Source: Streptomyces sp. NRRL S-455 | Lineage (GTDB): Bacteria > Actinomycetota > Actinomycetes > Streptomycetales > Streptomycetaceae | Assembly (NCBI RefSeq): GCF_000717875.1 | Contig: NZ_JOCT01000004.1 | Coordinates: forward strand, 372,001-436,000 | Reading direction: 5' to 3' | Length of the DNA: 64,000 nt | Shown here: one piece after another, positions 1-64,000 of the stretch | Layout: each line of letters starts with the position of its first letter | Position numbering within the stretch: the stretch's first letter is position 1 | The notes under the pieces: model-generated | The model's database searches: none | The model's input: the letters and a program-made list of their open reading frames with translations, nothing else | What the model was told of the DNA's origin: nothing | Program-made: the position numbers and the translations under genes

Positions 1-93
1 GCCTGTGTGCTGCGAGAGGCCGTGGACGGGGAGAAGCGTCCTCGCACGTTCCTGCTGGCACGCAGGCCGGCCGTGGTCACCGGGGAGTCGTGA
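1..93 (+). CDS. C-terminal end of an unidentified protein (truncated by window edge)
   Basis: Frame 1 is open from the first base to a TGA at 91-93 and reads as 30 residues with normal Streptomyces codon bias, ending ...RRPAVVTGES. The piece is too short to assign a family. It converges on the glycosyltransferase gene that ends at 393, so it is probably the last gene of a rightward unit entering from outside the window. Calling it coding rests on composition only. Confidence 0.4.
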   Translation, partial: ACVLREAVDGEKRPRTFLLARRPAVVTGES

Positions 94-182
94 GAGCCGG
101 CCGGCGGCCACCGCGCCGACGGCACCGGACGGCCGCCCTGCGGTCACCAAGCCGCCCCGCCCGCAGCACCCGGCACCCGGCA

Positions 183-501
183 CCCGGCACCTAACCCGCA
201 GCCACCGCGCCCGCGGCACCTGCCGGGCCGGCCATGCTCGCTGAACCGGCCGATCGCGGCGAGCCCGCCGCCCCGGCCGCGTCCGCCGGGCCAGTGCTTG
301 CGGCACCCGAGACTCAGCCTGCGGCCACCACGCCGCGCCACCCGACACCCAGCCCACGACCACCCCCGCCCGCAGCACCCGGCGCCCGGCACCTAACCCG
401 CGGCCACCGCGCCCGCGGCACCTGCCGGGCCGGCCATGCTCGCTGAACCGGCCGATCGCGGCGAGCCCGCCGCCCCGGCCGCGTCCGCCGGGCCAGTGCT
501 T
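183..501. repeat. 117-bp direct repeat (183-299 and 385-501), one mismatch
   Basis: Bases 183-299 and 385-501 are identical except for one A/G difference near the fifteenth base, offset 202 bp. The right copy is the 3' end of the leftward glycosyltransferase gene, including its stop at 393-395. The left copy carries the same stop but lies downstream of the gene. Short CACCCGG-type iterations flank both. It looks like a recent duplication of a gene tail. No mobile-element ends are visible. Confidence 0.85.
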
Positions 502-1538
502 TGCACGTCCCGCGCCGTCCCCGTGACTCCCGACAGGAAGCCCTGGGCCCGCGGGGACGCGTGCTGGGTCAGCCACGAGGGGTCGATGTCGCACACCGCG
601 ACGCGTACCTCCGTGCCGGACAGGGCGAGCGGCAGGGTGTGGACCACCGTGGACGGGAAGCTGAGGATCGTGCTGCCGACGGGACCCCGGCGGGCTATCA
701 GTTCCAGGGGGAGCTCGGGGCGGACGATCTCCAGGCCCGTCTCGGCCGCGAGGCGGCGCAGCTTGTCCGGGCTCTCGCGGCGGTGGGCGAAGTAGCGGGT
801 GGCGCCGTGCGCGGCGGCCAGGGCACGGACCGCCTCGAGGTAGTGGTCGTCGTCCACGACGCCCGTCTCCACCAGGGACGTGCCGACCATGTCGGCGCCC
901 TTGGTGATGCGGGGCGGGCCGAAGCGGGCGCGGGTCCAGGCGAAGGCGTTGGCACTGACCGTGACGCCTTCGGGGGTCTCCCGCATCGGCATGGAGGAGA
1001 AGATCTCCACCCGGCGCTTGCCCCCGGGGGTCAGCCGGCGGCGGGCCGAGGAGGAGACCGGCGCGAAGATCAGATCCCGTGGGCCGGGGCGGCCGCCCTT
1101 GCGGTGCCAGCGCACCAGCCGTTCGCCCCGGGCCAGCTGGCCGACGAACTCCATGGTGGCCGTGCCGTCGTCGACGACGACCAGGTCACGGGCGCGGGTG
1201 ATGGTCAGCAGCAGCTGGACGTAGCGGGAGAAGGGGTCCCCCAGCACCACCCGGCGGGCCCTGCGGAGCAGGCCGGAGAGGCCGCCGACGGTCTGGAAGG
1301 GCGCGAGCGGGCCGCCGCGCGCCTCCTCCCAGCGGACCTGGTGCCCCTCGTCGCGGGCCAGGTCGGACATCCGCCGCAGCTGGCCACGCGTCATCGGGTC
1401 GACGGGTGACAGCACCACGAGGGTGAGCCCCACGCCGGGCGCATGCGCGTGCGCCCACTCCAGCACGTTCAGCAGCTGTACCGGACTCTCGACGAACGCG
1501 AGAGTGTGGGGGCCGGCGTTCCCGGCGCGGGGGCTCAT
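393..1538 (-). CDS. polysialyltransferase-like glycosyltransferase (cell-wall nonulosonic acid locus)
   Basis: The 381-residue protein carries the motifs of bacterial sialyl/polysialyltransferases in order: an acidic DDG (residues 123-125), a basic H-R at 252-253 where the family usually has H-P, and an S-T pair at 296-297 in FPST. These build the CMP-sugar donor site in GT-B enzymes of this kind. It probably adds a CMP-activated nonulosonic acid to the polymer. The ATG at 1538 lies 46 bp after neuB. An upstream in-frame start at 1640 would overlap neuB and is rejected. Residues 341-381 are a Gly/Ala/Ser tail lying in the duplicated DNA, so the original stop may have been earlier. Acceptor and linkage are unknown. 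Confidence 0.75.
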   Translation of the reverse strand: MSPRAGNAGPHTLAFVESPVQLLNVLEWAHAHAPGVGLTLVVLSPVDPMTRGQLRRMSDLARDEGHQVRWEEARGGPLAPFQTVGGLSGLLRRARRVVLGDPFSRYVQLLLTITRARDLVVVDDGTATMEFVGQLARGERLVRWHRKGGRPGPRDLIFAPVSSSARRRLTPGGKRRVEIFSSMPMRETPEGVTVSANAFAWTRARFGPPRITKGADMVGTSLVETGVVDDDHYLEAVRALAAAHGATRYFAHRRESPDKLRRLAAETGLEIVRPELPLELIARRGPVGSTILSFPSTVVHTLPLALSGTEVRVAVCDIDPSWLTQHASPRAQGFLSGVTGTARDVQSTGPADAAGAAGSPRSAGSASMAGPAGAAGAVAAG

Positions 1539-1584
1539 CGACGTACGACCGTCCCGTCGTATGGGGGATGTGGGGGGTGTGCGC

Positions 1585-2523
1585 TCAGACGCCGACCGGC
1601 TCGCCCGCCGCGTCGGCGATCTCCGCCTCGGCGACCACACCGGCGACGCGGCGCAGCTTCTTCATCGGGGCCAGCTCGGACTCGTAGACCTTCTTCACGC
1701 CGTCACCGAGGGAGGCCTCGATGGTGCGGATGTCACGGACCAGGCGGGTGAGGCCCTGCGGCTCCACGGAGGCGGCCTGGTCCGAGCCCCACATGGCGCG
1801 GTCGAGGGTGATGTGGCGCTCGACGAAGGTGGCGCCCAGGGCGACCGCGGCGAGGGTGGTCTGCAGGCCGGTCTCGTGGCCGGAGTAGCCGATCGGGACG
1901 TTCGGGTACTCCTGCTGCAGGGTGTTGATCACGCGCAGGTTGAGCTCCTCGGCCTTGGCCGGGTAGGTCGACGTGGCGTGGCACATCAGGATGTTGTCGG
2001 AGCCGAGGACCTCGACCGCGTGGCGGATCTGCTTCGGCGTCGACATACCGGTGGAGAGGATGACCGCGCGGCCGGTGGCGCGCAGGGCGCGCAGCAGCTC
2101 GTCGTCGGTGAGGGAAGCGGAGGCGACCTTGTGGGCGGGGACGTCGAACTTCTCCAGGAAGGCGACGGCCTCGGTGTCCCACGGGGAGGCGAACCAGTCG
2201 ATGTTCTTCGACTTGCAGTAGTCGTCGATCGCGCGGTACTCGTCCTCGCCGAACTCCACGCGGTGGCGGTAGTCGATGTAGGTCATCCGGCCCCAGGGGG
2301 TGTCGCGCTCGATGTCCCACTGGTCGCGCGGGGTGCAGATCTCGGGGGTGCGCTTCTGGAACTTGACGGCGTCGCAGCCGGCCTCGGCGGCGGCGTCGAT
2401 CAGCTTGAAGGCGTTCTCGAGCTCGCCGTTGTGGTTGATGCCGATCTCACCGCAGACGTAGACCGGACGGCCCGGGCCGACTTCGCGCGAACCGAACCGG
2501 CGGATACGGGAGTTGGTGCTCAT
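1585..2523 (-). CDS. neuB: N-acetylneuraminate/Kdn-type nonulosonic acid synthase
   Basis: The 312-residue protein has NeuB hallmarks: GEIGINHNG at residues 25-33, KFQKR at 54-58, GYSGHE, and ERHITLDR ahead of an Asp-Gln substrate segment. NeuB condenses phosphoenolpyruvate with a hexosamine or hexose (ManNAc, or Man for Kdn). The C-terminal antifreeze-like SAF domain is absent, since typical bacterial NeuB is about 340-350 residues; short forms occur in Kdn-type synthases. The ATG at 2523 has an AAGGA site and lies 13 bp after neuA, so they are co-transcribed. The exact sugar cannot be read from sequence. Kdn is favoured because Kdn-type wall polymers are reported from streptomycetes. Confidence 0.88.
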   Translation of the reverse strand: MSTNSRIRRFGSREVGPGRPVYVCGEIGINHNGELENAFKLIDAAAEAGCDAVKFQKRTPEICTPRDQWDIERDTPWGRMTYIDYRHRVEFGEDEYRAIDDYCKSKNIDWFASPWDTEAVAFLEKFDVPAHKVASASLTDDELLRALRATGRAVILSTGMSTPKQIRHAVEVLGSDNILMCHATSTYPAKAEELNLRVINTLQQEYPNVPIGYSGHETGLQTTLAAVALGATFVERHITLDRAMWGSDQAASVEPQGLTRLVRDIRTIEASLGDGVKKVYESELAPMKKLRRVAGVVAEAEIADAAGEPVGV

Positions 2524-2536
2524 GGCAGAGATGTCC

Positions 2537-3811
2537 TTACGTGTGGGACTTGGCGGGGACTTCGAGAGAGGGGCCGAGGATCCAGCCGGCGATCTCTCGG
2601 ATCGCGCCGTCGCCACCGGGGACGGTGGTGACCGCGCGTGCGGCGCCGCGTACGACGTCGTGGGCGCTCGCGACCGCCACGGGCCAGCCGACGAGGGCGA
2701 AGCACGGGAGGTCATTGACGTCGTTGCCGACGTAGAGCACGCGCTCCGGCGCGATGCCCTGCTCCTCGCACCACTGCTTCAGCGCGAGGTCCTTGCGGTC
2801 GATGCCGTGCAGCACCGGGAGCTTCAGCTTCCGGGCCCGGGCGGCGACCACAGGGTTCTGTTCCGTGGACAGGATCAGCATCCGAAGGCCGCTCCTGCGG
2901 AGGGCCGCGATGCCGAGTCCGTCCCCGCGGTGCACGGAGACGAACTCCCGTCCGTCGGAGTCGACGAGCACCCGGTCGTCGGTCTGGGTGCCGTCGAAGT
3001 CGAGTACGACCGCGTCGATGTCGTCGGCGGTCGGGAGGGCGCCGGGCCGGTCCGCGTCGAAGAGCGGGGCGAGGGCCCGGGCGCGGGCCAGGTCGTGCGG
3101 ATCGTCGATCTCCAGGACCCGGGCGGGGTCGGTGCGCACGAGCTCCGTGCGGCCGAAGAAGCGGTGCTGGTGCTTGCGGAAGCCGGTCGCCTCCATGCCG
3201 TAGACGGCGCCGGTCTCCAGGAAGTCCTGGGGGCGGTCCTGGCGGCGCGGGCGGTAGGACTTGTCGTGGTTGACGCCGTAGCCGCCGCCGGTGGCCGCGT
3301 CGGCCTCCGCGACCTTCCCGGCTGTGGCCTCGTCGTCCGCGTCGCGCCACACGAAGCCGTGGAACGGTGCCACGGTCAGCGCGGTGTCGGCGCCGTTCTC
3401 GGCGATGGACTCGACGACTCCGTCGACGTCCTCGCGGATGATGAACGGGCTGGTGCACTGCACCAGCAGCACCACGTCCACCGGCGCCCCGTGCAGGGCC
3501 TCGTGGGCGTCCATGGCGTGCAGCACCGCGGCCTCGGAGGTCGCCGTGTCCCCGGCGATCGCGGCGGGGCGCAGCACGACCTCGGCGCCGGCCTCGCGGG
3601 CGGCAGCGGCGATGGCCTGGTCGTCCGTGGAGACGACGACGTCGGTCACCCGCCGGGAGGCGAGGCACTCGCGCACCGCGCGGGCCACCAGCGGGACGCC
3701 GCCGACCGGCAGGAGGTTCTTCGCGGGCACGCCCTTGGAGCCGCCGCGCGCGGGGATCACCGCGAGGACGCGGCGAACCGAAGCGCTGTGGCCCGCTTCC
3801 GGGTTGGACAT
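2537..3811 (-). CDS. neuA: CMP-nonulosonate cytidylyltransferase fused to a HAD phosphatase
   Basis: The 424-residue protein is two-domain. Residues 14-250 are an acylneuraminate cytidylyltransferase with the nucleotide-binding loop ARGGSKG (21-27), which activates the sugar as its CMP ester. Residues 265-424 are a HAD phosphatase of KdsC type with DFDGT at 271-275 and a late GNDVND motif. Such a domain can remove the 9-phosphate from a nonulosonate phosphate, coupling dephosphorylation and activation; animal CMP-sialate synthetases have a similar but inactive domain, while here the nucleophile Asp271 and partner Asp273 are intact. The start at 3811 has an AAGGAG site; longer readings overlap the gene upstream. 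Confidence 0.88.
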   Translation of the reverse strand: MSNPEAGHSASVRRVLAVIPARGGSKGVPAKNLLPVGGVPLVARAVRECLASRRVTDVVVSTDDQAIAAAAREAGAEVVLRPAAIAGDTATSEAAVLHAMDAHEALHGAPVDVVLLVQCTSPFIIREDVDGVVESIAENGADTALTVAPFHGFVWRDADDEATAGKVAEADAATGGGYGVNHDKSYRPRRQDRPQDFLETGAVYGMEATGFRKHQHRFFGRTELVRTDPARVLEIDDPHDLARARALAPLFDADRPGALPTADDIDAVVLDFDGTQTDDRVLVDSDGREFVSVHRGDGLGIAALRRSGLRMLILSTEQNPVVAARARKLKLPVLHGIDRKDLALKQWCEEQGIAPERVLYVGNDVNDLPCFALVGWPVAVASAHDVVRGAARAVTTVPGGDGAIREIAGWILGPSLEVPAKSHT

Positions 3812-3843
3812 GGTCTTAGCTCCTTGACGTGGGATCGGGCGGC

Positions 3844-5190
3844 TCACAGCTCGCCCATCCGCCGGATGACGGGCGCCACGCGCTGCACGCCGTGCCGGTA
3901 GGCGCCGCGCGCCGCCCGGCGCACGATCTGCCGGACCGGTCCGGGCTCCTTGTCGGCGGCGGGCGCTCCGGGCAGCGGGGTGCCGTCCGGGCCGAGGTGG
4001 TGGCGGGCGAGGATCCCGGGCAGGTAGCCGGGCGCGGTGACGGGTGTGTAGTAGGGGGTCAGCGGCGGCAGGCCGCCGGGCCGGTCGAGCAGCTTGGCGA
4101 TGCGCTCGCGCGCCGTGTCGAAGGCGGACTCGTAGGAGCCGTCCGCGACGACGCCCTGCCGGGCCACCCACTCCTCGTCGGGAACCGGTCGGTGTCCGGC
4201 GTCGAGCTGGTCCCAGGAGGCGAGGCAGCCGGAGCCGACGAAGTGGTGGTTGCCGAGGGACTCGCGTACGCCGAGGTCGGTCAGTACGACGGTCGGGATG
4301 CGGCGGTGCAGCGACTCCAGGGCGGCCGTGGAACTGACCGTGACCAGCAGGTCGGTGCGGTCGAGGACCTCGCCCATGTTGCCGTACACCAGGCGGAAGT
4401 TGGCCGGCGGATCGAGGCGCTGCACCAGCTTCTGGTAGGGCAGTTCCTCGATGTGGGTGGTGTGTTCGCCCGGCTTGGAGCGCAGCTTCAGCAGCACCTC
4501 GCGTTCGGGGTGCTTGCGGGCGTGCTGGACCAGCCGGTTCAGCAGGTACGTACGGTCCCTTCGGCTGTCCGGCACGGAGGGCTGGGCCGCGAAGACGACG
4601 GTGTATGGGTCGTGTTCACCTTCGTAGGCGGCGCCGCCGAGGAACGGCAGGGCCACCTCGGTCACCGACGAGGCGTCGGCGCCCACCCCTTCGTAGACGG
4701 CCCGGAAACGGTCCGCGTCCTGGCGGGAGTTGGCGAGGACGAGGTCCGCGCCGTGCCGCAGCAGCAGGCCGTCGGCGAGCTTCTCGTAGACGACCCCGAC
4801 GTAGCCGGTGACCACCACGGGGCGCGAGGTCCGGTTCTCCCAGACCCGCTTCAGGCCGTGCAGCATCGCCTGCACACCGCCGCCGACGAGGGAGAGGACC
4901 AGGAGGTCGTACGGCTCCTCGGCCATGGTGCGCAGGAACTCGACGGCGGTGACCTCCCGCAGCGAGTCGGCGCGTACGCCCACCTCTTCCAGCTGGCGCG
5001 GGGTGGGCGTGGCCCGGCCGCGCAGCAGGAAGCCGTCGAGGACGGCGTCCACTTGCGCGTCCTCGCGCGCTCCGGTTTCCATGGACGGTCCCGGGGCGAT
5101 GCGGCGCGCGGTGAGCGCACCCCATTTCCACCGGGTGTCGGAGTCGGCGAGGACCGCGATGCGCGGACGCTTCGGTGTACTTGCTGGCAC
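3844..5190 (-). CDS. putative glycosyltransferase of the DUF6716 type
   Basis: A protein of about 448 residues with a GT-B look: an N-terminal Rossmann-like strand (PRIAVLADSD), a central GYVGVVYEK segment, and a C-terminal donor region with GNMGEVLDRTDLLVTVSSTAALES, reminiscent of polymer glycosyltransferases that use CDP-glycerol or UDP sugars. It heads the leftward unit, 32 bp before neuA, so it probably builds the same wall polymer. The start is uncertain. GTG at 5190 is used here; a TTG at 5211 is in frame but overlaps a perfect inverted repeat at 5201-5218. No strong ribosome site precedes either. The family name is from memory. Confidence 0.7.
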   Translation of the reverse strand: MPASTPKRPRIAVLADSDTRWKWGALTARRIAPGPSMETGAREDAQVDAVLDGFLLRGRATPTPRQLEEVGVRADSLREVTAVEFLRTMAEEPYDLLVLSLVGGGVQAMLHGLKRVWENRTSRPVVVTGYVGVVYEKLADGLLLRHGADLVLANSRQDADRFRAVYEGVGADASSVTEVALPFLGGAAYEGEHDPYTVVFAAQPSVPDSRRDRTYLLNRLVQHARKHPEREVLLKLRSKPGEHTTHIEELPYQKLVQRLDPPANFRLVYGNMGEVLDRTDLLVTVSSTAALESLHRRIPTVVLTDLGVRESLGNHHFVGSGCLASWDQLDAGHRPVPDEEWVARQGVVADGSYESAFDTARERIAKLLDRPGGLPPLTPYYTPVTAPGYLPGILARHHLGPDGTPLPGAPAADKEPGPVRQIVRRAARGAYRHGVQRVAPVIRRMGEL

Positions 5191-5200
5191 GTCGATGACG

Positions 5201-5218
5201 CTAGGAAGCAATTCCTAG
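5201..5218. promoter_or_regulatory. perfect 7-bp inverted repeat at the start of the glycosyltransferase operon
   Basis: CTAGGAA and TTCCTAG are separated by four bases. The element sits 10-28 bp upstream of the GTG chosen for the leftward glycosyltransferase operon, in the divergent intergenic region shared with the rightward GT2 gene. Its location suggests an operator, or a small leader hairpin, controlling the wall-polymer genes. No matching regulator gene is in the window. Confidence 0.4.
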
Positions 5219-5388
5219 GTATGGCGGAACCGGGACTCAACGAAAAGTTAACAACACCCCACCGAGAGCCGAACTGGCCTGCTGGAAAGCGGGAAGTACA
5301 CGCGGTGCACCGTTCCGACACATTGAGTTCACCCAGTGTATGTTCACCGGAAAGTTCCACTGCCGGACGGGCTCCTAACGTTTTGCGG

Positions 5389-6375
5389 GTGCCTAAGCTT
5401 TCCGTGATCGTGCCGTTCTACAACGTGCAGCAATACGCCCCGGACACCCTCAGAAGCCTTCGGCTGAACGCCGACCGGGATTTCGAGTTCATCCTGGTCG
5501 ACGACCATTCGAAGGACGAAACACCGGCCATCCTGGAACGGGCGGCCGAGGACCTTTCGGATGTCGCGCGCGTGCGCTACATCCGCCACGAGCAGAACGG
5601 CGGGCTGGCCACGGCCCGCAACACCGGCCTGGACGCGGCGCAGGGCGAGTACCTGACGTTCCTGGACGGCGACGACTGGCTGGCGCCCGGCTATCTCACC
5701 GAACTGGTGTCCGCGATGGACGAGCTGGGCTGCGACTTCGTCCGCACCGACCATGTGCAGGCGACCGCCCGGGCCCGTTCCGTGAGCCGGGTCCCGGTCG
5801 GCCGGCGCTGGGAGGCGTTCAGCCCGCGGGACGCCATCCTGCCCGCCCACCGCTCGACCTCCGTCGACTACGCGTACGCCTGGGCCGGCGCCTACCACCG
5901 GCGCCTGCTCGACAAGGGCGTGCTGCACTTCACCGACGGGCTGCGCACGGCCGAGGACCGGCCGTGGATCTGGAAGCTGCACCGCGAGGCGGAGTCGTTC
6001 GCCGTGGTGAGCCTGCTGGGCGTGTTCTACCGGCGCGGGGTGGCCTCGTCCCTGACCCAGATCGGCGACGTCCGCCAGCTCGACTTCATCCGCGCCTTCG
6101 ACCAGGTGATCGAGGAGACGGCCGCGGACCGCGAGGCCGGCCGGCTGCTGCCCAAGGCGGTACGGACGTACTGCGCGATCATCGCCCACCACCTGTCCAA
6201 CGAGGACAGGTTCGAACCGGCCGTGGCCAGACAGCTGCGGTCGATGAGCGCGGCGGCCATCAAGCGCATGCCGCAGGACGTGCTCAGTGACGCACTGGAG
6301 GCCATGGACATGGACCGCTCGGCCAAGCTGCGGCGGCTGCGGCGCCGGGTGACCACGACGGGAGCGGCGGCCTGA
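5389..6375 (+). CDS. family 2 glycosyltransferase
   Basis: The 328-residue protein has a GT-A fold. SVIVPFYN is at residues 5-12, VDDHS at 37-41, and the metal/nucleotide motif DGDDW at 93-97, followed by a long variable acceptor domain. No membrane segment is evident, so it should act at the inner membrane face on a lipid-linked acceptor. GTG at 5389 is used because the family N-terminus begins there. No ribosome site precedes it, but TAACGT ends 8 bases before it, which fits a leaderless transcript. The next gene overlaps as TGATG, so the two are coupled. The neighbourhood implies a step in nonulosonic-acid wall polymer assembly. Confidence 0.85.
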   Translation: MPKLSVIVPFYNVQQYAPDTLRSLRLNADRDFEFILVDDHSKDETPAILERAAEDLSDVARVRYIRHEQNGGLATARNTGLDAAQGEYLTFLDGDDWLAPGYLTELVSAMDELGCDFVRTDHVQATARARSVSRVPVGRRWEAFSPRDAILPAHRSTSVDYAYAWAGAYHRRLLDKGVLHFTDGLRTAEDRPWIWKLHREAESFAVVSLLGVFYRRGVASSLTQIGDVRQLDFIRAFDQVIEETAADREAGRLLPKAVRTYCAIIAHHLSNEDRFEPAVARQLRSMSAAAIKRMPQDVLSDALEAMDMDRSAKLRRLRRRVTTTGAAA

Positions 6376-7706
6376 TGCCCGGGACCACACAGATCTTCTG
6401 CGCCTCGACGCTGTACGGCGTCGCCACTCTGGCCGCCGCGATCGACTCCGACCTCTTCGACGAGCCGGACCGCCGGGTGCTGCTGGTGTTCAACAACTCG
6501 GCGAACCCGGAGACCACCCCGGCCCTGGACGAGATGCCGGGCTTCGCTCCGCTGCGCGAGCACTTCGACGAGGTGCTGTCCTGGAACGAGGCCATCCGCC
6601 CCTTCCACCCCGGGGCCTGGACGCCGCGCTCCGACGACATCCCGCTCTTCGAGCGCTACCTGCGGATGCTGTGGGGCCTCGGCGACGACCGGGTGAGCCT
6701 GGTCCTGGAGTCCATCCAGGTCGCGCCCGCCCTCACGGTGGCCCAGCTGTTCACCGACGCGCCCGTCGACGTGTACGCCGACGGGCTGATGAGCTACGGC
6801 CCCACCCGCAACAAGATCGACCCGCTGGTCGGTACGCGCGTGCGGCGCCTGCTGCACCTGGATCTGGTGCCGGGGCTCACGCCGATGCTGCTGACCGAGT
6901 TCGACGTGCCGGCGCACCTGGTGCCGACGCCCGCGTTCCTGAAGGTGCTGGGCGAGGTCACCGAGACCGTCGCGGAGCTGCCCGACGTGCCGGGCGACGC
7001 GGCGCTGCTGCTCGGCCAGTACCTGTCGGCGCTGAACATCCTCTCCCCGGAGGAGGAAGAGGACCTGCACGTGCGGATGTTGCGGGGCGCCGTCGCCCGC
7101 GGCCACCGCACGGTCGTCTTCAAGCCGCACCCGACCGCACCGGCCCGGTACAGCCGAGCCCTGGAGTCGGAGGCCGAGAGGCTCGGCGTCGGCCTCACCG
7201 TGCTGGACACGCCCGTGCTCGCCGAGGTGCTGTTCGACCGGGCCCGGCCGGCCCTGGTCATCGGCTGCTTCTCGACGGCGCTGTTCACGGCCTCGGCGCT
7301 CTACGACCTGCCGGTCGCCCGCATCGGCACCGAGCTGCTGCTGGAGCGGCTGACGCCCTACCAGAACAGCAACCGGATCCCCACCACCCTGGCGGACGCG
7401 CTGCTGCCCGGCCTGGAGGACGGCGAGGAAGGCGACGTCCTGCCGGCCGGCCGGCTGTCCGACCTGGTCACCGCCGTCGGATTCACGATGCAGCCGCAGA
7501 TCTACCCCGACCTGCGTCCACGGGCGGAGCAGTATCTCTCCCGGCACCTCGGTCCGCGCACGCGTCGCTATTTCAAGAAGCGCCGCCTCACCGCGCTCGG
7601 ACTTCCCGGCGGAATTCCGCAGCGGCTTGCGTTCCTGCCCCGCAATTCAACGGCCCGCAGGGTGGTGCGCCGGGCCCGGGCACTGCGCAAGGCGGTACGG
7701 CGCTGA
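6375..7706 (+). CDS. polysialyltransferase family glycosyltransferase
   Basis: The 443-residue protein shows the three polysialyltransferase/sialyltransferase signatures: ADG at residues 135-137 (in VYADGL), HP at 252-253 (in FKPHP), and S-T at 300-301 (in GCFSTALF). The C-terminus is strongly basic (RRVVRRARALRKAVRR), as expected for peripheral membrane attachment. It should use a CMP-nonulosonate made by NeuB/NeuA to extend a polymer. Its start codon overlaps the stop of the GT2 gene. Together with the related protein encoded at 393-1538 it gives two transferases of the same class, possibly one initiating and one elongating; that division of labour is inference. Confidence 0.82.
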   Translation: MPGTTQIFCASTLYGVATLAAAIDSDLFDEPDRRVLLVFNNSANPETTPALDEMPGFAPLREHFDEVLSWNEAIRPFHPGAWTPRSDDIPLFERYLRMLWGLGDDRVSLVLESIQVAPALTVAQLFTDAPVDVYADGLMSYGPTRNKIDPLVGTRVRRLLHLDLVPGLTPMLLTEFDVPAHLVPTPAFLKVLGEVTETVAELPDVPGDAALLLGQYLSALNILSPEEEEDLHVRMLRGAVARGHRTVVFKPHPTAPARYSRALESEAERLGVGLTVLDTPVLAEVLFDRARPALVIGCFSTALFTASALYDLPVARIGTELLLERLTPYQNSNRIPTTLADALLPGLEDGEEGDVLPAGRLSDLVTAVGFTMQPQIYPDLRPRAEQYLSRHLGPRTRRYFKKRRLTALGLPGGIPQRLAFLPRNSTARRVVRRARALRKAVRR

Positions 7707-7862
7707 ATCGGCGACATCCAGATGAACCCACGGAGACCGTAAGGCGAAGCCTGCCTCTGTCGAACGTTTTAGCGTCAATCTTCGTCCTAGGGTGACACCC
7801 GGCGCCCTGCCCGCCCACAGGCGGCTCAGGTGAAGGACAGACGAGCTACAGAGGTTTTCAGC

Positions 7863-9017
7863 GTGACCGAGACGGTCGTCAGCACCCGTAAGCCCCAGCC
7901 CGGTGTCGCCGTGCTGGTCGAACCACCGGGCGTCACGACCGTCCCGCGCCGCCGGAGCGGCTCCGGCGGGCGGCTGCGGGCCCTGGACGGGCTGCGGCTG
8001 GTGGCGGCGCTGATGGTGGCGGCGTACCACTACGGCGGCCGTGACGGTGAAGTGGGCGAGGCGTGGGGCACCTCGCCCAAGGAGCAGTTCCCGACCCTCC
8101 ACGAGTACTTCGCCTACGGCTGCCTCGGCGTCCAGGTCTTCTTCGTGATCAGCGGGTTCGTGATCTGCATGAGCGGCTGGGGCCGGCCGCTGAAGTCGTT
8201 CTTCGCCTCCCGCGCCTCCCGGCTGCTGCCCGCCTACTGGGTGGCGGTCCTGCTCGTGACGGCGGTGTTCGCCCTGCCGGTGGTGACGTACCAGGCGGTG
8301 TCGCCGAGCGACGCGCTGGTGAACCTGACCATGCTTCAGATGCCGCTCGGCGTGGACCGGGTGCTCGGCGTCTGCTGGACGCTGTGGGCGGAGGTCCGCT
8401 TCTACGCGCTGTTCGCGCTGTGTGTCGTGCTTCCCGGGGCGAACCGCCGCCGGGTGATCATGTTCTGCGCGGTCTGGATGCTGGCGACGGTGATCACCGA
8501 GAACGCGAGCATGCCGCTGCTCGACATCGTCGTGATGCCCGAGTACGCGCCCTTCTTCATCGGCGGCGTCGGCCTCTACCTCGTCCACCAGGACCGGCGG
8601 GACGCCTACGCCTGGGGCATCGTCGCCGTGAGCTGGCTGATCGGGCAGCACTACGCGGTGCAGAGCCTGTGGCACGCGCCCGACGCGGACGGCTTCTCGT
8701 ACCGCTCCTCGCTCGGCATCGTCGCCGTCGTGACCTTCGGCTTCGTGGCGGTCGCGGCGATCGCGCTGGGCTGGCTGCGCTGGGCGAACTGGCGGTGGCT
8801 GACGGTCGCCGGGGCGCTGACCTATCCGTTCTACCTCGTCCACGAGCACCTCGGCTGGGTCGTGATCCACGCCCTGCACCGGGGCCTGGACCTGCCATCC
8901 GGGGCGACATTCGCCTTGACCACCGCCTCAATGCTGCTGGTGGCGTGGCTGCTGAACCACTATGTGGAGAAGCCGCTGACCCCCCGGCTGCGTGGGGTGC
9001 TGACCAAAGCCCGCTGA
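7863..9017 (+). CDS. acyltransferase 3 family membrane O-acyltransferase
   Basis: The 384-residue protein is polytopic with about ten hydrophobic segments and an N-terminal Acyltransf_3 signature (LRALDGLRLVAALMVAAYHY, then VQVFFVISGFVI). This family moves acyl groups, usually acetyl, onto extracytoplasmic sugars. GTG at 7863 is chosen because a GAGG lies 9 bases upstream; a GTG at 7830 is also in frame. It sits between wall-polymer glycosyltransferase and methyltransferase genes, so it probably O-acetylates that polymer; acetylated nonulosonic acids are common. It is separated from the preceding gene by about 155 bp and may have its own promoter. Confidence 0.85.
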   Translation: MTETVVSTRKPQPGVAVLVEPPGVTTVPRRRSGSGGRLRALDGLRLVAALMVAAYHYGGRDGEVGEAWGTSPKEQFPTLHEYFAYGCLGVQVFFVISGFVICMSGWGRPLKSFFASRASRLLPAYWVAVLLVTAVFALPVVTYQAVSPSDALVNLTMLQMPLGVDRVLGVCWTLWAEVRFYALFALCVVLPGANRRRVIMFCAVWMLATVITENASMPLLDIVVMPEYAPFFIGGVGLYLVHQDRRDAYAWGIVAVSWLIGQHYAVQSLWHAPDADGFSYRSSLGIVAVVTFGFVAVAAIALGWLRWANWRWLTVAGALTYPFYLVHEHLGWVVIHALHRGLDLPSGATFALTTASMLLVAWLLNHYVEKPLTPRLRGVLTKAR

Positions 9018-9081
9018 GGCTGTTCATGCGGCGTTCAACCAACCGTCGGTTCCGGCAACGCTGAGGGAGAAGGCTCGCCTC

Positions 9082-10002
9082 ATGACCAACGCACAAGCGA
9101 CCGACAAGCACCCCGGCGAACTCGCGGACGTCCCGGGCTGGTTCCCGCCGCTGGACCAGATACTGTTCACCTGGTTCCTGGAGCGGCAGAAGGCCCAGGG
9201 CATGCGCGGTGACCTGCTGGAACTCGGTGTCTACATGGGCAAGAGCGCGATCCTCCTCGGCCACCACCTCCAGGACGGCGAGAAGTTCACGGTCTGCGAT
9301 CTGTTCGAGGGCGAGGCCCCCGACGAGGCCAACCAGGCGGAGTCCACCAAGTCCTACGCCACGCTCACCCAGCAGGCCTTCGAGCGGAACTACCTCTCCT
9401 TCCACGACACCCTGCCGACGGTGATCGCGGCCCCGAGTTCCGTGGTGTCCGAGAAGGTGGCCCCGGACACCTGCCGCTTCGTCCACATCGACGCCTCGCA
9501 CCTGTACGAGCACGTGCACGGCGACATCGGCGCGGCCCACGACATCCTGCTGCCCGACGGCATCGTGGTCCTCGACGACTTCCGCTCCGAGCACACGCCG
9601 GGCGTCTCGGTCGCCGCCTGGGAGGCCGTCCTCAACCGGGGGCTGCGCCCGATCTGCCTCAGCACGCAGAAGCTGTACGGCACCTGGGGCGACCCCGGGC
9701 CGATCCAGGAGGAGCTGCTCGACATGCTCAGGCAGCGCCAGGACTGCGGGCTGAGCGTGCAGGAGGCGGCGGGACACCGGCTGGTCCGCGCCCGGTCCAG
9801 GGGCATGAAGCCGCCGCCCTTCCCGACCTCCCGGCACTACGTGGCCCCCGCGCCGGCGAGCGTCCCGGCCGCCCGCGTCACCGAGTCCCGCGCGGCACGC
9901 CCGGCCCGCCCCGCCCCGTCCCGGGCCCGCCGGATCGCCAAGGACCTGCTGCCGCCCGTGGTCACCCGGGCCGTGCGCCGGGCCCGCGCGAAGCGCTCCT
10001 GA
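9082..10002 (+). CDS. class I SAM-dependent methyltransferase (TylF/Methyltransf_24-like)
   Basis: The 306-residue protein has a SAM-binding loop ELGVYMG at residues 47-53, an acidic strand after it, a metal-site-like VHIDASHLYE, and IVVLDDF as in the macrocin O-methyltransferase group. Residues from about 235 on are a Pro/Ala/Arg-rich tail, probably disordered and binding membrane or polyanion. GGGAGAAGG precedes the ATG. It lies at the end of the rightward wall-polymer genes and likely methylates a sugar of that polymer; the target is inferred from context only. Confidence 0.8.
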   Translation: MTNAQATDKHPGELADVPGWFPPLDQILFTWFLERQKAQGMRGDLLELGVYMGKSAILLGHHLQDGEKFTVCDLFEGEAPDEANQAESTKSYATLTQQAFERNYLSFHDTLPTVIAAPSSVVSEKVAPDTCRFVHIDASHLYEHVHGDIGAAHDILLPDGIVVLDDFRSEHTPGVSVAAWEAVLNRGLRPICLSTQKLYGTWGDPGPIQEELLDMLRQRQDCGLSVQEAAGHRLVRARSRGMKPPPFPTSRHYVAPAPASVPAARVTESRAARPARPAPSRARRIAKDLLPPVVTRAVRRARAKRS

Positions 10003-10011
10003 CGCCGGGCG

Positions 10012-10159
10012 TCATGAGACGCCGTAGCGCGCCCCGATCCCCTCGACGACGAGGGCCAGCCCCTCCTCGTAGTGCCGTTCGTAGTCCTCGAAGATCTCCG
10101 CGCCCGCCTGGGCCGACAAGGAAATGTCGGTTGTCAGGCGGGCGCGTTCGTTCACGCCA
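10012..10159 (-). pseudogene. remnant of a TetR-like regulator C-terminus
   Basis: Read leftward and ending at the stop complementary to 10012-10014, this stretch gives about 48 protein-like residues ending DYERHYEEGLALVVEGIGARYGVS (shown in part), which resembles the last two helices of TetR regulators. There is no start codon and no DNA-binding half. The frame runs upstream into the end of the mutase gene at 10175, so the front part is missing. It is best read as the stump left by a deletion beside the mutase. Confidence 0.45.
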
Positions 10160-10174
10160 TGGCACAGACCGTGG

Positions 10175-11755
10175 TCAGAAGGCGTCCGACGGGACGTACG
10201 CCCCCCACACCTCGCGCAGCGCGTCGCAGACCTCGCCCACCGTCGCCCGGGCCTTCAGCGCCTCCTTCATCGGATACAGGACGTTGTCCTCGCCCCCGGC
10301 GGCCTTCCTCAGGGCCACCAGGGCCGCGTCCACGGCCGGCTGGTCGCGTTCGGCGCGCAGCTTGGCCAGGTGTTCGGCCTGCCGGGCCTCGATGGCCGGG
10401 TCGACGCTCAGCGGCTCGTAGGGCTCCTCCTCGGCCAGCTGGAAGCGGTTGACGCCGACCACGATCCGCTCGCCGGAGTCGGTCTCCTGGGCGATGCGGT
10501 AGGCGTTGCGCTCGATCTCGTTCTTCTGGAAGCCGTGCTCGATGGCGTTGACCGCGCCGCCCAGTTCTTCGACCTTCCGCATCAGCTCGACGGCCGCGGC
10601 CTCGATGTCGTCGGTCATCGTCTCGACGACGTAGGAACCCGCGAACGGGTCCACCGTGGCCGTCACATCCGTCTCGTGCGCCAGGACCTGCTGCGTGCGC
10701 AGTGCCAGGCGGGCGGACTTGTCGGTGGGCAGGGCGATGGCCTCGTCGAAGGAGTTGGTGTGGAGGGACTGGGTGCCGCCGAGGACCGCCGCGAGCCCCT
10801 GGACGGCGACCCGCACCAGGTTGACCTCGGGCTGCTGGGCCGTCAGCTGCACGCCGGCCGTCTGTGTGTGGAAGCGCAGCATCAGCGACTTGGGGTTCTT
10901 CGCGCCGAACTCCTCGCGCATCACACGGGCCCAGAGACGGCGCGCCGCACGGAACTTGGCGACCTCCTCCAGGATCGTCGTCCGGGCGACGAAGAAGAAC
11001 GACAGGCGGGGCGCGAAGTCGTCGACGTCCATGCCGGCCGCGACCGCGGTGCGCACGTACTCGACACCGTCGGCGAGGGTGAAGGCGATCTCCTGCGCCG
11101 GGGACGCGCCCGCCTCGGCCATGTGGTAGCCGGAGATCGAGATGGTGTTCCAGCGCGGGATCTCGGCCTTGCAGTACTTGAAGATGTCGGCGGTCAGGCG
11201 CAGCGAGGGCTTGGGCGGGAAGATGTAGGTGCCCCGGGCGATGTACTCCTTCAGCACGTCGTTCTGGATCGTGCCGGTGAGCCGGTCCGCCGGGATCCCC
11301 TGCTCCTCCGCCACCAGCTGGTACAGGAGCAGCAGCAGCGCGGCCGGGGCGTTGATCGTCATGGACGTCGAGACCTGGTCCAGCGGGATCCCGCCGAACA
11401 GCACCCGCATGTCCTCGATCGAGTCGATCGCCACGCCCACCTTGCCGACCTCGCCGTGTGCGATCGGGGCGTCGGAGTCGTGGCCCATCTGGGTGGGCAG
11501 GTCGAAGGCGACGGACAGGCCCGTCGTGCCGTGGGCGATCAGCTGCCGGTAGCGGGCGTTGGACTCCGTCGCCGTGCCGAAACCGGCGTACTGGCGCATC
11601 GTCCACGGACGGCCCGTGTACATGTTCGGGTACACGCCGCGGGTGAACGGGTACGCCCCCGGCTCTCCGAGCTTCTGCGCGGGGTCCCAGCCCTGGAGGT
11701 CCTCCGGCCCGTAGACCGGTGCGATGGGCAGTCCGGACTCCGACTCACGCGTCAT
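10175..11755 (-). CDS. acyl-CoA mutase large subunit, methylmalonyl-CoA type, without B12 domain
   Basis: The 526-residue protein is the TIM-barrel catalytic half of the methylmalonyl-CoA mutase family, ending YVPSDAF before any cobalamin-binding domain. A separate small B12 subunit must be supplied from elsewhere. Substrate-determining positions can be read: Tyr56 in WTMRQY and Arg174 in EYIARGTY correspond to the Tyr/Arg pair of methylmalonyl-CoA mutase, whereas isobutyryl-CoA mutase has Phe/Gln. The substrate is thus probably methylmalonyl/succinyl-CoA. ATG 11755 has a GGGAGG site. No partner subunit or MeaB chaperone lies nearby. Confidence 0.87.
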
Positions 11756-11878
11756 GGTTGATGCCTCCCGCAGAGCAGTGCCTCGCTCACCACCATGCCC
11801 CCTGGTTCGCGAGGGGTCACGCCCGGGGAACATCTCGGGTGGCATCCGGGTACACCGGTGAGACGACAGGGGGGTCGT

Positions 11879-12706
11879 GTGCGTACCACGGGTATGGGGA
11901 GGGCGGTCGCAGCGGGACTGGCCGTGCTGGCCACGCTGACCGGCTGTACCGTGCAGGCTCCCGACGGGGGCGGGAAGCCCCGCTCGCCGGTGCACATCGA
12001 GCTGCCGAGCGGGACACCGTCGCCCCCGCGCAGCCCCACCGGCGACGACAAACCGAGAACCGCCCCCGCGCCCGCCCGTGTGCTGTGGTCCCCCGGCGAC
12101 ACCGGCCGGGACGTCCGCGAGCTGCAGGCCCGGCTGCGGCAGGTCGCCTGGCTCTTCGACGGGCCGACCGGGACGTACGACGAGGCGACGGAGCGGGCGG
12201 TCAGCGGCTTCCAGGGCAAGCGCGGACTGCCGCGCACCGGGCGGACCGACACCGTCACCTGGCAGCGGCTGCTCGGGATGACGCGCCAGCCCGGCCGGTG
12301 GGACCTGTATCTGATGGGCGGCCAGCCCGCCGACCCGCCGGACGCGCGCTGCAGAACCGGCCGGGTGCTGTGCATCGACAAGACCAGCCGGACACTGCGC
12401 TGGATGGTCGACGGGCGGACCGTGTCGACGATGGCGGTGCGCTTCGGCTCCCAGTACACGCCGACCCGGGAGGGCGCCTTCTCCGTCTACTGGAAGTCGC
12501 GCGACCACGTGTCGACGCTCTACGACTCGCCCATGCCCTACGCGATGTTCTTCAGCGGCGGCCAGGCCGTGCACTACTCCCCCGACTTCGCGGCCCGGGG
12601 CTATGCCGGCGCCTCGCACGGCTGCGTCAACGTACGGGACGAGCAGGCGATCGCGGAGCTGTACGCGCAGGTCCGGGACGGCGACAAGGTCGTCGTGTCC
12701 TGGTGA
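11879..12706 (+). CDS. L,D-transpeptidase lipoprotein with peptidoglycan-binding domain
   Basis: The 275-residue protein starts with a lipoprotein signal whose lipobox Cys is residue 23 (LATLTGC). A Pro-rich spacer, a PG_binding_1 repeat ([14 protein letters not shown] to about 140) and a YkuD catalytic domain follow. The active-site pattern is complete: His232, then SHGC with nucleophile Cys249. Such enzymes make 3-3 cross-links in peptidoglycan outside the membrane. GTG 11879 is preferred because a run of G lies just upstream and it gives a normal signal peptide. It is monocistronic, divergent from the mutase, and followed by a strong hairpin. Confidence 0.9.
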
Positions 12707-12728
12707 GCAAGGCGTGCGGGAGATTGGG

Positions 12729-12765
12729 GCGCGGGCGGGACCGGGGGAACGTGTCCCGCCCGCGC
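12729..12765. terminator. 13-bp perfect hairpin after the L,D-transpeptidase gene
   Basis: GCGCGGGCGGGAC (12729-12741) pairs perfectly with GTCCCGCCCGCGC (12753-12765) around an 11-base loop. It starts 23 bp after the L,D-transpeptidase stop. There is no T-run, as is usual for actinobacterial terminators. It may also serve the leftward gene that ends at 12865. Confidence 0.75.
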
Positions 12766-12864
12766 TCAGGTGCACGAGCCGTAGGTACGGGGGGAACCCC
12801 GGCTCAGTGCGACGGCCGATGACCAGTCGGCCCACTTATTACTGCGCCGGGGCCGCAGAAAACG

Positions 12865-13926
12865 TCACACCCTCGGCCAGGAGATTTTCGCGGGGTACGA
12901 AATCGCAGGTCGGAGGGGCTGCAGAGACCGTGTGGACCGGGTGCGGTCGGCGTCGTGAGCGTCGTCGCCGTGCCGCTCGTCCTTCCGCTCGGCCCGCTTC
13001 CCGGCCTTCCGCTCGGCCCGCCTCTCGGCCTTGTCCTGCTTCCTGTCGTGCTTCTGAGCTTCGCCCTCGCGCTTGCCCGGGTCGGCGTCCTCGTCGTGCC
13101 GCTGCGCGGAGCGGCCGTCGATGCCGGCCAGGAGGCCCTTGCAGTACCCGCGCACCCGGGTGCCGTCCGCCGCGTCGCGCAGGGCACGCCGGCGGTCTGG
13201 GGTCAGCCGCTTGCCGTCGCGCAGGTCGCGGCAGGCGGACGCGATCTTCCCGCGGCCGTCGCCGGGACGGTCGCCCTCAGCGCCGGAACCCGGCTTCCGC
13301 GCCGGGTCGTCGCGGGCCTCGGTCCGTCCGGGGTCGCGGGATCCGCCCGTCGCGGTGCCGCTCGGTGTGTTGCCGTGCTGGGACCCGCCCTGTCCGTCGA
13401 CGCTCGGCGAGGGCGACACCAGCGGACGCCCGGACGGAGTGACAGCGGCCGAGACGGAGGCGCCGGGGTCGGGCCGGTCGCCGCCGAACGGCGCTCTCAG
13501 GACTCCGGTTCCGGCCGCGACGGCGACACCACCGACCATGCCGACGGCCAGCACGGCGGCCAGCACGAAGCGCGCGGGACGGGCCCGACGAGGCCGCCGG
13601 ACATCGCCGGAGCCACTGCCGTGCCGGGTGCCGATCCGGACCAGGCCCGCTTCGACGACCTCATCGCCGGTCTGCCCGCCGGTGCCGGAACGGGCCGCCC
13701 CGGCGTCGGCGCGTTCCGCACGCACCTTGCGGAAGGCGGCCACCGCGGCGGCCTCACCGGGGAGTTCCTCGCTGGTCAGCGGGGGTGACGCGGACAGCGC
13801 GCCGAGTGTCCTGGAGAGCCTTTCGGCCCGGGTGCGGTCGGCGCCGTCGACGCCTTCGAGTGGCTCTCCGTTCAGCAAGCGCTCCGCCGTTTCGCGGTCC
13901 AGCCACCTGTACTGCTCGTCGGCCAT
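12865..13926 (-). CDS. membrane protein paired with an ECF sigma factor (putative anti-sigma factor)
   Basis: A 353-residue single-pass protein: cytoplasmic N-terminus of about 118 residues, one membrane helix at 119-138, and a long extracytoplasmic part rich in Pro, Gly and Ser. Near residue 225-265 is a module with two cysteines (ACRDL ... AADGTRVRGYC), followed by a highly charged Lys/Arg/Glu/Asp tail. The start overlaps the sigma factor stop as TGATG with an AAGGA site, so the two are coupled. Layout and pairing suggest an anti-sigma factor, but no classical zinc-binding HxxxCxxC motif is visible. A paralogous pair lies at 14952-16538. Confidence 0.7.
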   Translation of the reverse strand: MADEQYRWLDRETAERLLNGEPLEGVDGADRTRAERLSRTLGALSASPPLTSEELPGEAAAVAAFRKVRAERADAGAARSGTGGQTGDEVVEAGLVRIGTRHGSGSGDVRRPRRARPARFVLAAVLAVGMVGGVAVAAGTGVLRAPFGGDRPDPGASVSAAVTPSGRPLVSPSPSVDGQGGSQHGNTPSGTATGGSRDPGRTEARDDPARKPGSGAEGDRPGDGRGKIASACRDLRDGKRLTPDRRRALRDAADGTRVRGYCKGLLAGIDGRSAQRHDEDADPGKREGEAQKHDRKQDKAERRAERKAGKRAERKDERHGDDAHDADRTRSTRSLQPLRPAISYPAKISWPRV

Positions 13927-14600
13927 CACACATCCTTCTGCGTCCGCGCGACGCTGTGCGTCACACGTGCGGACGTCATGGCACCACCGCGCGGTGCTCG
14001 CTGGGGCGGCAGCGCGTCGAGCACCCCGGCCGACTCCGGATCGGCCTCCGGGCCGTCACCGAGGAGCTCCGCGAGCCGCTTCAGGCCCCGGTGTGCCGCC
14101 GTCCGCACGGCGCCCGGGCGCTTGCCGAGGGTCTCGGCGGCGGTCTTCGCGTCGAGTCCGACGACCACCCGCAGCACGACCGCCTCGGCCTGGTCCTGCG
14201 GCAGCCGGGAGATGAGGGAGAAGGCGCCGTCGGTGGCGAGCGCCTCGATGGCCTCACCCGCCGTGTCGGACTCGGCGGCCCGGCTGGTCAGTTCGGTCTC
14301 GTCACCGCCGATCGCGGGCCGGCGCCCGCGCATCCGTATGTGGTCCAGCGCCCGGTTGCGGGCGATACGGGCGGTCCAGCCGCGGAAGCGGTCCGCGTCG
14401 CCGGTGAACCGCTCCAGGTCACGGGCTATCTGAAGCCACGCCTCGGACGTCACGTCCTCGGCGTCGGGGTCGCCGACCAGCGTCCGTACGTACCCGAGCA
14501 GCCGCGGGTGCACGGTGCGGTACACAGTCCGGAACGCGTTCTCGTCTCCGTCCTGTGCCGCACGCACCGCGGTGGTCAGCTCCGCGTCGTCCCCCAGCAC
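13926..14600 (-). CDS. ECF-type RNA polymerase sigma factor
   Basis: The 224-residue protein has sigma region 2 (ENAFRTVYRTVHPRLLGYVR ... DAEDVTSEAWL) and region 4 (LPQDQAEAVVLRVVVGLDAK ... RPGAVRTAAHRGLKRL). Region 3 and a long C-terminal sensor are absent, as in ECF factors. The GTG start at 14600 has an AGAAGGG site. The gene is coupled to the downstream membrane protein. Three GTGGTTGC direct repeats lie 58-105 bp upstream. The signal and regulon are unknown. Confidence 0.9.
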   Translation of the reverse strand: MLGDDAELTTAVRAAQDGDENAFRTVYRTVHPRLLGYVRTLVGDPDAEDVTSEAWLQIARDLERFTGDADRFRGWTARIARNRALDHIRMRGRRPAIGGDETELTSRAAESDTAGEAIEALATDGAFSLISRLPQDQAEAVVLRVVVGLDAKTAAETLGKRPGAVRTAAHRGLKRLAELLGDGPEADPESAGVLDALPPQRAPRGGAMTSARVTHSVARTQKDV

Positions 14601-14657
14601 CGCGCGCCCTTCTGCGCCTCAACCGGCGCCGCTCTCGCGGACCGGGTTCTCGCCGTC

Positions 14658-14705
14658 GTGGTTGCTCAATTGGTGGTTGCGGTTTGCAAGGCCGCAGGTG
14701 GTTGC
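14658..14705. promoter_or_regulatory. three GTGGTTGC direct repeats upstream of an ECF sigma gene
   Basis: GTGGTTGC occurs at 14658-14665, 14673-14680 and 14698-14705, upstream of the leftward sigma factor that starts at 14600. The spacings are 15 and 25 bp. Repeats of one octamer in an otherwise non-repetitive promoter region are compatible with a regulator-binding array. Confidence 0.35.
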
Positions 14706-14875
14706 GGTGGTCTTGCCGCCTCCGCTGTTGGCGCGAATGGCACGTTACGACCTCAAACCACTCCCCGTCCATGTCCGCTGGAGATGGAACCATGCCGTGA
14801 CACGGCGGGGTGTGACACAAAGCGCACACCGGGCGCTGTAGGAAGTACGGGTCGCCGCGCGGCCCGTGCCGTGCG

Positions 14876-14917
14876 ACGGCCGGGGCCTCTCCTGTGGGGG
14901 GTGGCGGCCCCGGCCGT
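14876..14917 (-). terminator. 12-bp perfect hairpin ending the second sigma/membrane-protein operon
   Basis: ACGGCCGGGGCC (14876-14887) and GGCCCCGGCCGT (14906-14917) pair without mismatch around an 18-base loop. It is located 35-76 bp beyond the stop of the leftward membrane protein gene at 14952, the position expected for its terminator. Confidence 0.7.
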
Positions 14918-14951
14918 TGCCATGGCGGCGCCGTCGGGTTCGCCGGATCCC

Positions 14952-15713
14952 TTATCGGGAACGGCCGTTGGGCCGGGCAGGGGTGTCCTTGTCGCGACTC
15001 TCGCCCGTGCCGTCGTTCTCGGCCGGCCCCTTGTTCTCCGGGTTCTCCGAACCGCCGCTCCTGCCCGGCTTGGGCTCGGGCGTGGCCGGTGCCAGTTGCT
15101 CGGCGCAGTACTCCGTGACCTTGCTCTCACCGCCCGCGGCGTCGACGAGACGCCGCCAGGCCGTCGCGTCCGTGGCCTTGCCCCGGCCATCGGCCTGTTG
15201 GTAGGCGCGGCAGTGGGCCTCGGTGTCCTGGGCGGGGGCCGGGCGGTCGGGACGTGCCGGGGCCGAGCCGGTGCCGGTTCCGGGGCTGTGGCCGGCGTCG
15301 CCGTCGCGGGGAGGGGTCCGGGCCGGGTCGCGCGGGGCGCTGCTGGAGGCGGGCGGGTGCTCGCGGCCGTCGTCGCCCGGACCGTCCGCCGAGGATCCCG
15401 CCGCGCCGATCGCCGCCACGGCGACACCGCCCAGCGTGAGACTCGCGAGCAGCACGCCGAGCGTCGTCCTCAGCGACCGTCCGAGGTACCGCCGATGCTC
15501 CCGGGGACGCCAGTCGTCCCGGCGGCGGGTGCGCGCCCTCCGGACCCCGGCGCCCCGGGCGACCCGGAACGCGGCCACGGCCCGCCGCTCGGACTCGGCG
15601 TCCACGCCGTCGCGGACGAGGGAGGCGACGATGAGCGCCTCGACCTCGGATTCGAGAAGGGCATGACGGGGATCACGGCCGGCAAGCCCGCCCTCGCTCT
15701 GCCGCTCACCCAT
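14952..15713 (-). CDS. membrane protein paired with the second ECF sigma factor (putative anti-sigma factor)
   Basis: A 253-residue single-pass protein: cytoplasmic part to about residue 82, membrane helix 83-103, then a Pro/Gly-rich extracytoplasmic part with a two-cysteine module (HCRAYQQ ... DAAGGESKVTEYC) and a Gly/Pro/charged tail. Architecture and the spaced Cys pair match the protein encoded at 12865-13926, so the two are paralogues. ATG 15713 is preferred; a GTG at 15740 is also in frame. It follows the sigma gene by about 140 bp rather than overlapping. The anti-sigma role is inferred from the pairing. Confidence 0.65.
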   Translation of the reverse strand: MGERQSEGGLAGRDPRHALLESEVEALIVASLVRDGVDAESERRAVAAFRVARGAGVRRARTRRRDDWRPREHRRYLGRSLRTTLGVLLASLTLGGVAVAAIGAAGSSADGPGDDGREHPPASSSAPRDPARTPPRDGDAGHSPGTGTGSAPARPDRPAPAQDTEAHCRAYQQADGRGKATDATAWRRLVDAAGGESKVTEYCAEQLAPATPEPKPGRSGGSENPENKGPAENDGTGESRDKDTPARPNGRSR

Positions 15714-15851
15714 GTCCGTTTCCGTCCCTGCTCGATCCACTTGCCCCGCACGGCCCGTCCGGCCCCACCAGTACGTCCCGCACGTCCGCCTCGTTCACGG
15801 CGCCGCGTCCGCGCGGTCCCGCCGGCCCGGGCCCGCGAAGGTGAACAATGT

Positions 15852-16538
15852 TCACGTCGACTCACCCAGCGTCCGGGGAGCCTCTTCCGTCACACCCTCC
15901 GCTCCGAGCCGCCCGGCGAGACGTTTCAGCCCCCGGTACGCGGCCGTGCGTACCGCGCCCGGCCGCTTGCCCAGGACCCGCGCGGCGGCGGGGCCGTCGA
16001 GGCCGACCACGACACGCAGCAGCACGGCCTCGGCCTGGTCGCGCGGCAGCCCGCGGACCAGCTCCAGGGCGCGCTCGGTGGAGATGGCCTCCAGCGCCTG
16101 GTCGTGCGTGCTCTGCGGCCCGGGCAGGTCCAGGAGGTCCTGTTCCAGCGCGGACGACCGGGGCCGTACCCGCTGCCGGCGCAGATGGTCCAGTGCCCGG
16201 TGCCGGGCGATGGTCGCCGTCCAGCCCCGGAACCCGGCCCCGTCGCCCTTGAACCGCCCGAGGTCCCGGGCGATCTCCAGCCAGGCGTCGGACGCCACGT
16301 CCTCCGCGTCGTCCCCGACGAGCCCGCGCAGATAGCCGAGCAGGCCGGGCTGCACGAGCCGGTAGGCGACCGCGAAGGCCGCCTCGTCGCCCTGCTGCGC
16401 CCGCGCGACGGCCGCGCCCAGGCAGCCCGCCCGGCGCCCGCCACCGTTCGGGTCATCCCGGGCCGCCGTCCTCGGGAGCGCGGGCCCGGGGAGGTTTGTG
16501 CCGAGCGACGTACCGGGGAGCTCTGCACGCGACACCAC
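15852..16538 (-). CDS. ECF-type RNA polymerase sigma factor (second copy)
   Basis: Sigma regions 2 (YRLVQPGLLGYLRGL ... DAEDVASDAWLEIARDL) and 4 (LPRDQAEAVLLRVVVGLDG ... RPGAVRTAAYRGLKRLAG) closely parallel the factor encoded at 13926-14600. Only the start is odd. At the position aligned with the GTG of the paralogue this gene has TGC, so translation must begin upstream at GTG 16538 or 16535, giving a 40-residue extension and leaving only about 25 bp to the divergent amidase start. Length is up to 228 residues. Function and regulon are unknown. Confidence 0.8.
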   Translation of the reverse strand: MVSRAELPGTSLGTNLPGPALPRTAARDDPNGGGRRAGCLGAAVARAQQGDEAAFAVAYRLVQPGLLGYLRGLVGDDAEDVASDAWLEIARDLGRFKGDGAGFRGWTATIARHRALDHLRRQRVRPRSSALEQDLLDLPGPQSTHDQALEAISTERALELVRGLPRDQAEAVLLRVVVGLDGPAAARVLGKRPGAVRTAAYRGLKRLAGRLGAEGVTEEAPRTLGEST

Positions 16539-16562
16539 CGCCCGACGAAAGGCGAGCGCCGT

Positions 16563-17795
16563 ATGCCGTCCCTGCTCCTGCGCACCGCCGTCGCCACCGC
16601 CCTGGCCTTCGGTGCCCTCGGCCTGGCCCAGCCCGCCCGGGCCTCCTCGGACGGCGTGCACACCCTCCGGGTGCCGGACGGTGATCCGCACGAGCGGTCC
16701 CTCGCCCCGCGCACCACCGAGCCGTTCAGCATGATCGGTGTCACCTGGGACGATCCGGACGCCGCCCTGCACGGCACCGTGCACGTGCGCACCCGCTCGC
16801 GGGAGAGCGGCGTGTGGAGCGCGTGGCGCGCACTGGACACCGATGTCCGTACGCCCGAGTCGGGGCCCGACCGCGACCGTGCCGGGGTGCGCGGCGGCAC
16901 CCAGCCGCTGTGGACCGGGCCCTCGGACGGCATCCAGGTACGCGTCTCGGGCCCGGCCCTGCCCGAGGGGCTGCGCGTCGAACTGGTCGACCCCGACGGC
17001 GGTCCGGACACCGTGCACACCACGGTCGTCGACCCGGACGTCGTCCGGCCGGCCGCCGGAGTGCCCCTGGCCGCACCACGCCCCCCGGTGACGTCGCGCT
17101 CCGCCTGGGGCGCCGACGAGTCGCTGGTGAAGGACCCGCCGACCTACACCAGCGCCACCAAGGCGATGTTCGTCCACCACACGGCGGGCACCAACGACTA
17201 CACCTGCTCCGAGTCGGCGTCGGTCGTACGCGGCGTGTTCCTCTACCACGTGCGCAGCAACGGCTGGAACGACATCGGCTACCACTTCCTCGTCGACAAG
17301 TGCGGCACCGTCTTCGAGGGCCGGGCGGGCGGCATCGACAAGCCTGTCCTCGGCGCGCACACCTACGGCTTCAACACCGCGACCAGCAGCGTCTCGGTAC
17401 TCGGGGACTACGGCAAGACGACCGTGAACTCCGCGGTGCGCGCGTCGATCGCCAAGGTCGCGGCCTGGAAGCTCGGCCTGTACGGCATCGACCCGACCGG
17501 GACGGTGGTGCTGACGGCCGGCGCGGACAACGGCAAGTACACGTCTGGCCAGAAGGTCACGCTGCACCGCGTCTCGGGGCACCGCGACGGCTACCCGACC
17601 GAGTGCCCCGGGAAGAACCTCTACGGCGACCTGCCGGAGATCCGCACCCTCGCGGGGAACGCGAGCACAGTCACCGCGCCCGTTCTGGAGCCGGCCGAGC
17701 CGGGGGTCGATGGCTTGTCGGCGACGGCCGGGCCCGGGTCCGAGGGTCTGCCGGTGTCGGCCGGGCCCGGGTCCGCAGGTCTGTCCGGGCGCTGA
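16563..17795 (+). CDS. secreted peptidoglycan-recognition (PGRP) N-acetylmuramoyl-L-alanine amidase
   Basis: The 410-residue protein has a Sec signal peptide (cleavage near residue 28, ARA-SSD), an N-terminal beta-rich domain, then an amidase_2/PGRP domain from about residue 175. FVHHTAG and, much later, HRDGYPTECPG supply the zinc-binding His and Cys residues. It should cleave the amide between MurNAc and L-Ala outside the cell. The C-terminus is a short repeat of AGPGS-type units. AAAGG precedes the ATG at 16563. It is divergent from a sigma factor only about 25 bp away, so their promoters must overlap the opposite coding regions. Confidence 0.88.
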   Translation: MPSLLLRTAVATALAFGALGLAQPARASSDGVHTLRVPDGDPHERSLAPRTTEPFSMIGVTWDDPDAALHGTVHVRTRSRESGVWSAWRALDTDVRTPESGPDRDRAGVRGGTQPLWTGPSDGIQVRVSGPALPEGLRVELVDPDGGPDTVHTTVVDPDVVRPAAGVPLAAPRPPVTSRSAWGADESLVKDPPTYTSATKAMFVHHTAGTNDYTCSESASVVRGVFLYHVRSNGWNDIGYHFLVDKCGTVFEGRAGGIDKPVLGAHTYGFNTATSSVSVLGDYGKTTVNSAVRASIAKVAAWKLGLYGIDPTGTVVLTAGADNGKYTSGQKVTLHRVSGHRDGYPTECPGKNLYGDLPEIRTLAGNASTVTAPVLEPAEPGVDGLSATAGPGSEGLPVSAGPGSAGLSGR

Positions 17796-17797
17796 CG

Positions 17798-18193
17798 CTA
17801 CGCCCGGGGCGCGCCGCTGGTGGCGTCCCGGCACAGCAGCCGCAGCGAGCCGTGCCCGGCGTAGCAGCGGCGGGCCTCGTCGATCGGGTCGAAGAGGCGG
17901 CCGTCGGGGGTACGGATCCAGTGGTCGCCGCCGGTGGCCCACCATTCGGCCCCGGTCTGACGCGCCATCACCTCACCGGCGTAGGCCCCGAACCCGCGCA
18001 GCACCTCCTGCACGGCGGCGGCCGGGGCTCCTTCCCGGCGTATCCCCTCGATCATCCGGTCGATGCTCCACAGACTCTGTGCCGAGTAGTCGAGACGCAG
18101 CCGTGCTCCCTCGCGCATCGTGGCCACCGTGTCCGCCGCCCACCGCAGCGGCTTCGCCGCAGCCGAGGGCCTGGTTTCCGCTTGAGTCGTCAC
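17798..18193 (-). CDS. conserved hypothetical protein (DUF6278-like)
   Basis: A 131-residue soluble protein with SAQSLWSIDRMIEGIRR, GFGAYAGEVMARQTGAEWW and a C-terminal segment with two Cys. It reads as one compact alpha/beta domain resembling a family of small actinobacterial proteins (DUF6278, from memory). GTG 18193 is preferred; a start at 18271 would add 26 residues of weak coding quality. It ends 3 bp from the convergent amidase stop. No function is assigned. Confidence 0.65.
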   Translation of the reverse strand: MTTQAETRPSAAAKPLRWAADTVATMREGARLRLDYSAQSLWSIDRMIEGIRREGAPAAAVQEVLRGFGAYAGEVMARQTGAEWWATGGDHWIRTPDGRLFDPIDEARRCYAGHGSLRLLCRDATSGAPRA

Positions 18194-18371
18194 ATCCGGG
18201 AAAGCGCTGCGGAGAAGCGTTTCGTCACCCGGAATCGGCGGCTTCCCCGAAGCGGCGCAGGACCGCCCCAACGCGGCCTCACGACAGTCACAGGACTCCC
18301 CCAGGAGGGGGGTTTAGGCCGGTCAGGCGCTCTGGCGGGGCGTTCGGCGGCACTCCCGGGGCCGGATACCT

Positions 18372-18926
18372 TCAGCCCTGCTGCCGGCTCCGGCGGGAGA
18401 CGACCGCGCGGAGCACCCGGCGGCCCTCCACCGACACCTCCAGCGCCCGCCGCAGCCCGGCCGGGCCGTGTCCGGCCAGGACCTCCAGGACGACGATCTG
18501 CCGGCGCAGTTCGGCGGCGACGAGCGGCGACATGCCGTCCGTGCGGCCCTCACGGCGGGCGTCGACGGACGAGGCGTCGTCCGCGAGGGTGTCGAGGAGG
18601 CGGTGGATCTGGAGGGAGGCGACGGAGCAGGCGTCGGCCCAGATCCGTACCTCGGCGGCGGACCGCTCGGCGGGAGCGGCCTCGAGCATCCGGTGGGCGA
18701 GCACGACCGCCTCGTCCTCGCTGGCGGCGGCGTCGAGCTTCGCGCGCGTCTGCTCCAGCCGTTCGCCCCATGCGTCGGCGTCGGCGTCGTCCGTGAGGCT
18801 CGCCCACAACGGTCGCAGGAGTTCGTCGTCGCCGCCCAGCAGGGGCACGCACCGATCCAAACAAGCCAGCCCGCTCGCGGCCAGCCCGCGTTCGTCGGCC
18901 TGTGCGATCAACTCCACCAGGCTCAT
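18372..18926 (-). CDS. conserved hypothetical alpha-helical protein
   Basis: A 184-residue, leucine- and alanine-rich acidic protein, predicted mostly helical, without signal peptide or membrane helix (begins MSLVELIAQADERGLAAS). Codon bias is typical. I do not recognise a family. It stands alone between two other uncharacterised leftward genes, with about 180 bp upstream of the previous gene and 110 bp to the next. Confidence 0.7.
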   Translation of the reverse strand: MSLVELIAQADERGLAASGLACLDRCVPLLGGDDELLRPLWASLTDDADADAWGERLEQTRAKLDAAASEDEAVVLAHRMLEAAPAERSAAEVRIWADACSVASLQIHRLLDTLADDASSVDARREGRTDGMSPLVAAELRRQIVVLEVLAGHGPAGLRRALEVSVEGRRVLRAVVSRRSRQQG

Positions 18927-19034
18927 CCACGCCTCCCTCCGCGGGCCTTCTCCGGGGCCCTGTCAGGCCGCTACCAGCCCTCACCCCTCACGGAACCCGC
19001 ACTTCCCCTTACTGCGCGCGACGGCCCCGGAGTG

Positions 19035-19541
19035 TCACAGGGGCACCACACCCAGTCTGTCGAGCAAGCGGAAGAAGAGGTTTTCGGCCAGGGAATCAGG
19101 GTCTGAAGTGAGTACGTCCAAGACGACCCCGGCGTTCACCTCATGGCCGGCTTCGGCCGCCCAGCGGACGGCGTGCTCGGCGGCGTCACGGGGCTCCAGG
19201 AAGTAGTCCTCAATCGTCAGTCCCTCCCGGCCGGCCCCCAGATACCCGGCCATCGCGGCCCGCCCGAGGCAGGTCGTCCAGGCCCCGCTCTCCGGCGCCG
19301 CGGCCTCCAGCGCCACGCACTCGCTGTTCATGACGTATCCGAAGAGCGCGGGCGCCCCGGTCTCCCGGGCGACGGCGTTCATGGTGCCGATGTCGCCGTC
19401 GTTGCTGGGGTACTCCCAGACCTGCCACCCACCCGGCGCCGAGGCGCGCCGCGTCATCCCGTCCGCGGCCCCCGCCAGCGCGTCCAGCTCCGCCAGTGGC
19501 CGTTCCCCCCGGCCCACGACGAAGTATCCCCAGTAGCCCAT
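19035..19541 (-). CDS. hypothetical protein (168 aa)
   Basis: The protein begins MGYWGYFVVGRGERPLAEL, has WQVWEYPSNDGDIG and several Cys in a globular domain, and no signal or membrane helix. The ATG at 19541 is chosen because the reading frame upstream loses protein character. The opening resembles small Streptomyces proteins that occur in several copies per genome; no activity can be given. It lies 95 bp from the end of the hexosaminidase gene and is read in the same direction. Confidence 0.68.
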   Translation of the reverse strand: MGYWGYFVVGRGERPLAELDALAGAADGMTRRASAPGGWQVWEYPSNDGDIGTMNAVARETGAPALFGYVMNSECVALEAAAPESGAWTTCLGRAAMAGYLGAGREGLTIEDYFLEPRDAAEHAVRWAAEAGHEVNAGVVLDVLTSDPDSLAENLFFRLLDRLGVVPL

Positions 19542-19636
19542 GTCCCGGTTCCCCCCGGCATATTCGATTCGGCTCGCCTGAGAAGACCACCACAGCGGCA
19601 GCGGAGTCCGCAGCCGTACGGGTCGATTCGGGCGGG

Positions 19637-21304
19637 CTAGCCGAGCCGGTTCGCCAGGGCCCGGAACTCCGCCCAGGACATCCGGGGCTCGCCGGGGTCC
19701 CACAGTTTCTGGACGGTCGCCCGCAGCGGCATCCGGATCCCGGCCGCCACCTGGTCCTCCGTCTGGGAGTTCGCGAGGTCGCACCAGACGGCGAAGGACC
19801 CGCCGAGGATCTGGCCGTCGTAGCGCTCGGGGACGGCCGTGGTGCCGCGCAGCACCCGCGGTGTCCACTGCTCGTAGATCCGCTGCCCGGTCGGATAGAC
19901 GAAGGTCTGCGGCTCGCCGAGCACGTAGTACAGGAACTCGTCGTTGTAGTTGATCACCTTCCGGCCCGCGCTCAGGTACTCGGCCGGCTCCCGGGCGCCG
20001 ATCTCCTTGCCGGTCCAGTAGGCGACCTGGATGTCCTCGTCGGCCTCGACGGAGGTGCCGCGGAAGAAGCCGTCGTTCCAGGCGCGCGGAGTCCGCTCGT
20101 TCTCGCGGACGGTGGCAGCCCGGTCGTTCAGCCAGCCCGTGGTGAGGTCGGCGACGGTGGCGCCGGAGCCGTACTTCTCCCGCGCGGCGGCGGCCAGCTG
20201 CGGGAAGGACGCCTCCGGGTCGGAGCGGACCAGCGCCTGGTACTCGTCGCCGCCGAGGTGCCAGGGCCGGCCGGGGAAGAGGCCCGCGTACTCGTTCAGC
20301 AGGTCGTCGACGATCTCGGCGCTCTCGGTCTTCGAGATGTCGATGGCGCCCTGCACCGCCGATCCCTGGGCGGTGCGCAGCTGGAGGTCGGGATGGGCGT
20401 CGAGGACCGCGCCGAGGTGCCCGGGCGAGTCGATCTCGGGCACGACGGTGATGTGCCGGCTCTCCGCGAGGTCGACGATCTTCCGCACCTGCGCCTTGGT
20501 CAGATGCTGCTGGGACACCACCTCCGGGTGCGAGTCGGACTCGATCCGGAACCCCTGGTCGTCGGAGAAGTGCAGGCCGAGCTGGTTGAACTTCAGGTCG
20601 CCCAGTTCCCGGACCCGGTCCTCGATCCAGCCGGCCGTGAAGTTCTTGCGCGCGATGTCCAGCATGAACCCGCGCTGTTCCTTGGCCGGCTCGTCCCGCA
20701 CCACGCCCTCGGGGGCCGTGCCGCCGTCGTGCACCTCCTGCTTGAGGGTGCGGGTGCCGTAGAAGACGCCCGCGTCGGCGGGCCCGCTGATCTCCACCCG
20801 CCCGTCGCGCACGGTCATGACGTACGACTCGGGGTTCGCCTTCTTGTCGCCGTCGAGCGTCAGGCGCAGGTCCCCGGCCCGGCTGTCGTTCTTCTCCCCC
20901 GCGTACGTCAGCCCCAGCTCACCGGCGACCAGCCGCCCCTCGTCGGCCAGCGCCGGATCGTCCACGACCACGCGGTTGCCGTCCTCGGGCTGCCAGCCCG
21001 GGCCGCGCGCCGGGGTGTGGTCGCGCACGGCGGGGATCGTCCGCGGCGCCTCGGACAGGGCGTACGAGCGGCTCGGACTCGGACTGGGGCCGTCCTCCGG
21101 CGAGGTGCCCCGCGGGGCGGCGGCGGTCCCGCCCTGGGAGGGTCTGGCCTCCGGTTCCGTGGACCCGCCGTCGCCACCCGTGGCCGCCCAGAGCCCGAGA
21201 CTCACCCCGGCCGCCACCACGACCAGGGCGACGGCCATGGCCACGACCAGCACCTGCCGCTGTTTCGTCTGCTTCGCCGGTATCCGACGCCTGTGCTGAC
21301 TCAC
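19637..21304 (-). CDS. membrane-anchored family 20 beta-N-acetylhexosaminidase
   Basis: The 555-residue protein has a cytoplasmic start (MSQHRRRIPAKQTKQRQ), an N-terminal membrane anchor (about 18-42), a Ser/Pro linker, a GH20b domain, then the GH20 barrel with the catalytic pair in HLGGDEY. GH20 enzymes use substrate-assisted catalysis to remove terminal GlcNAc or GalNAc from chitin or wall fragments outside the cell. The GTG at 21304 is chosen; it is divergent from the OHCU-decarboxylase-like gene. No other chitin gene is nearby. Confidence 0.88.
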   Translation of the reverse strand: MSQHRRRIPAKQTKQRQVLVVAMAVALVVVAAGVSLGLWAATGGDGGSTEPEARPSQGGTAAAPRGTSPEDGPSPSPSRSYALSEAPRTIPAVRDHTPARGPGWQPEDGNRVVVDDPALADEGRLVAGELGLTYAGEKNDSRAGDLRLTLDGDKKANPESYVMTVRDGRVEISGPADAGVFYGTRTLKQEVHDGGTAPEGVVRDEPAKEQRGFMLDIARKNFTAGWIEDRVRELGDLKFNQLGLHFSDDQGFRIESDSHPEVVSQQHLTKAQVRKIVDLAESRHITVVPEIDSPGHLGAVLDAHPDLQLRTAQGSAVQGAIDISKTESAEIVDDLLNEYAGLFPGRPWHLGGDEYQALVRSDPEASFPQLAAAAREKYGSGATVADLTTGWLNDRAATVRENERTPRAWNDGFFRGTSVEADEDIQVAYWTGKEIGAREPAEYLSAGRKVINYNDEFLYYVLGEPQTFVYPTGQRIYEQWTPRVLRGTTAVPERYDGQILGGSFAVWCDLANSQTEDQVAAGIRMPLRATVQKLWDPGEPRMSWAEFRALANRLG

Positions 21305-21494
21305 ACCGCCAACCTAAAACCCCCGGCGTCCCGGCGCGCGTCCACCACGCGCGTCCACCCTGGGTTCCGAAACTCTCTCTCCCGGGTGAAATTCGGGCAT
21401 CCGACGGACACGTCATGGTCGTACTCGATAGCGTGACGCCACAACTCTCACAACATTGCCCTTCCGACACACGTGACGCCCACGAGGACCCACG

Positions 21495-22001
21495 CTGCCC
21501 GCGCACCGTCTCCCAGACCTCCCCGGCCGACTCGCCATACCGGTTGAGCACGTCAACGCGGCCTCCGACGAGGACCTGCACCAGATCCTCCTCAGCTGCC
21601 TGCACAGCCCCCGGTGGTCCAGCCGCGTCGCGGAACACCGCCCCTATCCGGACCTGGACTCCCTGCTGGCCGCGGCGGACGAGGCGGCCTACGACCTGAC
21701 CTGGCCCGACCTGATCGAGGCCCTGGCGGCCGAGCCCCTCCCGCGCCTCCCCGAGGACACCTACTCGGCGGCCCACACGGCCCTGAGCGCGGCCCACGCC
21801 GCCTACGAGGCCCGCTTCGGACACGTGTTCGTCATCTGCCTGGACGGTGTGGCACCGAACGAGGTTCTGGACCACCTCCTGGAAGGGATCCGGTCACGAT
21901 TGACGAACGATCCCGAGGAGGAACGGGTGGTGGTGGCGGACGAGCTCCGGCGCCTGGCCAGGGAACGGCTGGTGGACGCCCTCAGGGGCGCGGGGCTGTA
22001 A
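21495..22001 (+). CDS. OHCU decarboxylase-like protein with apparent CTG start
   Basis: The 168-residue reading matches 2-oxo-4-hydroxy-4-carboxy-5-ureidoimidazoline decarboxylase (purine breakdown) over its length: HSPRWSSRVAEHRPY, AADEAAYDLTW, YEARFGHVFVICLDG, RLTNDPEEER, ELRRLARERL. An in-frame TGA lies just upstream and no ATG, GTG or TTG occurs in the first half. A CTG at 21495 preceded by GAGGA at ideal spacing is the only plausible start. Where active enzymes have HPxIG with the catalytic His, this protein has EPLPR (residues 80-84), and the usual Glu further on is also not evident. It may be inactive or repurposed. No other purine genes are adjacent. Confidence 0.75.
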   Translation: MPAHRLPDLPGRLAIPVEHVNAASDEDLHQILLSCLHSPRWSSRVAEHRPYPDLDSLLAAADEAAYDLTWPDLIEALAAEPLPRLPEDTYSAAHTALSAAHAAYEARFGHVFVICLDGVAPNEVLDHLLEGIRSRLTNDPEEERVVVADELRRLARERLVDALRGAGL

Positions 22002-22255
22002 TCGATATGCGGCTACCGCCGTGTGGGCGCGAGCGACCACGACGAACCCGCACCCGGTCGATAAGAGGACACCCCACCTCAGAAGCCGCGAGGCTAGCCC
22101 GTACGCATGCCAGTTTGATCACACAGCCAGACCCCCGCTCAGCCCGGCGGCAGCGCCTCGCTACGATGCTGGGGGCCGGTGGACCGTACCCGGCCGGGCC
22201 CGACCGACACACCAAGCCGGCGCGGCCCCAATCCCCGCTCCCGGAGGAAACTTCC

Positions 22256-22636
22256 GTGCCGGCTGGAACGCTGTACCGCGGCCGGGAAGGAATGTGGTCC
22301 TGGGTGGCTCACCGAGTCACCGGCGTCCTCATTTTCTTCTTCCTGTTCGTTCACGTGCTGGACACCGCACTCGTCCGTGTGTCCCCGGAGGCCTACGACA
22401 ACGTCGTGGCCACGTACAAGACGCCGATCGTCGCGCTACTGGAGTACGGCCTCGTCGCCGCCATCCTCTTCCACGCGCTCAACGGCCTGCGTGTCATCGC
22501 CGTCGACTTCTGGATCAAGGGGGCCCGGTACCAGAAGCAGATGCTCTGGACCGTCGTCGCCGTATGGGTCGTGCTGATGCTGGGGGCGATCTACCCCGTC
22601 CTCGGCCACGCCGCTCGTGAACTGTTCGGGAGCTGA
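22256..22636 (+). CDS. sdhC: succinate dehydrogenase cytochrome b556 subunit
   Basis: The 126-residue protein has three membrane helices (about 20-42, 62-85, 100-120) and the SdhC signature near the start (REGMWSWVAHRVTGVLIFFFL, partial), with His residues in LFVHVLD and LFHALNG that can ligate haem. It anchors the dehydrogenase in the membrane and forms the quinone site. GTG 22256 has a perfect GGAGG. First gene of the sdhCDAB operon, in the usual order; about 250 bp upstream hold the promoter. Confidence 0.93.
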   Translation: MPAGTLYRGREGMWSWVAHRVTGVLIFFFLFVHVLDTALVRVSPEAYDNVVATYKTPIVALLEYGLVAAILFHALNGLRVIAVDFWIKGARYQKQMLWTVVAVWVVLMLGAIYPVLGHAARELFGS

Positions 22637-22641
22637 CGCCA

Positions 22642-23121
22642 ATGTCCACGACTGACAAGACCGCCGGCGTCGGCCCCGTCGAGGGCGGCGCCGTCTACAC
22701 CGTCGACAACCCGGCCCCGCTCATCGAGGCCCCGCGCAAGCGCACCAAGAAGACCCCGAAGACCACCCGGGGCAACTTCGAGCTGGCCGCCTGGCTGTTC
22801 ATGCGCCTGTCCGGCGTCGTGCTGGTCGTCCTCGTCATCGGCCACCTGCTGATCCAGCTCGTGCTGGACGGCGGCGTCTCCAAGGTCGGCTTCGCGTTCG
22901 TGGCCGGCCGCTGGGCCTCGCCGTTCTGGCAGGTCTGGGACCTGCTGATGCTCTGGCTCGCGATGCTGCACGGCGCCAACGGCCTGCGCACGGTCATCAA
23001 CGACTACGCGGAGCGCGCGAACACCCGGCTGTGGCTGAAGGCTCTGCTCTACACCGCCACGGTGTTCACCATCCTGCTGGGCACGCTGGTGATCTTCACC
23101 TTCGACCCGAACATCCGCTAG
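22642..23121 (+). CDS. sdhD: succinate dehydrogenase hydrophobic membrane anchor subunit
   Basis: The 159-residue protein has an N-terminal hydrophilic stretch of about 45 residues rich in Lys/Arg/Pro, then three membrane helices. [21 protein letters not shown] is the typical anchor motif (central part shown) with a haem-ligand His. It pairs with SdhC to form the membrane domain of complex II. It starts 5 bp after sdhC, and sdhA follows after 19 bp. Confidence 0.92.
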
Positions 23122-23140
23122 GCACGGGGCTGCGAGAATC

Positions 23141-24895
23141 ATGAAGATCCACAAGTACGACACCGTCATCGTCGGCGCCGGTGGCGCCGGTATGCGCGCC
23201 GCCATCGAGTCGACGAAGCGCAGCCGCACCGCCGTGCTCACCAAGCTCTACCCCACCCGCTCCCACACGGGCGCGGCGCAGGGCGGCATGGCCGCCGCGC
23301 TCGCCAACGTGGAGGAGGACAACTGGGAGTGGCACACCTTCGACACGGTCAAGGGCGGTGACTACCTGGTCGACCAGGACGCCGCCGAGATCCTCGCGAA
23401 GGAGGCCATCGACTCCGTCCTCGACCTGGAGAAGATGGGCCTGCCGTTCAACCGCACCCCGAACGGCACCATCGACCAGCGCCGCTTCGGCGGTCACAGC
23501 CGCAACCACGGCGAGGCCCCGGTCCGCCGCTCCTGCTACGCGGCCGACCGCACCGGCCACATGATCCTCCAGACGCTGTACCAGAACTGCGTCAAGGAGG
23601 GCGTGGAGTTCTTCAACGAGTTCTACGTCCTGGACCAGCTGATCACCGAGGTCGACGGCGTCAAGAAGTCCTCCGGTGTGGTGGCGTACGAGCTGGCCAC
23701 CGGTGAGATCCACGTCTTCCACGCGAAGTCCGTGATCTACGCCTCCGGCGGCTGCGGCAAGTTCTTCAAGGTGACGTCCAACGCGCACACGCTGACCGGT
23801 GACGGCCAGGCGGCGGTCTACCGCCGCGGTCTGCCGCTGGAGGACATGGAGTTCTTCCAGTTCCACCCGACCGGCATCTGGCGCATGGGCATCCTGCTGA
23901 CGGAGGGCGCCCGCGGTGAGGGCGGCATCCTCCGCAACAAGGACGGCGAGCGCTTCATGGAGAAGTACGCGCCGGTCATGAAGGACCTCGCCTCCCGTGA
24001 CGTGGTGTCCCGCTCCATCTACACGGAGATCCGTGAGGGCCGCGGCTGCGGTCCCGAGGGCGACCACGTCTACCTCGACCTCACGCACCTCCCGCCGGAG
24101 CAGCTGGACGCCAAGCTGCCCGACATCACCGAGTTCGCCCGCACCTACCTCGGCATCGAGCCCTACACGGACCCGATCCCGATCCAGCCCACCGCGCACT
24201 ACGCGATGGGCGGCATCCCGACCAACGTCGAGGGTGAGGTCCTGGCGGACAACACCACGGTCGTCCCGGGCCTGTACGCGGCCGGTGAGGTCGCCTGCGT
24301 GTCCGTGCACGGCGCGAACCGTCTGGGCACCAACTCCCTGCTGGACATCAACGTGTTCGGCAAGCGCGCCGGCATCGCGGCCGCGGAGTACGCGCAGAAG
24401 GCGGAGTTCGTGGAGCTGCCGGAGAACCCGGCGGAGTTCGTCATCGCGCAGGTGGAAAGGCTCCGCGACGCCACCGGCACCGAGCGCGTGACGGAGCTGC
24501 GGCGCGAGCTGCAGGAGACCATGGACGCCAACGTCATGGTGTTCCGCACCGAGCAGACGATCAAGACGGCGGTCGAGAAGATCGCGGAGCTGCGCGAGCG
24601 CTACAAGAACGTCTCGATCCAGGACAAGGGCAAGCGGTTCAACACGGACCTGCTGGAGGCCATCGAGCTGGGCAACCTGCTTGACCTCGCCGAGGTCATG
24701 GCGGTCTCCGCGCTCGCCCGCAAGGAGTCCCGCGGCGGTCACTACCGCGAGGACTACCCGAACCGTGACGACGTCAACTTCATGCGGCACACCATGGCGT
24801 ACCGCGAGGTCGGCGCCGACGGCTCCGAAACCGTCCGTCTCGACTACAAGCCGGTCGTCCAGACCCGCTACCAGCCGATGGAGCGTAAGTACTGA
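23141..24895 (+). CDS. sdhA: succinate dehydrogenase flavoprotein subunit
   Basis: The 584-residue protein starts with the FAD-binding motif [13 protein letters not shown], has the covalent flavin segment [15 protein letters not shown], and the catalytic regions HPTGIW and the His/Arg-rich C-terminal half ending YQPMERKY. It oxidises succinate to fumarate at the cytoplasmic face of the membrane. The length is standard for the family. Its stop overlaps the sdhB start as TGATG, so the subunits are translationally coupled. Confidence 0.96.
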
Positions 24896-25674
24896 TGGCT
24901 ACCCCCGTTCTGGACAAGGAAGACGCGGCCGGCAAGCCCGAGCCCGGTTTCGCCGACTCCCCCTACATCACGGTCACGTTCCGCATCCGCCGCTTCAACC
25001 CCGAGGTCGCGGCGGAAGCGATGTGGGAAGACTTCCAGGTGGAGATCGACCCCAAGGAGCGTGTCCTCGACGCCCTCCACAAGATCAAGTGGGAGCTCGA
25101 CGGCACGCTGACGTTCCGCCGCTCCTGCGCGCACGGCATCTGCGGTTCCGACGCCATGCGGATCAACGGCAAGAACCGTCTCGCCTGCAAGACCCTGATC
25201 AAGGACATCAACCCCGAGAAGCCGATCACGGTCGAGGCCATAAAGGGCCTCACGGTCCTGAAGGACCTCGTGGTCGACATGGAGCCGTTCTTCCAGGCGT
25301 ACCGGGACGTCATGCCCTTCCTCATCACGAAGGACACGAACGAGCCCACGCGTGAGCGTCTGCAGTCCGCCGAGGACCGCGAGCGCTTCGACGACACCAC
25401 GAAGTGCATCCTCTGCGCGGCCTGCACCACGTCGTGCCCGGTCTTCTGGAACGACGGCCAGTACTTCGGTCCGGCCGCCATCGTCAACGCGCACCGCTTC
25501 ATCTTCGACTCGCGTGACGAGGCGGGCGAACAGCGCCTGGAGATCCTCAACGACCGCGACGGCGTGTGGCGCTGCCGCACGACCTTCAACTGCACGGACG
25601 CCTGCCCGCGCGGTATCGAGGTCACGAAGGCGATCGCCGAGGTGAAGAGGGCGCTGATCACGCGCCGCTACTGA
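24895..25674 (+). CDS. sdhB: succinate dehydrogenase iron-sulfur subunit
   Basis: The 259-residue protein carries the 2Fe-2S ligands Cys78, Cys83, Asp86 (as in the E. coli enzyme) and Cys98, then two ferredoxin-type Cys groups in CILCAACTTSCP and CRTTFNCTDACPRG for the 4Fe-4S and 3Fe-4S clusters. It passes electrons from SdhA flavin to quinone. It is the last gene of the operon; an exceptional hairpin follows within 20 bp. Confidence 0.96.
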   Translation: MATPVLDKEDAAGKPEPGFADSPYITVTFRIRRFNPEVAAEAMWEDFQVEIDPKERVLDALHKIKWELDGTLTFRRSCAHGICGSDAMRINGKNRLACKTLIKDINPEKPITVEAIKGLTVLKDLVVDMEPFFQAYRDVMPFLITKDTNEPTRERLQSAEDRERFDDTTKCILCAACTTSCPVFWNDGQYFGPAAIVNAHRFIFDSRDEAGEQRLEILNDRDGVWRCRTTFNCTDACPRGIEVTKAIAEVKRALITRRY

Positions 25675-25692
25675 GGTCGTCTTCGTACGTCC

Positions 25693-25729
25693 GTGAGGGC
25701 CCCGTTTCCGGTGGAAGCGGGGCCCTCAC
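25693..25729 (+). terminator. 17-bp stem terminator of sdhCDAB
   Basis: A 37-base near-perfect palindrome: 17 pairs with one G-T wobble around a GGT loop, beginning 18 bp after the sdhB stop. It has no long T-run, as is usual in this group. It is the strongest candidate for the end of the sdh transcript. Confidence 0.85.
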
Positions 25730-25831
25730 CTTGTGCAAGGCCTCACTCGAGTGAGCTGCACGCGGCCGGGGAGGAAGCCACGCATCACCCCGGAGAGGAT
25801 GTCCGCACCCGGACCAGGTGGAGGATCGCGC

Positions 25832-26419
25832 ATGCCGGCAAACCGTTCGCTCACCAAGTGGGCCGACTGGCTCACGGAGCGCACCCCGGGGGCTCGTTTC
25901 GAGATCATCGACGGCCTGCTGCTGGTGACACCGATCCCCGACCGCCGGCATGCCGGAGTCCTCACGGACGTCACCCTGGCGTGTCTGAACGCCGGAATCG
26001 ACGGCGACGAGACCACCGTCCTCCAGAAGGTCGCCGTCCGGCTCCCCACAGGCCCGGAGGATTACGCCATCCCGGACCTCTCAGTCGTCGACGCGGACAT
26101 CTCCTCTCGTATGGTCGAGGACAACTGCTACGAGCCCTCCTGCTTCCGCATGGTCATGGAGGTCACCGCGGAAAATCCCCACCTGGATCTCCACGTCAAG
26201 GTGCCCGCGTACGCGGCGGCGGGAATTCCGGCGTACGTCATCGTCGACAGGACGCACCAACGACTCCACGTCCTCACTGACCCGGCCCGGGACGGCTACG
26301 CGACCCACCAGGTCCACGTCCCCGGCGAGCTCGTCACGCTCCCCGACTCCATCGGCGCGAAGGTGACCCTTGACGTGGCCGAGATCCTCAAGGCCGGCCG
26401 GCCGAAAACGGCCGACTGA
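25832..26419 (+). CDS. Uma2 family (DUF820) putative endonuclease
   Basis: The 195-residue protein shows the PD-(D/E)XK-like Uma2 pattern: FEIIDGLLLVTP, DYAIPDLSVVD, then FRMVMEVTAENP and VPAYAAAGIPAYVIVD. These proteins are very numerous in actinobacteria and cyanobacteria; a nuclease fold is established for the family but their role is unclear. The ATG at 25832 has a GGAGG 6-7 bases upstream and is preferred over in-frame starts at 25733 and 25799. It stands alone downstream of sdh. Confidence 0.85.
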   Translation: MPANRSLTKWADWLTERTPGARFEIIDGLLLVTPIPDRRHAGVLTDVTLACLNAGIDGDETTVLQKVAVRLPTGPEDYAIPDLSVVDADISSRMVEDNCYEPSCFRMVMEVTAENPHLDLHVKVPAYAAAGIPAYVIVDRTHQRLHVLTDPARDGYATHQVHVPGELVTLPDSIGAKVTLDVAEILKAGRPKTAD

Positions 26420-26451
26420 TCCGCGACGCTCAGAACCGGCCGGCTCCGGCC

Positions 26452-26889
26452 CTATCCCGCTCCGGTCGCGCTGCTCAACAGGGCGGCGAGACGGACAGCG
26501 GTCTTCTCCCCGGCTCGCTGCCTGATCAGACCCTCTTTGGCGGCTGCACGAAGCCGGACCTCCGAGCTGGCCTCATCGACCTTCAGCACTCGCGCGGTCA
26601 CCACTACGGGATTCACACCGCCCGCACCGCCGCCGGTCACGACGCGGATCGTCTCCTCGTCCTCCCCGGAGCCGATCGGCACCGGCCCGACCGCGTGGCC
26701 CGCCCTCCCGAGCACGCTGGTGACGCGCCGCGCCACCTCGTCGAACGGCAAGGGGACGAGCAGGTCGATCTCATGGACGTTCTTCCTCATCAGCCCGGCC
26801 ACCAGGCGGACCAGGTAACCGCTCCCCCCGCTCGACGAGCCAAGAGCGGCAAGCTCCTCGGCCAAAATCCGATCTTCGCTCTGATCCAC
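26452..26889 (-). CDS. conserved hypothetical protein (145 aa)
   Basis: A soluble acidic N-terminus (MDQSEDRILAEELAALG), a central VNPVVVTARVLKVDEASSEV segment and a C-terminal helix. It reads like a small alpha/beta protein without signal peptide or membrane helix. I do not recognise the family. GTG 26889 is 16 bp from the first operator of the divergent TetR-linked operon, so its promoter may be influenced by the same regulator. Confidence 0.65.
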   Translation of the reverse strand: MDQSEDRILAEELAALGSSSGGSGYLVRLVAGLMRKNVHEIDLLVPLPFDEVARRVTSVLGRAGHAVGPVPIGSGEDEETIRVVTGGGAGGVNPVVVTARVLKVDEASSEVRLRAAAKEGLIRQRAGEKTAVRLAALLSSATGAG

Positions 26890-26905
26890 AGATCCTTCTT
26901 AGGTG

Positions 26906-26964
26906 TTGAACACGTTCAAAAACAGGTCTAGAGTCATCCGCGACAGCGTTTTGAACGTGTTCAA
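26906..26964 (+). promoter_or_regulatory. sigma70-type promoter with two copies of one 14-bp operator
   Basis: TTGAACACGTTCAA at 26906-26919 and its exact reverse complement at 26951-26964 are each built of 6-bp inverted arms around two bases. The first six bases (TTGAAC) also make a good -35 box, followed after 17 bp by TAGAGT (26929-26934) as -10. One operator therefore covers the -35 and the second lies just downstream of the expected transcript start. The arrangement fits tight repression, most simply by the TetR protein encoded at 27925-28668. Confidence 0.75.
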
Positions 26965-26977
26965 GAAGGGTGGGGCA

Positions 26978-27385
26978 ATGGACCGCACGGTCGTCGCCTA
27001 CGTCATCTACCTGCTGGTCAGCATCGGGCTGACCATCTGGGTGGCCCGCACACTGAGCCGTAACGGGAGGGTGTTCCTCGCCGACGTGCTGCACGGCAAC
27101 GAGAAGCTCGCCGATGCCGTCAACCACCTCCTCGTGGTCGGCTTCTACCTCGTCAACCTCGGGTTCGTCGCGCTGTACCTGAGCGGCGACGAGACCATCA
27201 CGGACGTCCGTGGCGTCTTCGAGGCGCTGTCGACGAAGCTCGGCGTCGTGCTGCTGGTGCTGGGCGTGATGCACCTGGGCAACGTCTACGTGCTCAACCG
27301 GATCCGGCGGCGGGGCGCGATGGAGCGGGAGCAGATGCCGCCGGTGCCGCCGCAGGGCTGGGTGGCCCCGCAGGCCCAGGCCTGA
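26978..27385 (+). CDS. small integral membrane protein of a TetR-controlled operon
   Basis: The 135-residue protein has three hydrophobic segments (about 4-24, 43-65, 88-108) and a short Pro-rich cytoplasmic tail ending PQAQA. No catalytic motif is recognised. The start at 26978 has AAGAAGGG 8 bases upstream; an in-frame start at 26903 would lie in the promoter and is rejected. It is first in a unit with a thioredoxin-fold DCC protein and probably the TetR gene. A membrane redox or stress role is only a guess. Confidence 0.78.
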   Translation: MDRTVVAYVIYLLVSIGLTIWVARTLSRNGRVFLADVLHGNEKLADAVNHLLVVGFYLVNLGFVALYLSGDETITDVRGVFEALSTKLGVVLLVLGVMHLGNVYVLNRIRRRGAMEREQMPPVPPQGWVAPQAQA

Positions 27386-27397
27386 GTGGAGAGCGGC

Positions 27398-27892
27398 ATG
27401 GACGCCACCGCACCGGTCCGCCGGCTCACCGTCCTCTACGACGCCGAGTGCTCCCTGTGCGCGTTCCTGCGCGACTGGCTCCAGCGGCAGCCCCAGCTGG
27501 TGCCGCTGGAGCCGGTTCCGGCCGGCTCCGAGGAGGCCCGGCGGCGGTTCCCCGGCCTCGACCACGGCGCCACCCTCGAGGAGATCACCGTGGTCGCCGA
27601 CGCCGGGCAGGTCTACCGGGGGCCCGCCGCCTGGGTCGTCACCCTGTGGGCGCTGCGCGAGCACCGGCCGCTCGCCCACCGGCTCAGCACCCCGTCCGGG
27701 GCCTGGCTCGCGAGAGGCGCGGTGCTCGCCGCCGCCAAGTGGCGCGGCGCGCAGCAGAACAAGGACCGACGGGCCGCAACACAGTGGGGCGGCCGGGGGT
27801 ACCGGCGGGCGGACGGGTGGACGTACGACCCGGACGGCGGCTGGACGCACACCGCGCCTGGCTGCGCCGACGGCACCTGCGCCCCCCGGTAG
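27398..27892 (+). CDS. DCC-family (DUF393) thiol-disulfide oxidoreductase-like protein
   Basis: The 164-residue protein opens with the DCC signature: VLYDAECSLC gives Asp and a CxxC at about residues 18-21, followed by LRDWLQRQ and the VYRGPAAW segment typical of the family. The redox-active Cys pair suggests a thioredoxin-like fold. The C-terminal 35 residues are Gly/Tyr/Trp-rich with two further Cys and are unusual for the family. The ATG at 27398 has GGAG upstream. It lies 12 bp after the membrane protein gene and is surely co-transcribed. Confidence 0.82.
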   Translation: MDATAPVRRLTVLYDAECSLCAFLRDWLQRQPQLVPLEPVPAGSEEARRRFPGLDHGATLEEITVVADAGQVYRGPAAWVVTLWALREHRPLAHRLSTPSGAWLARGAVLAAAKWRGAQQNKDRRAATQWGGRGYRRADGWTYDPDGGWTHTAPGCADGTCAPR

Positions 27893-27924
27893 CGGCACCG
27901 GTACCGGCGATAGGCTCTCTTCCC

Positions 27925-28668
27925 GTGTCCGCGAAGAACGACGGCCCCGGTGACGGCGCCGCCCCCAGCAAGTCCGAGCAGACCCGCGCCCTGATCCTGG
28001 AGACGGCCATGCGGCTGTTCCAGGAACGCGGCTACGACAAGACGACGATGCGGGCCATCGCCCAGGAGGCCGGGGTCTCCGTCGGCAACGCGTACTACTA
28101 CTTCGCGGGCAAGGAGCACCTGATCCAGGGCTTCTACGACCGGATCGCCACCGAGCACCAGGTGGCGGTGCGGGAGGTCCTGGCGCGGGAGACCGACCTG
28201 GAGGCGCGGCTCGCGGGTGTGCTGCGGGTCTGGCTGGACATCGCCAGGCCGTACCACGAGTTCGCGGTGCAGTTCTTCAAGAACGCCGCCGACCCGGACA
28301 GCCCGCTCAGCCCCTTCTCGCCCGAGTCGGAGCACGCGCGCGCGGAGGCGATCAGCATCCACCGGGAGGTGCTGGCCGGGGCGACGAAGACGAAGGTTCC
28401 GGAGGAACTGCGGGACATCCTGCCCGAGTTGATGTGGCTGTCGCAGATGGGACTCGTCCTGTACTGGGTCTTCGACCGGACCGAGGGCCGGGAGCGCAGT
28501 TACCGGCTCGCCGAGCGCGGGGCCCGGCTCACCGCGCGGGGCGTCGCCCTGGCCCGCTTCCGGGTACTGCGGCCGCTCGTGCGGGAGGTGCACGAGCTGT
28601 TCACGGACTTCCTGCCGGGCATGACGAACGCGGTCCCGGATCCGGCCGCGCGCGGCACCGGCTCCTAG
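27925..28668 (+). CDS. TetR family transcriptional regulator
   Basis: The 247-residue protein has an N-terminal helix-turn-helix domain (SEQTRALILETAMRLFQERG ... VSVGNAYYYFAGKEHL) and a large ligand-binding domain rich in aromatic residues (KNAADPDSPLSPFSPES). It probably represses the operon starting at 26978 through the paired TTGAAC/GTTCAA sites. GTG 27925 is used. No ribosome site precedes it, but TAGGCT ends 8 bases upstream, so a leaderless transcript from an internal promoter is possible in addition to read-through. The ligand is unknown. Confidence 0.88.
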   Translation: MSAKNDGPGDGAAPSKSEQTRALILETAMRLFQERGYDKTTMRAIAQEAGVSVGNAYYYFAGKEHLIQGFYDRIATEHQVAVREVLARETDLEARLAGVLRVWLDIARPYHEFAVQFFKNAADPDSPLSPFSPESEHARAEAISIHREVLAGATKTKVPEELRDILPELMWLSQMGLVLYWVFDRTEGRERSYRLAERGARLTARGVALARFRVLRPLVREVHELFTDFLPGMTNAVPDPAARGTGS

Positions 28669-28687
28669 ACCGCAGCGTTCTCGCAGG

Positions 28688-30205
28688 TCAGGCCTGCTTC
28701 GACGCCAGCTCGATCAGCGTGATGTCCGACGGTGCGCCCACCCGGGTGGGCGGGCCCCAGGCGCCCGCGCCGCGGGAGACGTAGAGCTGGGTGTCCCCGT
28801 AGCGCTCCAGGCCCGCGAGCGTGGGGTTGGCGCCGGCCGCGATGAGGTTGCCGGGCCAGAGCTGGCCGCCGTGGGTGTGGCCGGAGAGCTGGAGGTCGAC
28901 GTTGTGCTCGACGGCCTCGTGGATCTGGACGGGCTGGTGCGCGAGCAGGACGCAGGCGCGTGCGGTGTCCCGGTCGCCGAGTGCCCGGGCGAAGTCGGGC
29001 CCCTGGCCTTCCTCCTCGCCCGCCACGTCGTTGACTCCGGCCAGGTCGAAGTACGGCATCTCCCTGCGGGCGTTCTCCAGCGGGTTGAGGCCCAGACGCC
29101 GGACCTCCTCGACCCACTGCTCGGCGCCGGAGAAGTACTCGTGGTTCCCGGTGACGAAGTAGGAGCCGTGACGGGCCCTCAGCTGGGCCAGGGGCGCCGC
29201 GGCGGGGCCCAGGTCCTTCACGCTGCCGTCGACCAGGTCGCCGACGACCGCGATCAGGTCGGGCTGGGTCCCGTTGATCGTGTCGACGACCTTCTGGGCG
29301 AAGCCGCGGCCGAGGACCGGGCCGAGGTGCACATCGCTGACCACGGCGATGCGGTACCCGTGCGCGGCGCGCGGCAGCTTGGCCAGCGGCACGGTGACGC
29401 GCTTGACCCTGGGCCCCCTCAGCACGCCGTAGGTGCCGTACCCGACGGTCCCGACAGCGGCGGCCGCGGCCGCGCCGGCGACGACGCGGGACACGAAGAG
29501 ACGCCGGGACGGGCCGGATGCGGTCGCGTTGTTCGTGGTGCTTGTGGCGTTTGTGGGGCTAGTGGTGGTGAGCGACTGCGCGGCACCCCCGGGGGCGTCG
29601 GGCGTGAGGCCCGCCTGCGGGTCGGGGGCGGCAGTACCGGCAGCCGTCGCGGAAGCGGTCGCTCCGCCGCCTTGGGCGGCCTGTGCGGCGGCGGCCGTCA
29701 CGGGAGCGGCCACTGCGCCGGGCGCGCCGGTGTGTTCCGCCTGCGGCGCGGGCAGAGCCGGTCCGCCGGGTGCGTCGGGAGTGCGGGAGCCGGGCCCGGC
29801 GTCGGCCGCTGCCCCGGATTCCGCCGGTGCGCCGGGCGTCGCCGCCGGCCCTGGTCCCGGCTCAGCCACGCCCGTCGCCCTCGCCCGCCGTTCCAGGAAC
29901 CACCGCAGCAACGGCCGTACGAACTCCCCCGCCACCACTCCCAGCAGCAGGTAGATCGACAGGGCCAGCCACAGGAAGCCCGGCCAGGCCAGGGTCTGCT
30001 GGAGCCAGAAGGGGGCGCCGGTGCGTTCGGCGACCAGGGCCGTGATCGCGAGGGCCCAGCCGCCGGCGATGAGGACGGCGCCCGCGCGGCGGGCGAGCCC
30101 GGGGCCGCGGGTCGTGTCGCGGAACAGGCGGCGCCACACGTACCAGTTGGCCGTCACGAGGACGGCCAGGACCAGCGCTGCGACGAGCACGAAGGCGATA
30201 ACCAC
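28688..30205 (-). CDS. membrane-anchored metallophosphoesterase
   Basis: The 505-residue protein begins with four hydrophobic segments (to about residue 100), followed by a 120-residue Ala/Pro/Gly/Thr linker (112-232), a fifth membrane segment (238-260) and a calcineurin-like phosphoesterase domain. All metal motifs are present: DVH (291-293), GDLVDG, GNHEY, AHQP and GHTHGGQ. It is similar to YkuE/YaeI-type enzymes acting on membrane or wall phospho-compounds; substrate unknown. The low-complexity linker is the unusual part. It lies convergent to the TetR gene with 19 bp between stops. Confidence 0.88.
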   Translation of the reverse strand: MVIAFVLVAALVLAVLVTANWYVWRRLFRDTTRGPGLARRAGAVLIAGGWALAITALVAERTGAPFWLQQTLAWPGFLWLALSIYLLLGVVAGEFVRPLLRWFLERRARATGVAEPGPGPAATPGAPAESGAAADAGPGSRTPDAPGGPALPAPQAEHTGAPGAVAAPVTAAAAQAAQGGGATASATAAGTAAPDPQAGLTPDAPGGAAQSLTTTSPTNATSTTNNATASGPSRRLFVSRVVAGAAAAAAVGTVGYGTYGVLRGPRVKRVTVPLAKLPRAAHGYRIAVVSDVHLGPVLGRGFAQKVVDTINGTQPDLIAVVGDLVDGSVKDLGPAAAPLAQLRARHGSYFVTGNHEYFSGAEQWVEEVRRLGLNPLENARREMPYFDLAGVNDVAGEEEGQGPDFARALGDRDTARACVLLAHQPVQIHEAVEHNVDLQLSGHTHGGQLWPGNLIAAGANPTLAGLERYGDTQLYVSRGAGAWGPPTRVGAPSDITLIELASKQA

Positions 30206-30229
30206 GGTGTGGTGTCTCCCGATTGCCGT

Positions 30230-30469
30230 TTATGACGTCCGGCGCAGTGCGCGCAGACCACGCAACCCGATGGCCCCGATGGCCGTCCCCAATACGAAGG
30301 AGACGACTGCGAGCAGCAGGTGCACCCAGAAGTACGCCGTGGGATGACCATCGTCGAAGGCGAGCCCGCTGCCGTCCTTGACGAGATTCTTGACGAAAGT
30401 GATCCAGATGACCCAGCTCCACACCCCGAAGGCGAGCAGGAACCAGGAGACGGGGCGGCTGAGCTTCAT
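30230..30469 (-). CDS. SCO4848 family small membrane protein
   Basis: The 79-residue protein has two membrane helices (about 8-28 and 48-72) and a basic C-terminus, matching the conserved actinobacterial family named after SCO4848. PVSWFLLAFGVWSWVIWITF is the recognisable core. Function is not known. It lies 24 bp upstream of the metallophosphoesterase gene in the same direction and is likely co-transcribed. ATG 30469 is divergent from the carboxypeptidase gene. Confidence 0.85.
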   Translation of the reverse strand: MKLSRPVSWFLLAFGVWSWVIWITFVKNLVKDGSGLAFDDGHPTAYFWVHLLLAVVSFVLGTAIGAIGLRGLRALRRTS

Positions 30470-30560
30470 GAGTCCAGTATCGCCAGAGCGTGTCCGGTTC
30501 CGTTCGCGGGGTGGGGGCGGAGGCGGGACTTACCCCCGGACGGCATGTACGTTTCCGACC

Positions 30561-31862
30561 GTGCCCGCTCCCAAGAAGACCGCCAGGCGATCCCTGCTGG
30601 TCACCTCCGCCGTCCTGTCGTCCCTGGCCCTGGCCGTACCCGCCGCCGTCGCCGCCCCGAAGCCCTCGGGCAGTCCGTCGTCGAGCCCGTCGGCCACTCC
30701 CCCGGCGTCGATGTCGACGGTGGGCGGGGCCCGGCTCGGGCGGCCGGGGACGCAGGTGAACCTGGCGAGCGGCGTGCCGGTGCTGCCGAAGGACGTCAGC
30801 GCCCGCTCCTGGGTCGTGGCCGACGCCGAGACCGGTGACGTGCTGGCCGCGCACAACGCGCACTGGCGACTCGCCCCGGCGAGCACGCTGAAGATGCTGT
30901 TCGCGGACACGCTGCTGCCGAAGTTCCCGAGGACGGCCAAGCACAAGGTCGTCCCCTCCGACCTGGCCGGCATCGGCCCGGGCTCCAGCATGGTCGGGAT
31001 AAAGGAGGAGGAGACCTACACCGTCCACGACCTGTGGCTCGGGGTCTTCCTGCGCTCGGGCAACGACGCCGTGCGCGTGCTGTCCGCGATGAACAACGGC
31101 GTGGAGAACACCGTCAGGGAGATGAACGAGCACGCCGAGGAGCTCCAGGCCCTCGACACGCACGTCGTCAGCCCCGACGGCTACGACGCCGAGGGACAGG
31201 TGTCGTCGGCCTACGACCTGACGCTGATCGCCCGGTCGGGGCTGCAGAAGAAGGACTTCCGGGAGTACTGCTCGACGGTCAGCGCGAAGTTCCCCGGCGA
31301 GACGAAGAAGGACAAGAAGGGAAAGACGGTCCGCAAGCCCTTCGAGATCCAGAACACCAACCGGCTGCTGAGCGGCGATGTGGGCCTGCCCGCCTACCAG
31401 GGCATCGCCGGTGTCAAGAACGGCAACACCACCAACGCGGGTTCCACCTTCACCGGCGTCGCCGAGCGGAACGGCAAGGTGCTGCTGGTCACGGTGATGA
31501 ACCCGGAGAAGAGCGAGTACAACGGGGTCTACAAGGAGACCGCCCGGCTGCTCGACTGGGGCTTCAAGGCGGCCGGGAAGGTGCAGCCGGTGGGCGAGCT
31601 GGTGCCGCCGAAGAGCGCACAGGCCGGTGAGCGGCCCGGTGCGAATCCCTCCGGCGAGGCCGGTGGCTCCGGCGACGGCGGGAGCGGCACGGCGGCCGGT
31701 GCGAAGCCGGTGGCCGGCGCCCCGGGCGCGGACGGCGCCGGCGGCATGGGGACGGCGCTCGGCATCGCCGGTGGGGTGCTGGTGCTGCTCGCGGGCGCAG
31801 CGTTCCTGGTCAACCGCCGCTGGCCGCTGCCGGATCTGGTGCGTCGCCGGAGTCGTCCGTGA
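30561..31862 (+). CDS. D-alanyl-D-alanine carboxypeptidase (S11 family)
   Basis: The 433-residue protein has a Sec signal (about 1-32), a Ser/Pro spacer, and a penicillin-binding catalytic domain with SxxK (Ser108-Lys111 in ASTLK) and SGN (166-168). In place of the usual KTG it has KNG (286-288). A Gly/Ala-rich stretch and a C-terminal membrane helix (about 395-415) anchor it outside the membrane. It trims D-Ala from peptidoglycan stem peptides. GTG 30561 has no ribosome site but a TACGTT 7 bases upstream, so it may be leaderless. Its last 53 bp overlap the convergent YihY gene. Confidence 0.88.
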   Translation: MPAPKKTARRSLLVTSAVLSSLALAVPAAVAAPKPSGSPSSSPSATPPASMSTVGGARLGRPGTQVNLASGVPVLPKDVSARSWVVADAETGDVLAAHNAHWRLAPASTLKMLFADTLLPKFPRTAKHKVVPSDLAGIGPGSSMVGIKEEETYTVHDLWLGVFLRSGNDAVRVLSAMNNGVENTVREMNEHAEELQALDTHVVSPDGYDAEGQVSSAYDLTLIARSGLQKKDFREYCSTVSAKFPGETKKDKKGKTVRKPFEIQNTNRLLSGDVGLPAYQGIAGVKNGNTTNAGSTFTGVAERNGKVLLVTVMNPEKSEYNGVYKETARLLDWGFKAAGKVQPVGELVPPKSAQAGERPGANPSGEAGGSGDGGSGTAAGAKPVAGAPGADGAGGMGTALGIAGGVLVLLAGAAFLVNRRWPLPDLVRRRSRP

Positions 31863-32727
31863 TCTCCGGGACTTCGTCCTGCTTGCTCCGCGTCGCCGTC
31901 CAGGAGGCGCAGAACAGCACCAGTTTCGAGGTGAAGTTGATCCACAGCAGCAGGGCGACGGGCACGCCGAAGGCGCCGTACATGCTCTTCGCGGCCACGC
32001 CCTGGAGATAGCCGCTGAGCAGCAGCTTCAGCAGTTCGAAGCCGATCGCGCCGGTCAACGCGGCCACGACCAGGCGGTGGCGCGTCGGCTCGACGCCGGG
32101 GAGCAGTGTGAGGACGTAGAGCAGGAGCAGGAAGTTCGCGAGCACGGCTATCAGGAACGCGGCGATGTGCAGCAGGAGCCCGCTCCAGCCGCCCTCGTCG
32201 ATGCCCAACTGCCGTGTGATCCAGCCGATCATCGCGGAGGCGACGGCGGAGGCGGCGATGGTGACGAGGAGGGCGCCGCCGAGGCCGAGCAGGACGCCCG
32301 CGTCCTTGCCGTAGCGCAGGGCGGGGTTCTCCTCCTCGTCGGGCAGCTCCCACACCGCCCGCAGACACTCGCGCATCGAGCCGGCCCAGCTCACACCGGT
32401 GAAGAACAGCAGCGCGCCGGCGATGAGGCCGATCGTGCCGGCGTTGTCCACCAGATTGGCGATGTCCAGCTGGTCGGAGATGCCGGGCACCTGCTCGGCG
32501 AGCTTGTCCTGGAGCTGGTGCTGCTGCTCCGTGCTGAGTGTGGCGGCGGCGATGGTGGCGGACACCGTCAGCAGGGGGAACAGCGCGACGAAGCTCGTGA
32601 AGGTCATCGCGGCGGCCAGCCGCGTCCACTTCACGCGGTCCAGCCGCTCGTACGACCGCCAGGCGTGGGTGATCATCAACCGCCCCGCCCACGGCCCGAC
32701 GATGGGGAGCTTTTTCAGCCAGTCCAT
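31810..32727 (-). CDS. YihY/virulence factor BrkB family membrane protein
   Basis: The 305-residue protein has six membrane helices and YihY signatures (AAAMTFTSFVALFPLLTV, GVSWAGSMRECLRAVW, MYGAFGVPVALLLWINFTSK). The family is widespread with no settled function. The ATG at 32727 is preferred. It overlaps the end of the GtrA gene by 13 bp and is thus the last gene of the leftward decaprenyl-arabinose unit. Its tail (about 17 codons) runs antisense into the end of dacC-like gene 30561-31862. Confidence 0.85.
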   Translation of the reverse strand: MDWLKKLPIVGPWAGRLMITHAWRSYERLDRVKWTRLAAAMTFTSFVALFPLLTVSATIAAATLSTEQQHQLQDKLAEQVPGISDQLDIANLVDNAGTIGLIAGALLFFTGVSWAGSMRECLRAVWELPDEEENPALRYGKDAGVLLGLGGALLVTIAASAVASAMIGWITRQLGIDEGGWSGLLLHIAAFLIAVLANFLLLLYVLTLLPGVEPTRHRLVVAALTGAIGFELLKLLLSGYLQGVAAKSMYGAFGVPVALLLWINFTSKLVLFCASWTATRSKQDEVPEITDDSGDAPDPAAASGG

Positions 32728-33170
32728 GATCCGACTCTGCCCTCCGCCCGGAACACCCATGTACGGGTACCCCAGAACCGCAGGACTGTGGCCAGCGCCA
32801 TGCCGACGACCGCGCCGGAGACGGTGTCGGCGCGCTGCGAGGTGAGCCCGAGGCCGTAGTGGCTGACGGCCAGGCACAGCAGCTGGACGGCGGCACCGGC
32901 GAGGTTCACCGCGAAGAACACGGCGTACGGACGCAGGCCCTTGGCCCGGGTGTTCCGGTAGGTGCCGAGGGCGTTGCCCGCGTAGGCGACCGAGCAGGCG
33001 GCCAGGAAGGACAGGGCCTTGGCGGTGAGCGGGTCGAGTCGGGCGGGGCCGCGCAGGCAGGTGAACAGGGCCAGGTCGACGGCGTAGGCGAGGAGACCGA
33101 CGGCGGCGAAGCCGGCCAGTTCGCGGCGCCCTGGGAGAGCCGATCGGTTCTCCCACGCGCGCCTGGTCAC
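32715..33170 (-). CDS. GtrA family membrane protein
   Basis: The 151-residue protein has four membrane helices and GtrA signatures (FAAVGLLAYAVDLALF, FLAACSVAYAGNALGTYRNT, RFWGTRTWVF). GtrA proteins flip or recruit polyprenyl-linked sugars; in mycobacteria Rv3789 of this family acts with decaprenyl-phosphoryl-arabinose. The GTG start overlaps the stop of the UbiA-type gene as GTGA, showing coupling. The neighbourhood makes a role in handling polyprenyl-arabinose the best inference. Confidence 0.88.
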   Translation of the reverse strand: MTRRAWENRSALPGRRELAGFAAVGLLAYAVDLALFTCLRGPARLDPLTAKALSFLAACSVAYAGNALGTYRNTRAKGLRPYAVFFAVNLAGAAVQLLCLAVSHYGLGLTSQRADTVSGAVVGMALATVLRFWGTRTWVFRAEGRVGSWTG

Positions 33171-34111
33171 CAATTGGCCACCGCCAGGCCGTACATGGCC
33201 ATCCACGCCAGGCCGATGAGGGCGAGTGCCCGGTCGCGCAGCACGACGTCCTCGGGTTCGCCGGCGGTGCCGCGGTCGGCGAAGACCGCGTACCTCAGGA
33301 CGGCGAGGATGAAGGCGACCATGGACAGCTGCCGCCAGGGCAGCACGCTGGTGTGCGGGACGCCGCCCTCCTCCAGGGCCCACAGGCAGTAGCCGAGGAC
33401 GGCGACGCCGGCCGCGAGCTGCCAGACGAAGCGGAGGTAGCCGGTGGTGTACTCGGTCAGCAACGCGCGGGTGGCGCCCGCCTCCCCGCCCATCTGCACG
33501 GCCTCCGAGTAGCGCTTGGCCGAGACCATGAACAGCGCGCCGAAGCCGGTCGTGATCAGGAACCAGCGCGAGAGCGGGATGCCGAGGGCGAGCCCGCCGA
33601 CCATGGCTCGCATCAGGAATCCGGTCGTGACGACGGCGAGGTCGACGACGAGGACGTGCTTGAGGCTGACGCAGTAGGCCAGTTGCATCCCGACGTACGC
33701 CGTCAGCAGCGCGGCGACGACCGGGGAGCACAGCCAGGCCGCGGCGGCGGGCGCGAGGACTGCGAGGCAGCAGCCGACGGCGTAGGCGAGGGGCACGGGG
33801 ACCTGCCCGGCGGCGACGGGACGGTGCCGCTTGGTGGGGTGGGCGCGGTCGGCGTCGGCGTCGCGGGCGTCGTTGACGAGGTAGACGGCGGCGGCGCAGG
33901 CGGTGAAGAGGAGGAACACGAGGCCGAGTTGGGCGAGGGCGTGCCGCGAGAACAGCTCGCCGGCGGCGGCCGGGGCGGCGACCACGAGGACGTTCTTGAT
34001 CCACTGTCTGGGGCGGGCGGTCCTGAGGAGACCGGCCAGGAGACCGCCCCTGCGGGGTGGCGCGGGCCGCTCCTCGGGGGTGCGCTGCCGCAGGACGGCC
34101 GTCTCAGTCAT
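33167..34111 (-). CDS. decaprenyl-phosphate phosphoribosyltransferase (UbiA family)
   Basis: The 314-residue protein has about nine membrane helices and the UbiA motif in the form found in the Rv3806c group: RPRQWIKNVLV near residue 34, NDARDADADRAHPTKRHRP around 80-98, and a second acidic motif. It transfers phosphoribose from PRPP to decaprenyl phosphate, the committed step to decaprenyl-phosphoryl-arabinose. Its start overlaps the end of the PAP2 gene by 8 bp, and GtrA overlaps its stop. The Rv3806c-Rv3807c adjacency of mycobacteria is reproduced. Confidence 0.9.
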   Translation of the reverse strand: MTETAVLRQRTPEERPAPPRRGGLLAGLLRTARPRQWIKNVLVVAAPAAAGELFSRHALAQLGLVFLLFTACAAAVYLVNDARDADADRAHPTKRHRPVAAGQVPVPLAYAVGCCLAVLAPAAAAWLCSPVVAALLTAYVGMQLAYCVSLKHVLVVDLAVVTTGFLMRAMVGGLALGIPLSRWFLITTGFGALFMVSAKRYSEAVQMGGEAGATRALLTEYTTGYLRFVWQLAAGVAVLGYCLWALEEGGVPHTSVLPWRQLSMVAFILAVLRYAVFADRGTAGEPEDVVLRDRALALIGLAWMAMYGLAVANW

Positions 34112-34625
34112 GGTGGGCGCCTCCCCTCATCCAGCGGGCGCCGAGCCGGGCCGTGAGCGCGCCGAGGGCGGCACCGGCCGCGACGTCCGAGGGGTAGTGG
34201 ACGCCGGCCACCAGCCGTGAGACGCACACCAGGGCGGCCAACGGGGGGACGGTGCGGGCCCCCAGGGCGCCGAAGGCGACGGCGGCGGCCGCGGCGGAGC
34301 TGGCGTGCGAGCTGGGGAAGGAGTGCCGGCCGACGGTGCGCACCAGGGGCTCGATGTGCGCGGGGCGTGGGCGGCGCACGACCCGCTTCACCCCCATGCT
34401 GACGAGGTGCGCCCCCGCGGTGAGGGCCGTGCCGCGCAGCCAGGCGCCGCGCCGCCGGCCGTCCAATGCGGCTCCGGCGAGTCCCGCCGCCAGCCACAGC
34501 GCGGCGTGCTCCCCCGCCCGGGACAGGGCGCGCGCGGCGCCGGCCACACGCGGGTCGGTGCCGCACTCCCTCAGCGCCGAAACGATCCGGTGGTCCATGT
34601 CGTGCAGGTCGTCGAGGTCGTCCAT
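34104..34625 (-). CDS. PAP2 phosphatase, decaprenylphosphoryl-5-phosphoribose phosphatase type
   Basis: The 173-residue protein carries the three PAP2 motifs: KRVVRRPRP, SFPSSH and RLVAGVHYPSDV, with the catalytic His residues in the last two. With about five membrane helices it resembles Rv3807c, which removes the 5-phosphate from decaprenyl-phosphoryl-phosphoribose. It is the first gene of the leftward unit and overlaps the UbiA gene. Assignment to that substrate rests on position rather than on unique residues. Confidence 0.85.
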   Translation of the reverse strand: MDDLDDLHDMDHRIVSALRECGTDPRVAGAARALSRAGEHAALWLAAGLAGAALDGRRRGAWLRGTALTAGAHLVSMGVKRVVRRPRPAHIEPLVRTVGRHSFPSSHASSAAAAAVAFGALGARTVPPLAALVCVSRLVAGVHYPSDVAAGAALGALTARLGARWMRGGAHHD

Positions 34626-34700
34626 GTGGACTCACTGTTCACGCCCGACCGCCCCGAATTCCGGCAATATTGGGCGACATCCCATTAATCACCCATTTCG

Positions 34701-34727
34701 GGGAGGAGTGCCATGTTCCCTGACTGA
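34701..34727 (+). other. four-codon mini-ORF with strong ribosome site upstream of dprE1
   Basis: GGGAGGAG at 34701-34708 precedes ATG TTC CCT GAC TGA at 34713-34727 at ideal spacing, 31 bp before dprE1. dprE1 itself has no convincing ribosome site. It may be a translated leader peptide, a re-initiation device, or the debris of an older start. Confidence 0.35.
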
Positions 34728-34758
34728 TCGCCCCTAGCAGGGCGATACGGTCACAGAC

Positions 34759-36141
34759 ATGTCTGCCGACACCGACTCCGCCCCGCACATCACGGGCCTG
34801 GACCACACCACCGTCACCGGCTGGGGCCGCACCGCCCCCAGCGCGGCCCGGCTGATCCGCCCGCGGACGTACGAGGAGGCCGCGGCGGCCGTCCGCGAGT
34901 GCGGGGCGCGCGGCGGCATCCCCCGGGGTCTGGGACGGGCGTACGGGGACGCGGCGCAGAACGCGGGCGGGGCCGTGCTCGACATGACGGGCCTGGACCG
35001 TGTCCACGCGATCGACGCCGACGGGGGCATCGTGCTGTGCGACGCGGGCGTCTCACTGCACCGGCTGATGGAGGTGCTGCTGCCGCTCGGCTGGTTCGTG
35101 CCGGTCACCCCCGGCACGCGCTACGTCACCGTCGGCGGGGCGATCGGCGCCGACATCCACGGCAAGAACCACCACGTCTCGGGCGCGTTCTCGCGGCACG
35201 TGCTCTCCCTCGAACTCCTCACCGCCGACGGCGAGATCCGCACAGTGGTCCCCGGCACGCCGCTCTTCGACGCGACGGCGGGCGGCATGGGGCTCACCGG
35301 AGTGATCCTCACCGCGACGATCCGGCTCCAGCCGGTCGGGACCGCGATGATGTCGGTCGACACCGAACGGGTGGCGGGCCTCGACGATCTGATGGCCCGG
35401 CTGGCGGCCACCGACCACCACTACCGCTACTCGGTCGCCTGGATCGACCTGCTGGCCCGGGGCGCCGCCACCGGCCGGGCGGTCCTCACCAGGGGTGACC
35501 ACGCTCCCCTGGACGCGCTCCCCGCGCGCATGCGGCGGGACCCGCTGTCCTTCCGCACCTCGCGCCTCCCCTCCGCCCCCGCCGTCCTGCCCGAGGGCCT
35601 GCTCAGCCGGACGACCGTGAGCCTCTTCAACGAACTCTGGTACCGCAAGGCACCCCGCGCGCGGTCCGGCCAACTCCAGCGGATCTCCGCCTTCTTCCAC
35701 CCCCTGGACGGCGTGCCCCACTGGAACCGGGTGTACGGCCGCGGCGGCTTCGTGCAGTACCAGTTCGTCGTCGGCCACGGCCAGGAGGAGGCCCTGCGCC
35801 GCGTCGTGCGCCGCATCTCCCGACGCCGCTGCCCGTCCTTCCTGGCCGTCCTCAAGCGCTTCGGGGAGTCGGACCCTGGCTGGCTGTCCTTCCCCGTGCC
35901 CGGCTGGACGCTGGCGCTGGACATCCCGGCGGGCCTGCCCGGGCTCGGCGCGTTCCTCGACGAACTCGACGAGGAGGTCGCCGCCGCGGGCGGACGCGTC
36001 TACCTCGCCAAGGACGCCCGGCTGCGCCCGGAGCTGCTCGCGGCGATGTACCCGCGGCTGGACGACTTCCGCGCGCTGCGCGCCGAGCTGGACCCGCGCG
36101 GGGTGTTCGTGTCCGACCTGGCCCGCCGCCTCCATCTCTAG
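34759..36141 (+). CDS. dprE1: decaprenylphospho-beta-D-ribofuranose 2-oxidase
   Basis: The 460-residue protein has an FAD-binding PCMH domain (GLGRAYGDAAQNAGG, VGGAIGADIHGKNHHVSGAF) and an ALO-type C-terminal domain ending with YLAKDARLRPE, MYPRLDDFR and FVSDLARRLHL, all characteristic of DprE1. It oxidises the 2-hydroxyl of decaprenyl-phosphoryl-ribose to the keto form, first half of the epimerisation to arabinose. It starts the rightward pair, divergent from the UbiA/PAP2 unit, with TACGGT ending 7 bases before the ATG and no ribosome site, so it may be leaderless. Confidence 0.93.
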   Translation: MSADTDSAPHITGLDHTTVTGWGRTAPSAARLIRPRTYEEAAAAVRECGARGGIPRGLGRAYGDAAQNAGGAVLDMTGLDRVHAIDADGGIVLCDAGVSLHRLMEVLLPLGWFVPVTPGTRYVTVGGAIGADIHGKNHHVSGAFSRHVLSLELLTADGEIRTVVPGTPLFDATAGGMGLTGVILTATIRLQPVGTAMMSVDTERVAGLDDLMARLAATDHHYRYSVAWIDLLARGAATGRAVLTRGDHAPLDALPARMRRDPLSFRTSRLPSAPAVLPEGLLSRTTVSLFNELWYRKAPRARSGQLQRISAFFHPLDGVPHWNRVYGRGGFVQYQFVVGHGQEEALRRVVRRISRRRCPSFLAVLKRFGESDPGWLSFPVPGWTLALDIPAGLPGLGAFLDELDEEVAAAGGRVYLAKDARLRPELLAAMYPRLDDFRALRAELDPRGVFVSDLARRLHL

Positions 36142-36160
36142 GCAACATCTAGGAGCTGTC

Positions 36161-36916
36161 ATGAAGGACGCCTTCGGCCTCCCCCAGTCCCTGCTCGTCC
36201 TCGGCGGTACCTCGGAGATCGCGCTGGCGACCGCCCGTCGGCTGATCGCCCGCCGCACCCGCACCATCTGGCTGGCGGGCCGTCCCTCGCCCGCCCTGGA
36301 AGAGGCCGCCGGGCAGCTGCGCCGGCTCGGGGCCGACGTGCACACCGTCGCCTTCGACGCGCTCGATCCCACCTCCCACGAGGCCGTGCTGGGCAAGGTG
36401 TTCGCCGAGGGCGACATCGACATGGTGCTGCTCGCGTTCGGGCTTCTGGGCGACCAGGCCCACGACGAGAGGGACCCGGAGGCGGCGGTGCGGGTCGCGC
36501 AGACCAACTACACCGGCGCGGTCTCGGCGGGCCTGGTGTGCGCCCGCGCGCTCCAGGCCCAGGGACACGGCTCCCTGGTCGTCATGTCCTCCGTCGCGGG
36601 CGAGCGGGCCCGCCGCGCCAACTTCATCTACGGCTCCAGCAAGGCCGGCCTCGACGCCTTCGCGCAGGGCCTGGGCGACGCGCTGCACGGCACCGGCGTG
36701 CACGTCATGGTCGTACGCCCCGGCTTCGTCCGGACCCGGATGACCGCGGGCCTGCCCGAGTCGCCGCTGGCGACCACGCCCGAGGCGGTCGCGGCGGCCG
36801 TGGAACTGGGGCTGCGGCGCCGCTCGGAGACGGTGTGGGTGCCGGGTGCTCTCCGCGTCGTGATGTCGGCGCTGCGGCACCTGCCGCGTGCGGTGTTCCG
36901 GCGGTTGCCGGTCTGA
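36161..36916 (+). CDS. dprE2: decaprenylphospho-beta-D-erythro-pentofuranosid-2-ulose 2-reductase
   Basis: The 251-residue short-chain dehydrogenase has the nucleotide-binding GGTSEIALATA near residue 15, catalytic Ser in VVMSSVAGE, and YGSSK. It reduces the keto intermediate from DprE1 to decaprenyl-phosphoryl-arabinose with NAD(P)H. It begins 19 bp after dprE1. Downstream there is a repeat-rich stretch and a convergent gene. Confidence 0.92.
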   Translation: MKDAFGLPQSLLVLGGTSEIALATARRLIARRTRTIWLAGRPSPALEEAAGQLRRLGADVHTVAFDALDPTSHEAVLGKVFAEGDIDMVLLAFGLLGDQAHDERDPEAAVRVAQTNYTGAVSAGLVCARALQAQGHGSLVVMSSVAGERARRANFIYGSSKAGLDAFAQGLGDALHGTGVHVMVVRPGFVRTRMTAGLPESPLATTPEAVAAAVELGLRRRSETVWVPGALRVVMSALRHLPRAVFRRLPV

Positions 36917-36959
36917 GCCGCGTGTGGCGTCGTGCCGGCGGGGATGCCTGGTCCGGCCC

Positions 36960-37380
36960 GCGCGGTGGGCCGGCGCCGGTGGTCCGGCTCGCGCGGTGGG
37001 CCGGCGCCGGTGGTCCGGCTCGCGCGGTGGGCCAGGGCCGGCGGTCCGGCCCACGCGGTGGTCCAGGGCCCGCGGTCCGACCCGCCCAGTGAGCCGATGG
37101 CCGGCGGTCCGGACAGCGCGATGGACCAGCACCGGCGGTCCGGCAACTCGCGGTCCCGCCCGCGCAGTGAGCCGATGGCCGACGGCCCGGACAACGCGGT
37201 GGTTCAGCGACCGTGGTCCGGCAACTGGCGGCCCTGGCCCGCGCAGTGGACCAGCGACCGTGGTCCGGCAACTGGCGGCACCGGCCCGCGCAGTGGACCA
37301 GCGACCGTGGTCCGGCAACTGGCGGCCCTGGCCCGCGCGGATGGGCCGGTGGCCGGCGGTCCGGACTGGGCGACGGTCCG
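36960..37380. repeat. degenerate tandem-repeat patch (31-bp and 47-bp periods)
   Basis: From 36960 a unit beginning GCGCGGTGGGCCGG recurs every 31 bp (36960, 36991, 37022, degenerate at 37053). From about 37200 a second unit containing GCAGTGGACCAGCGACCG recurs every 47 bp (37243, 37290, with a diverged one before). The two share CGGTGGTCCGGC-type cores, so all may derive from one motif. The patch fills the gap between the convergent dprE2 and 2H genes. Reading frames through it on both strands are long but low-complexity and have no ribosome site; I regard it as non-coding. Confidence 0.8.
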
Positions 37381-37406
37381 CTGCGCGGTGGCCCGGGCTG
37401 CGCGGG

Positions 37407-37985
37407 TCAGCGCGTGGGGACCGAGCCGCGCTCCACGTGACCGGCCTGGGGCGGGACGACCGAGCCGCCGAAGGGGAACTCGCGCAGTTTGCGCCACACG
37501 CCGTCGGCGCCCTGTTCGTAGAGGGCGAAGCCGGTGCAGGGCCACTGGGCCTCGTAACCGGCGAGCTCCTCGAAGGCGCGGTCCAGCGCCGCCTCGTCGA
37601 TGCCGTGGGCGACGGTGACGTGCGGGTGGTATGGGAACTGCAGTTCCCGTACGACCGGCCCGGCGGGGTCGCGGACCTGTTCCTGCAGCGTGGTGCAGGC
37701 CTCCGCCCCGGCGACGACCCGGACGAAGACGACCGGCGACACGGGCCGGAACGTACCGGTGCCGGACAGCCGCATCGGGAACGGCCGGGCTGCCGCGGCG
37801 ACCTCGGTCAGATGCGCCTCGACGGCCGGCAGGGCGGCCTCGTCGATCTCCGTCGGTGGCAGCAGGGTGACATGCGTGGGAATACCGTGAGCCGCGGCGT
37901 CGCCGAAGCCCGCGCGCAGCTGCTGAAGCCGGCTGCCGTGAGGCTCCGGGACCGCGATCGAGACACCGATCGTTACGGTCCCCAC
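37407..37985 (-). CDS. 2'-5' RNA ligase (2H phosphoesterase) family protein
   Basis: The 192-residue protein contains two His-x-Thr motifs, HVTLLPP (about residue 38) and HVTVAHG (about 121), the paired catalytic elements of 2H phosphoesterases, in a duplicated alpha/beta fold. Members act on 2',5' or cyclic phosphates of RNA or nucleotides; the substrate here is unknown. The GTG at 37985 has AGGAGA upstream. It is alone in its unit, followed by the tandem-repeat patch. Confidence 0.85.
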   Translation of the reverse strand: MGTVTIGVSIAVPEPHGSRLQQLRAGFGDAAAHGIPTHVTLLPPTEIDEAALPAVEAHLTEVAAAARPFPMRLSGTGTFRPVSPVVFVRVVAGAEACTTLQEQVRDPAGPVVRELQFPYHPHVTVAHGIDEAALDRAFEELAGYEAQWPCTGFALYEQGADGVWRKLREFPFGGSVVPPQAGHVERGSVPTR

Positions 37986-38127
37986 ATCGTCTCCTGTCGG
38001 TTCAGTTAGCGGGCCGCTGATACGACCACCCGGTTATCGACTGTACGACCACGACCCCGTTACAGGCAGGCGCAACCGAAGTGATGTACAGCGCTGTCCG
38101 GTGGTACGGCTGTGCGCGGGAGCGGGT

Positions 38128-39724
<1,597 letters not shown>

Positions 39725-39743
<19 letters not shown>

Positions 39744-40273
39744 GGGAGCGGCTGCTCGGTCCGGGGAGGGGCTCTGGCGTCGAGCCGCCACAGGCCTATC
39801 TGGCCTCGGCGCGGCGATTCACCGTCACCTGGATGGTGCATGACATCTCACCGTGGCGCGTGGACCAGGTCTTCTCCACGAGCGGGAGCGGGGATACGTG
39901 GATACACACGGCGGTGAACCTGCCCCGGGCGACGCATGGCTCCTGGCACCGTGCCGAGCGCTCCGACGAACTGGTCGATCTGTTGGAAGAGCTGGGCGTG
40001 AAGGGCAGGCCGGCCGACGGCACGGGGATCGTCGACGTCATGTCGCCGCCGTGGTCCACGGCAGGGCCGGAGGCGGCCTCCCCGGAGCCTGAGGCGGCCA
40101 CGGCTCGGGCCGAGGCGCCGACGGGGGACGACGGCACGGACTGGTGGTGGGCGCTGCCGGGCGCGGCGGGCGGGGCGGTGCTGGCGCTGGCGTTGCGGCC
40201 GTTCGCCGTGCGGATCCCGGTTCCCCGCCGGGAGCGGGCCGGGGAGCCGAAAAGGGAACTGCTCGATGGGTGA
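39725..40273 (+). pseudogene. N-terminally truncated membrane protein fused behind the broken sigma gene
   Basis: In the frame that ends at 40273 the sequence reads as protein from about 39725: LAARDGERLLGPG, then YLASARRFTVTWMVHDISPW, RSDELVDLLEELGV, a Pro/Ala/Glu spacer, and a membrane helix (WWWALPGAAGGAVLALALRP) before a basic tail. Its beginning is missing. It was probably the partner gene downstream of the sigma factor, perhaps an anti-sigma or signal protein. A GTG at 39833 could still start a shorter product. Confidence 0.6.
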
Positions 40274-40383
40274 GGCGGGGTGCGGGTGAAGGGAATGACC
40301 TACGGTGCTGCCACCAGCAAGAGCGTAGGGGCACGGCTGAGGCGGGTCCGGAGGGATCGGCGGCAGCCATGCCGTACGGCGCG

Positions 40384-40412
40384 CGGCGGCCCGGCGCGAA
40401 GCCGGACCGCCG
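40384..40412. terminator. hairpin between the sigma remnant and glyA
   Basis: CGGCGGCCCGGC (40384-40395) and GCCGGACCGCCG (40401-40412) pair with a single mismatch around a five-base loop. It lies in the convergent gap 40274-40508 and can end transcripts from either side, including glyA. I see no gene in the rest of this gap. Confidence 0.6.
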
Positions 40413-40508
40413 TCACGGGAAGTGGAGACACGGCACGAGCTGATCGATGTGGGTGCCAGGACGTCGGTGAGTGCGTCGAGGTGTCACCCGCGATGAGCCG
40501 TGTGGATC

Positions 40509-41957
40509 TCAGCCGAGGTCGATCTCGGGGTAGAGCGGGAAGCCCGCCACCAGGTCCGTCGCCCTGCGGGAGATCTCGTCGGCGATCTTCGCGTCGAGGA
40601 CGTGGGCCGCCTTGGAGGGGGCGCCCGACTTGGTCGTGCCCGGCTCGGTGGTGGTGAGGACGCGGTCGATCAGGCCGGCCACCTCGTCCATCTCGGCCGT
40701 GCCCAGGCCGCGGGTCGTCAGGGCGGGCGTGCCGATGCGGATGCCCGACGTGTACCAGGCGCCGTTCGGGTCGGCGGGGATGGCGTTGCGGTTGGTGACG
40801 ATGCCCGACTCGAGCAGGGCGGCCTCGGCCTGGCGGCCGGTGAGGCCGTAGGAGGAGGCGACGTCGATCAGGTTCAGGTGGTTGTCGGTGCCGCCCGTGA
40901 CCAGCGTCGCGCCGCGGCGCATCAGGCCCTCGGCGAGGGCGCGGGAGTTGTCGACGATGCGCTGGGCGTAGTCGCGGAAGGACTCCTGCCGGGCCTCCGC
41001 GAGGGCGACGGCCTTGGCTGCCATGACGTGCGGGAGCGGACCGCCGAGGACCATGGGGCAGCCGCGGTCGACCTGGTCCTTGAGGGAGTCGTCGCACAGG
41101 ACCATGCCGCCGCGGGGGCCGCGCAGCGACTTGTGGGTGGTCGTCGTCACGATCTGGGCGTGCGGGACCGGGTCGAAGTCGCCGGTGAGGACCTTGCCCG
41201 CGACGAGGCCGGCGAAGTGCGCCATGTCGACCATGAGCGTGGCGCCGACCTCGTCGGCGATCTCGCGCATGATCCGGAAGTTCACCAGCCGGGGGTAGGC
41301 CGAGTAGCCCGCGACGATGATCAGCGGCTTGAACTCGCGGGCCTGGGCGCGCAGGGCCTCGTAGTCGATGAGGCCGGTGGCCGGGTCGGTGCCGTAGGAG
41401 CGCTGGTCGAACATCTTGCCGGAGATGTTCGGGCGGAAGCCGTGGGTGAGGTGGCCGCCGGCGTCCAGGGACATGCCGAGCATGCGCTGGTTGCCGAAGG
41501 CCTGGCGCAGCTCGGCCCAGTCGGCCTCGGTCAGGTCGTTGATCTGGCGGACGCCGGTCTTCTCCAGGAAGGGCACCTCGACGCGGGCACCGAGGACGGC
41601 CCAGAAGGCGACGAGGTTGGCGTCGATGCCGGAGTGCGGCTGGACGTAGGCGTGGCGGGCGCCGAAGAGCTCCTTGGCGTGCTCGGCGGCCAGGGACTCG
41701 ACGGTGTCGACGTTGCGGCAGCCGGCGTAGAAGCGGCGGCCGATGGTGCCCTCGGCGTACTTGTCGCTGAACCAGTTGCCCATCGCCAGGAGCGTGGCCG
41801 GGGAGGCGTAGTTCTCGGAGGCGATCAGCTTGAGCATCTCGCGCTGGTCGGCGACCTCCTGGCCGATGGCGTCCGCTACGCGGGGTTCCACGGCGCGGAT
41901 GACGTCGAGGGCGGCGCGGTAGGCGGTGGAAGCGGTGGAGAGGGGCTCGGCTGACAT
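40509..41957 (-). CDS. glyA: serine hydroxymethyltransferase
   Basis: The 482-residue protein has SHMT signatures: [38 protein letters not shown], and the PLP-lysine motif [14 protein letters not shown]. It converts serine and tetrahydrofolate to glycine and methylene-THF. It is longer than standard SHMT (about 420) because of an insert around residues 135-215 ([12 protein letters not shown] ... [12 protein letters not shown]), as in a known actinobacterial subgroup. ATG 41957 is chosen; a ZTP riboswitch lies in the leader, so one-carbon shortage should raise expression. Confidence 0.95.
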
Positions 41958-41998
41958 GATGGTGGACCTCCGGACGTTGTGTTCAGCGTTCACGGTAC

Positions 41999-42094
41999 GG
42001 CCCAGGCGCACGGCACGGTTCCGGTCCCCGGGGGTTCGACCGGGTCCGGGGGCCGCTCCCCGATGGTTTGTCCATCCCAGCGCGCCAGTCACGG
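41999..42094 (-). ncRNA. ZTP (pfl) riboswitch in the glyA leader
   Basis: Read on the minus strand the leader has the ZTP hallmarks in order: GTGACTGGCGCGCTGGGATG, then AACCATCGGGGAGC, a variable GC-rich linker, and CCGTGCGCCTGGGCC. The conserved cores UGGCGC, CGGGGAGC and CGCCUGGGC match the pfl motif that senses ZTP/ZMP, an alarm for low 10-formyl-THF. It ends about 40 bases before the glyA start. Riboswitches of this class in front of glyA are established in actinobacteria. Confidence 0.9.
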
Positions 42095-42132
42095 CCCGTG
42101 GGCAGCCTACCGGACTGTGTGTGCGGGTCTCG

Positions 42133-42166
42133 TTGTGGCTGATCGCGCAGTTCCCCGCGCCCCTGC
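42133..42166. repeat. copy of a common Streptomyces extragenic repeat (GCGCGGGGAACTGCGCG type)
   Basis: On the minus strand the stretch reads GGGGCGCGGGGAACTGCGCG followed by ATCAGCCACAAC, a sequence I recognise as occurring at many gene ends in streptomycete chromosomes. It can fold (GCGCG ... CGCGC) and lies 24-57 bp upstream of the glyA riboswitch gap and just before the end of the leftward gene at 42190, so it likely terminates that transcript. Confidence 0.6.
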
Positions 42167-42189
42167 CAGGGCGTCGGCCCCAGGCCCGT

Positions 42190-43365
42190 CTAAAGGATCA
42201 CGTGAGGCAGGAAACGGGCGTACTCGTCGGTGATCAGGCCTGAGCTCTCCCGGATGCCCAGGCCCGCCGACTCGTTCTCCACCACCCATGCGCCGAGGAC
42301 CACGCGGTTGCCGTCGAAGTCGGGGAGCGGGGCCAGCTGCTGGTAGCAGCAGGGCTCGTCGCGCACCGCCGGGGCGGATCCGGGCTCGTGGATCGTGACG
42401 CCCGCCCCCTCTCGGCCGAGGAGGGGCTTGGCGACCCAGGCCGGCAGGTCACGGGGGCCGTCCAGGTAGGCCGGGAGGAGGTTCGGGTGGTCGGGGTACA
42501 GCTCCCAGAGGATCGCCAGCAGCGCCTTGTTGCTGAGGAGCATCTTCCAGGCCGGTTCTATCCACAGGGTGGAGCCGGTGCCGCCGCCGTTGTCGAGGGT
42601 GTCGAGGACGTGGTCGGCGAAGCGGTCGGTGGTGAGCCATTCCCACGGGTACAGCTTGAAGATGCTGCGGATGAAGCGGAGGCGGTTGTCGACGAAGCGG
42701 CCGGAGAGGCGGTCCCAGCCGATCTCCTCCATGGAGATCCAGTCGGTGGCCAGGCCTGCCTGCTCGGCGGTCTCCTTCAGGTAGGCGACCGTCATGAGGT
42801 CCTCGCCGAGTTCGTCGGCGGAGGAGTACGCGAAGTACAGGGGGCTGCTGGGCGGGAGGAGGGCGGCCTGTTTGCGCCAGGCGTCCATGAGGCGTTCGTG
42901 GAGGGAGTTCCACTGGTCGGCGCCGGGGAAGCGCTCCTCCATCCAGAACCACTGGGGAGAGGCGGCCTCCACCAGTGAGGTGGGGGTGTCGGCGTTGTAC
43001 TCCAGGAGTTTGGCGGGGCCGGTGCCGTCGTAGCGGAGGTCGAAGCGGCCGTAGACGGAGGGGAGTTCGGCGCGCCGGTGCCAGGACTCGGCGACCGCCC
43101 GGGCCACGCGGGGGTCGGTGATGCCCAGGTCCGCGAAACGGTCCTCCGAGACGATGTGCTCGGCCGCCGCCAGGCACATGCGGTGGAGTTCCTCGACGAC
43201 CTCTTCCAGCGCCTCGATCTCAGGAAGGGAGAAGACGTAGTACGCGCTCTCGTCCCAGTAGGGGCGCAGGGAGCCGTCGGGATAGCGGGTGAGGGGGTAG
43301 ATCAGGCCCTGTTCCTCGACGGTCTGCTGCCAGCCGGGGCGGGGCTCCATGGTGCGGCGTTCCAT
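42190..43365 (-). CDS. glutathionylspermidine synthase-like ATP-grasp protein
   Basis: The 391-residue protein matches the GSP_synth family: [47 protein letters not shown], and a C-terminal ATP-grasp part ([33 protein letters not shown]). The family forms amide bonds between an amine and a carboxylate; actinobacteria do not make glutathione, so the real substrates are unknown. ATG 43365 is used, with a second ATG five codons in. It lies 15 bp after a lipoprotein gene and should be co-transcribed with it. Confidence 0.85.
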
Positions 43366-43380
43366 GTCCGTCCGGCCCGG

Positions 43381-43731
43381 TCAGCCGCCGCCGCTGCCGG
43401 AGCCCGAGCAGCCGAAGCCGCCCCGGTCGACGGCCTCGCTGCGGCTGAAGGTGCCGTCGTCGGCCCAGCCCCCGCTGACGTCGGCGTCGTAGTACCAGTC
43501 GGCGTCCGTGACCTTGGTCTTGCCGGTCTTGCGGTTCTTGCCGGCGGAGGAGGTGCCCGGCTTGCAGTTCTTGTCGGCGACGATCTTGTAGCCGTTGATG
43601 TAGTCGTAGCTGTCCCGGTCCACACAACGGCGGTCAGGGTCGGAGCCGCACGCGGAGAGGGCCGCCGCGAGCACGCCCATGCCGCCCAGCACCACCGTGC
43701 TCGAGCGCAGCCGTCGCCGTGTTTCCGCCAT
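43381..43731 (-). CDS. small secreted lipoprotein
   Basis: The 116-residue protein has a lipoprotein signal with lipobox LSAC at about residues 25-28, then a short globular part with four further Cys (RRCVDRDSY, NCKPG, GFGCSG) and a Gly/Ser-rich tail. The DxDSY...NGYKIVADKNC segment is seen in small streptomycete lipoproteins next to GSP_synth-like genes. Its function is unknown; the conserved pairing suggests both proteins work on the same envelope component. Confidence 0.8.
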   Translation of the reverse strand: MAETRRRLRSSTVVLGGMGVLAAALSACGSDPDRRCVDRDSYDYINGYKIVADKNCKPGTSSAGKNRKTGKTKVTDADWYYDADVSGGWADDGTFSRSEAVDRGGFGCSGSGSGGG

Positions 43732-44060
43732 GTCCGTGTCTCCCCCGGGTGGTTGCTGTCATGTACTGCCGAGCGGCCAGCCTAGAGACCGGTGTGAGAA
43801 CGCGCGCACCGCCCCCCGTCGATGAACGATCCCATGCCGTCTTTTTGTGCTCTTTGGTGGGGCATGCGCCCTTGGCGCCGGGGCCTGGCGGGCGTACCCG
43901 CCGGCCGGTGGGCGCCGGTGGAGTCGTCGCAGGACAGCGCGGCCGCACCATGGCGAGTGGAAGTGCTTTCCCGGTCGGCGAAGGCCTTCACCTTCCGGGC
44001 CACCCGAAAAATGTTTGTTGAATCGTGAACGCGCGGCGAGCGCTTTCCGTAAGGGACGGC
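43732..44060. other. 330-bp divergent intergenic region before the pab operon
   Basis: No gene is supported here. The left end holds the promoter of the lipoprotein gene. The right end is AT-richer (about 44000-44030), as expected for promoter DNA of the rightward operon. A GTG at 44025 is in frame with the ABM-domain gene but has no ribosome site. No strong inverted repeat was seen. Confidence 0.5.
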
Positions 44061-44639
44061 GTGGCCAGTAATCCCGTCACGGTCACCGTGGCCTATCGCG
44101 TGACACCGGGCCGCGCGGCCGACTTCCATTCCTGGGGGTGGGCCATGCTGGGCGCGACCGCGCGTCAACCGGGGTTTCTGGGGGGTGGGGTGCTTGTCGA
44201 CGGAGGGGCGGAGTGGCATGTCGTCTATCGCTTCTCCAGCGAGGGTTCGGCCCTGGCTTGGGAGAAATCGCATTTCCGGGCACAGTGGGACGCCCGGCTG
44301 GAGGGGATCGCCCGGGAAGCGGAACGCAGGAGGGTGCCGGGCGCCCGGGCCTGGTTCGACGCGCAGACGCTGACACCGGCGCCGCCGGCTCCGCCGTCGA
44401 AATGGAAATTGTGGTTCGTGAATATGAGCGCGGTCTTTCCGCCGGTGCTCCTGTTCAATCTGACGGTGCTTCCCTATCTGGGTGACCTCAATGCACTGAT
44501 TCGGACGCTGTTGTTGTGTCTGTGCGTGACGGCCCTTGTGACCTGGATTCTCATGCCTCGGCTCCAGCGTTTCTTCAGGAAATGGCTGTATCCGCCACTC
44601 CAGGCACTCCGCGGTCGGCACAAACGCCGGGCCACATAG
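44061..44639 (+). CDS. ABM-domain protein with C-terminal membrane helices
   Basis: The 192-residue protein starts with an antibiotic-biosynthesis-monooxygenase (dimeric alpha/beta barrel) domain (VTVTVAYRVTPGRAADFHSW ... WHVVYRFSSEGSALAWEKS) and ends with two membrane helices (about 113-135 and 142-162) and a basic tail. ABM domains oxidise or bind small aromatic molecules; in this membrane-bound subgroup the activity is not established. GTG 44061 has AAGGGA upstream. It precedes pabAB by 30 bp, so it probably opens that operon. GC at third positions is lower than in its neighbours. Confidence 0.72.
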   Translation: MASNPVTVTVAYRVTPGRAADFHSWGWAMLGATARQPGFLGGGVLVDGGAEWHVVYRFSSEGSALAWEKSHFRAQWDARLEGIAREAERRRVPGARAWFDAQTLTPAPPAPPSKWKLWFVNMSAVFPPVLLFNLTVLPYLGDLNALIRTLLLCLCVTALVTWILMPRLQRFFRKWLYPPLQALRGRHKRRAT

Positions 44640-44669
44640 GCCCGCGAACGAACAGAGGGAGGTGGGCGG

Positions 44670-47291
44670 GTGAAGACCCTGCTCATCGACAATTACGACT
44701 CGTACACGTACAACCTCTTCCAGTTGCTCGCCGAGGTGAACGGCGAGGAGCCCGTGGTGGTACGCAACGACGCCCCCGCCGACGAGCTGCCGGACCTCCG
44801 GGCGTTCGACAACCTCGTGGTGTCCCCCGGCCCCGGTCATCCGGGCGACGCGCGTGATTTCGGCATCGGGGCCAGGCTGCTCGCGACCTCCACGGTGCCC
44901 GTGCTCGGCGTGTGTCTGGGCCATCAGGGCATCGCGCTCGGGGAACGCGGGCTGGTGGAGCCCGCTCCGGAGCCGCGCCACGGGCATCTGTCGACGATCC
45001 GGCACGACGAACGGGACCTGTTCCGGGGCCTGCCGCAGAACTTCACCGCCGTCCGCTACCACTCGCTGTCCGTGCGCGAGCCGCTGCCGGAGACACTGCA
45101 GGCCACGGCCTGGGCGGAGGACGGTGTCCTGATGGGCCTGCGGCACCGCAGCCGGCCGCTGTGGGGGGTGCAGTTCCATCCGGAGTCCGTTCTCACGGAG
45201 TACGGCCACCGCATGCTCGTGAACTTCCGCAACCTGACCGCCGAACGGACCGGCAAGCTCCGTACGAAGAACACGGCGGTGCCGTCGCACCAGGAGGTCC
45301 GGCGCCGGTCCGTCGTCCCGGAATGCGACGCGGGAGTACGGCGGCCGACGGCGGCGCCTCGGGACGCGGTTGTCGCCGGGACCGGGGCGAGCGCCCGGTG
45401 GGCGGCCGGTCGTCGGACTGCGGCCGCCGCAGCCGTCTTCCAGGTCGCCGCCGTCTCCCAGGCCCGGGCCAACCCGCCCGGCGGGGCCGCCGGTTTCCAG
45501 GCCGACAGCACCCCGCCCAACGCGGCGGCCCTCCCTCAGACCACGGCGAACCCACCCGGCGGAGCCACCCTCCCCCGAACCACGGCGAACCCGCCCGGCG
45601 GAGGTGTCACCTCCCGCGCCGGGGCCAACCCGCCCAGCGGGGCCGCCCCTTCCAGTGACGCCACCCCGTCCAGCTCCGCCAGCCCGTCCCGGGAGGCCGT
45701 CGCGGCCGTGGAGGCCGCCGTGTCCGGTGCCGCTTCCACCGGCGCGTCGGCCCCGCCCGCCGCCGCCATCCCCCGGCCCCGCCGACCCGGCCGTACCGGC
45801 TACCGCCTGCACACCCGCCGGATCGCGGGTGCCGTCGACACCGAGGCGGTCTTCACCCGGATGTTCGCAGGGTCGCCGCGCGCGTTCTGGCTGGACAGTT
45901 CGCTGGTCGAACCGGGGCGGTCGAGGTTCTCGTTCCTGGGGGACGACAGCGGGCCGCTGGCCGAGTTCGTGCGGTACGACGTCTCCACCGGGCGCTGTGC
46001 GATCGAGCGGGCGGGGCGGCCGGTGCGCCGGGTCGCGGCGAGTGTCTTCGACTACCTCAAGCGGCAGCTGACGACCCGCCGGGTCGATGCCACGGGGTTG
46101 CCGTTCGACTTCGCCGGGGGTTACGTCGGCTACTTCGGCTACGAGGTGAAGGCCGACTGCGGGTCGCCGAACCGCCACCGCTCCCCGGTTCCGGACGCCG
46201 CCTGGCTGTTCGCCGACCGGGTGATCGCGGTGGACCACCAGGAGGGCTTCACCTACGCCGTCTGCCTGGCGGAGGACACCCCGCAGGCCGCCCGGGAGGC
46301 CGCCGACTGGCTGGAGGGCGCGCTCGCCGACCTCACCTGTGTGGCGCCGGAGCGGCCCGCCCCGCCCGTGCCGTCGGCCGTCGCGGATCCCGGCGCCGCC
46401 GAGCCCTGGCTGGTGCGCGACCGGGCCCGGTACCTCGCGGACATCGAGGCGTGCCGGCGGGAGTTGCGCGCCGGCACCAGCTACGAGATCTGCCTGACGA
46501 ACGCCGCCCGGTTACCCGCACCGCCCGACGCGTTCGAGTACTACCGGACGCTGCGCCGCGACAACCCGGCCCCGTACGCGGCGTTCCTGAGGTTCGGGGA
46601 GCTGGAGGTGGCCGGTTCCTCGCCCGAGCGGTTCCTGCGGATCGGCCGGGACGGTACCGCCGAGGCCAGGCCCATCAAGGGCACCGCGCCACGGGGCGAC
46701 GGGCCGGAGGAGGACGCCCGGCTGCGGGACGCGCTCGCGTCGGACGCGAAGACCCGGGCCGAGAACCTGATGATCGTCGACCTGCTCCGCAACGACCTGG
46801 GACAGGTGTGCCGGACGGGGACGGTGCGGGTCTCCAAGCTCATGGCCACGGAGACGTACGCCACGGTGCACCAGCTCGTCTCGGCCGTGGAGGGACGGCT
46901 GCGTGCGGACACGGACGCGGTGGACTGTGTGCGGGCCTGCTTCCCCGGCGGGTCGATGACCGGTGCGCCGAAGCTGCGCACACTGGAGATCATCGACTCG
47001 CTGGAGACCGAGGCACGTGGCGTCTACTCGGGCGCGCTCGGCTACTTCGGGTGCGGTGGCGGCGCGGATCTCAGCATCGTCATCCGCACCGCCGTGTTCG
47101 CCGACGGATCGATGCACCTGGGCGCGGGCGGCGCGATCGTCCTCGGCTCCGACCCGGACGCGGAGTACGAGGAGATGCTGCTGAAGACCGCGGCCCCGAT
47201 GCGGGCCCTGCACCAGCACACGGCCGACCGGATCCGGCGGCAGGATCCGCCGGGGCACCGGGCCGGGGCGGCCGAGGAGGCCCGGCGATGA
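44670..47291 (+). CDS. pabAB: aminodeoxychorismate synthase, PabA-PabB fusion with long linker
   Basis: The 873-residue protein has an N-terminal glutamine amidotransferase (residues 1-193) with triad Cys82 (GVCLGHQG), His170 and Glu172. A linker of about 180 residues follows, full of Ala/Pro/Gly/Ser and ANPPGGA-like units (about 266-335), then a chorismate-binding domain (from about 375). PIKGT with Lys670 marks aminodeoxychorismate rather than anthranilate synthase, which has PIAGT. It makes 4-amino-4-deoxychorismate for p-aminobenzoate. Fused enzymes of this type are usually found in antibiotic clusters and have much shorter linkers. No PabC lyase is nearby. ATGA overlap couples it to the next gene. 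Confidence 0.9.
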   Translation: MKTLLIDNYDSYTYNLFQLLAEVNGEEPVVVRNDAPADELPDLRAFDNLVVSPGPGHPGDARDFGIGARLLATSTVPVLGVCLGHQGIALGERGLVEPAPEPRHGHLSTIRHDERDLFRGLPQNFTAVRYHSLSVREPLPETLQATAWAEDGVLMGLRHRSRPLWGVQFHPESVLTEYGHRMLVNFRNLTAERTGKLRTKNTAVPSHQEVRRRSVVPECDAGVRRPTAAPRDAVVAGTGASARWAAGRRTAAAAAVFQVAAVSQARANPPGGAAGFQADSTPPNAAALPQTTANPPGGATLPRTTANPPGGGVTSRAGANPPSGAAPSSDATPSSSASPSREAVAAVEAAVSGAASTGASAPPAAAIPRPRRPGRTGYRLHTRRIAGAVDTEAVFTRMFAGSPRAFWLDSSLVEPGRSRFSFLGDDSGPLAEFVRYDVSTGRCAIERAGRPVRRVAASVFDYLKRQLTTRRVDATGLPFDFAGGYVGYFGYEVKADCGSPNRHRSPVPDAAWLFADRVIAVDHQEGFTYAVCLAEDTPQAAREAADWLEGALADLTCVAPERPAPPVPSAVADPGAAEPWLVRDRARYLADIEACRRELRAGTSYEICLTNAARLPAPPDAFEYYRTLRRDNPAPYAAFLRFGELEVAGSSPERFLRIGRDGTAEARPIKGTAPRGDGPEEDARLRDALASDAKTRAENLMIVDLLRNDLGQVCRTGTVRVSKLMATETYATVHQLVSAVEGRLRADTDAVDCVRACFPGGSMTGAPKLRTLEIIDSLETEARGVYSGALGYFGCGGGADLSIVIRTAVFADGSMHLGAGGAIVLGSDPDAEYEEMLLKTAAPMRALHQHTADRIRRQDPPGHRAGAAEEARR

Positions 47292-48811
47292 CCAGTCCGC
47301 AGGTCGCGCCGCGTCCGGCCGAGGCCCAGGCGCCCGGGAATCTCGCGGCCCAGCTGGAGGGTCAGGCCGGGCGGCGCGGGTGGGCCGGGCGGACCGCCTT
47401 CCACCAGGGCCACCGGGCCTGGACCCACGGCGAGGTGCACGACCTCGCGGCCCGCGCGGCCACCGTGCTCGCCGGGCACGGGGTACGCCCCGGCGACCGC
47501 GTGCTGCTGGCGCTGCCCGACTCCGTCGCCTGGGTGACGGCCTTCCTCGCCACCGCCCGGCTCGGCGCCGTCGCGGTCCTGGTCAATCCCGAACTCCCCG
47601 CGGCCGACCACGCGTTCCTGGCCGAGGACACCGCGGCGGTGCTGTGTGTGACCGGGCCCGGCCTGGAGGAACGTTTCACCGGTCGGGTGGGGATCGGCGC
47701 CGACCAGCTGATGGCGCTCGCCCCGGCGGCCGAGCCCGCGCCCGCCCACCAGGTCGACGCGCACACCCCGCTCTACGTCCAGTACACCTCCGGCACCACC
47801 GGCCGCCCCAAGGGCGTCGTGCACACACACGGCGATCCGCGGACGTACCACGACCTGGTCGGGCGGCGGGTTCTGCGGATCACCGGGGACGACGTCACCC
47901 TGTCGGTGTCGAAGCTGTTCTTCGCCTACGGCTTCGGCAACGCCTTCGTCTTCCCGCTGTTCTCCGGCTCGTCCGCCGTCCTGGTGGACCGGCGTCCCAG
48001 CCCCGCCGTCATCGACGAACTCGTCGCCCGGCACCGGGTGACGCTGCTCTACTCCGTGCCGTCCGCGTACGCCGCGCTGGTGGCCGAGCGGGGTCACGGG
48101 CACGAGGGCTGCTTCGCCTCGGTGCGGGCCGCCGTGTCGGCCGGTGAGGGCCTGCCGGAAGGGCTCGCGCGGCAGGTGGGCGCGTTGCTCGGGGCGCCCG
48201 TGCTGGAGCAGATCGGCTCCACCGAGGCCGGTCACGCCTTCTGCGCGAACAGCTTCGCCCACAACCACCCGGGCACCGTCGGCCGCCCCGTCCCCGGCTT
48301 CGAGGTGGAGTTGCGGGACCGGGACGGGCGGCCGGTGCCGGACGGCGCGGAGGGCGAGATGTGGGTGCGCGGCCCGACGGTGACGCCCGGCTACCTGAAC
48401 CGGCCCGAGGAGAGCGCCCGCACCCTGGTGGGCGGCTGGCTGGCCACCCGCGACCGGGCGTGCCGCGAGACGGACGGCACCTACCGGCATCTGGGCCGGG
48501 CCGACGACATGGAGATGGTCGGCGGCATCACCGTTTCCCCGCTGGAGGTGGAGGCCGTGCTGTGCGGCCATCCGGCGGTGCGGGAGGTGGCGGTCGCCGC
48601 AGTGCCCGACGGGCGGGGCGCGAGCCGGCTGCGGGCCTTCGTCGTTCCGGGCGTCCCGGTGCGGGACGGCCTGGCGGACGAGCTCCTCGGCCTGGCGCGC
48701 GAGGGCCTCGCCGCGTTCAAGGTCCCCCGCAGCGTCAGCTTCGTCCCCTCGCTGCCGCGCACCGCCACCGGGAAGCTCCGCCGCCATCTGCTCCGCCGGG
48801 GCGCCTGGTGA
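47288..48811 (+). CDS. benzoate-CoA ligase family enzyme (candidate 4-aminobenzoate-CoA ligase)
   Basis: The 507-residue adenylate-forming enzyme has P-loop YTSGTTGRPKGVVH, the benzoate-CoA-ligase signature SKLFFAYGFGNAFVFPL, QIGSTEAGHAF, and a C-terminal PRTATGKLRR with the catalytic Lys. It should activate an aromatic acid as acyl-AMP and acyl-CoA; following pabAB by a 4-bp overlap, p-aminobenzoate or a derivative is the likeliest substrate. The same activity loads PABA in aromatic polyene pathways, but no polyketide synthase is in the window. It overlaps or abuts the next ligase. Confidence 0.85.
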   Translation: MTSPQVAPRPAEAQAPGNLAAQLEGQAGRRGWAGRTAFHQGHRAWTHGEVHDLAARAATVLAGHGVRPGDRVLLALPDSVAWVTAFLATARLGAVAVLVNPELPAADHAFLAEDTAAVLCVTGPGLEERFTGRVGIGADQLMALAPAAEPAPAHQVDAHTPLYVQYTSGTTGRPKGVVHTHGDPRTYHDLVGRRVLRITGDDVTLSVSKLFFAYGFGNAFVFPLFSGSSAVLVDRRPSPAVIDELVARHRVTLLYSVPSAYAALVAERGHGHEGCFASVRAAVSAGEGLPEGLARQVGALLGAPVLEQIGSTEAGHAFCANSFAHNHPGTVGRPVPGFEVELRDRDGRPVPDGAEGEMWVRGPTVTPGYLNRPEESARTLVGGWLATRDRACRETDGTYRHLGRADDMEMVGGITVSPLEVEAVLCGHPAVREVAVAAVPDGRGASRLRAFVVPGVPVRDGLADELLGLAREGLAAFKVPRSVSFVPSLPRTATGKLRRHLLRRGAW

Positions 48812-48834
48812 ACACCACGGAAAGGAACGGCCAC

Positions 48835-50412
48835 ATGCGACAGTCGCAGCCCCTGCTCGCCGACCGCGGCTTCTACCTGGGACCCGTCTTCCGGAGGGCT
48901 GCCGACCGGCACGGCGCCGTCTTCGTCACCCTGGACCGGCCGCTGGACGTCGCCCCCGCTCTCGGCGTCGACCTGAGCTACACCGTGCTGGCCGACCTGG
49001 TCGACGACCTGTCCGGCCGGTTGTGGGAGGCCGGGGTGCGGCCCTCGGAGCAGGTCGTCGTGCACAAGGCGGACAACGTCGACATCATGCTGCTGACCTG
49101 TGCCCTCTCCCGGATCGGCGCCGTGCCGGTGCTGCTGTCGCCGACGCTGGCCCCGGACGTGGCCGGGCAGCTCCTGAGACGGCTGCGCAGACCGTGGCTG
49201 GTCACCGACCGCGCCACACTGGAGGGACTGCGCGAGGTCGCCCTGTCCGGGCTGGTGCGCCGGACGCTGTCCGTGGACGACACGCCCCGTGCGGAGCCCC
49301 TTTCGAAGTACGCGGGCGCCGAACCGCCCCCGCCCGTGCGGCTCCACCCCCGCGAACCCGCGCTGATCACCCACAGCTCGGGCACCACCGGCGTGCCCAA
49401 GCTGGCCGTGCACTGCCCGCGCACCATGTGGAACCGGCTCGTGCCGCAGCAGGCGATGGGCTGGCCCACCCGGGGTGAGCCCGCGGCACTGCACATGTCG
49501 TTCGTGCACTCGCGCTTTTACCATCTGCTGGGCGTCCTGCTGCACTTCGGCAGCCCCCTCGTGCTGATCACCGACCCGGACCCGGCCGCCGTGGGCCCAC
49601 TGCTGGTCCGGCACCGGCCCGGCATCGTGGAGACGCACCCCAACACGTTCGTGCTGTGGGAGGAGCTGGCCGACGCGCCCGGGGCCCCGCTCTCCCGGGT
49701 CCGGTCCTACGGCTCCACGTTCGACGCGATCCATCCGCGCACCGTACGGCGCCTGCTGGACGCGTCGCGGCGCCGCACGCCCTGGCTGCTCCAGCTGTAC
49801 GGGCAGAGCGAGACCGGCCCGGTGGCGTTCCAGGTGGTGACCCGGAGCAGCGCCTCCCGGGCGGACGGCCGCCGGGTCGGGTTCGGGATACCCGGCTTCA
49901 CCCGGGTCCGGGTCACCGACGCCGAGGGCCGACGGGTTCCGCCCGGCACCCCGGGCCGGATCGAGGCCCGCACCCGGGGCCGGATCCTCACCTACCTCGG
50001 CATGCCGGAGCGCTACGAGCGTCAGCTCACCGACGGCTGGTGGGAGATGGGCGACCTGGGCTACCGGAGCCGCCTGGGCGCCCTGTACCTGATCGACCGG
50101 GAGATCGACCGGATCGACGCGGTGCACAGCAACCTGGAGGTCGAGGACGCGTTGATGTCCCGTCTCGAGGAGCTGCGGGAGGTCGTCATCGTGCCGGGCG
50201 CGGACCGCGAGCCGGTGCCGGTGGTGTGCGTGCGCGGCGAGCGGCCCCTGGACCCGGAGCGCTGGCGGAGGGCCACGGCCGGGCTGCCGGCGATGGCCGA
50301 GCCGCGGCAGTGGCGCTTCGAGGACCTGCCGATGACCGCGACCTGGAAGGTGAAGCGGGTGGAGATCGCCCGGATGCTCACCGAGAGCGACAGGGCGGGT
50401 GTGCGGGCATGA
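48835..50412 (+). CDS. second class I adenylate-forming enzyme (acyl-CoA ligase-like)
   Basis: The 525-residue protein has THSSGTTGVPKLAVH, YGQSETGPVAFQ, GDLGYRS and a C-terminal TATWKVKR with the expected Lys, so it should be catalytically competent. Its middle (SFVHSRFYHLLGVLLHFGSP) differs from the benzoate ligase before it, so it recognises another acid. ATG 48835 with GGAAAGGAA upstream is chosen; a GTG at 48808 overlaps the previous stop as GTGA. It may activate the partner acid, or the p-aminobenzoate while the first enzyme uses something else; substrate is unknown. Confidence 0.82.
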   Translation: MRQSQPLLADRGFYLGPVFRRAADRHGAVFVTLDRPLDVAPALGVDLSYTVLADLVDDLSGRLWEAGVRPSEQVVVHKADNVDIMLLTCALSRIGAVPVLLSPTLAPDVAGQLLRRLRRPWLVTDRATLEGLREVALSGLVRRTLSVDDTPRAEPLSKYAGAEPPPPVRLHPREPALITHSSGTTGVPKLAVHCPRTMWNRLVPQQAMGWPTRGEPAALHMSFVHSRFYHLLGVLLHFGSPLVLITDPDPAAVGPLLVRHRPGIVETHPNTFVLWEELADAPGAPLSRVRSYGSTFDAIHPRTVRRLLDASRRRTPWLLQLYGQSETGPVAFQVVTRSSASRADGRRVGFGIPGFTRVRVTDAEGRRVPPGTPGRIEARTRGRILTYLGMPERYERQLTDGWWEMGDLGYRSRLGALYLIDREIDRIDAVHSNLEVEDALMSRLEELREVVIVPGADREPVPVVCVRGERPLDPERWRRATAGLPAMAEPRQWRFEDLPMTATWKVKRVEIARMLTESDRAGVRA

Positions 50413-51587
50413 CCCCGGTCCTGGTCGTGGGCGCCGGACCGGTGGGCCTGTCGGCGGCCCTCGCGCTGCGGGCGCACGCGCTGCCGGTGGTACTGCTGGA
50501 GGCCGACCCCGACGACCGGGAACGGCCCGGCAGCCGGGCCCTGTTCGTGCACCGCGAGACCCTCGGCCTGCTCGACGCCATGCGGCCCGGGCTGGCCGCC
50601 GAGATCACCTCGTACGGACGGACCTGGCACACCAGGCGCACCCTCTACCGGGGTCGTGAGGTGTACGCCCGCACCTTCCCCCCGCCGTCCGGTCCACCGC
50701 CCTTCACCAGCCTGCGCCAGACGGACACCGAGCGGTTCCTGCGCGCGGCCTGCGATCGGGCCGGGGTGGAGTTCGTGTGGGGTTCGCGCGTGACGGGCGT
50801 ACGCGCCACCGAGACGGAAGTCCGGCTGACGAGTGAGGACGGGCGGGTGTGGACGGGAGCGTTCGTGGTCGCCGCCGACGGGGCCCGCTCGGCGGTCCGG
50901 CGGGAGCTGGGCATCGCCATGGAGGGCACGCACGGCGAGGGTTTCCACGTCGTCGTGGACGTGGCCGACCTGCCGGGCGCCGAACTGCCGCTGGAACGGG
51001 TGTTCCATTACGAGCATCCCGGGGTCGGCGGGCGCAGTGTGATGCGGGTGCCGTTCACCGGGGGCTTCCAGGTGGACCTCCAGTGCCGGGACGACGACCG
51101 GCAGGAGGAGTACGGCACCGAGGAAGCCGTGCGCCGCTGGCTGCCCGCGGTCGTCGGGGACGGCTACGGCGAGCGGATCCTGTGGGTGTCGACATACCGC
51201 TTCCTGCGCAAGGTGGCGGCCTCGTTCACCGATCCGCACCGGCGGGTGCTGCTGGCGGGCGAGGCGGCGCATCTCTTCCCACCGTTCGGGGCGCGCGGGA
51301 TGAACAGCGGGATCGCGGACGCGGCGGCCGCCGCCGAGGCGATCGCCGCGGGAACCGGCGAGGCGGTCGACGGGTTCGCCTCGGTGCGGCGCGCGGCGGC
51401 CCTGTTCAACAGCGCCGCCGCCGGAGCCGCCCTGGACCATCTGCGGCCGCATCGCCGGATCGTGAAGGCCAGGCAGCGTGCGGCGGCGGCCCTGGCACCG
51501 GTGCTGCCGTGGTGCGGATCGTGGCTGGAGCACGCGCCGTACGGCCCCCGGCACGGGGCACCGGCCGTCGCGGGGCGCACATACTGA
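50409..51587 (+). CDS. FAD-dependent aromatic monooxygenase (PHBH-like)
   Basis: The 392-residue flavoprotein has GAGPVGLSAALAL at the start, the DG motif AADGARSAVRREL near residue 155, and the second FAD motif as LLAGEAAHLFPPFGARGMN with Glu in place of the usual Asp. Class A flavin hydroxylases add oxygen to activated aromatics such as 4-hydroxy- or 4-aminobenzoate, matching the genes before it. An ATGA overlap links it to the ligase. It is the last gene of the operon, followed by a T-rich terminator. The exact product cannot be deduced. Confidence 0.85.
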   Translation: MTPVLVVGAGPVGLSAALALRAHALPVVLLEADPDDRERPGSRALFVHRETLGLLDAMRPGLAAEITSYGRTWHTRRTLYRGREVYARTFPPPSGPPPFTSLRQTDTERFLRAACDRAGVEFVWGSRVTGVRATETEVRLTSEDGRVWTGAFVVAADGARSAVRRELGIAMEGTHGEGFHVVVDVADLPGAELPLERVFHYEHPGVGGRSVMRVPFTGGFQVDLQCRDDDRQEEYGTEEAVRRWLPAVVGDGYGERILWVSTYRFLRKVAASFTDPHRRVLLAGEAAHLFPPFGARGMNSGIADAAAAAEAIAAGTGEAVDGFASVRRAAALFNSAAAGAALDHLRPHRRIVKARQRAAAALAPVLPWCGSWLEHAPYGPRHGAPAVAGRTY

Positions 51588-51596
51588 GAAAGGGAA

Positions 51597-51640
51597 GCGC
51601 CGGGCCGAAAGGAATCGACCCGGCGCGCTTTCCGTTTTTC
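51597..51640. terminator. hairpin with T-tract after the pab operon
   Basis: GCGCCGGG (51597-51604) pairs with CCCGGCGC (51619-51626), followed by TTTCCGTTTTTC. This classical intrinsic terminator is unusual for such GC-rich DNA. It lies between the convergent stops of the monooxygenase (51587) and an AhpD-like gene (51643). Confidence 0.75.
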
Positions 51641-51642
51641 TC

Positions 51643-52110
51643 TCAGTTTTTCGGAACCATTCGCGTCGCTATCGCGATCCGGTTGTACGCGTTGATGACG
51701 GTGGCCGCCCAGATCAGTGCCGCGATCTGGTTCTCGTCGAAGACCTCGGCCGCCTCGGCGTAGACCGCGTCGGGGACGTGACCGTCGTGCACGAGGGTCA
51801 CCGCCTCGGTCAACGACAGTGCCGCGCGCTCGCGAGCGGTGAAGAAGGGTGTCTCCCGCCAGGCGTTCAGGGTGTAGATGCGCTGCTCCGTCTCGCCCTG
51901 GGCGCGGGCGTCCCTGGTGTGCGTGTCGAGGCAGAACGCGCAGCCGTTGATCTGCGAGGCGCGGATCCTGACGAGTTCCAGCAGTTCTGGTTCGAGTTTG
52001 GCTTCCTGGGCCGCGGAAACGGCGGAGGCGTGCAGGGAGCCCATTGCGGCGGAGACGTCGGGGGTGATTTTCTTCAACGCGACACGGGATATGGAAGGGC
52101 TTTCGCTCAT
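51643..52110 (-). CDS. carboxymuconolactone decarboxylase/AhpD-like protein
   Basis: The 155-residue protein has the AhpD-type redox motif CAFCLDTH (Cys57, Cys60, His64) in an all-alpha fold, and ends with the family motif NAYNRIAIATRMVP. Members reduce peroxides or alkylhydroperoxidase partners. Single gene, convergent with the monooxygenase and 48 bp downstream of the MocR gene in the same direction. Two further AhpD-like genes lie beyond MocR. Confidence 0.88.
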   Translation of the reverse strand: MSESPSISRVALKKITPDVSAAMGSLHASAVSAAQEAKLEPELLELVRIRASQINGCAFCLDTHTRDARAQGETEQRIYTLNAWRETPFFTARERAALSLTEAVTLVHDGHVPDAVYAEAAEVFDENQIAALIWAATVINAYNRIAIATRMVPKN

Positions 52111-52158
52111 GCGGTGACTTTATCCGCCCGATCTCGTTCCGGAAGGGAATTCGCGCGA

Positions 52159-53547
52159 TTATCCGGGCAGTACCGCGCACAGCGCGTCCAGCGCTCCCGA
52201 CCAGGCGTGGTCCGGTGGTGTCCCGTATCCGACGACCAGGGCGTCGAGCGGCGTGGCCCGCGCGGAGGGGTGGGTGTAGCGGGTGAGTCCGTGGAGCGCG
52301 AGACCCCGCCAGTGGGCCGCCTGGACCACCGACTGCTCCGTGCCGGGCGGCAGCCGCAGCAGGACGTGCAGACCGGCCGCGATGCCGGTGACGCGGACCT
52401 CGGGGGCCCGGGCCGCCGCGGCGGCGACCAGGGCGTCCCGGCGGCGCCGGTAGCGCAGCCGGGCCGTGCGGACATGCCGGTCGTAGGCCCCGGAGGTGAG
52501 GAACTCGGCCAGGGTCAGCTGGTCCAGCACCCCGCAGGTGTCGACGCCGCCCTTCGCCGCGGCGACCTCCTGGGCGAGGCCCGGCGGCAGCACCATCCAG
52601 GCCAGCCGCAGGCCGGGGGCGAGGGACTTGCTGGCGGTGCCCAGGTGGACCACCCGGTCGGGGTCCAGGCCCTGGAGCGCGCCCACGGGCTGACGGCCGT
52701 AGCGGAACTCACCGTCGTAGTCGTCCTCCAGCACCAGCCCGCCGGTGCGGCGTGCCCAGTCCACGACGGCGGCCCGGCGGTCGCGGTGCAGGGGCATGCC
52801 CATGGGGAACTGGTGGGCGGGGGTGAGCAGAACCGCGTCGGCGCCGGCCGGCTCGCCCGGGTCGGTGCCCAGTCGGTCGAAGGGCAGCGGCGTGATGTGC
52901 AGGCCCGACGCGGCCAGGATCCTCCAGTGCACGTCGAGGCCGTACGACTCGACCGCGACCGTCCGTGCGCCGCGCGATCGCAAAACCGAGCCGAGCAGCT
53001 TCAGACCGTGTGCGAACCCACCGCACACCACGATCCGTTCGGGGTCGGTGCGTACACCCCGGGCCCGGGAGAGGTAGCCGGCGAGCGCGGCCCGCAGTTC
53101 GGGACGCCCGCGGGGGTCGCCGTAGTCCAGCGCGTGGGACGGGGCGGCGGTGAGGGCGCGGCGGGCGGCCCTGAGCCACTCCGCACGCGGGAAGGAGCTG
53201 AGGTCGGGGCTGCCGGGGCGCAGGTCGTAGGCGGGGCGGGCGGGTTCTCGCGGGTGGGGTACGGCGCCGGCCGGCGGGACGACCGTCCTCCCGGCGACCC
53301 GGGTCCCGGAGCCCTGCCGGGCCGTGAGCCAGCCCTCGGCGACCAGGTCGCCGTAGGCGTCGGCGACCGTGTTGCGGGCGATGCCCAGGTCGGCGGCGAG
53401 CGCTCGGGAGGACGGCAGCCGGGTGCCGGGGGCCAGCCGGCCGGATCGGACCGCCTCGCGCAGGGCGTCGGTCAGCCCCCTGCGCAGGCCCGGCCCGGTC
53501 GGCTCCACGTGCAGGTCGACCCCGAAAGTGGCCCAAGGTTCCGCCAT
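52159..53547 (-). CDS. MocR/PdxR family regulator (GntR DNA-binding plus aminotransferase-like domain)
   Basis: The 462-residue protein begins with a GntR winged helix (TDALREAVRSGRLAPGTRLP ... NTVADAYGDLVAEGWL) and continues as a fold-type I aminotransferase-like domain with the PLP lysine Lys307 in GTASKSLAPG and LEDDYDGEFRY. MocR proteins sense PLP or amines. It is divergent from an AhpD-like gene 47 bp away; the start has a TATGGT 8 bases upstream and no ribosome site, so it is likely leaderless. It should control the AhpD/PEP-mutase unit. Confidence 0.9.
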   Translation of the reverse strand: MAEPWATFGVDLHVEPTGPGLRRGLTDALREAVRSGRLAPGTRLPSSRALAADLGIARNTVADAYGDLVAEGWLTARQGSGTRVAGRTVVPPAGAVPHPREPARPAYDLRPGSPDLSSFPRAEWLRAARRALTAAPSHALDYGDPRGRPELRAALAGYLSRARGVRTDPERIVVCGGFAHGLKLLGSVLRSRGARTVAVESYGLDVHWRILAASGLHITPLPFDRLGTDPGEPAGADAVLLTPAHQFPMGMPLHRDRRAAVVDWARRTGGLVLEDDYDGEFRYGRQPVGALQGLDPDRVVHLGTASKSLAPGLRLAWMVLPPGLAQEVAAAKGGVDTCGVLDQLTLAEFLTSGAYDRHVRTARLRYRRRRDALVAAAAARAPEVRVTGIAAGLHVLLRLPPGTEQSVVQAAHWRGLALHGLTRYTHPSARATPLDALVVGYGTPPDHAWSGALDALCAVLPG

Positions 53548-53555
53548 GGAAATGG

Positions 53556-53587
53556 ACCATACTCCTGGGCTGCTTCGCTTCTAGGGT
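53556..53587. promoter_or_regulatory. overlapping divergent promoters of mocR and ahpD-like genes
   Basis: TATGGT on the minus strand (53561-53556) ends 8 bases before the mocR ATG; TAGGGT on the plus strand (53582-53587) ends 7 bases before the AhpD ATG. Each -10 box falls where the other promoter's -35 should be. A GGACCAT element shared with the minus -10 may be the MocR site. RNA polymerase cannot occupy both promoters together. Confidence 0.5.
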
Positions 53588-53594
53588 CGAGGAC

Positions 53595-54113
53595 ATGACG
53601 ACGCTTCCGGATGACACGACGACCACGGCCACCGTGGAGTACGCCGCCGAGCAGCCCGCCCGCCTGGAGTGGGCCAAGCACGCGCCCGAGGTCTACAAGG
53701 CGATGATCCGGCTGGAGACCGCCGCCCGGCAGGGCCTCGACCACACGCTGTACGAGCTGGTGAAGATCCGCGCCTCCCAGATCAACCATTGCGCCTTCTG
53801 TATCGACATGCACACCAAGGACGCCCTCGCGGACGGCGAGAGCGTCGAGCGGATCATGCAGCTCAGCGCCTGGGACGAGTCGCGGCACTTCTACACCGAG
53901 AAGGAACTCGCCGCGCTGGAACTGACGGAGGCCGTGACGGTCCTGACGGACGGTTTCGTGCCGGACGAGGTGTACGCGAAGGCCGCGCACCACTTCGAGG
54001 AGGCCGAGCTGGCGCAGCTGATCGCCGCGATCACCGTGATCAACGCGTGGAACCGGTTCGGGGTGACCTGCCGCATGGCGCCGGGGCACTACCAGCCCGG
54101 CCAGTACAAGTGA
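53595..54113 (+). CDS. carboxymuconolactone decarboxylase/AhpD-like protein (second)
   Basis: The 172-residue protein has CAFCIDMH (Cys66, Cys69, His73), then ELTEAVTVLTDGFVPDEVY and NAWNRFGVTCRM. It is related to but distinct from the protein encoded at 51643-52110. It starts the rightward three-gene unit under divergent control with mocR. Its stop overlaps the next AhpD-like gene as GTGA. Probably a peroxide- or organic-radical-handling protein; substrate unknown. Confidence 0.88.
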   Translation: MTTLPDDTTTTATVEYAAEQPARLEWAKHAPEVYKAMIRLETAARQGLDHTLYELVKIRASQINHCAFCIDMHTKDALADGESVERIMQLSAWDESRHFYTEKELAALELTEAVTVLTDGFVPDEVYAKAAHHFEEAELAQLIAAITVINAWNRFGVTCRMAPGHYQPGQYK

Positions 54114-54556
54114 CGCGACGGACGCGGCTGCTGGATCCGGCGGTCGGCCGGGCCATGTCCAGCCTCAGCGCGGTCGCGACGAAGGGCCTCGGTGATCCGG
54201 CCCTGGCCGAACTCGTGGTGATCCGCGCCTCGCAACTCAACCACTGCGCGTTCTGCCTCGACATGCATCTCACGATCGCTCGCCAGTACGGGGTGAGCGA
54301 GCGGAAGCTCGGCCTGCTGGCCGCGTGGGAGGAGGCCGAGGACCTCTTCGACGAGCGGGAGCGGGCCGCGCTGGCCCTGACGGAAGCCGTGACCGTGCTG
54401 ACCGAGTGTCTCGTGCCCGACGAGGTCTACGAGACGGCCGCCCAGCATTTCGGTGACGCCGAACTCGCCCATCTTGTAGGGCTGATCGTCGCCATCAACA
54501 ACTGGAACCGTGTGATGGTCAGCCGCCGCATTCCACCAGGGGGGTACACGCCATGA
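54110..54556 (+). CDS. carboxymuconolactone decarboxylase/AhpD-like protein (third)
   Basis: The 148-residue protein has CAFCLDMH (Cys46, Cys49, His53) and the same ALTEAVTVLTECLVPDEVYE element as its neighbour, so the two come from a tandem duplication. The N-terminus is shorter. GTG 54110 overlaps the previous stop and its own stop overlaps the next ATG, so the three genes are translationally coupled. Confidence 0.87.
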   Translation: MTRRTRLLDPAVGRAMSSLSAVATKGLGDPALAELVVIRASQLNHCAFCLDMHLTIARQYGVSERKLGLLAAWEEAEDLFDERERAALALTEAVTVLTECLVPDEVYETAAQHFGDAELAHLVGLIVAINNWNRVMVSRRIPPGGYTP

Positions 54557-55272
54557 GCAAAGCCGACGTTTTCCGCGCTCTGCACCACCACCGGGCGCCC
54601 GGCGACCCGCTGGTCCTGCCCGGCCCGTGGGACGCGGCCAGTGCCCGGGTGTTCGCCGAGGCCGGGTTCCCGGCGCTCGCGACGCCCAGCGCCGGGGTCG
54701 CCGCCTCCCTCGGGTACGAGGACGGGCAGGTCCCGGCCGACGAGATGTTCGCGGCGGTCACGCGGATCGTCCGGGCCGTCGACGTGCCGGTGTCGGCGGA
54801 TGTCGAGGGCGGTTACGGGCTGGCGCCGAAGGAACTGGTGGAGCGGCTGCTGGAGACGGGGGCGGTGGGATGCAACCTGGAGGACTCCGAGGAGGGGGTG
54901 CTGAAGGACCCGCACAGGCACGCCGACTGGCTGGCCGAGGTGCGTCAGGCGGCGGGTGACCGGCTCTTCGTCAACGCGCGCGTGGACACCTTCGCCCGCG
55001 GGGTCGCCGATCCCGAACGGGCCATCGAGCGGGCCGCGTTGTACGTCGCCGCCGGGGCCGACTGCGTGTACCCGATCGGCGCGCCGCCGGACGTGCTGCC
55101 GCTGCTGCGGGCCGCCATCGAGGGCCCGATCAACGTGGAGGCCCTGACGGACGAGGGCCCCTCGCCCGCCGAACTCGGCGTGCGAGGGGCCACCCGGATC
55201 ACCTTCGGGCCGGGGCTCCAGCGGCGGGCCACCCGCGCACTGCGGGAGATCGCCGCCGGCCTGCGACGGTAG
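54553..55272 (+). CDS. isocitrate lyase/phosphoenolpyruvate mutase family protein
   Basis: The 239-residue barrel protein has LVLPGPWDAASARVFAEAGF, SADVEGGYG (metal-binding Asp/Glu), NLEDSEEG and NARVDTFARG, typical of the short PEP-mutase-like branch. The isocitrate-lyase KKCGH loop is missing, so it is not an isocitrate lyase; C-C or P-C lyase activity on a small oxoacid is possible. No phosphonate genes are nearby. It is coupled to the AhpD-like genes by ATGA and ends 6 bp before the convergent transporter operon. Confidence 0.85.
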   Translation: MSKADVFRALHHHRAPGDPLVLPGPWDAASARVFAEAGFPALATPSAGVAASLGYEDGQVPADEMFAAVTRIVRAVDVPVSADVEGGYGLAPKELVERLLETGAVGCNLEDSEEGVLKDPHRHADWLAEVRQAAGDRLFVNARVDTFARGVADPERAIERAALYVAAGADCVYPIGAPPDVLPLLRAAIEGPINVEALTDEGPSPAELGVRGATRITFGPGLQRRATRALREIAAGLRR

Positions 55273-55278
55273 GGACGC

Positions 55279-56235
55279 TCAGGACAGCCACTTCTTCCAC
55301 GTGGACTTGTGGCTGTCCACCCACTTCTTCGCCGCCTCCTCCGGCGTCATCTTCTGCTCGGCGATCATCAGGGAGACCTCGTTCTGGTCCTCGGTCGTCC
55401 ACTTGAACTGCTTCAGGAAGGCCGCCGCCTCGCCGCCCTTCTTCGCGAAGTCCGCGTTGAGGTACTTCTGCAGCGGCGTGTGCGGGTAGGCGCAGGCGAC
55501 CTTCTCCGGGTCGGCGTCGCAGCCCTCCTTGTACGGCGGCAGCTTCACCTCGGTCATGGGGACCTTCTTGAAGAGCCACTGCGGCGAGTACCAGTAGGTG
55601 AGGAAGGGCTTCTTCTCCTTGGCGAACTGCCTGATCTGGGTGATCTGCGCAGCCTCGGAGCCGGCGAACACCACCTGGTAGTCCAGCTTCAGGTTCTTCA
55701 CCAGCGCCTTGTCGTTGGTGACGTAGGACGGCGAACCGTCCATCAGCTGGCCCTTGCTGCCGCTCTCCGGGGTGCGGAACAGGTGGGAGTACTTGTTGAG
55801 GTTCTTCCAGTTGGTGATGTCCGGGTGCTTCTTGGCGAGGTACGTCGGGACGAACCAGCCGATGTGGCCGGTGACGCCGAGTTCGCCGCCGCGCGCGATC
55901 GTCTTCTTGTCCTTGACGTACCGCTGTTCCTGCTCGGGGTGGCCCCAGTCCTCCAGGAGCGCGTCGACGCGGCCCTGGCTGAGGGCGTCCCAGGCGGGCA
56001 CCTCGTCCACCTGGACGGTGTCGACGCGGTAGCCGAGCTCGTGCTCCAGGATGTACTGGGCGACGGCCACGTTGGACTGGGCGCCCACCCAGGACTGCAC
56101 GGACAGCGTCACCGTCTTGGCCCCCTGCGCGTTGGCGAAGGGCGAGGCCTGCTTGGTCATGTCGGCGGCGCCGCAGCCGGTGAGCAGCGCCAGGGAGCTC
56201 GCCGCGGCGATCACGGCCGTCTTGCGGACTCGCAT
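55279..56235 (-). CDS. glycine betaine/choline ABC transporter substrate-binding lipoprotein
   Basis: The 318-residue protein has a lipobox LLTGC (Cys21) and an OpuAC-type binding domain (VTLSVQSWVGAQSNVAVAQY, DALLEDWGHPEQEQ, GHIGWFVPTYLAKKHPDI) with aromatic residues able to cage a quaternary amine. It delivers betaine or choline to the permease encoded just upstream. It is the last gene of the leftward operon; its RBS lies inside the permease 3' end. Confidence 0.9.
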   Translation of the reverse strand: MRVRKTAVIAAASSLALLTGCGAADMTKQASPFANAQGAKTVTLSVQSWVGAQSNVAVAQYILEHELGYRVDTVQVDEVPAWDALSQGRVDALLEDWGHPEQEQRYVKDKKTIARGGELGVTGHIGWFVPTYLAKKHPDITNWKNLNKYSHLFRTPESGSKGQLMDGSPSYVTNDKALVKNLKLDYQVVFAGSEAAQITQIRQFAKEKKPFLTYWYSPQWLFKKVPMTEVKLPPYKEGCDADPEKVACAYPHTPLQKYLNADFAKKGGEAAAFLKQFKWTTEDQNEVSLMIAEQKMTPEEAAKKWVDSHKSTWKKWLS

Positions 56236-56236
56236 G

Positions 56237-58185
56237 TCACGCTCCCTTCTTCGCGCGGCGTTCGGTGGGCTGGGTCACCCGGTCGAGCATCAGGCCGAGG
56301 CAGACGATCGCGCCGCCGGCCACCAGACCGGTCGCCAGGTCGCCCTGGGCGAGGCCGAAGACGACGTCGTAGCCGAGTGCGCCACCGCCGACCAGGCCGC
56401 CGATGACGACGACGGCGAGGACCAGCACGAGGCCCTGGTTGACGGCGAGCAGCAGCGCCGGGCGGGCCAGCGGGAGCTGTACCTGCCTCAGCTGCTGCCA
56501 GCTGGTCGCGCCGAGCGAACTGGAGGATTCCAGCGCGGCCGGGTCGACCTGGCGCAGGCCCTGGGTGGTGATCCGGACGACGGCCGGCAGGGCGTAGACG
56601 ATCGCGGCCGCGACGGCCGGGGCGCGGCCGACGCCGAACAGGGCGACGACCGGGATCAGGTACACGAACTGCGGCATCGTCTGGAAGACGTCCAGGACGG
56701 GTCGCAGCGCCCGCTCCAGGCGGTCGCTGCGGGCCGCGGCGATGCCGACGGCGAAGCCGACGACCAGGGTGACGGCAACGGCCGCCAGGACCTGGGAGAG
56801 GGTGTCCAGGGACGGCTTCCAGACGCCGAGAACGCCGATCGCGGCCATGGCGAGGACGGCGGTGAGCGCGGTGCGCCAGGTGCCGATGACCCAGGCCAGG
56901 GCGGCGACGATCAGCAGCACCGACCACCAGGGCAGCCCCTGCAGGCCGTCGCGCACCGGGTCGAGGACCCAGGTGGTGAAGTGGCCCGCCCAGTCGGCGG
57001 TGCCGCCCACGACGGGGACGCCCGAGTACAGGTGCGCGGTCATCCAGTCGACCGCGCGGTTGACCGGCTCGGCGATGCCGACGACCCAGGCCTCGGGCCA
57101 GTCGAGCCGGCCCGCGAGCCGCCCGGCGACCGCCACGGCGACGACGCCGACGAGCGCGAACAGCCAGCCGAGGCCGCTGCGGGGTTCCGGTTCGGCGCCG
57201 AGCCGCTCTCCCGCCGCGCCCGTGACGCGGTCGAGGACGACGGCCAGCAGCACGATCGGGATACCGGCGGCGAGCGCGGCACCGACGTCGACCGAGGCCA
57301 GCGCCTGGTAGACGCGGTCACCGAGACCGCCCGCGCCGATGACGGCCGCGATGACGGCCATGGACAGCGCCATCATGATCGTCTGGTTGACGCCGAGCAG
57401 CAGTTCCTTGCGGGCCAGCGGGATCCGGGCGGTCAGCAGGCGCTGGCGTGCGGTGGCGCCGAGCGACTCGACGGCCTCCAGCACCTCCTTGTCGGCGCCG
57501 CGCAGGCCCAGCGAGGTCAGGCGGGCCATCGGCGGGGCGGCGTAGATGACGGTGGCCAGGACGGCCGCCGGGACGCCGATGCCGAAGACCAGCACGACCG
57601 GCAGCAGGTAGGCGAAGGCGGGCAGCACCTGCATGGTGTCCAGCACCGGGCGCAGGACGCGGTCCATCCGGTCGGACAGCCCGGCGGCCAGTCCGAGCAG
57701 CAGGCCGACCACGACCGACGCGAGGACCGCGACGACCATCAGGGCGAGGGTCTGCATGGTCGGCACCCACATGCCGAGCACGCCGCAGGCGAGGAACGCG
57801 ACGGCCGTGCCGAGCGCCAGCTTCACGCCCGCCACGCGCCAGGCGACCAGGGCGCCGAGTGCGGTGACGCCCGCCCAGCCGAGGGCGAGGAGGGTGAGGT
57901 AGACGGCCCGTACGGCGATGACGACGACATTGCTGACGTGGCCGAAGAAGTAGAGGAACAGCGGGTGGCTGTCGCGGTTGTCGATGATCCAGTCGCTGGT
58001 CTTGGCGAGCGGCTCGGAGAGGTCGACGGTCAGCGCGCCCGGCCAGCTGCCGCTGGCCCAGCGGGCACTGGCCAGCGGGACGAGGATCGCCGCCGCGACG
58101 GCCAGCAGGAGAAGCTTCTGGACGGCCCGGTTCTTCAGCAGTCCGGGCAGGCCGACGCGCGGCGGGTTCGCGGTGATGGTCGCCA

Positions 58186-58186
<1 letters not shown>
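56237..58186 (-). CDS. glycine betaine ABC transporter permease, two fused domains
   Basis: The 649-residue protein contains two BPD_transp_1 (ProW/OpuAB-like) permease domains in tandem, each with its own EAA-type loop (GADKEVLEAVESLGATARQ near residue 225 and QVDPAALESSSSLGATSWQQ near 560). Most systems use a homodimer of single-domain permeases; here the dimer is covalent. The ATG at 58186 overlaps the ATPase stop as TGATG. The substrate is inferred from the choline-oxidising enzymes in the operon. Confidence 0.88.
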
Positions 58187-59291
<1,105 letters not shown>

Positions 59292-59295
<4 letters not shown>

Positions 59296-60824
59296 TTGGC
59301 AGCACCACCGATCAGCTCGGCGGCCTTCTCCCCGACCATGAGCACGCCGATCATCGGATTGACGGTGGTCATGGTCGGGAACACGGAGGCGTCGGCGATG
59401 CGGATGCCCTCCAGGCCGCGGATGCGCAGCTCGGGGTCGACGACGGCCAGCTGGTCGTCGGCGGCGCCCATCTTGCAGGTGCCGGCCGGGTGGTAGACGG
59501 TGTGCGCGACCTTGCGGGCGTACTCGCTGAGCTCCTCGTCGCCGGTGACGTCCGGGCCGGGGGCCACCTCGCGCTTGAGCCAGCCGGCCAGCGGCTCGGT
59601 CTTGGCGATCTCGCGGGCGATCTTGATGCCGTCGACGAGGGTGCGGCCGTCGTAGTCGTCCTCGTCGGTGAAGTAGCGGAAGTCCAGGGCGGGCTTGGCC
59701 TCGGGGTCGGCGCTGGTCAGGTAGAGCCGGCCGCGGCTCTTCGGCTTGGGGATGTTCGGGGTCATGGAGACGCCGAACTCCGGCCGCTGGTAGCCCAGTC
59801 GCTCCGGGTTGTCCGTGAACGGGATCTGGTAGAAGTGGAACATCAGGTCGGGGTGCGGCAGTTCGGGGTCGCGGCGCACGAACAGACCCGCGTCCGAGTC
59901 CATCGCCGAGTTCTCCGGGATGGGGCCGTTGGTCTCCCACACGATGACCGACTCGGGGTGGTCGAGCAGGTTCTCGCCGACGCCGGGCAGGTCGTGCGTG
60001 ACGGGGATGCCGAGCTGCTCCAGGTCCGCCTTGGGGCCGATGCCGGAGTGCATCAGCAGCCGGGGCGAGTCGACGGCGCCGGCGCACAGCAGGACCTCGT
60101 TGCGTGCCTTGACGAGGATCTCCTCGCCGTCCTTGGTGCGCACGTGGACGCCCTCGGCGCGGTCGCCGTCGAGCTGGAGCTTGTACGCCCAGGTCTCCAG
60201 CAGGATCGTCAGGTTGGGGCGCTCGTCCATCACGGGGTGCAGGTACGCCACCGACGCCGAGGACCGCTTGTTGTTCTCGGGGTGGTAGGCGAGGTCGAAG
60301 AAGCCGACGCCCTCGGTGAACGGCTTCTGGTTGAAGCCCTCCACGCGAGGCACGTTGAGCGCCGCCTGGGCCGCGTCGACGAAGTCGCGGGCGATGGCGT
60401 TCCGGTCCTGCTCGTCGACGGGGACGATGTTGTTGAGCAGGCGCGCGAAGTACGCCTCCATCTGGACCGCGCCCCAGCCCTTGGCTCCGGCGGCCTCCCA
60501 CTCGTCCCAGTCGGCGGGCAGGGGCTTGAAGGCGATCAGGGTGTTGTGCGAGGAGCAGCCGCCCAGCACACGGGCCCGGCTGTGCCGGATATGCGAATTT
60601 CCGCGTGGCTGCTCGGTGGTGGGGTAGTCGTAGTCGAGTTCGCCGCCGAGCAGGCCCATCCAGCGGCGCAGGGTCAGCACGTCGTCACGGCCGACGTCGC
60701 TGGGGCCGCCCTCGATGACGGCGACGGTGACGTCGGGGTTCTCGGTCAGGCGGGAGGCGATCACGGAACCTGCGGTTCCGCCGCCTATCACGACATAGTC
60801 GTACTCGTGGCTGGTGTGGGACAT
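59292..60824 (-). CDS. GMC-family choline dehydrogenase-type oxidoreductase
   Basis: The 510-residue flavoprotein has the GMC signatures [44 protein letters not shown], and a C-terminal [11 protein letters not shown] with the catalytic His, followed by [20 protein letters not shown] enzymes of this context oxidise choline to betaine aldehyde. It lies between a betaine-aldehyde-type dehydrogenase and betaine transporter genes, which makes choline the likely substrate. Confidence 0.88.
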
Positions 60825-60919
60825 GACTTGCTTGCTCCCGTGGGGATGAAGTGGTCGAGCTCGAAAGGGAGGGCGGGGAACGGCCCGGGCCGGGGGGAGG
60901 TCAGCCCGGGCCGGGGGGC

Positions 60920-62440
60920 TCAGCCCGCGAACCAGCGCACCGGCTTCGGGGCGAGGTTCTGGTAGACGTGCTTGGTCTCCCGGTACTCGGCGAGTCCGGC
61001 CGGGCCGAGCTCCCGGCCCACTCCGCTCTTGCCGAAGCCGCCCCACTCCGCCTGCGGCAGATAGGGGTGGAAGTCGTTGATCCAGATGGTGCCGTGACGC
61101 AGCCGGCCGGCCACGCGGCGGGCGCGGCCCGCGTCGGCGGTCCAGACACCGCCCGCGAGCCCGTACTCGGTGTCGTTGGCGAGGGCGACGGCCTCGTCCT
61201 CGGTGCGGAAGGTCTCGACGGTGACGACCGGCCCGAAGACCTCCTCCCGCACGACGCGCATCTCGCGGTGGCAGTGGTCGAGGACGGTCGGCTCGTAGAA
61301 GTAGCCGTTCTCCGGACGCTGCGGGGACGGCTCGGGGCGCTTGCCGCCGGAGCGCAGCACCGCGCCCTCCTTGAGGGCGGACTCGACGTACATCTCGACC
61401 TTGGCGCGCTGCTGCTCGGAGACCAGCGGGCCGCACTCGACGCCGTCCTCGGTGCCGCGGCCGAGCCGGATCTTCTCGGCACGGCGGGCCAGTTCGGCGA
61501 CGAAGCGGTCCCGGACCGACTCCTCGATGATGAGGCGGGCGCCGGCCGAGCAGACCTGGCCGCTGTGGATGAAGGCGGCGTTGAGGGCCTGGTCGACGGC
61601 GGTGTCGAAGCCCTCCTCGGTGGCGCAGGCGTCGGCGAAGACGACGTTGGGGTTCTTGCCGCCGAGTTCGAGGGCGACCTTCTTGACGCCGGGCGCGGCG
61701 GCCTGGGCCACCTTGGTGCCGCTGACCAGGCCGCCGGTGAAGGAGATCAGGTCGACATCGGGGTGCTCGGAGAGCCGGGCGCCGACCGAGTGTCCGGGGC
61801 CGGTGACGATGTTGGCTACACCGGCGGGCAGCCCGGCCTCGACGAGCAGCTCGATCAGCGCGATGGTCGTCATCGGGGTGATCTCGCTCGGCTTGATGAC
61901 GAAGGTGTTGCCGGCCGCGAGGGCCGGGGCCACCTTCCAGCTGGCCTGGAGCAGCGGGTAGTTCCAGGGCGTGATCATCGCGCAGACGCCGACGGGCTCG
62001 TGCACGACGACGCTGTGGATGTCGGTCGAGCCCGCGTCCACGACGCGGCCGGGAGCCTCGCCCGCGACCAGGTCGGCGAAGTAGCGGAAGGCGTCGGCGA
62101 CACAGTCGATGTCGACACGGCCCTCCTCGACGGTCTTGCCCGCGTCCTGGGCCTCCAGCCGGCCGAGCCGCTCGCGGTCACGGACCAGCAGGTCGGCGAC
62201 GCGGCGCAGCAGCGCGGCCCGCTCGGCGACGGGGGTGCGCGGCCACTCGCCCTCGTCGAAGGCCTGCCGGGCGGCGGCGACCGCCAGGTCGGTGTCCTTC
62301 TCGTCACCCTCCGCGATCACGGCGAAGGGCAGGGCGTCCGCGGGGTCGAGAATCTCACGCGTGGCGCCGGAGACGGCCGCGCGCCATTCTCCTCCCGCGT
62401 GGATGGTTTTACGCGCCTGAAGTTCGGTACTTTCCGCCAT
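60920..62440 (-). CDS. betaine-aldehyde-type aldehyde dehydrogenase
   Basis: The 506-residue NAD(P)-dependent enzyme has TPWNYPL (Asn), LELGGKNPNVVF (general base Glu), and SGQVCSAGARL with the nucleophilic Cys, plus the NGYFYEPTVL end region. It oxidises betaine aldehyde to glycine betaine, an osmoprotectant. ATG 62440 has GGAAGGG upstream. It is the first gene of the leftward operon; 95 bp separate it from the dehydrogenase. Confidence 0.88.
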   Translation of the reverse strand: MAESTELQARKTIHAGGEWRAAVSGATREILDPADALPFAVIAEGDEKDTDLAVAAARQAFDEGEWPRTPVAERAALLRRVADLLVRDRERLGRLEAQDAGKTVEEGRVDIDCVADAFRYFADLVAGEAPGRVVDAGSTDIHSVVVHEPVGVCAMITPWNYPLLQASWKVAPALAAGNTFVIKPSEITPMTTIALIELLVEAGLPAGVANIVTGPGHSVGARLSEHPDVDLISFTGGLVSGTKVAQAAAPGVKKVALELGGKNPNVVFADACATEEGFDTAVDQALNAAFIHSGQVCSAGARLIIEESVRDRFVAELARRAEKIRLGRGTEDGVECGPLVSEQQRAKVEMYVESALKEGAVLRSGGKRPEPSPQRPENGYFYEPTVLDHCHREMRVVREEVFGPVVTVETFRTEDEAVALANDTEYGLAGGVWTADAGRARRVAGRLRHGTIWINDFHPYLPQAEWGGFGKSGVGRELGPAGLAEYRETKHVYQNLAPKPVRWFAG

Positions 62441-62477
62441 GATCGGTAATTGCCCTTCCGTTCCTGTTCAGCGCCCC

Positions 62478-62496
62478 CGTGTCACAGACGTGTCAC
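62478..62496. promoter_or_regulatory. CGTGTCAC direct repeat upstream of the betaine operon
   Basis: CGTGTCAC occurs at 62478-62485 and 62489-62496, one helical turn apart, 38-56 bp upstream of the leftward aldehyde dehydrogenase start. This spacing suits a dimeric regulator binding one face. Nothing else in the region 62497-62633 stands out. Confidence 0.3.
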
Positions 62497-62633
62497 CCAG
62501 GAGACCGAGTTCGCCTGCCCGGGGCGCCCGGTTGCATGCGCAATCCATGGCTGAAAGTGCGCAGCGTCACTGAACATGCGGGCAAACATGGACAAACCGC
62601 CCGCAAAACGGAGGGTCCGCGCCCGGTAAAGCC

Positions 62634-62671
62634 GCAGGCTCCGTACCGGCCGGGGCCGGTACGGAGCCTGC
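62634..62671 (-). terminator. 18-bp perfect palindromic terminator of mdh
   Basis: A 38-base palindrome of two 18-base arms separated by GG, 35 bp beyond the mdh stop. Folded, it gives at least 16 pairs with a tight loop. It is the strongest hairpin in the window together with the one behind sdhB and should isolate mdh from the betaine operon. Confidence 0.85.
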
Positions 62672-62705
62672 GCGGGAACGCGGAGAGTCTCCGGTCGGAC
62701 GACTC

Positions 62706-63788
<1,083 letters not shown>

Positions 63789-63872
63789 CTATCGCGCATC
63801 CGGGATTCCGTACGGCCAGGTCGGTGTGGCCCAGCCCACAACCTGTTCCCCCTCGCGTCCCGTGCGCACAAG

Positions 63873-63914
63873 AGGCGGCCGCCCGTCCGGGAGAGGGGGA
63901 CGAGGCGGCCGCCT
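63873..63914. terminator. hairpin near the right window edge
   Basis: AGGCGGCCGCC (63873-63883) and GGCGGCCGCCT (63904-63914) pair around a 20-base loop. It lies upstream of the mdh promoter region and probably ends transcription of a gene lying beyond the window. No coding sequence is supported in 63776-64000. Confidence 0.5.
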
Positions 63915-64000
63915 GAGGGGATACCGACCGTGCCGGACTCCCGTGGGGGTACCGTCCGCCTGCCCCAGATTCCGGGGGGCATGCCTCCCCCTTCCGGATT

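Follow-up and report, generated by a model that had tools for sequence, protein, structure and literature searches.

A conserved Streptomyces operon for p-aminobenzoate synthesis with a putative nitrite-dependent arylamine diazotase

The window, by which we mean the whole 64,000-nucleotide stretch of Streptomyces sp. NRRL S-455 DNA analyzed here, carries a five-gene operon on the plus strand (ABM, PabAB, A1, A2 and FMO, in this order, 44061-51587), and one of its products, A2, probably groups, as judged by its sequence, with nitrite-using diazotases rather than with ordinary acid ligases. We propose that the unit encodes a compact pathway that would lead from chorismate to p-aminobenzoate (PABA) and, through ring hydroxylation and thioester formation, to a nitrite-dependent diazo metabolite, a reading of the whole pathway that the balance of the evidence somewhat favors. 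If true, diazo biosynthesis would have a chorismate/PABA branch that is overlooked when searches start from CreD and CreE. A literature search found no description of the operon, which is weak evidence of absence given that subscription journals lay mostly outside the search.

The operon and its conservation

Pfam and gene prediction recovered the five genes at the positions, and in the families, that an earlier sequence-only reading had given them, and its proposal of a dedicated PABA supply, a ring-acid ligase and a PHBH-fold monooxygenase is supported. The first gene encodes a 192-aa ABM-domain protein (44061-44639, plus strand) that barely passes the Pfam ABM cut-off (24.8 vs. 23.1 bits) and has a hydrophobic C-terminal half, the stretches being read by eye; by tblastn, 65 of 80 relatives match over more than half its length, and contig ends truncate some of the remaining loci. 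After the 30-bp gap that the reading had reported, and that we measured from 44639 to 44670, comes PabAB (44670-47291, plus strand), a fused aminodeoxychorismate synthase of 873 aa with Pfam GATase, Anth_synt_I_N and Chorismate_bind domains and a long Ala/Pro-rich linker. PabAB exceeds the TIGR00553 cut-off (334.2 vs. 328.4) and matches the solved 4-amino-4-deoxychorismate synthase 8hx6 with an E value of 1.4e-206. Lys670 is present in the PIKGT motif, as the reading had noted, and we take it to be the catalytic Lys; the GATase Cys, in VCLGHQG, is intact, and PabAB thus combines the GATase domain, the chorismate-binding domain and the PIKGT Lys of an aminodeoxychorismate synthase.

A1 (47288-48811, plus strand) is a benzoate-CoA-ligase-type adenylating enzyme with Pfam AMP-binding and AMP-binding_C domains, which narrowly passes the cut-off of the benzoate-CoA ligase model TIGR02262 (376.0 vs. 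375.25 bits) and matches the solved benzoate-CoA ligase 2v7b with an E value of 3e-91. FMO (50409-51587, plus strand; Pfam FAD_binding_3) is a class A, PHBH-fold flavin monooxygenase and a putative ring hydroxylase. Overlaps had been claimed at every junction from PabAB onward: the ATGA overlaps hold on the plus strand for PabAB and A1 (end at 47291, start at 47288) and for A2 and FMO (end at 50412, start at 50409), whereas the GTGA overlap of A1 and A2 requires a GTG start at 48808 that is doubtful, the ATG at 48835, preceded by GGAAAGGAA, being the better A2 start.

Upstream, a conserved promoter-like element, TGAAC-N17-CGTA (44026-44051, plus strand), ends at a distance of 9 nt from the start codon of ABM. 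Of the 63 upstream regions of the window and 62 relatives, 61 have the form TGA[AG]C-N17-CGTA exactly 9 nt ahead of the start, and a stricter form of the motif occurs at a rate of 0.0008 in letter-shuffled upstream regions; it looks like a candidate ECF-sigma promoter that would give a nearly leaderless transcript. Downstream of FMO, folding predicts a terminator-like element (51598-51655, plus strand), in which a GC-rich hairpin of -27.7 kcal/mol precedes T-runs. The T-tract of the sequence-only reading is there, next to a hairpin of modest strength (14 of 200 shuffles fold equally well).

The same terminator sequence lies 3′ of a pabC-like gene in the relative L009, and such a gene stands between FMO and the terminator in 75 of the 76 relatives whose contig covers the place, so that the gene content first described, correct for the five genes present, lacks a sixth that the unit normally has. 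This gene is of the Aminotran_4 class and ADC-lyase type, and ADC-lyase models match it weakly, far below their cut-offs. In the window, a scar at 51588-51597 marks the place where about 830 bp of the relatives are missing, and the gap is clean (window 51588 | 51598 aligns to L009 12754 | 13583): pabC has been lost in this strain. A search of the rest of the genome, run without a positive control, gave no match to the relatives' gene; a weak ADC-lyase family match lies at G000:C18:60336 (91.6 bits vs. a cut-off of 253). Without pabC, either a different ADC lyase may supply the activity in this strain or the pathway may be impaired.

The best 80 of 94 A2 relatives in named genomes were kept (71-96% identical, nearly all from Streptomyces). 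In 62 of the 64 loci that cover the whole unit, all six genes (ABM, PabAB, A1, A2, FMO and PabC-like) occur in order on one strand, the two exceptions being a locus without a matched ABM (L050) and one without pabC (L083). Against five relatives, dN/dS was 0.145-0.304 for A1, A2 and FMO together, the L009 A1 frame being short in that comparison, 0.157-0.220 for A2 and 0.145-0.216 for FMO. The operon is not a product of chance, because dN/dS is low, indicating purifying selection, and the gene order is conserved. The earlier view of a stand-alone unit that is no fragment of a PABA-primed polyketide cluster is also supported. Clusters of the latter kind, such as the candicidin-type polyene clusters, contain a PabAB fusion and a dedicated PABA supply; the operon is alike in both respects and differs in having no PKS in the window. 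We rejected the PKS-fragment candidate since the largest predicted protein of the window is PabAB, with only 873 aa, which equally bears out the claim that modular PKS and NRPS are missing.

Among 295 sampled Streptomyces genomes, that of our strain included, A2 occurs at ≥64% identity in at least 40; one of these (G069) holds a degenerate copy (locus L136) that has lost A1 and FMO as well as the P-loop of A2 and the GATase Cys, and in another (G180) A2 was matched in part only. A second family (f17) has PabAB, A1, A2 (56-58% identical), FMO and PabC as a unit in three genomes (G477, G684 and G665), and of the 250 f17 genomes, 3 give a match at an E value of 1e-180.

A2 among adenylating enzymes

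A2 (48835-50412, plus strand) is a CreM/Tri17/CmaA6-like adenylating enzyme and a putative nitrite-dependent arylamine diazotase. It matches Pfam AMP-binding alone, without AMP-binding_C; its best solved relative is Tri17, and an A2 model resembles CmaA6. The features of class I adenylate-forming enzymes are present, with an SGTTG P-loop, the Mg2+ Glu (Glu326) and the C-terminal Lys (Lys505) invariant in a 25-row family alignment. In addition, A2 harbors Asp297-x-x-His300 (motif TFDAIHP) at the place where ordinary ligases have their acid-pocket loop. Both residues are kept in 168 of 168 A2-side rows, and Asp-x-x-His is also found in 14 of 14 AvaA6-type rows (10 distinct genes). None of 91 A1 orthologues or of 20 further adenylating enzymes has it; the same position reads GDAAH in Tri17 and CmaA6 and GDAVH in 9xb8. 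Having been defined here by inspection, this signature is descriptive and, as a test of membership, partly circular.

Trees place A2 with nitrite-linked enzymes. In a quick tree of 86 rows, the operon A2s form one clade (support 100) that is joined at 98 to a clade of 47 rows, 32 of which have a nitrite gene in their locus, and the A2 side is split at 100 from 9 ordinary ligases; in a quick tree of 90 rows including three second-family members, the operon clade has a support of 98. A careful tree of 52 rows, whose choice favored nitrite-linked loci, gives an operon clade at 99/98 inside a 39-row clade at 99/99, with the AvaA6-type group next out, and separates the diazotase side at 100/100 from two ordinary ligases, the sole outgroup rows. 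The tree program warned of long branches. With the AvaA6 equivalog NF058622, A2 scores 77.9 bits, far below the cut-off of 975. We consider it likely that A2 uses nitrite.

The adenylating fold is common to A2 and the CreM-type diazotases (CreM, Aha11, Pzm18, Tri17, AvaA6 and CmaA6), and A2, like them, sits in a clade with nitrite-linked enzymes. Asp-x-x-His is shared by A2, Tri17, CmaA6 and AvaA6-type sequences, and CreM, Aha11 and Pzm18 are likened to A2 by description rather than by sequence comparison. By motif, the conserved Glu326 of A2 matches Glu352 of CreM, which binds Mg2+ according to an excerpt of PMC11705231.

Proposed pathway, alternatives and known systems

PabAB and the PabC-like lyase would very probably convert chorismate to PABA. 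FMO may then hydroxylate the ring beside the amine, giving 4-amino-3-hydroxybenzoate, or act at the carboxyl carbon, giving 4-aminophenol, and A1 would turn the carboxyl group into a CoA thioester. A2, by analogy with its family, would adenylate nitrite and nitrosate the aromatic amine, and the resulting aryl diazonium could be stabilized as a quinone diazide by a neighboring or para hydroxyl. The scheme gives the ABM membrane protein no step. In the part of PMC11705231 available, SpiA7 acts on an amine without a stabilizing hydroxyl, and FMO therefore need not act first.

In line with the small conjugate proposed by the sequence-only reading, A2 might be an aryl-acid adenylating or amide-forming enzyme, such that PABA would be activated twice. 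This is an unlikely course, since A2 lies among nitrite-linked enzymes, the diazotase Asp-x-x-His replaces the ordinary ligase pocket loop, and the six conserved genes include neither an amine partner gene nor one for a carrier protein; clade and motif make A2 diazotase-like, so that nitrite-dependent N-N coupling at the amine of a PABA derivative would be expected of it rather than a second activation of the carboxyl group. Diazotization might also serve just to drop the amino group of PABA and yield a hydroxybenzoyl product, as described in the excerpted PMC10777205 for the ava and cma clusters of avenalumate and p-coumarate biosynthesis, a precedent with which the likeness of the A2 model to CmaA6 is in keeping. 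However, no reductase-family gene is available among the six to play the part of CmaA7, and to build PABA and then discard its nitrogen would be costly, and we hold such a deamination to be quite improbable.

The unit could, finally, be a folate or general PABA supply with its other genes incidental, in that PabAB and PabC-like enzymes do make PABA, but the ligase, the diazotase-like enzyme and the monooxygenase are kept with them in 62 of 64 loci and again in the second family. Moreover, A2 is dispensable, because it is listed (≥64% identity) for at least 40 of the 295 genomes. We rejected the folate role on the retention of these other enzymes with PabAB and PabC, and give it hardly any credence.

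The proposed diazo pathway resembles cremeomycin and crexazone biosynthesis (cre, crx) in joining a small aminohydroxybenzoate core to a CreM-type enzyme. According to excerpts of PMC11429834, the cre and crx clusters use a 3,4-AHBA synthase with CreD/CreE, whereas the operon would start from chorismate via PabAB/PabC and lacks 3,4-AHBA synthase, CreD and CreE; its conserved genes belong to families other than the 3,4-AHBA synthase pair and CreD/CreE of a cremeomycin-type cluster. A CreM-type system is expected to have the genes for nitrous acid, CreD/CreE, in its cluster, and neither lies beside the operon; their substrates are 3,4-AHBA, 3-hydroxyanthranilate or 5-hydroxyanthranilate esters, whereas that of the operon would derive from PABA. 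With the penzonemycin cluster (pzm), whose Pzm18 is a CreM homologue reported to be 48% identical to CreM, the operon has in common an enzyme for chorismate amination, a core that is an arylamine, and an enzyme of CreM type (PMC9323291, in part); as far as the same excerpt goes, pzm differs in having an anthranilate-synthase-type enzyme, an isochorismatase, a dehydrogenase and CreD/CreE in place of PabAB and PabC. The tasikamide cluster (aha) pairs CreD/CreE with Aha11 (PMC11705231, in part). The missing CreD/CreE lowers membership in this type of gene cluster, not the enzyme relationship of A2.

Genome mining for diazo compounds mostly starts from CreD and CreE (PMC11429834, in part), and a creD/creE/creM search, with AzpL homologues also used, is cited in the accessible text of PMC13061610. 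The unit has neither CreD nor CreE, yet its type of A2 is present in at least 40 of the 295 sampled genomes. Should A2 prove to be a diazotase, PABA would join the precursors of diazo metabolites, and the reactive product would be easily missed in ordinary extracts; with five to six genes, the whole pathway would be easy to reconstitute.

Nitrite supply and the second family

CreD, called by NF052556 over its cut-off, was found in 79 of the 295 Streptomyces genomes, at 93 places. Less similar A2 relatives (37-54% identical) are common in Streptomyces, and CreD lies within 20 kb of 51 of the 109 non-operon places listed (42 of 80 at 43-54% identity and 9 of 29 at 37-42%), compared with 0 of the 41 operon places listed. 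For the other 58 places listed, no CreD above the cut-off lies within 20 kb, and some clusters contain two A2-type enzymes, so some members of the A2 family may have a different function. Among 51 retrieved non-operon loci, not chosen at random, 29 carry CreD (24), CreE (25) or NasC (8); CreD and CreE were confirmed in L134 and L129 (NF052556; NAD_binding_9 domain), and CreE also in L130. Several A2-family loci show the pzm architecture, with a DHB dehydrogenase, an isochorismatase and an ADIC-type synthase beside CreD, CreE and A2.

None of the 41 operon places listed has CreD within 50 kb, and the 83 operon loci (mean length 19 kb) hold no CreD, CreE or NasC. At the level of the genome, too, CreD and the operon show no co-occurrence (over-cut-off CreD in 14 of 40 operon genomes and in 65 of the 255 without the operon; Fisher p 0.25), which led us to reject a dedicated unlinked nitrite source; our strain has a CreD match below the cut-off only, presumably PcaB. 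Because no nitrite-synthesis genes are linked to the operon, nitrite would come from nitrate reduction. A widespread Streptomyces quinone-diazide-type pathway from PABA, fed with nitrite in this way and tied in its output to environmental nitrate, is a tentative proposal that falls somewhat short of probable.

In one second-family genome only (G477, locus L210), NarK, NasC and NasB-like genes follow the unit on the same strand, and the retrieved regions of the other two genomes lack this neighborhood. This may be a housekeeping nitrate locus, because its NasC is the sole NasC match of the genome and NirB lies about 9 kb away. Given these points and the absence from the other two genomes, we no longer regard it as a decisive nitrite link, and it does no more than suggest that the second family is connected with a supply of nitrite. 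Ahead of the unit, this family has genes for a class II DAHP synthase, for a protein of the aldehyde dehydrogenase family whose LuxC match falls just below the cut-off, and for a small protein resembling AMP-binding enzymes (29.8 bits vs. a cut-off of 29.9), these families being assigned by a profile scan for L210 and part of L215 and by BLAST for the rest.

A promoter-like element and the operon flanks

Immediately upstream of the operon in the window (44026-44060 region), we found a TGAAC-N17-CGTA element lying exactly 9 nt 5' of the first start codon, and this element is kept in 61 of 63 operon upstream regions (62 relatives plus the window). It resembles an ECF-sigma promoter, which would yield a nearly leaderless transcript. 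On the other side, an AhpD/CMD-family gene (51643-52044 in the window) is convergent with the operon; such a gene lies close to the operon, in convergent orientation, in 75 of the 80 named loci (the best 80 of 94 relatives of the adenylating enzyme A2), and in locus L137 it is co-directional and 3' of pabC (13448-13945).

Variant operons

In the second-family versions of the operon (L210, L215 and L216), the genes lying 5' include one for a member of the aldehyde dehydrogenase family and another for an AMP-binding-like protein of 360 aa, a pair that suggests aromatic acid reduction. Genome G069 carries a degenerate copy (L136, 6960-11728) that is devoid of A1 and the flavin monooxygenase, with a changed A2 P-loop and a substituted glutaminase Cys in PabAB.

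A2-type enzymes outside the operon

Among non-operon, CreM-like loci, a NasC-type assimilatory nitrate reductase is present alongside the nitrous-acid genes CreD/CreE in L128, L135, L162, L165, L166 and L168, and without them in L131 and L173, so that nitrate may be the origin of nitrite for N-N chemistry in these NasC-bearing loci. Two A2-type enzymes of different subclades occur per cluster in L128, L129, L130, L131, L160, L162 and L166. Among the homologues listed, two proteins combine an A2-family domain with a further one, with a PF25129 domain in P0124 (809 aa, named transmembrane-type terpene cyclase) and with a PF01040 domain in P0230 (746 aa).
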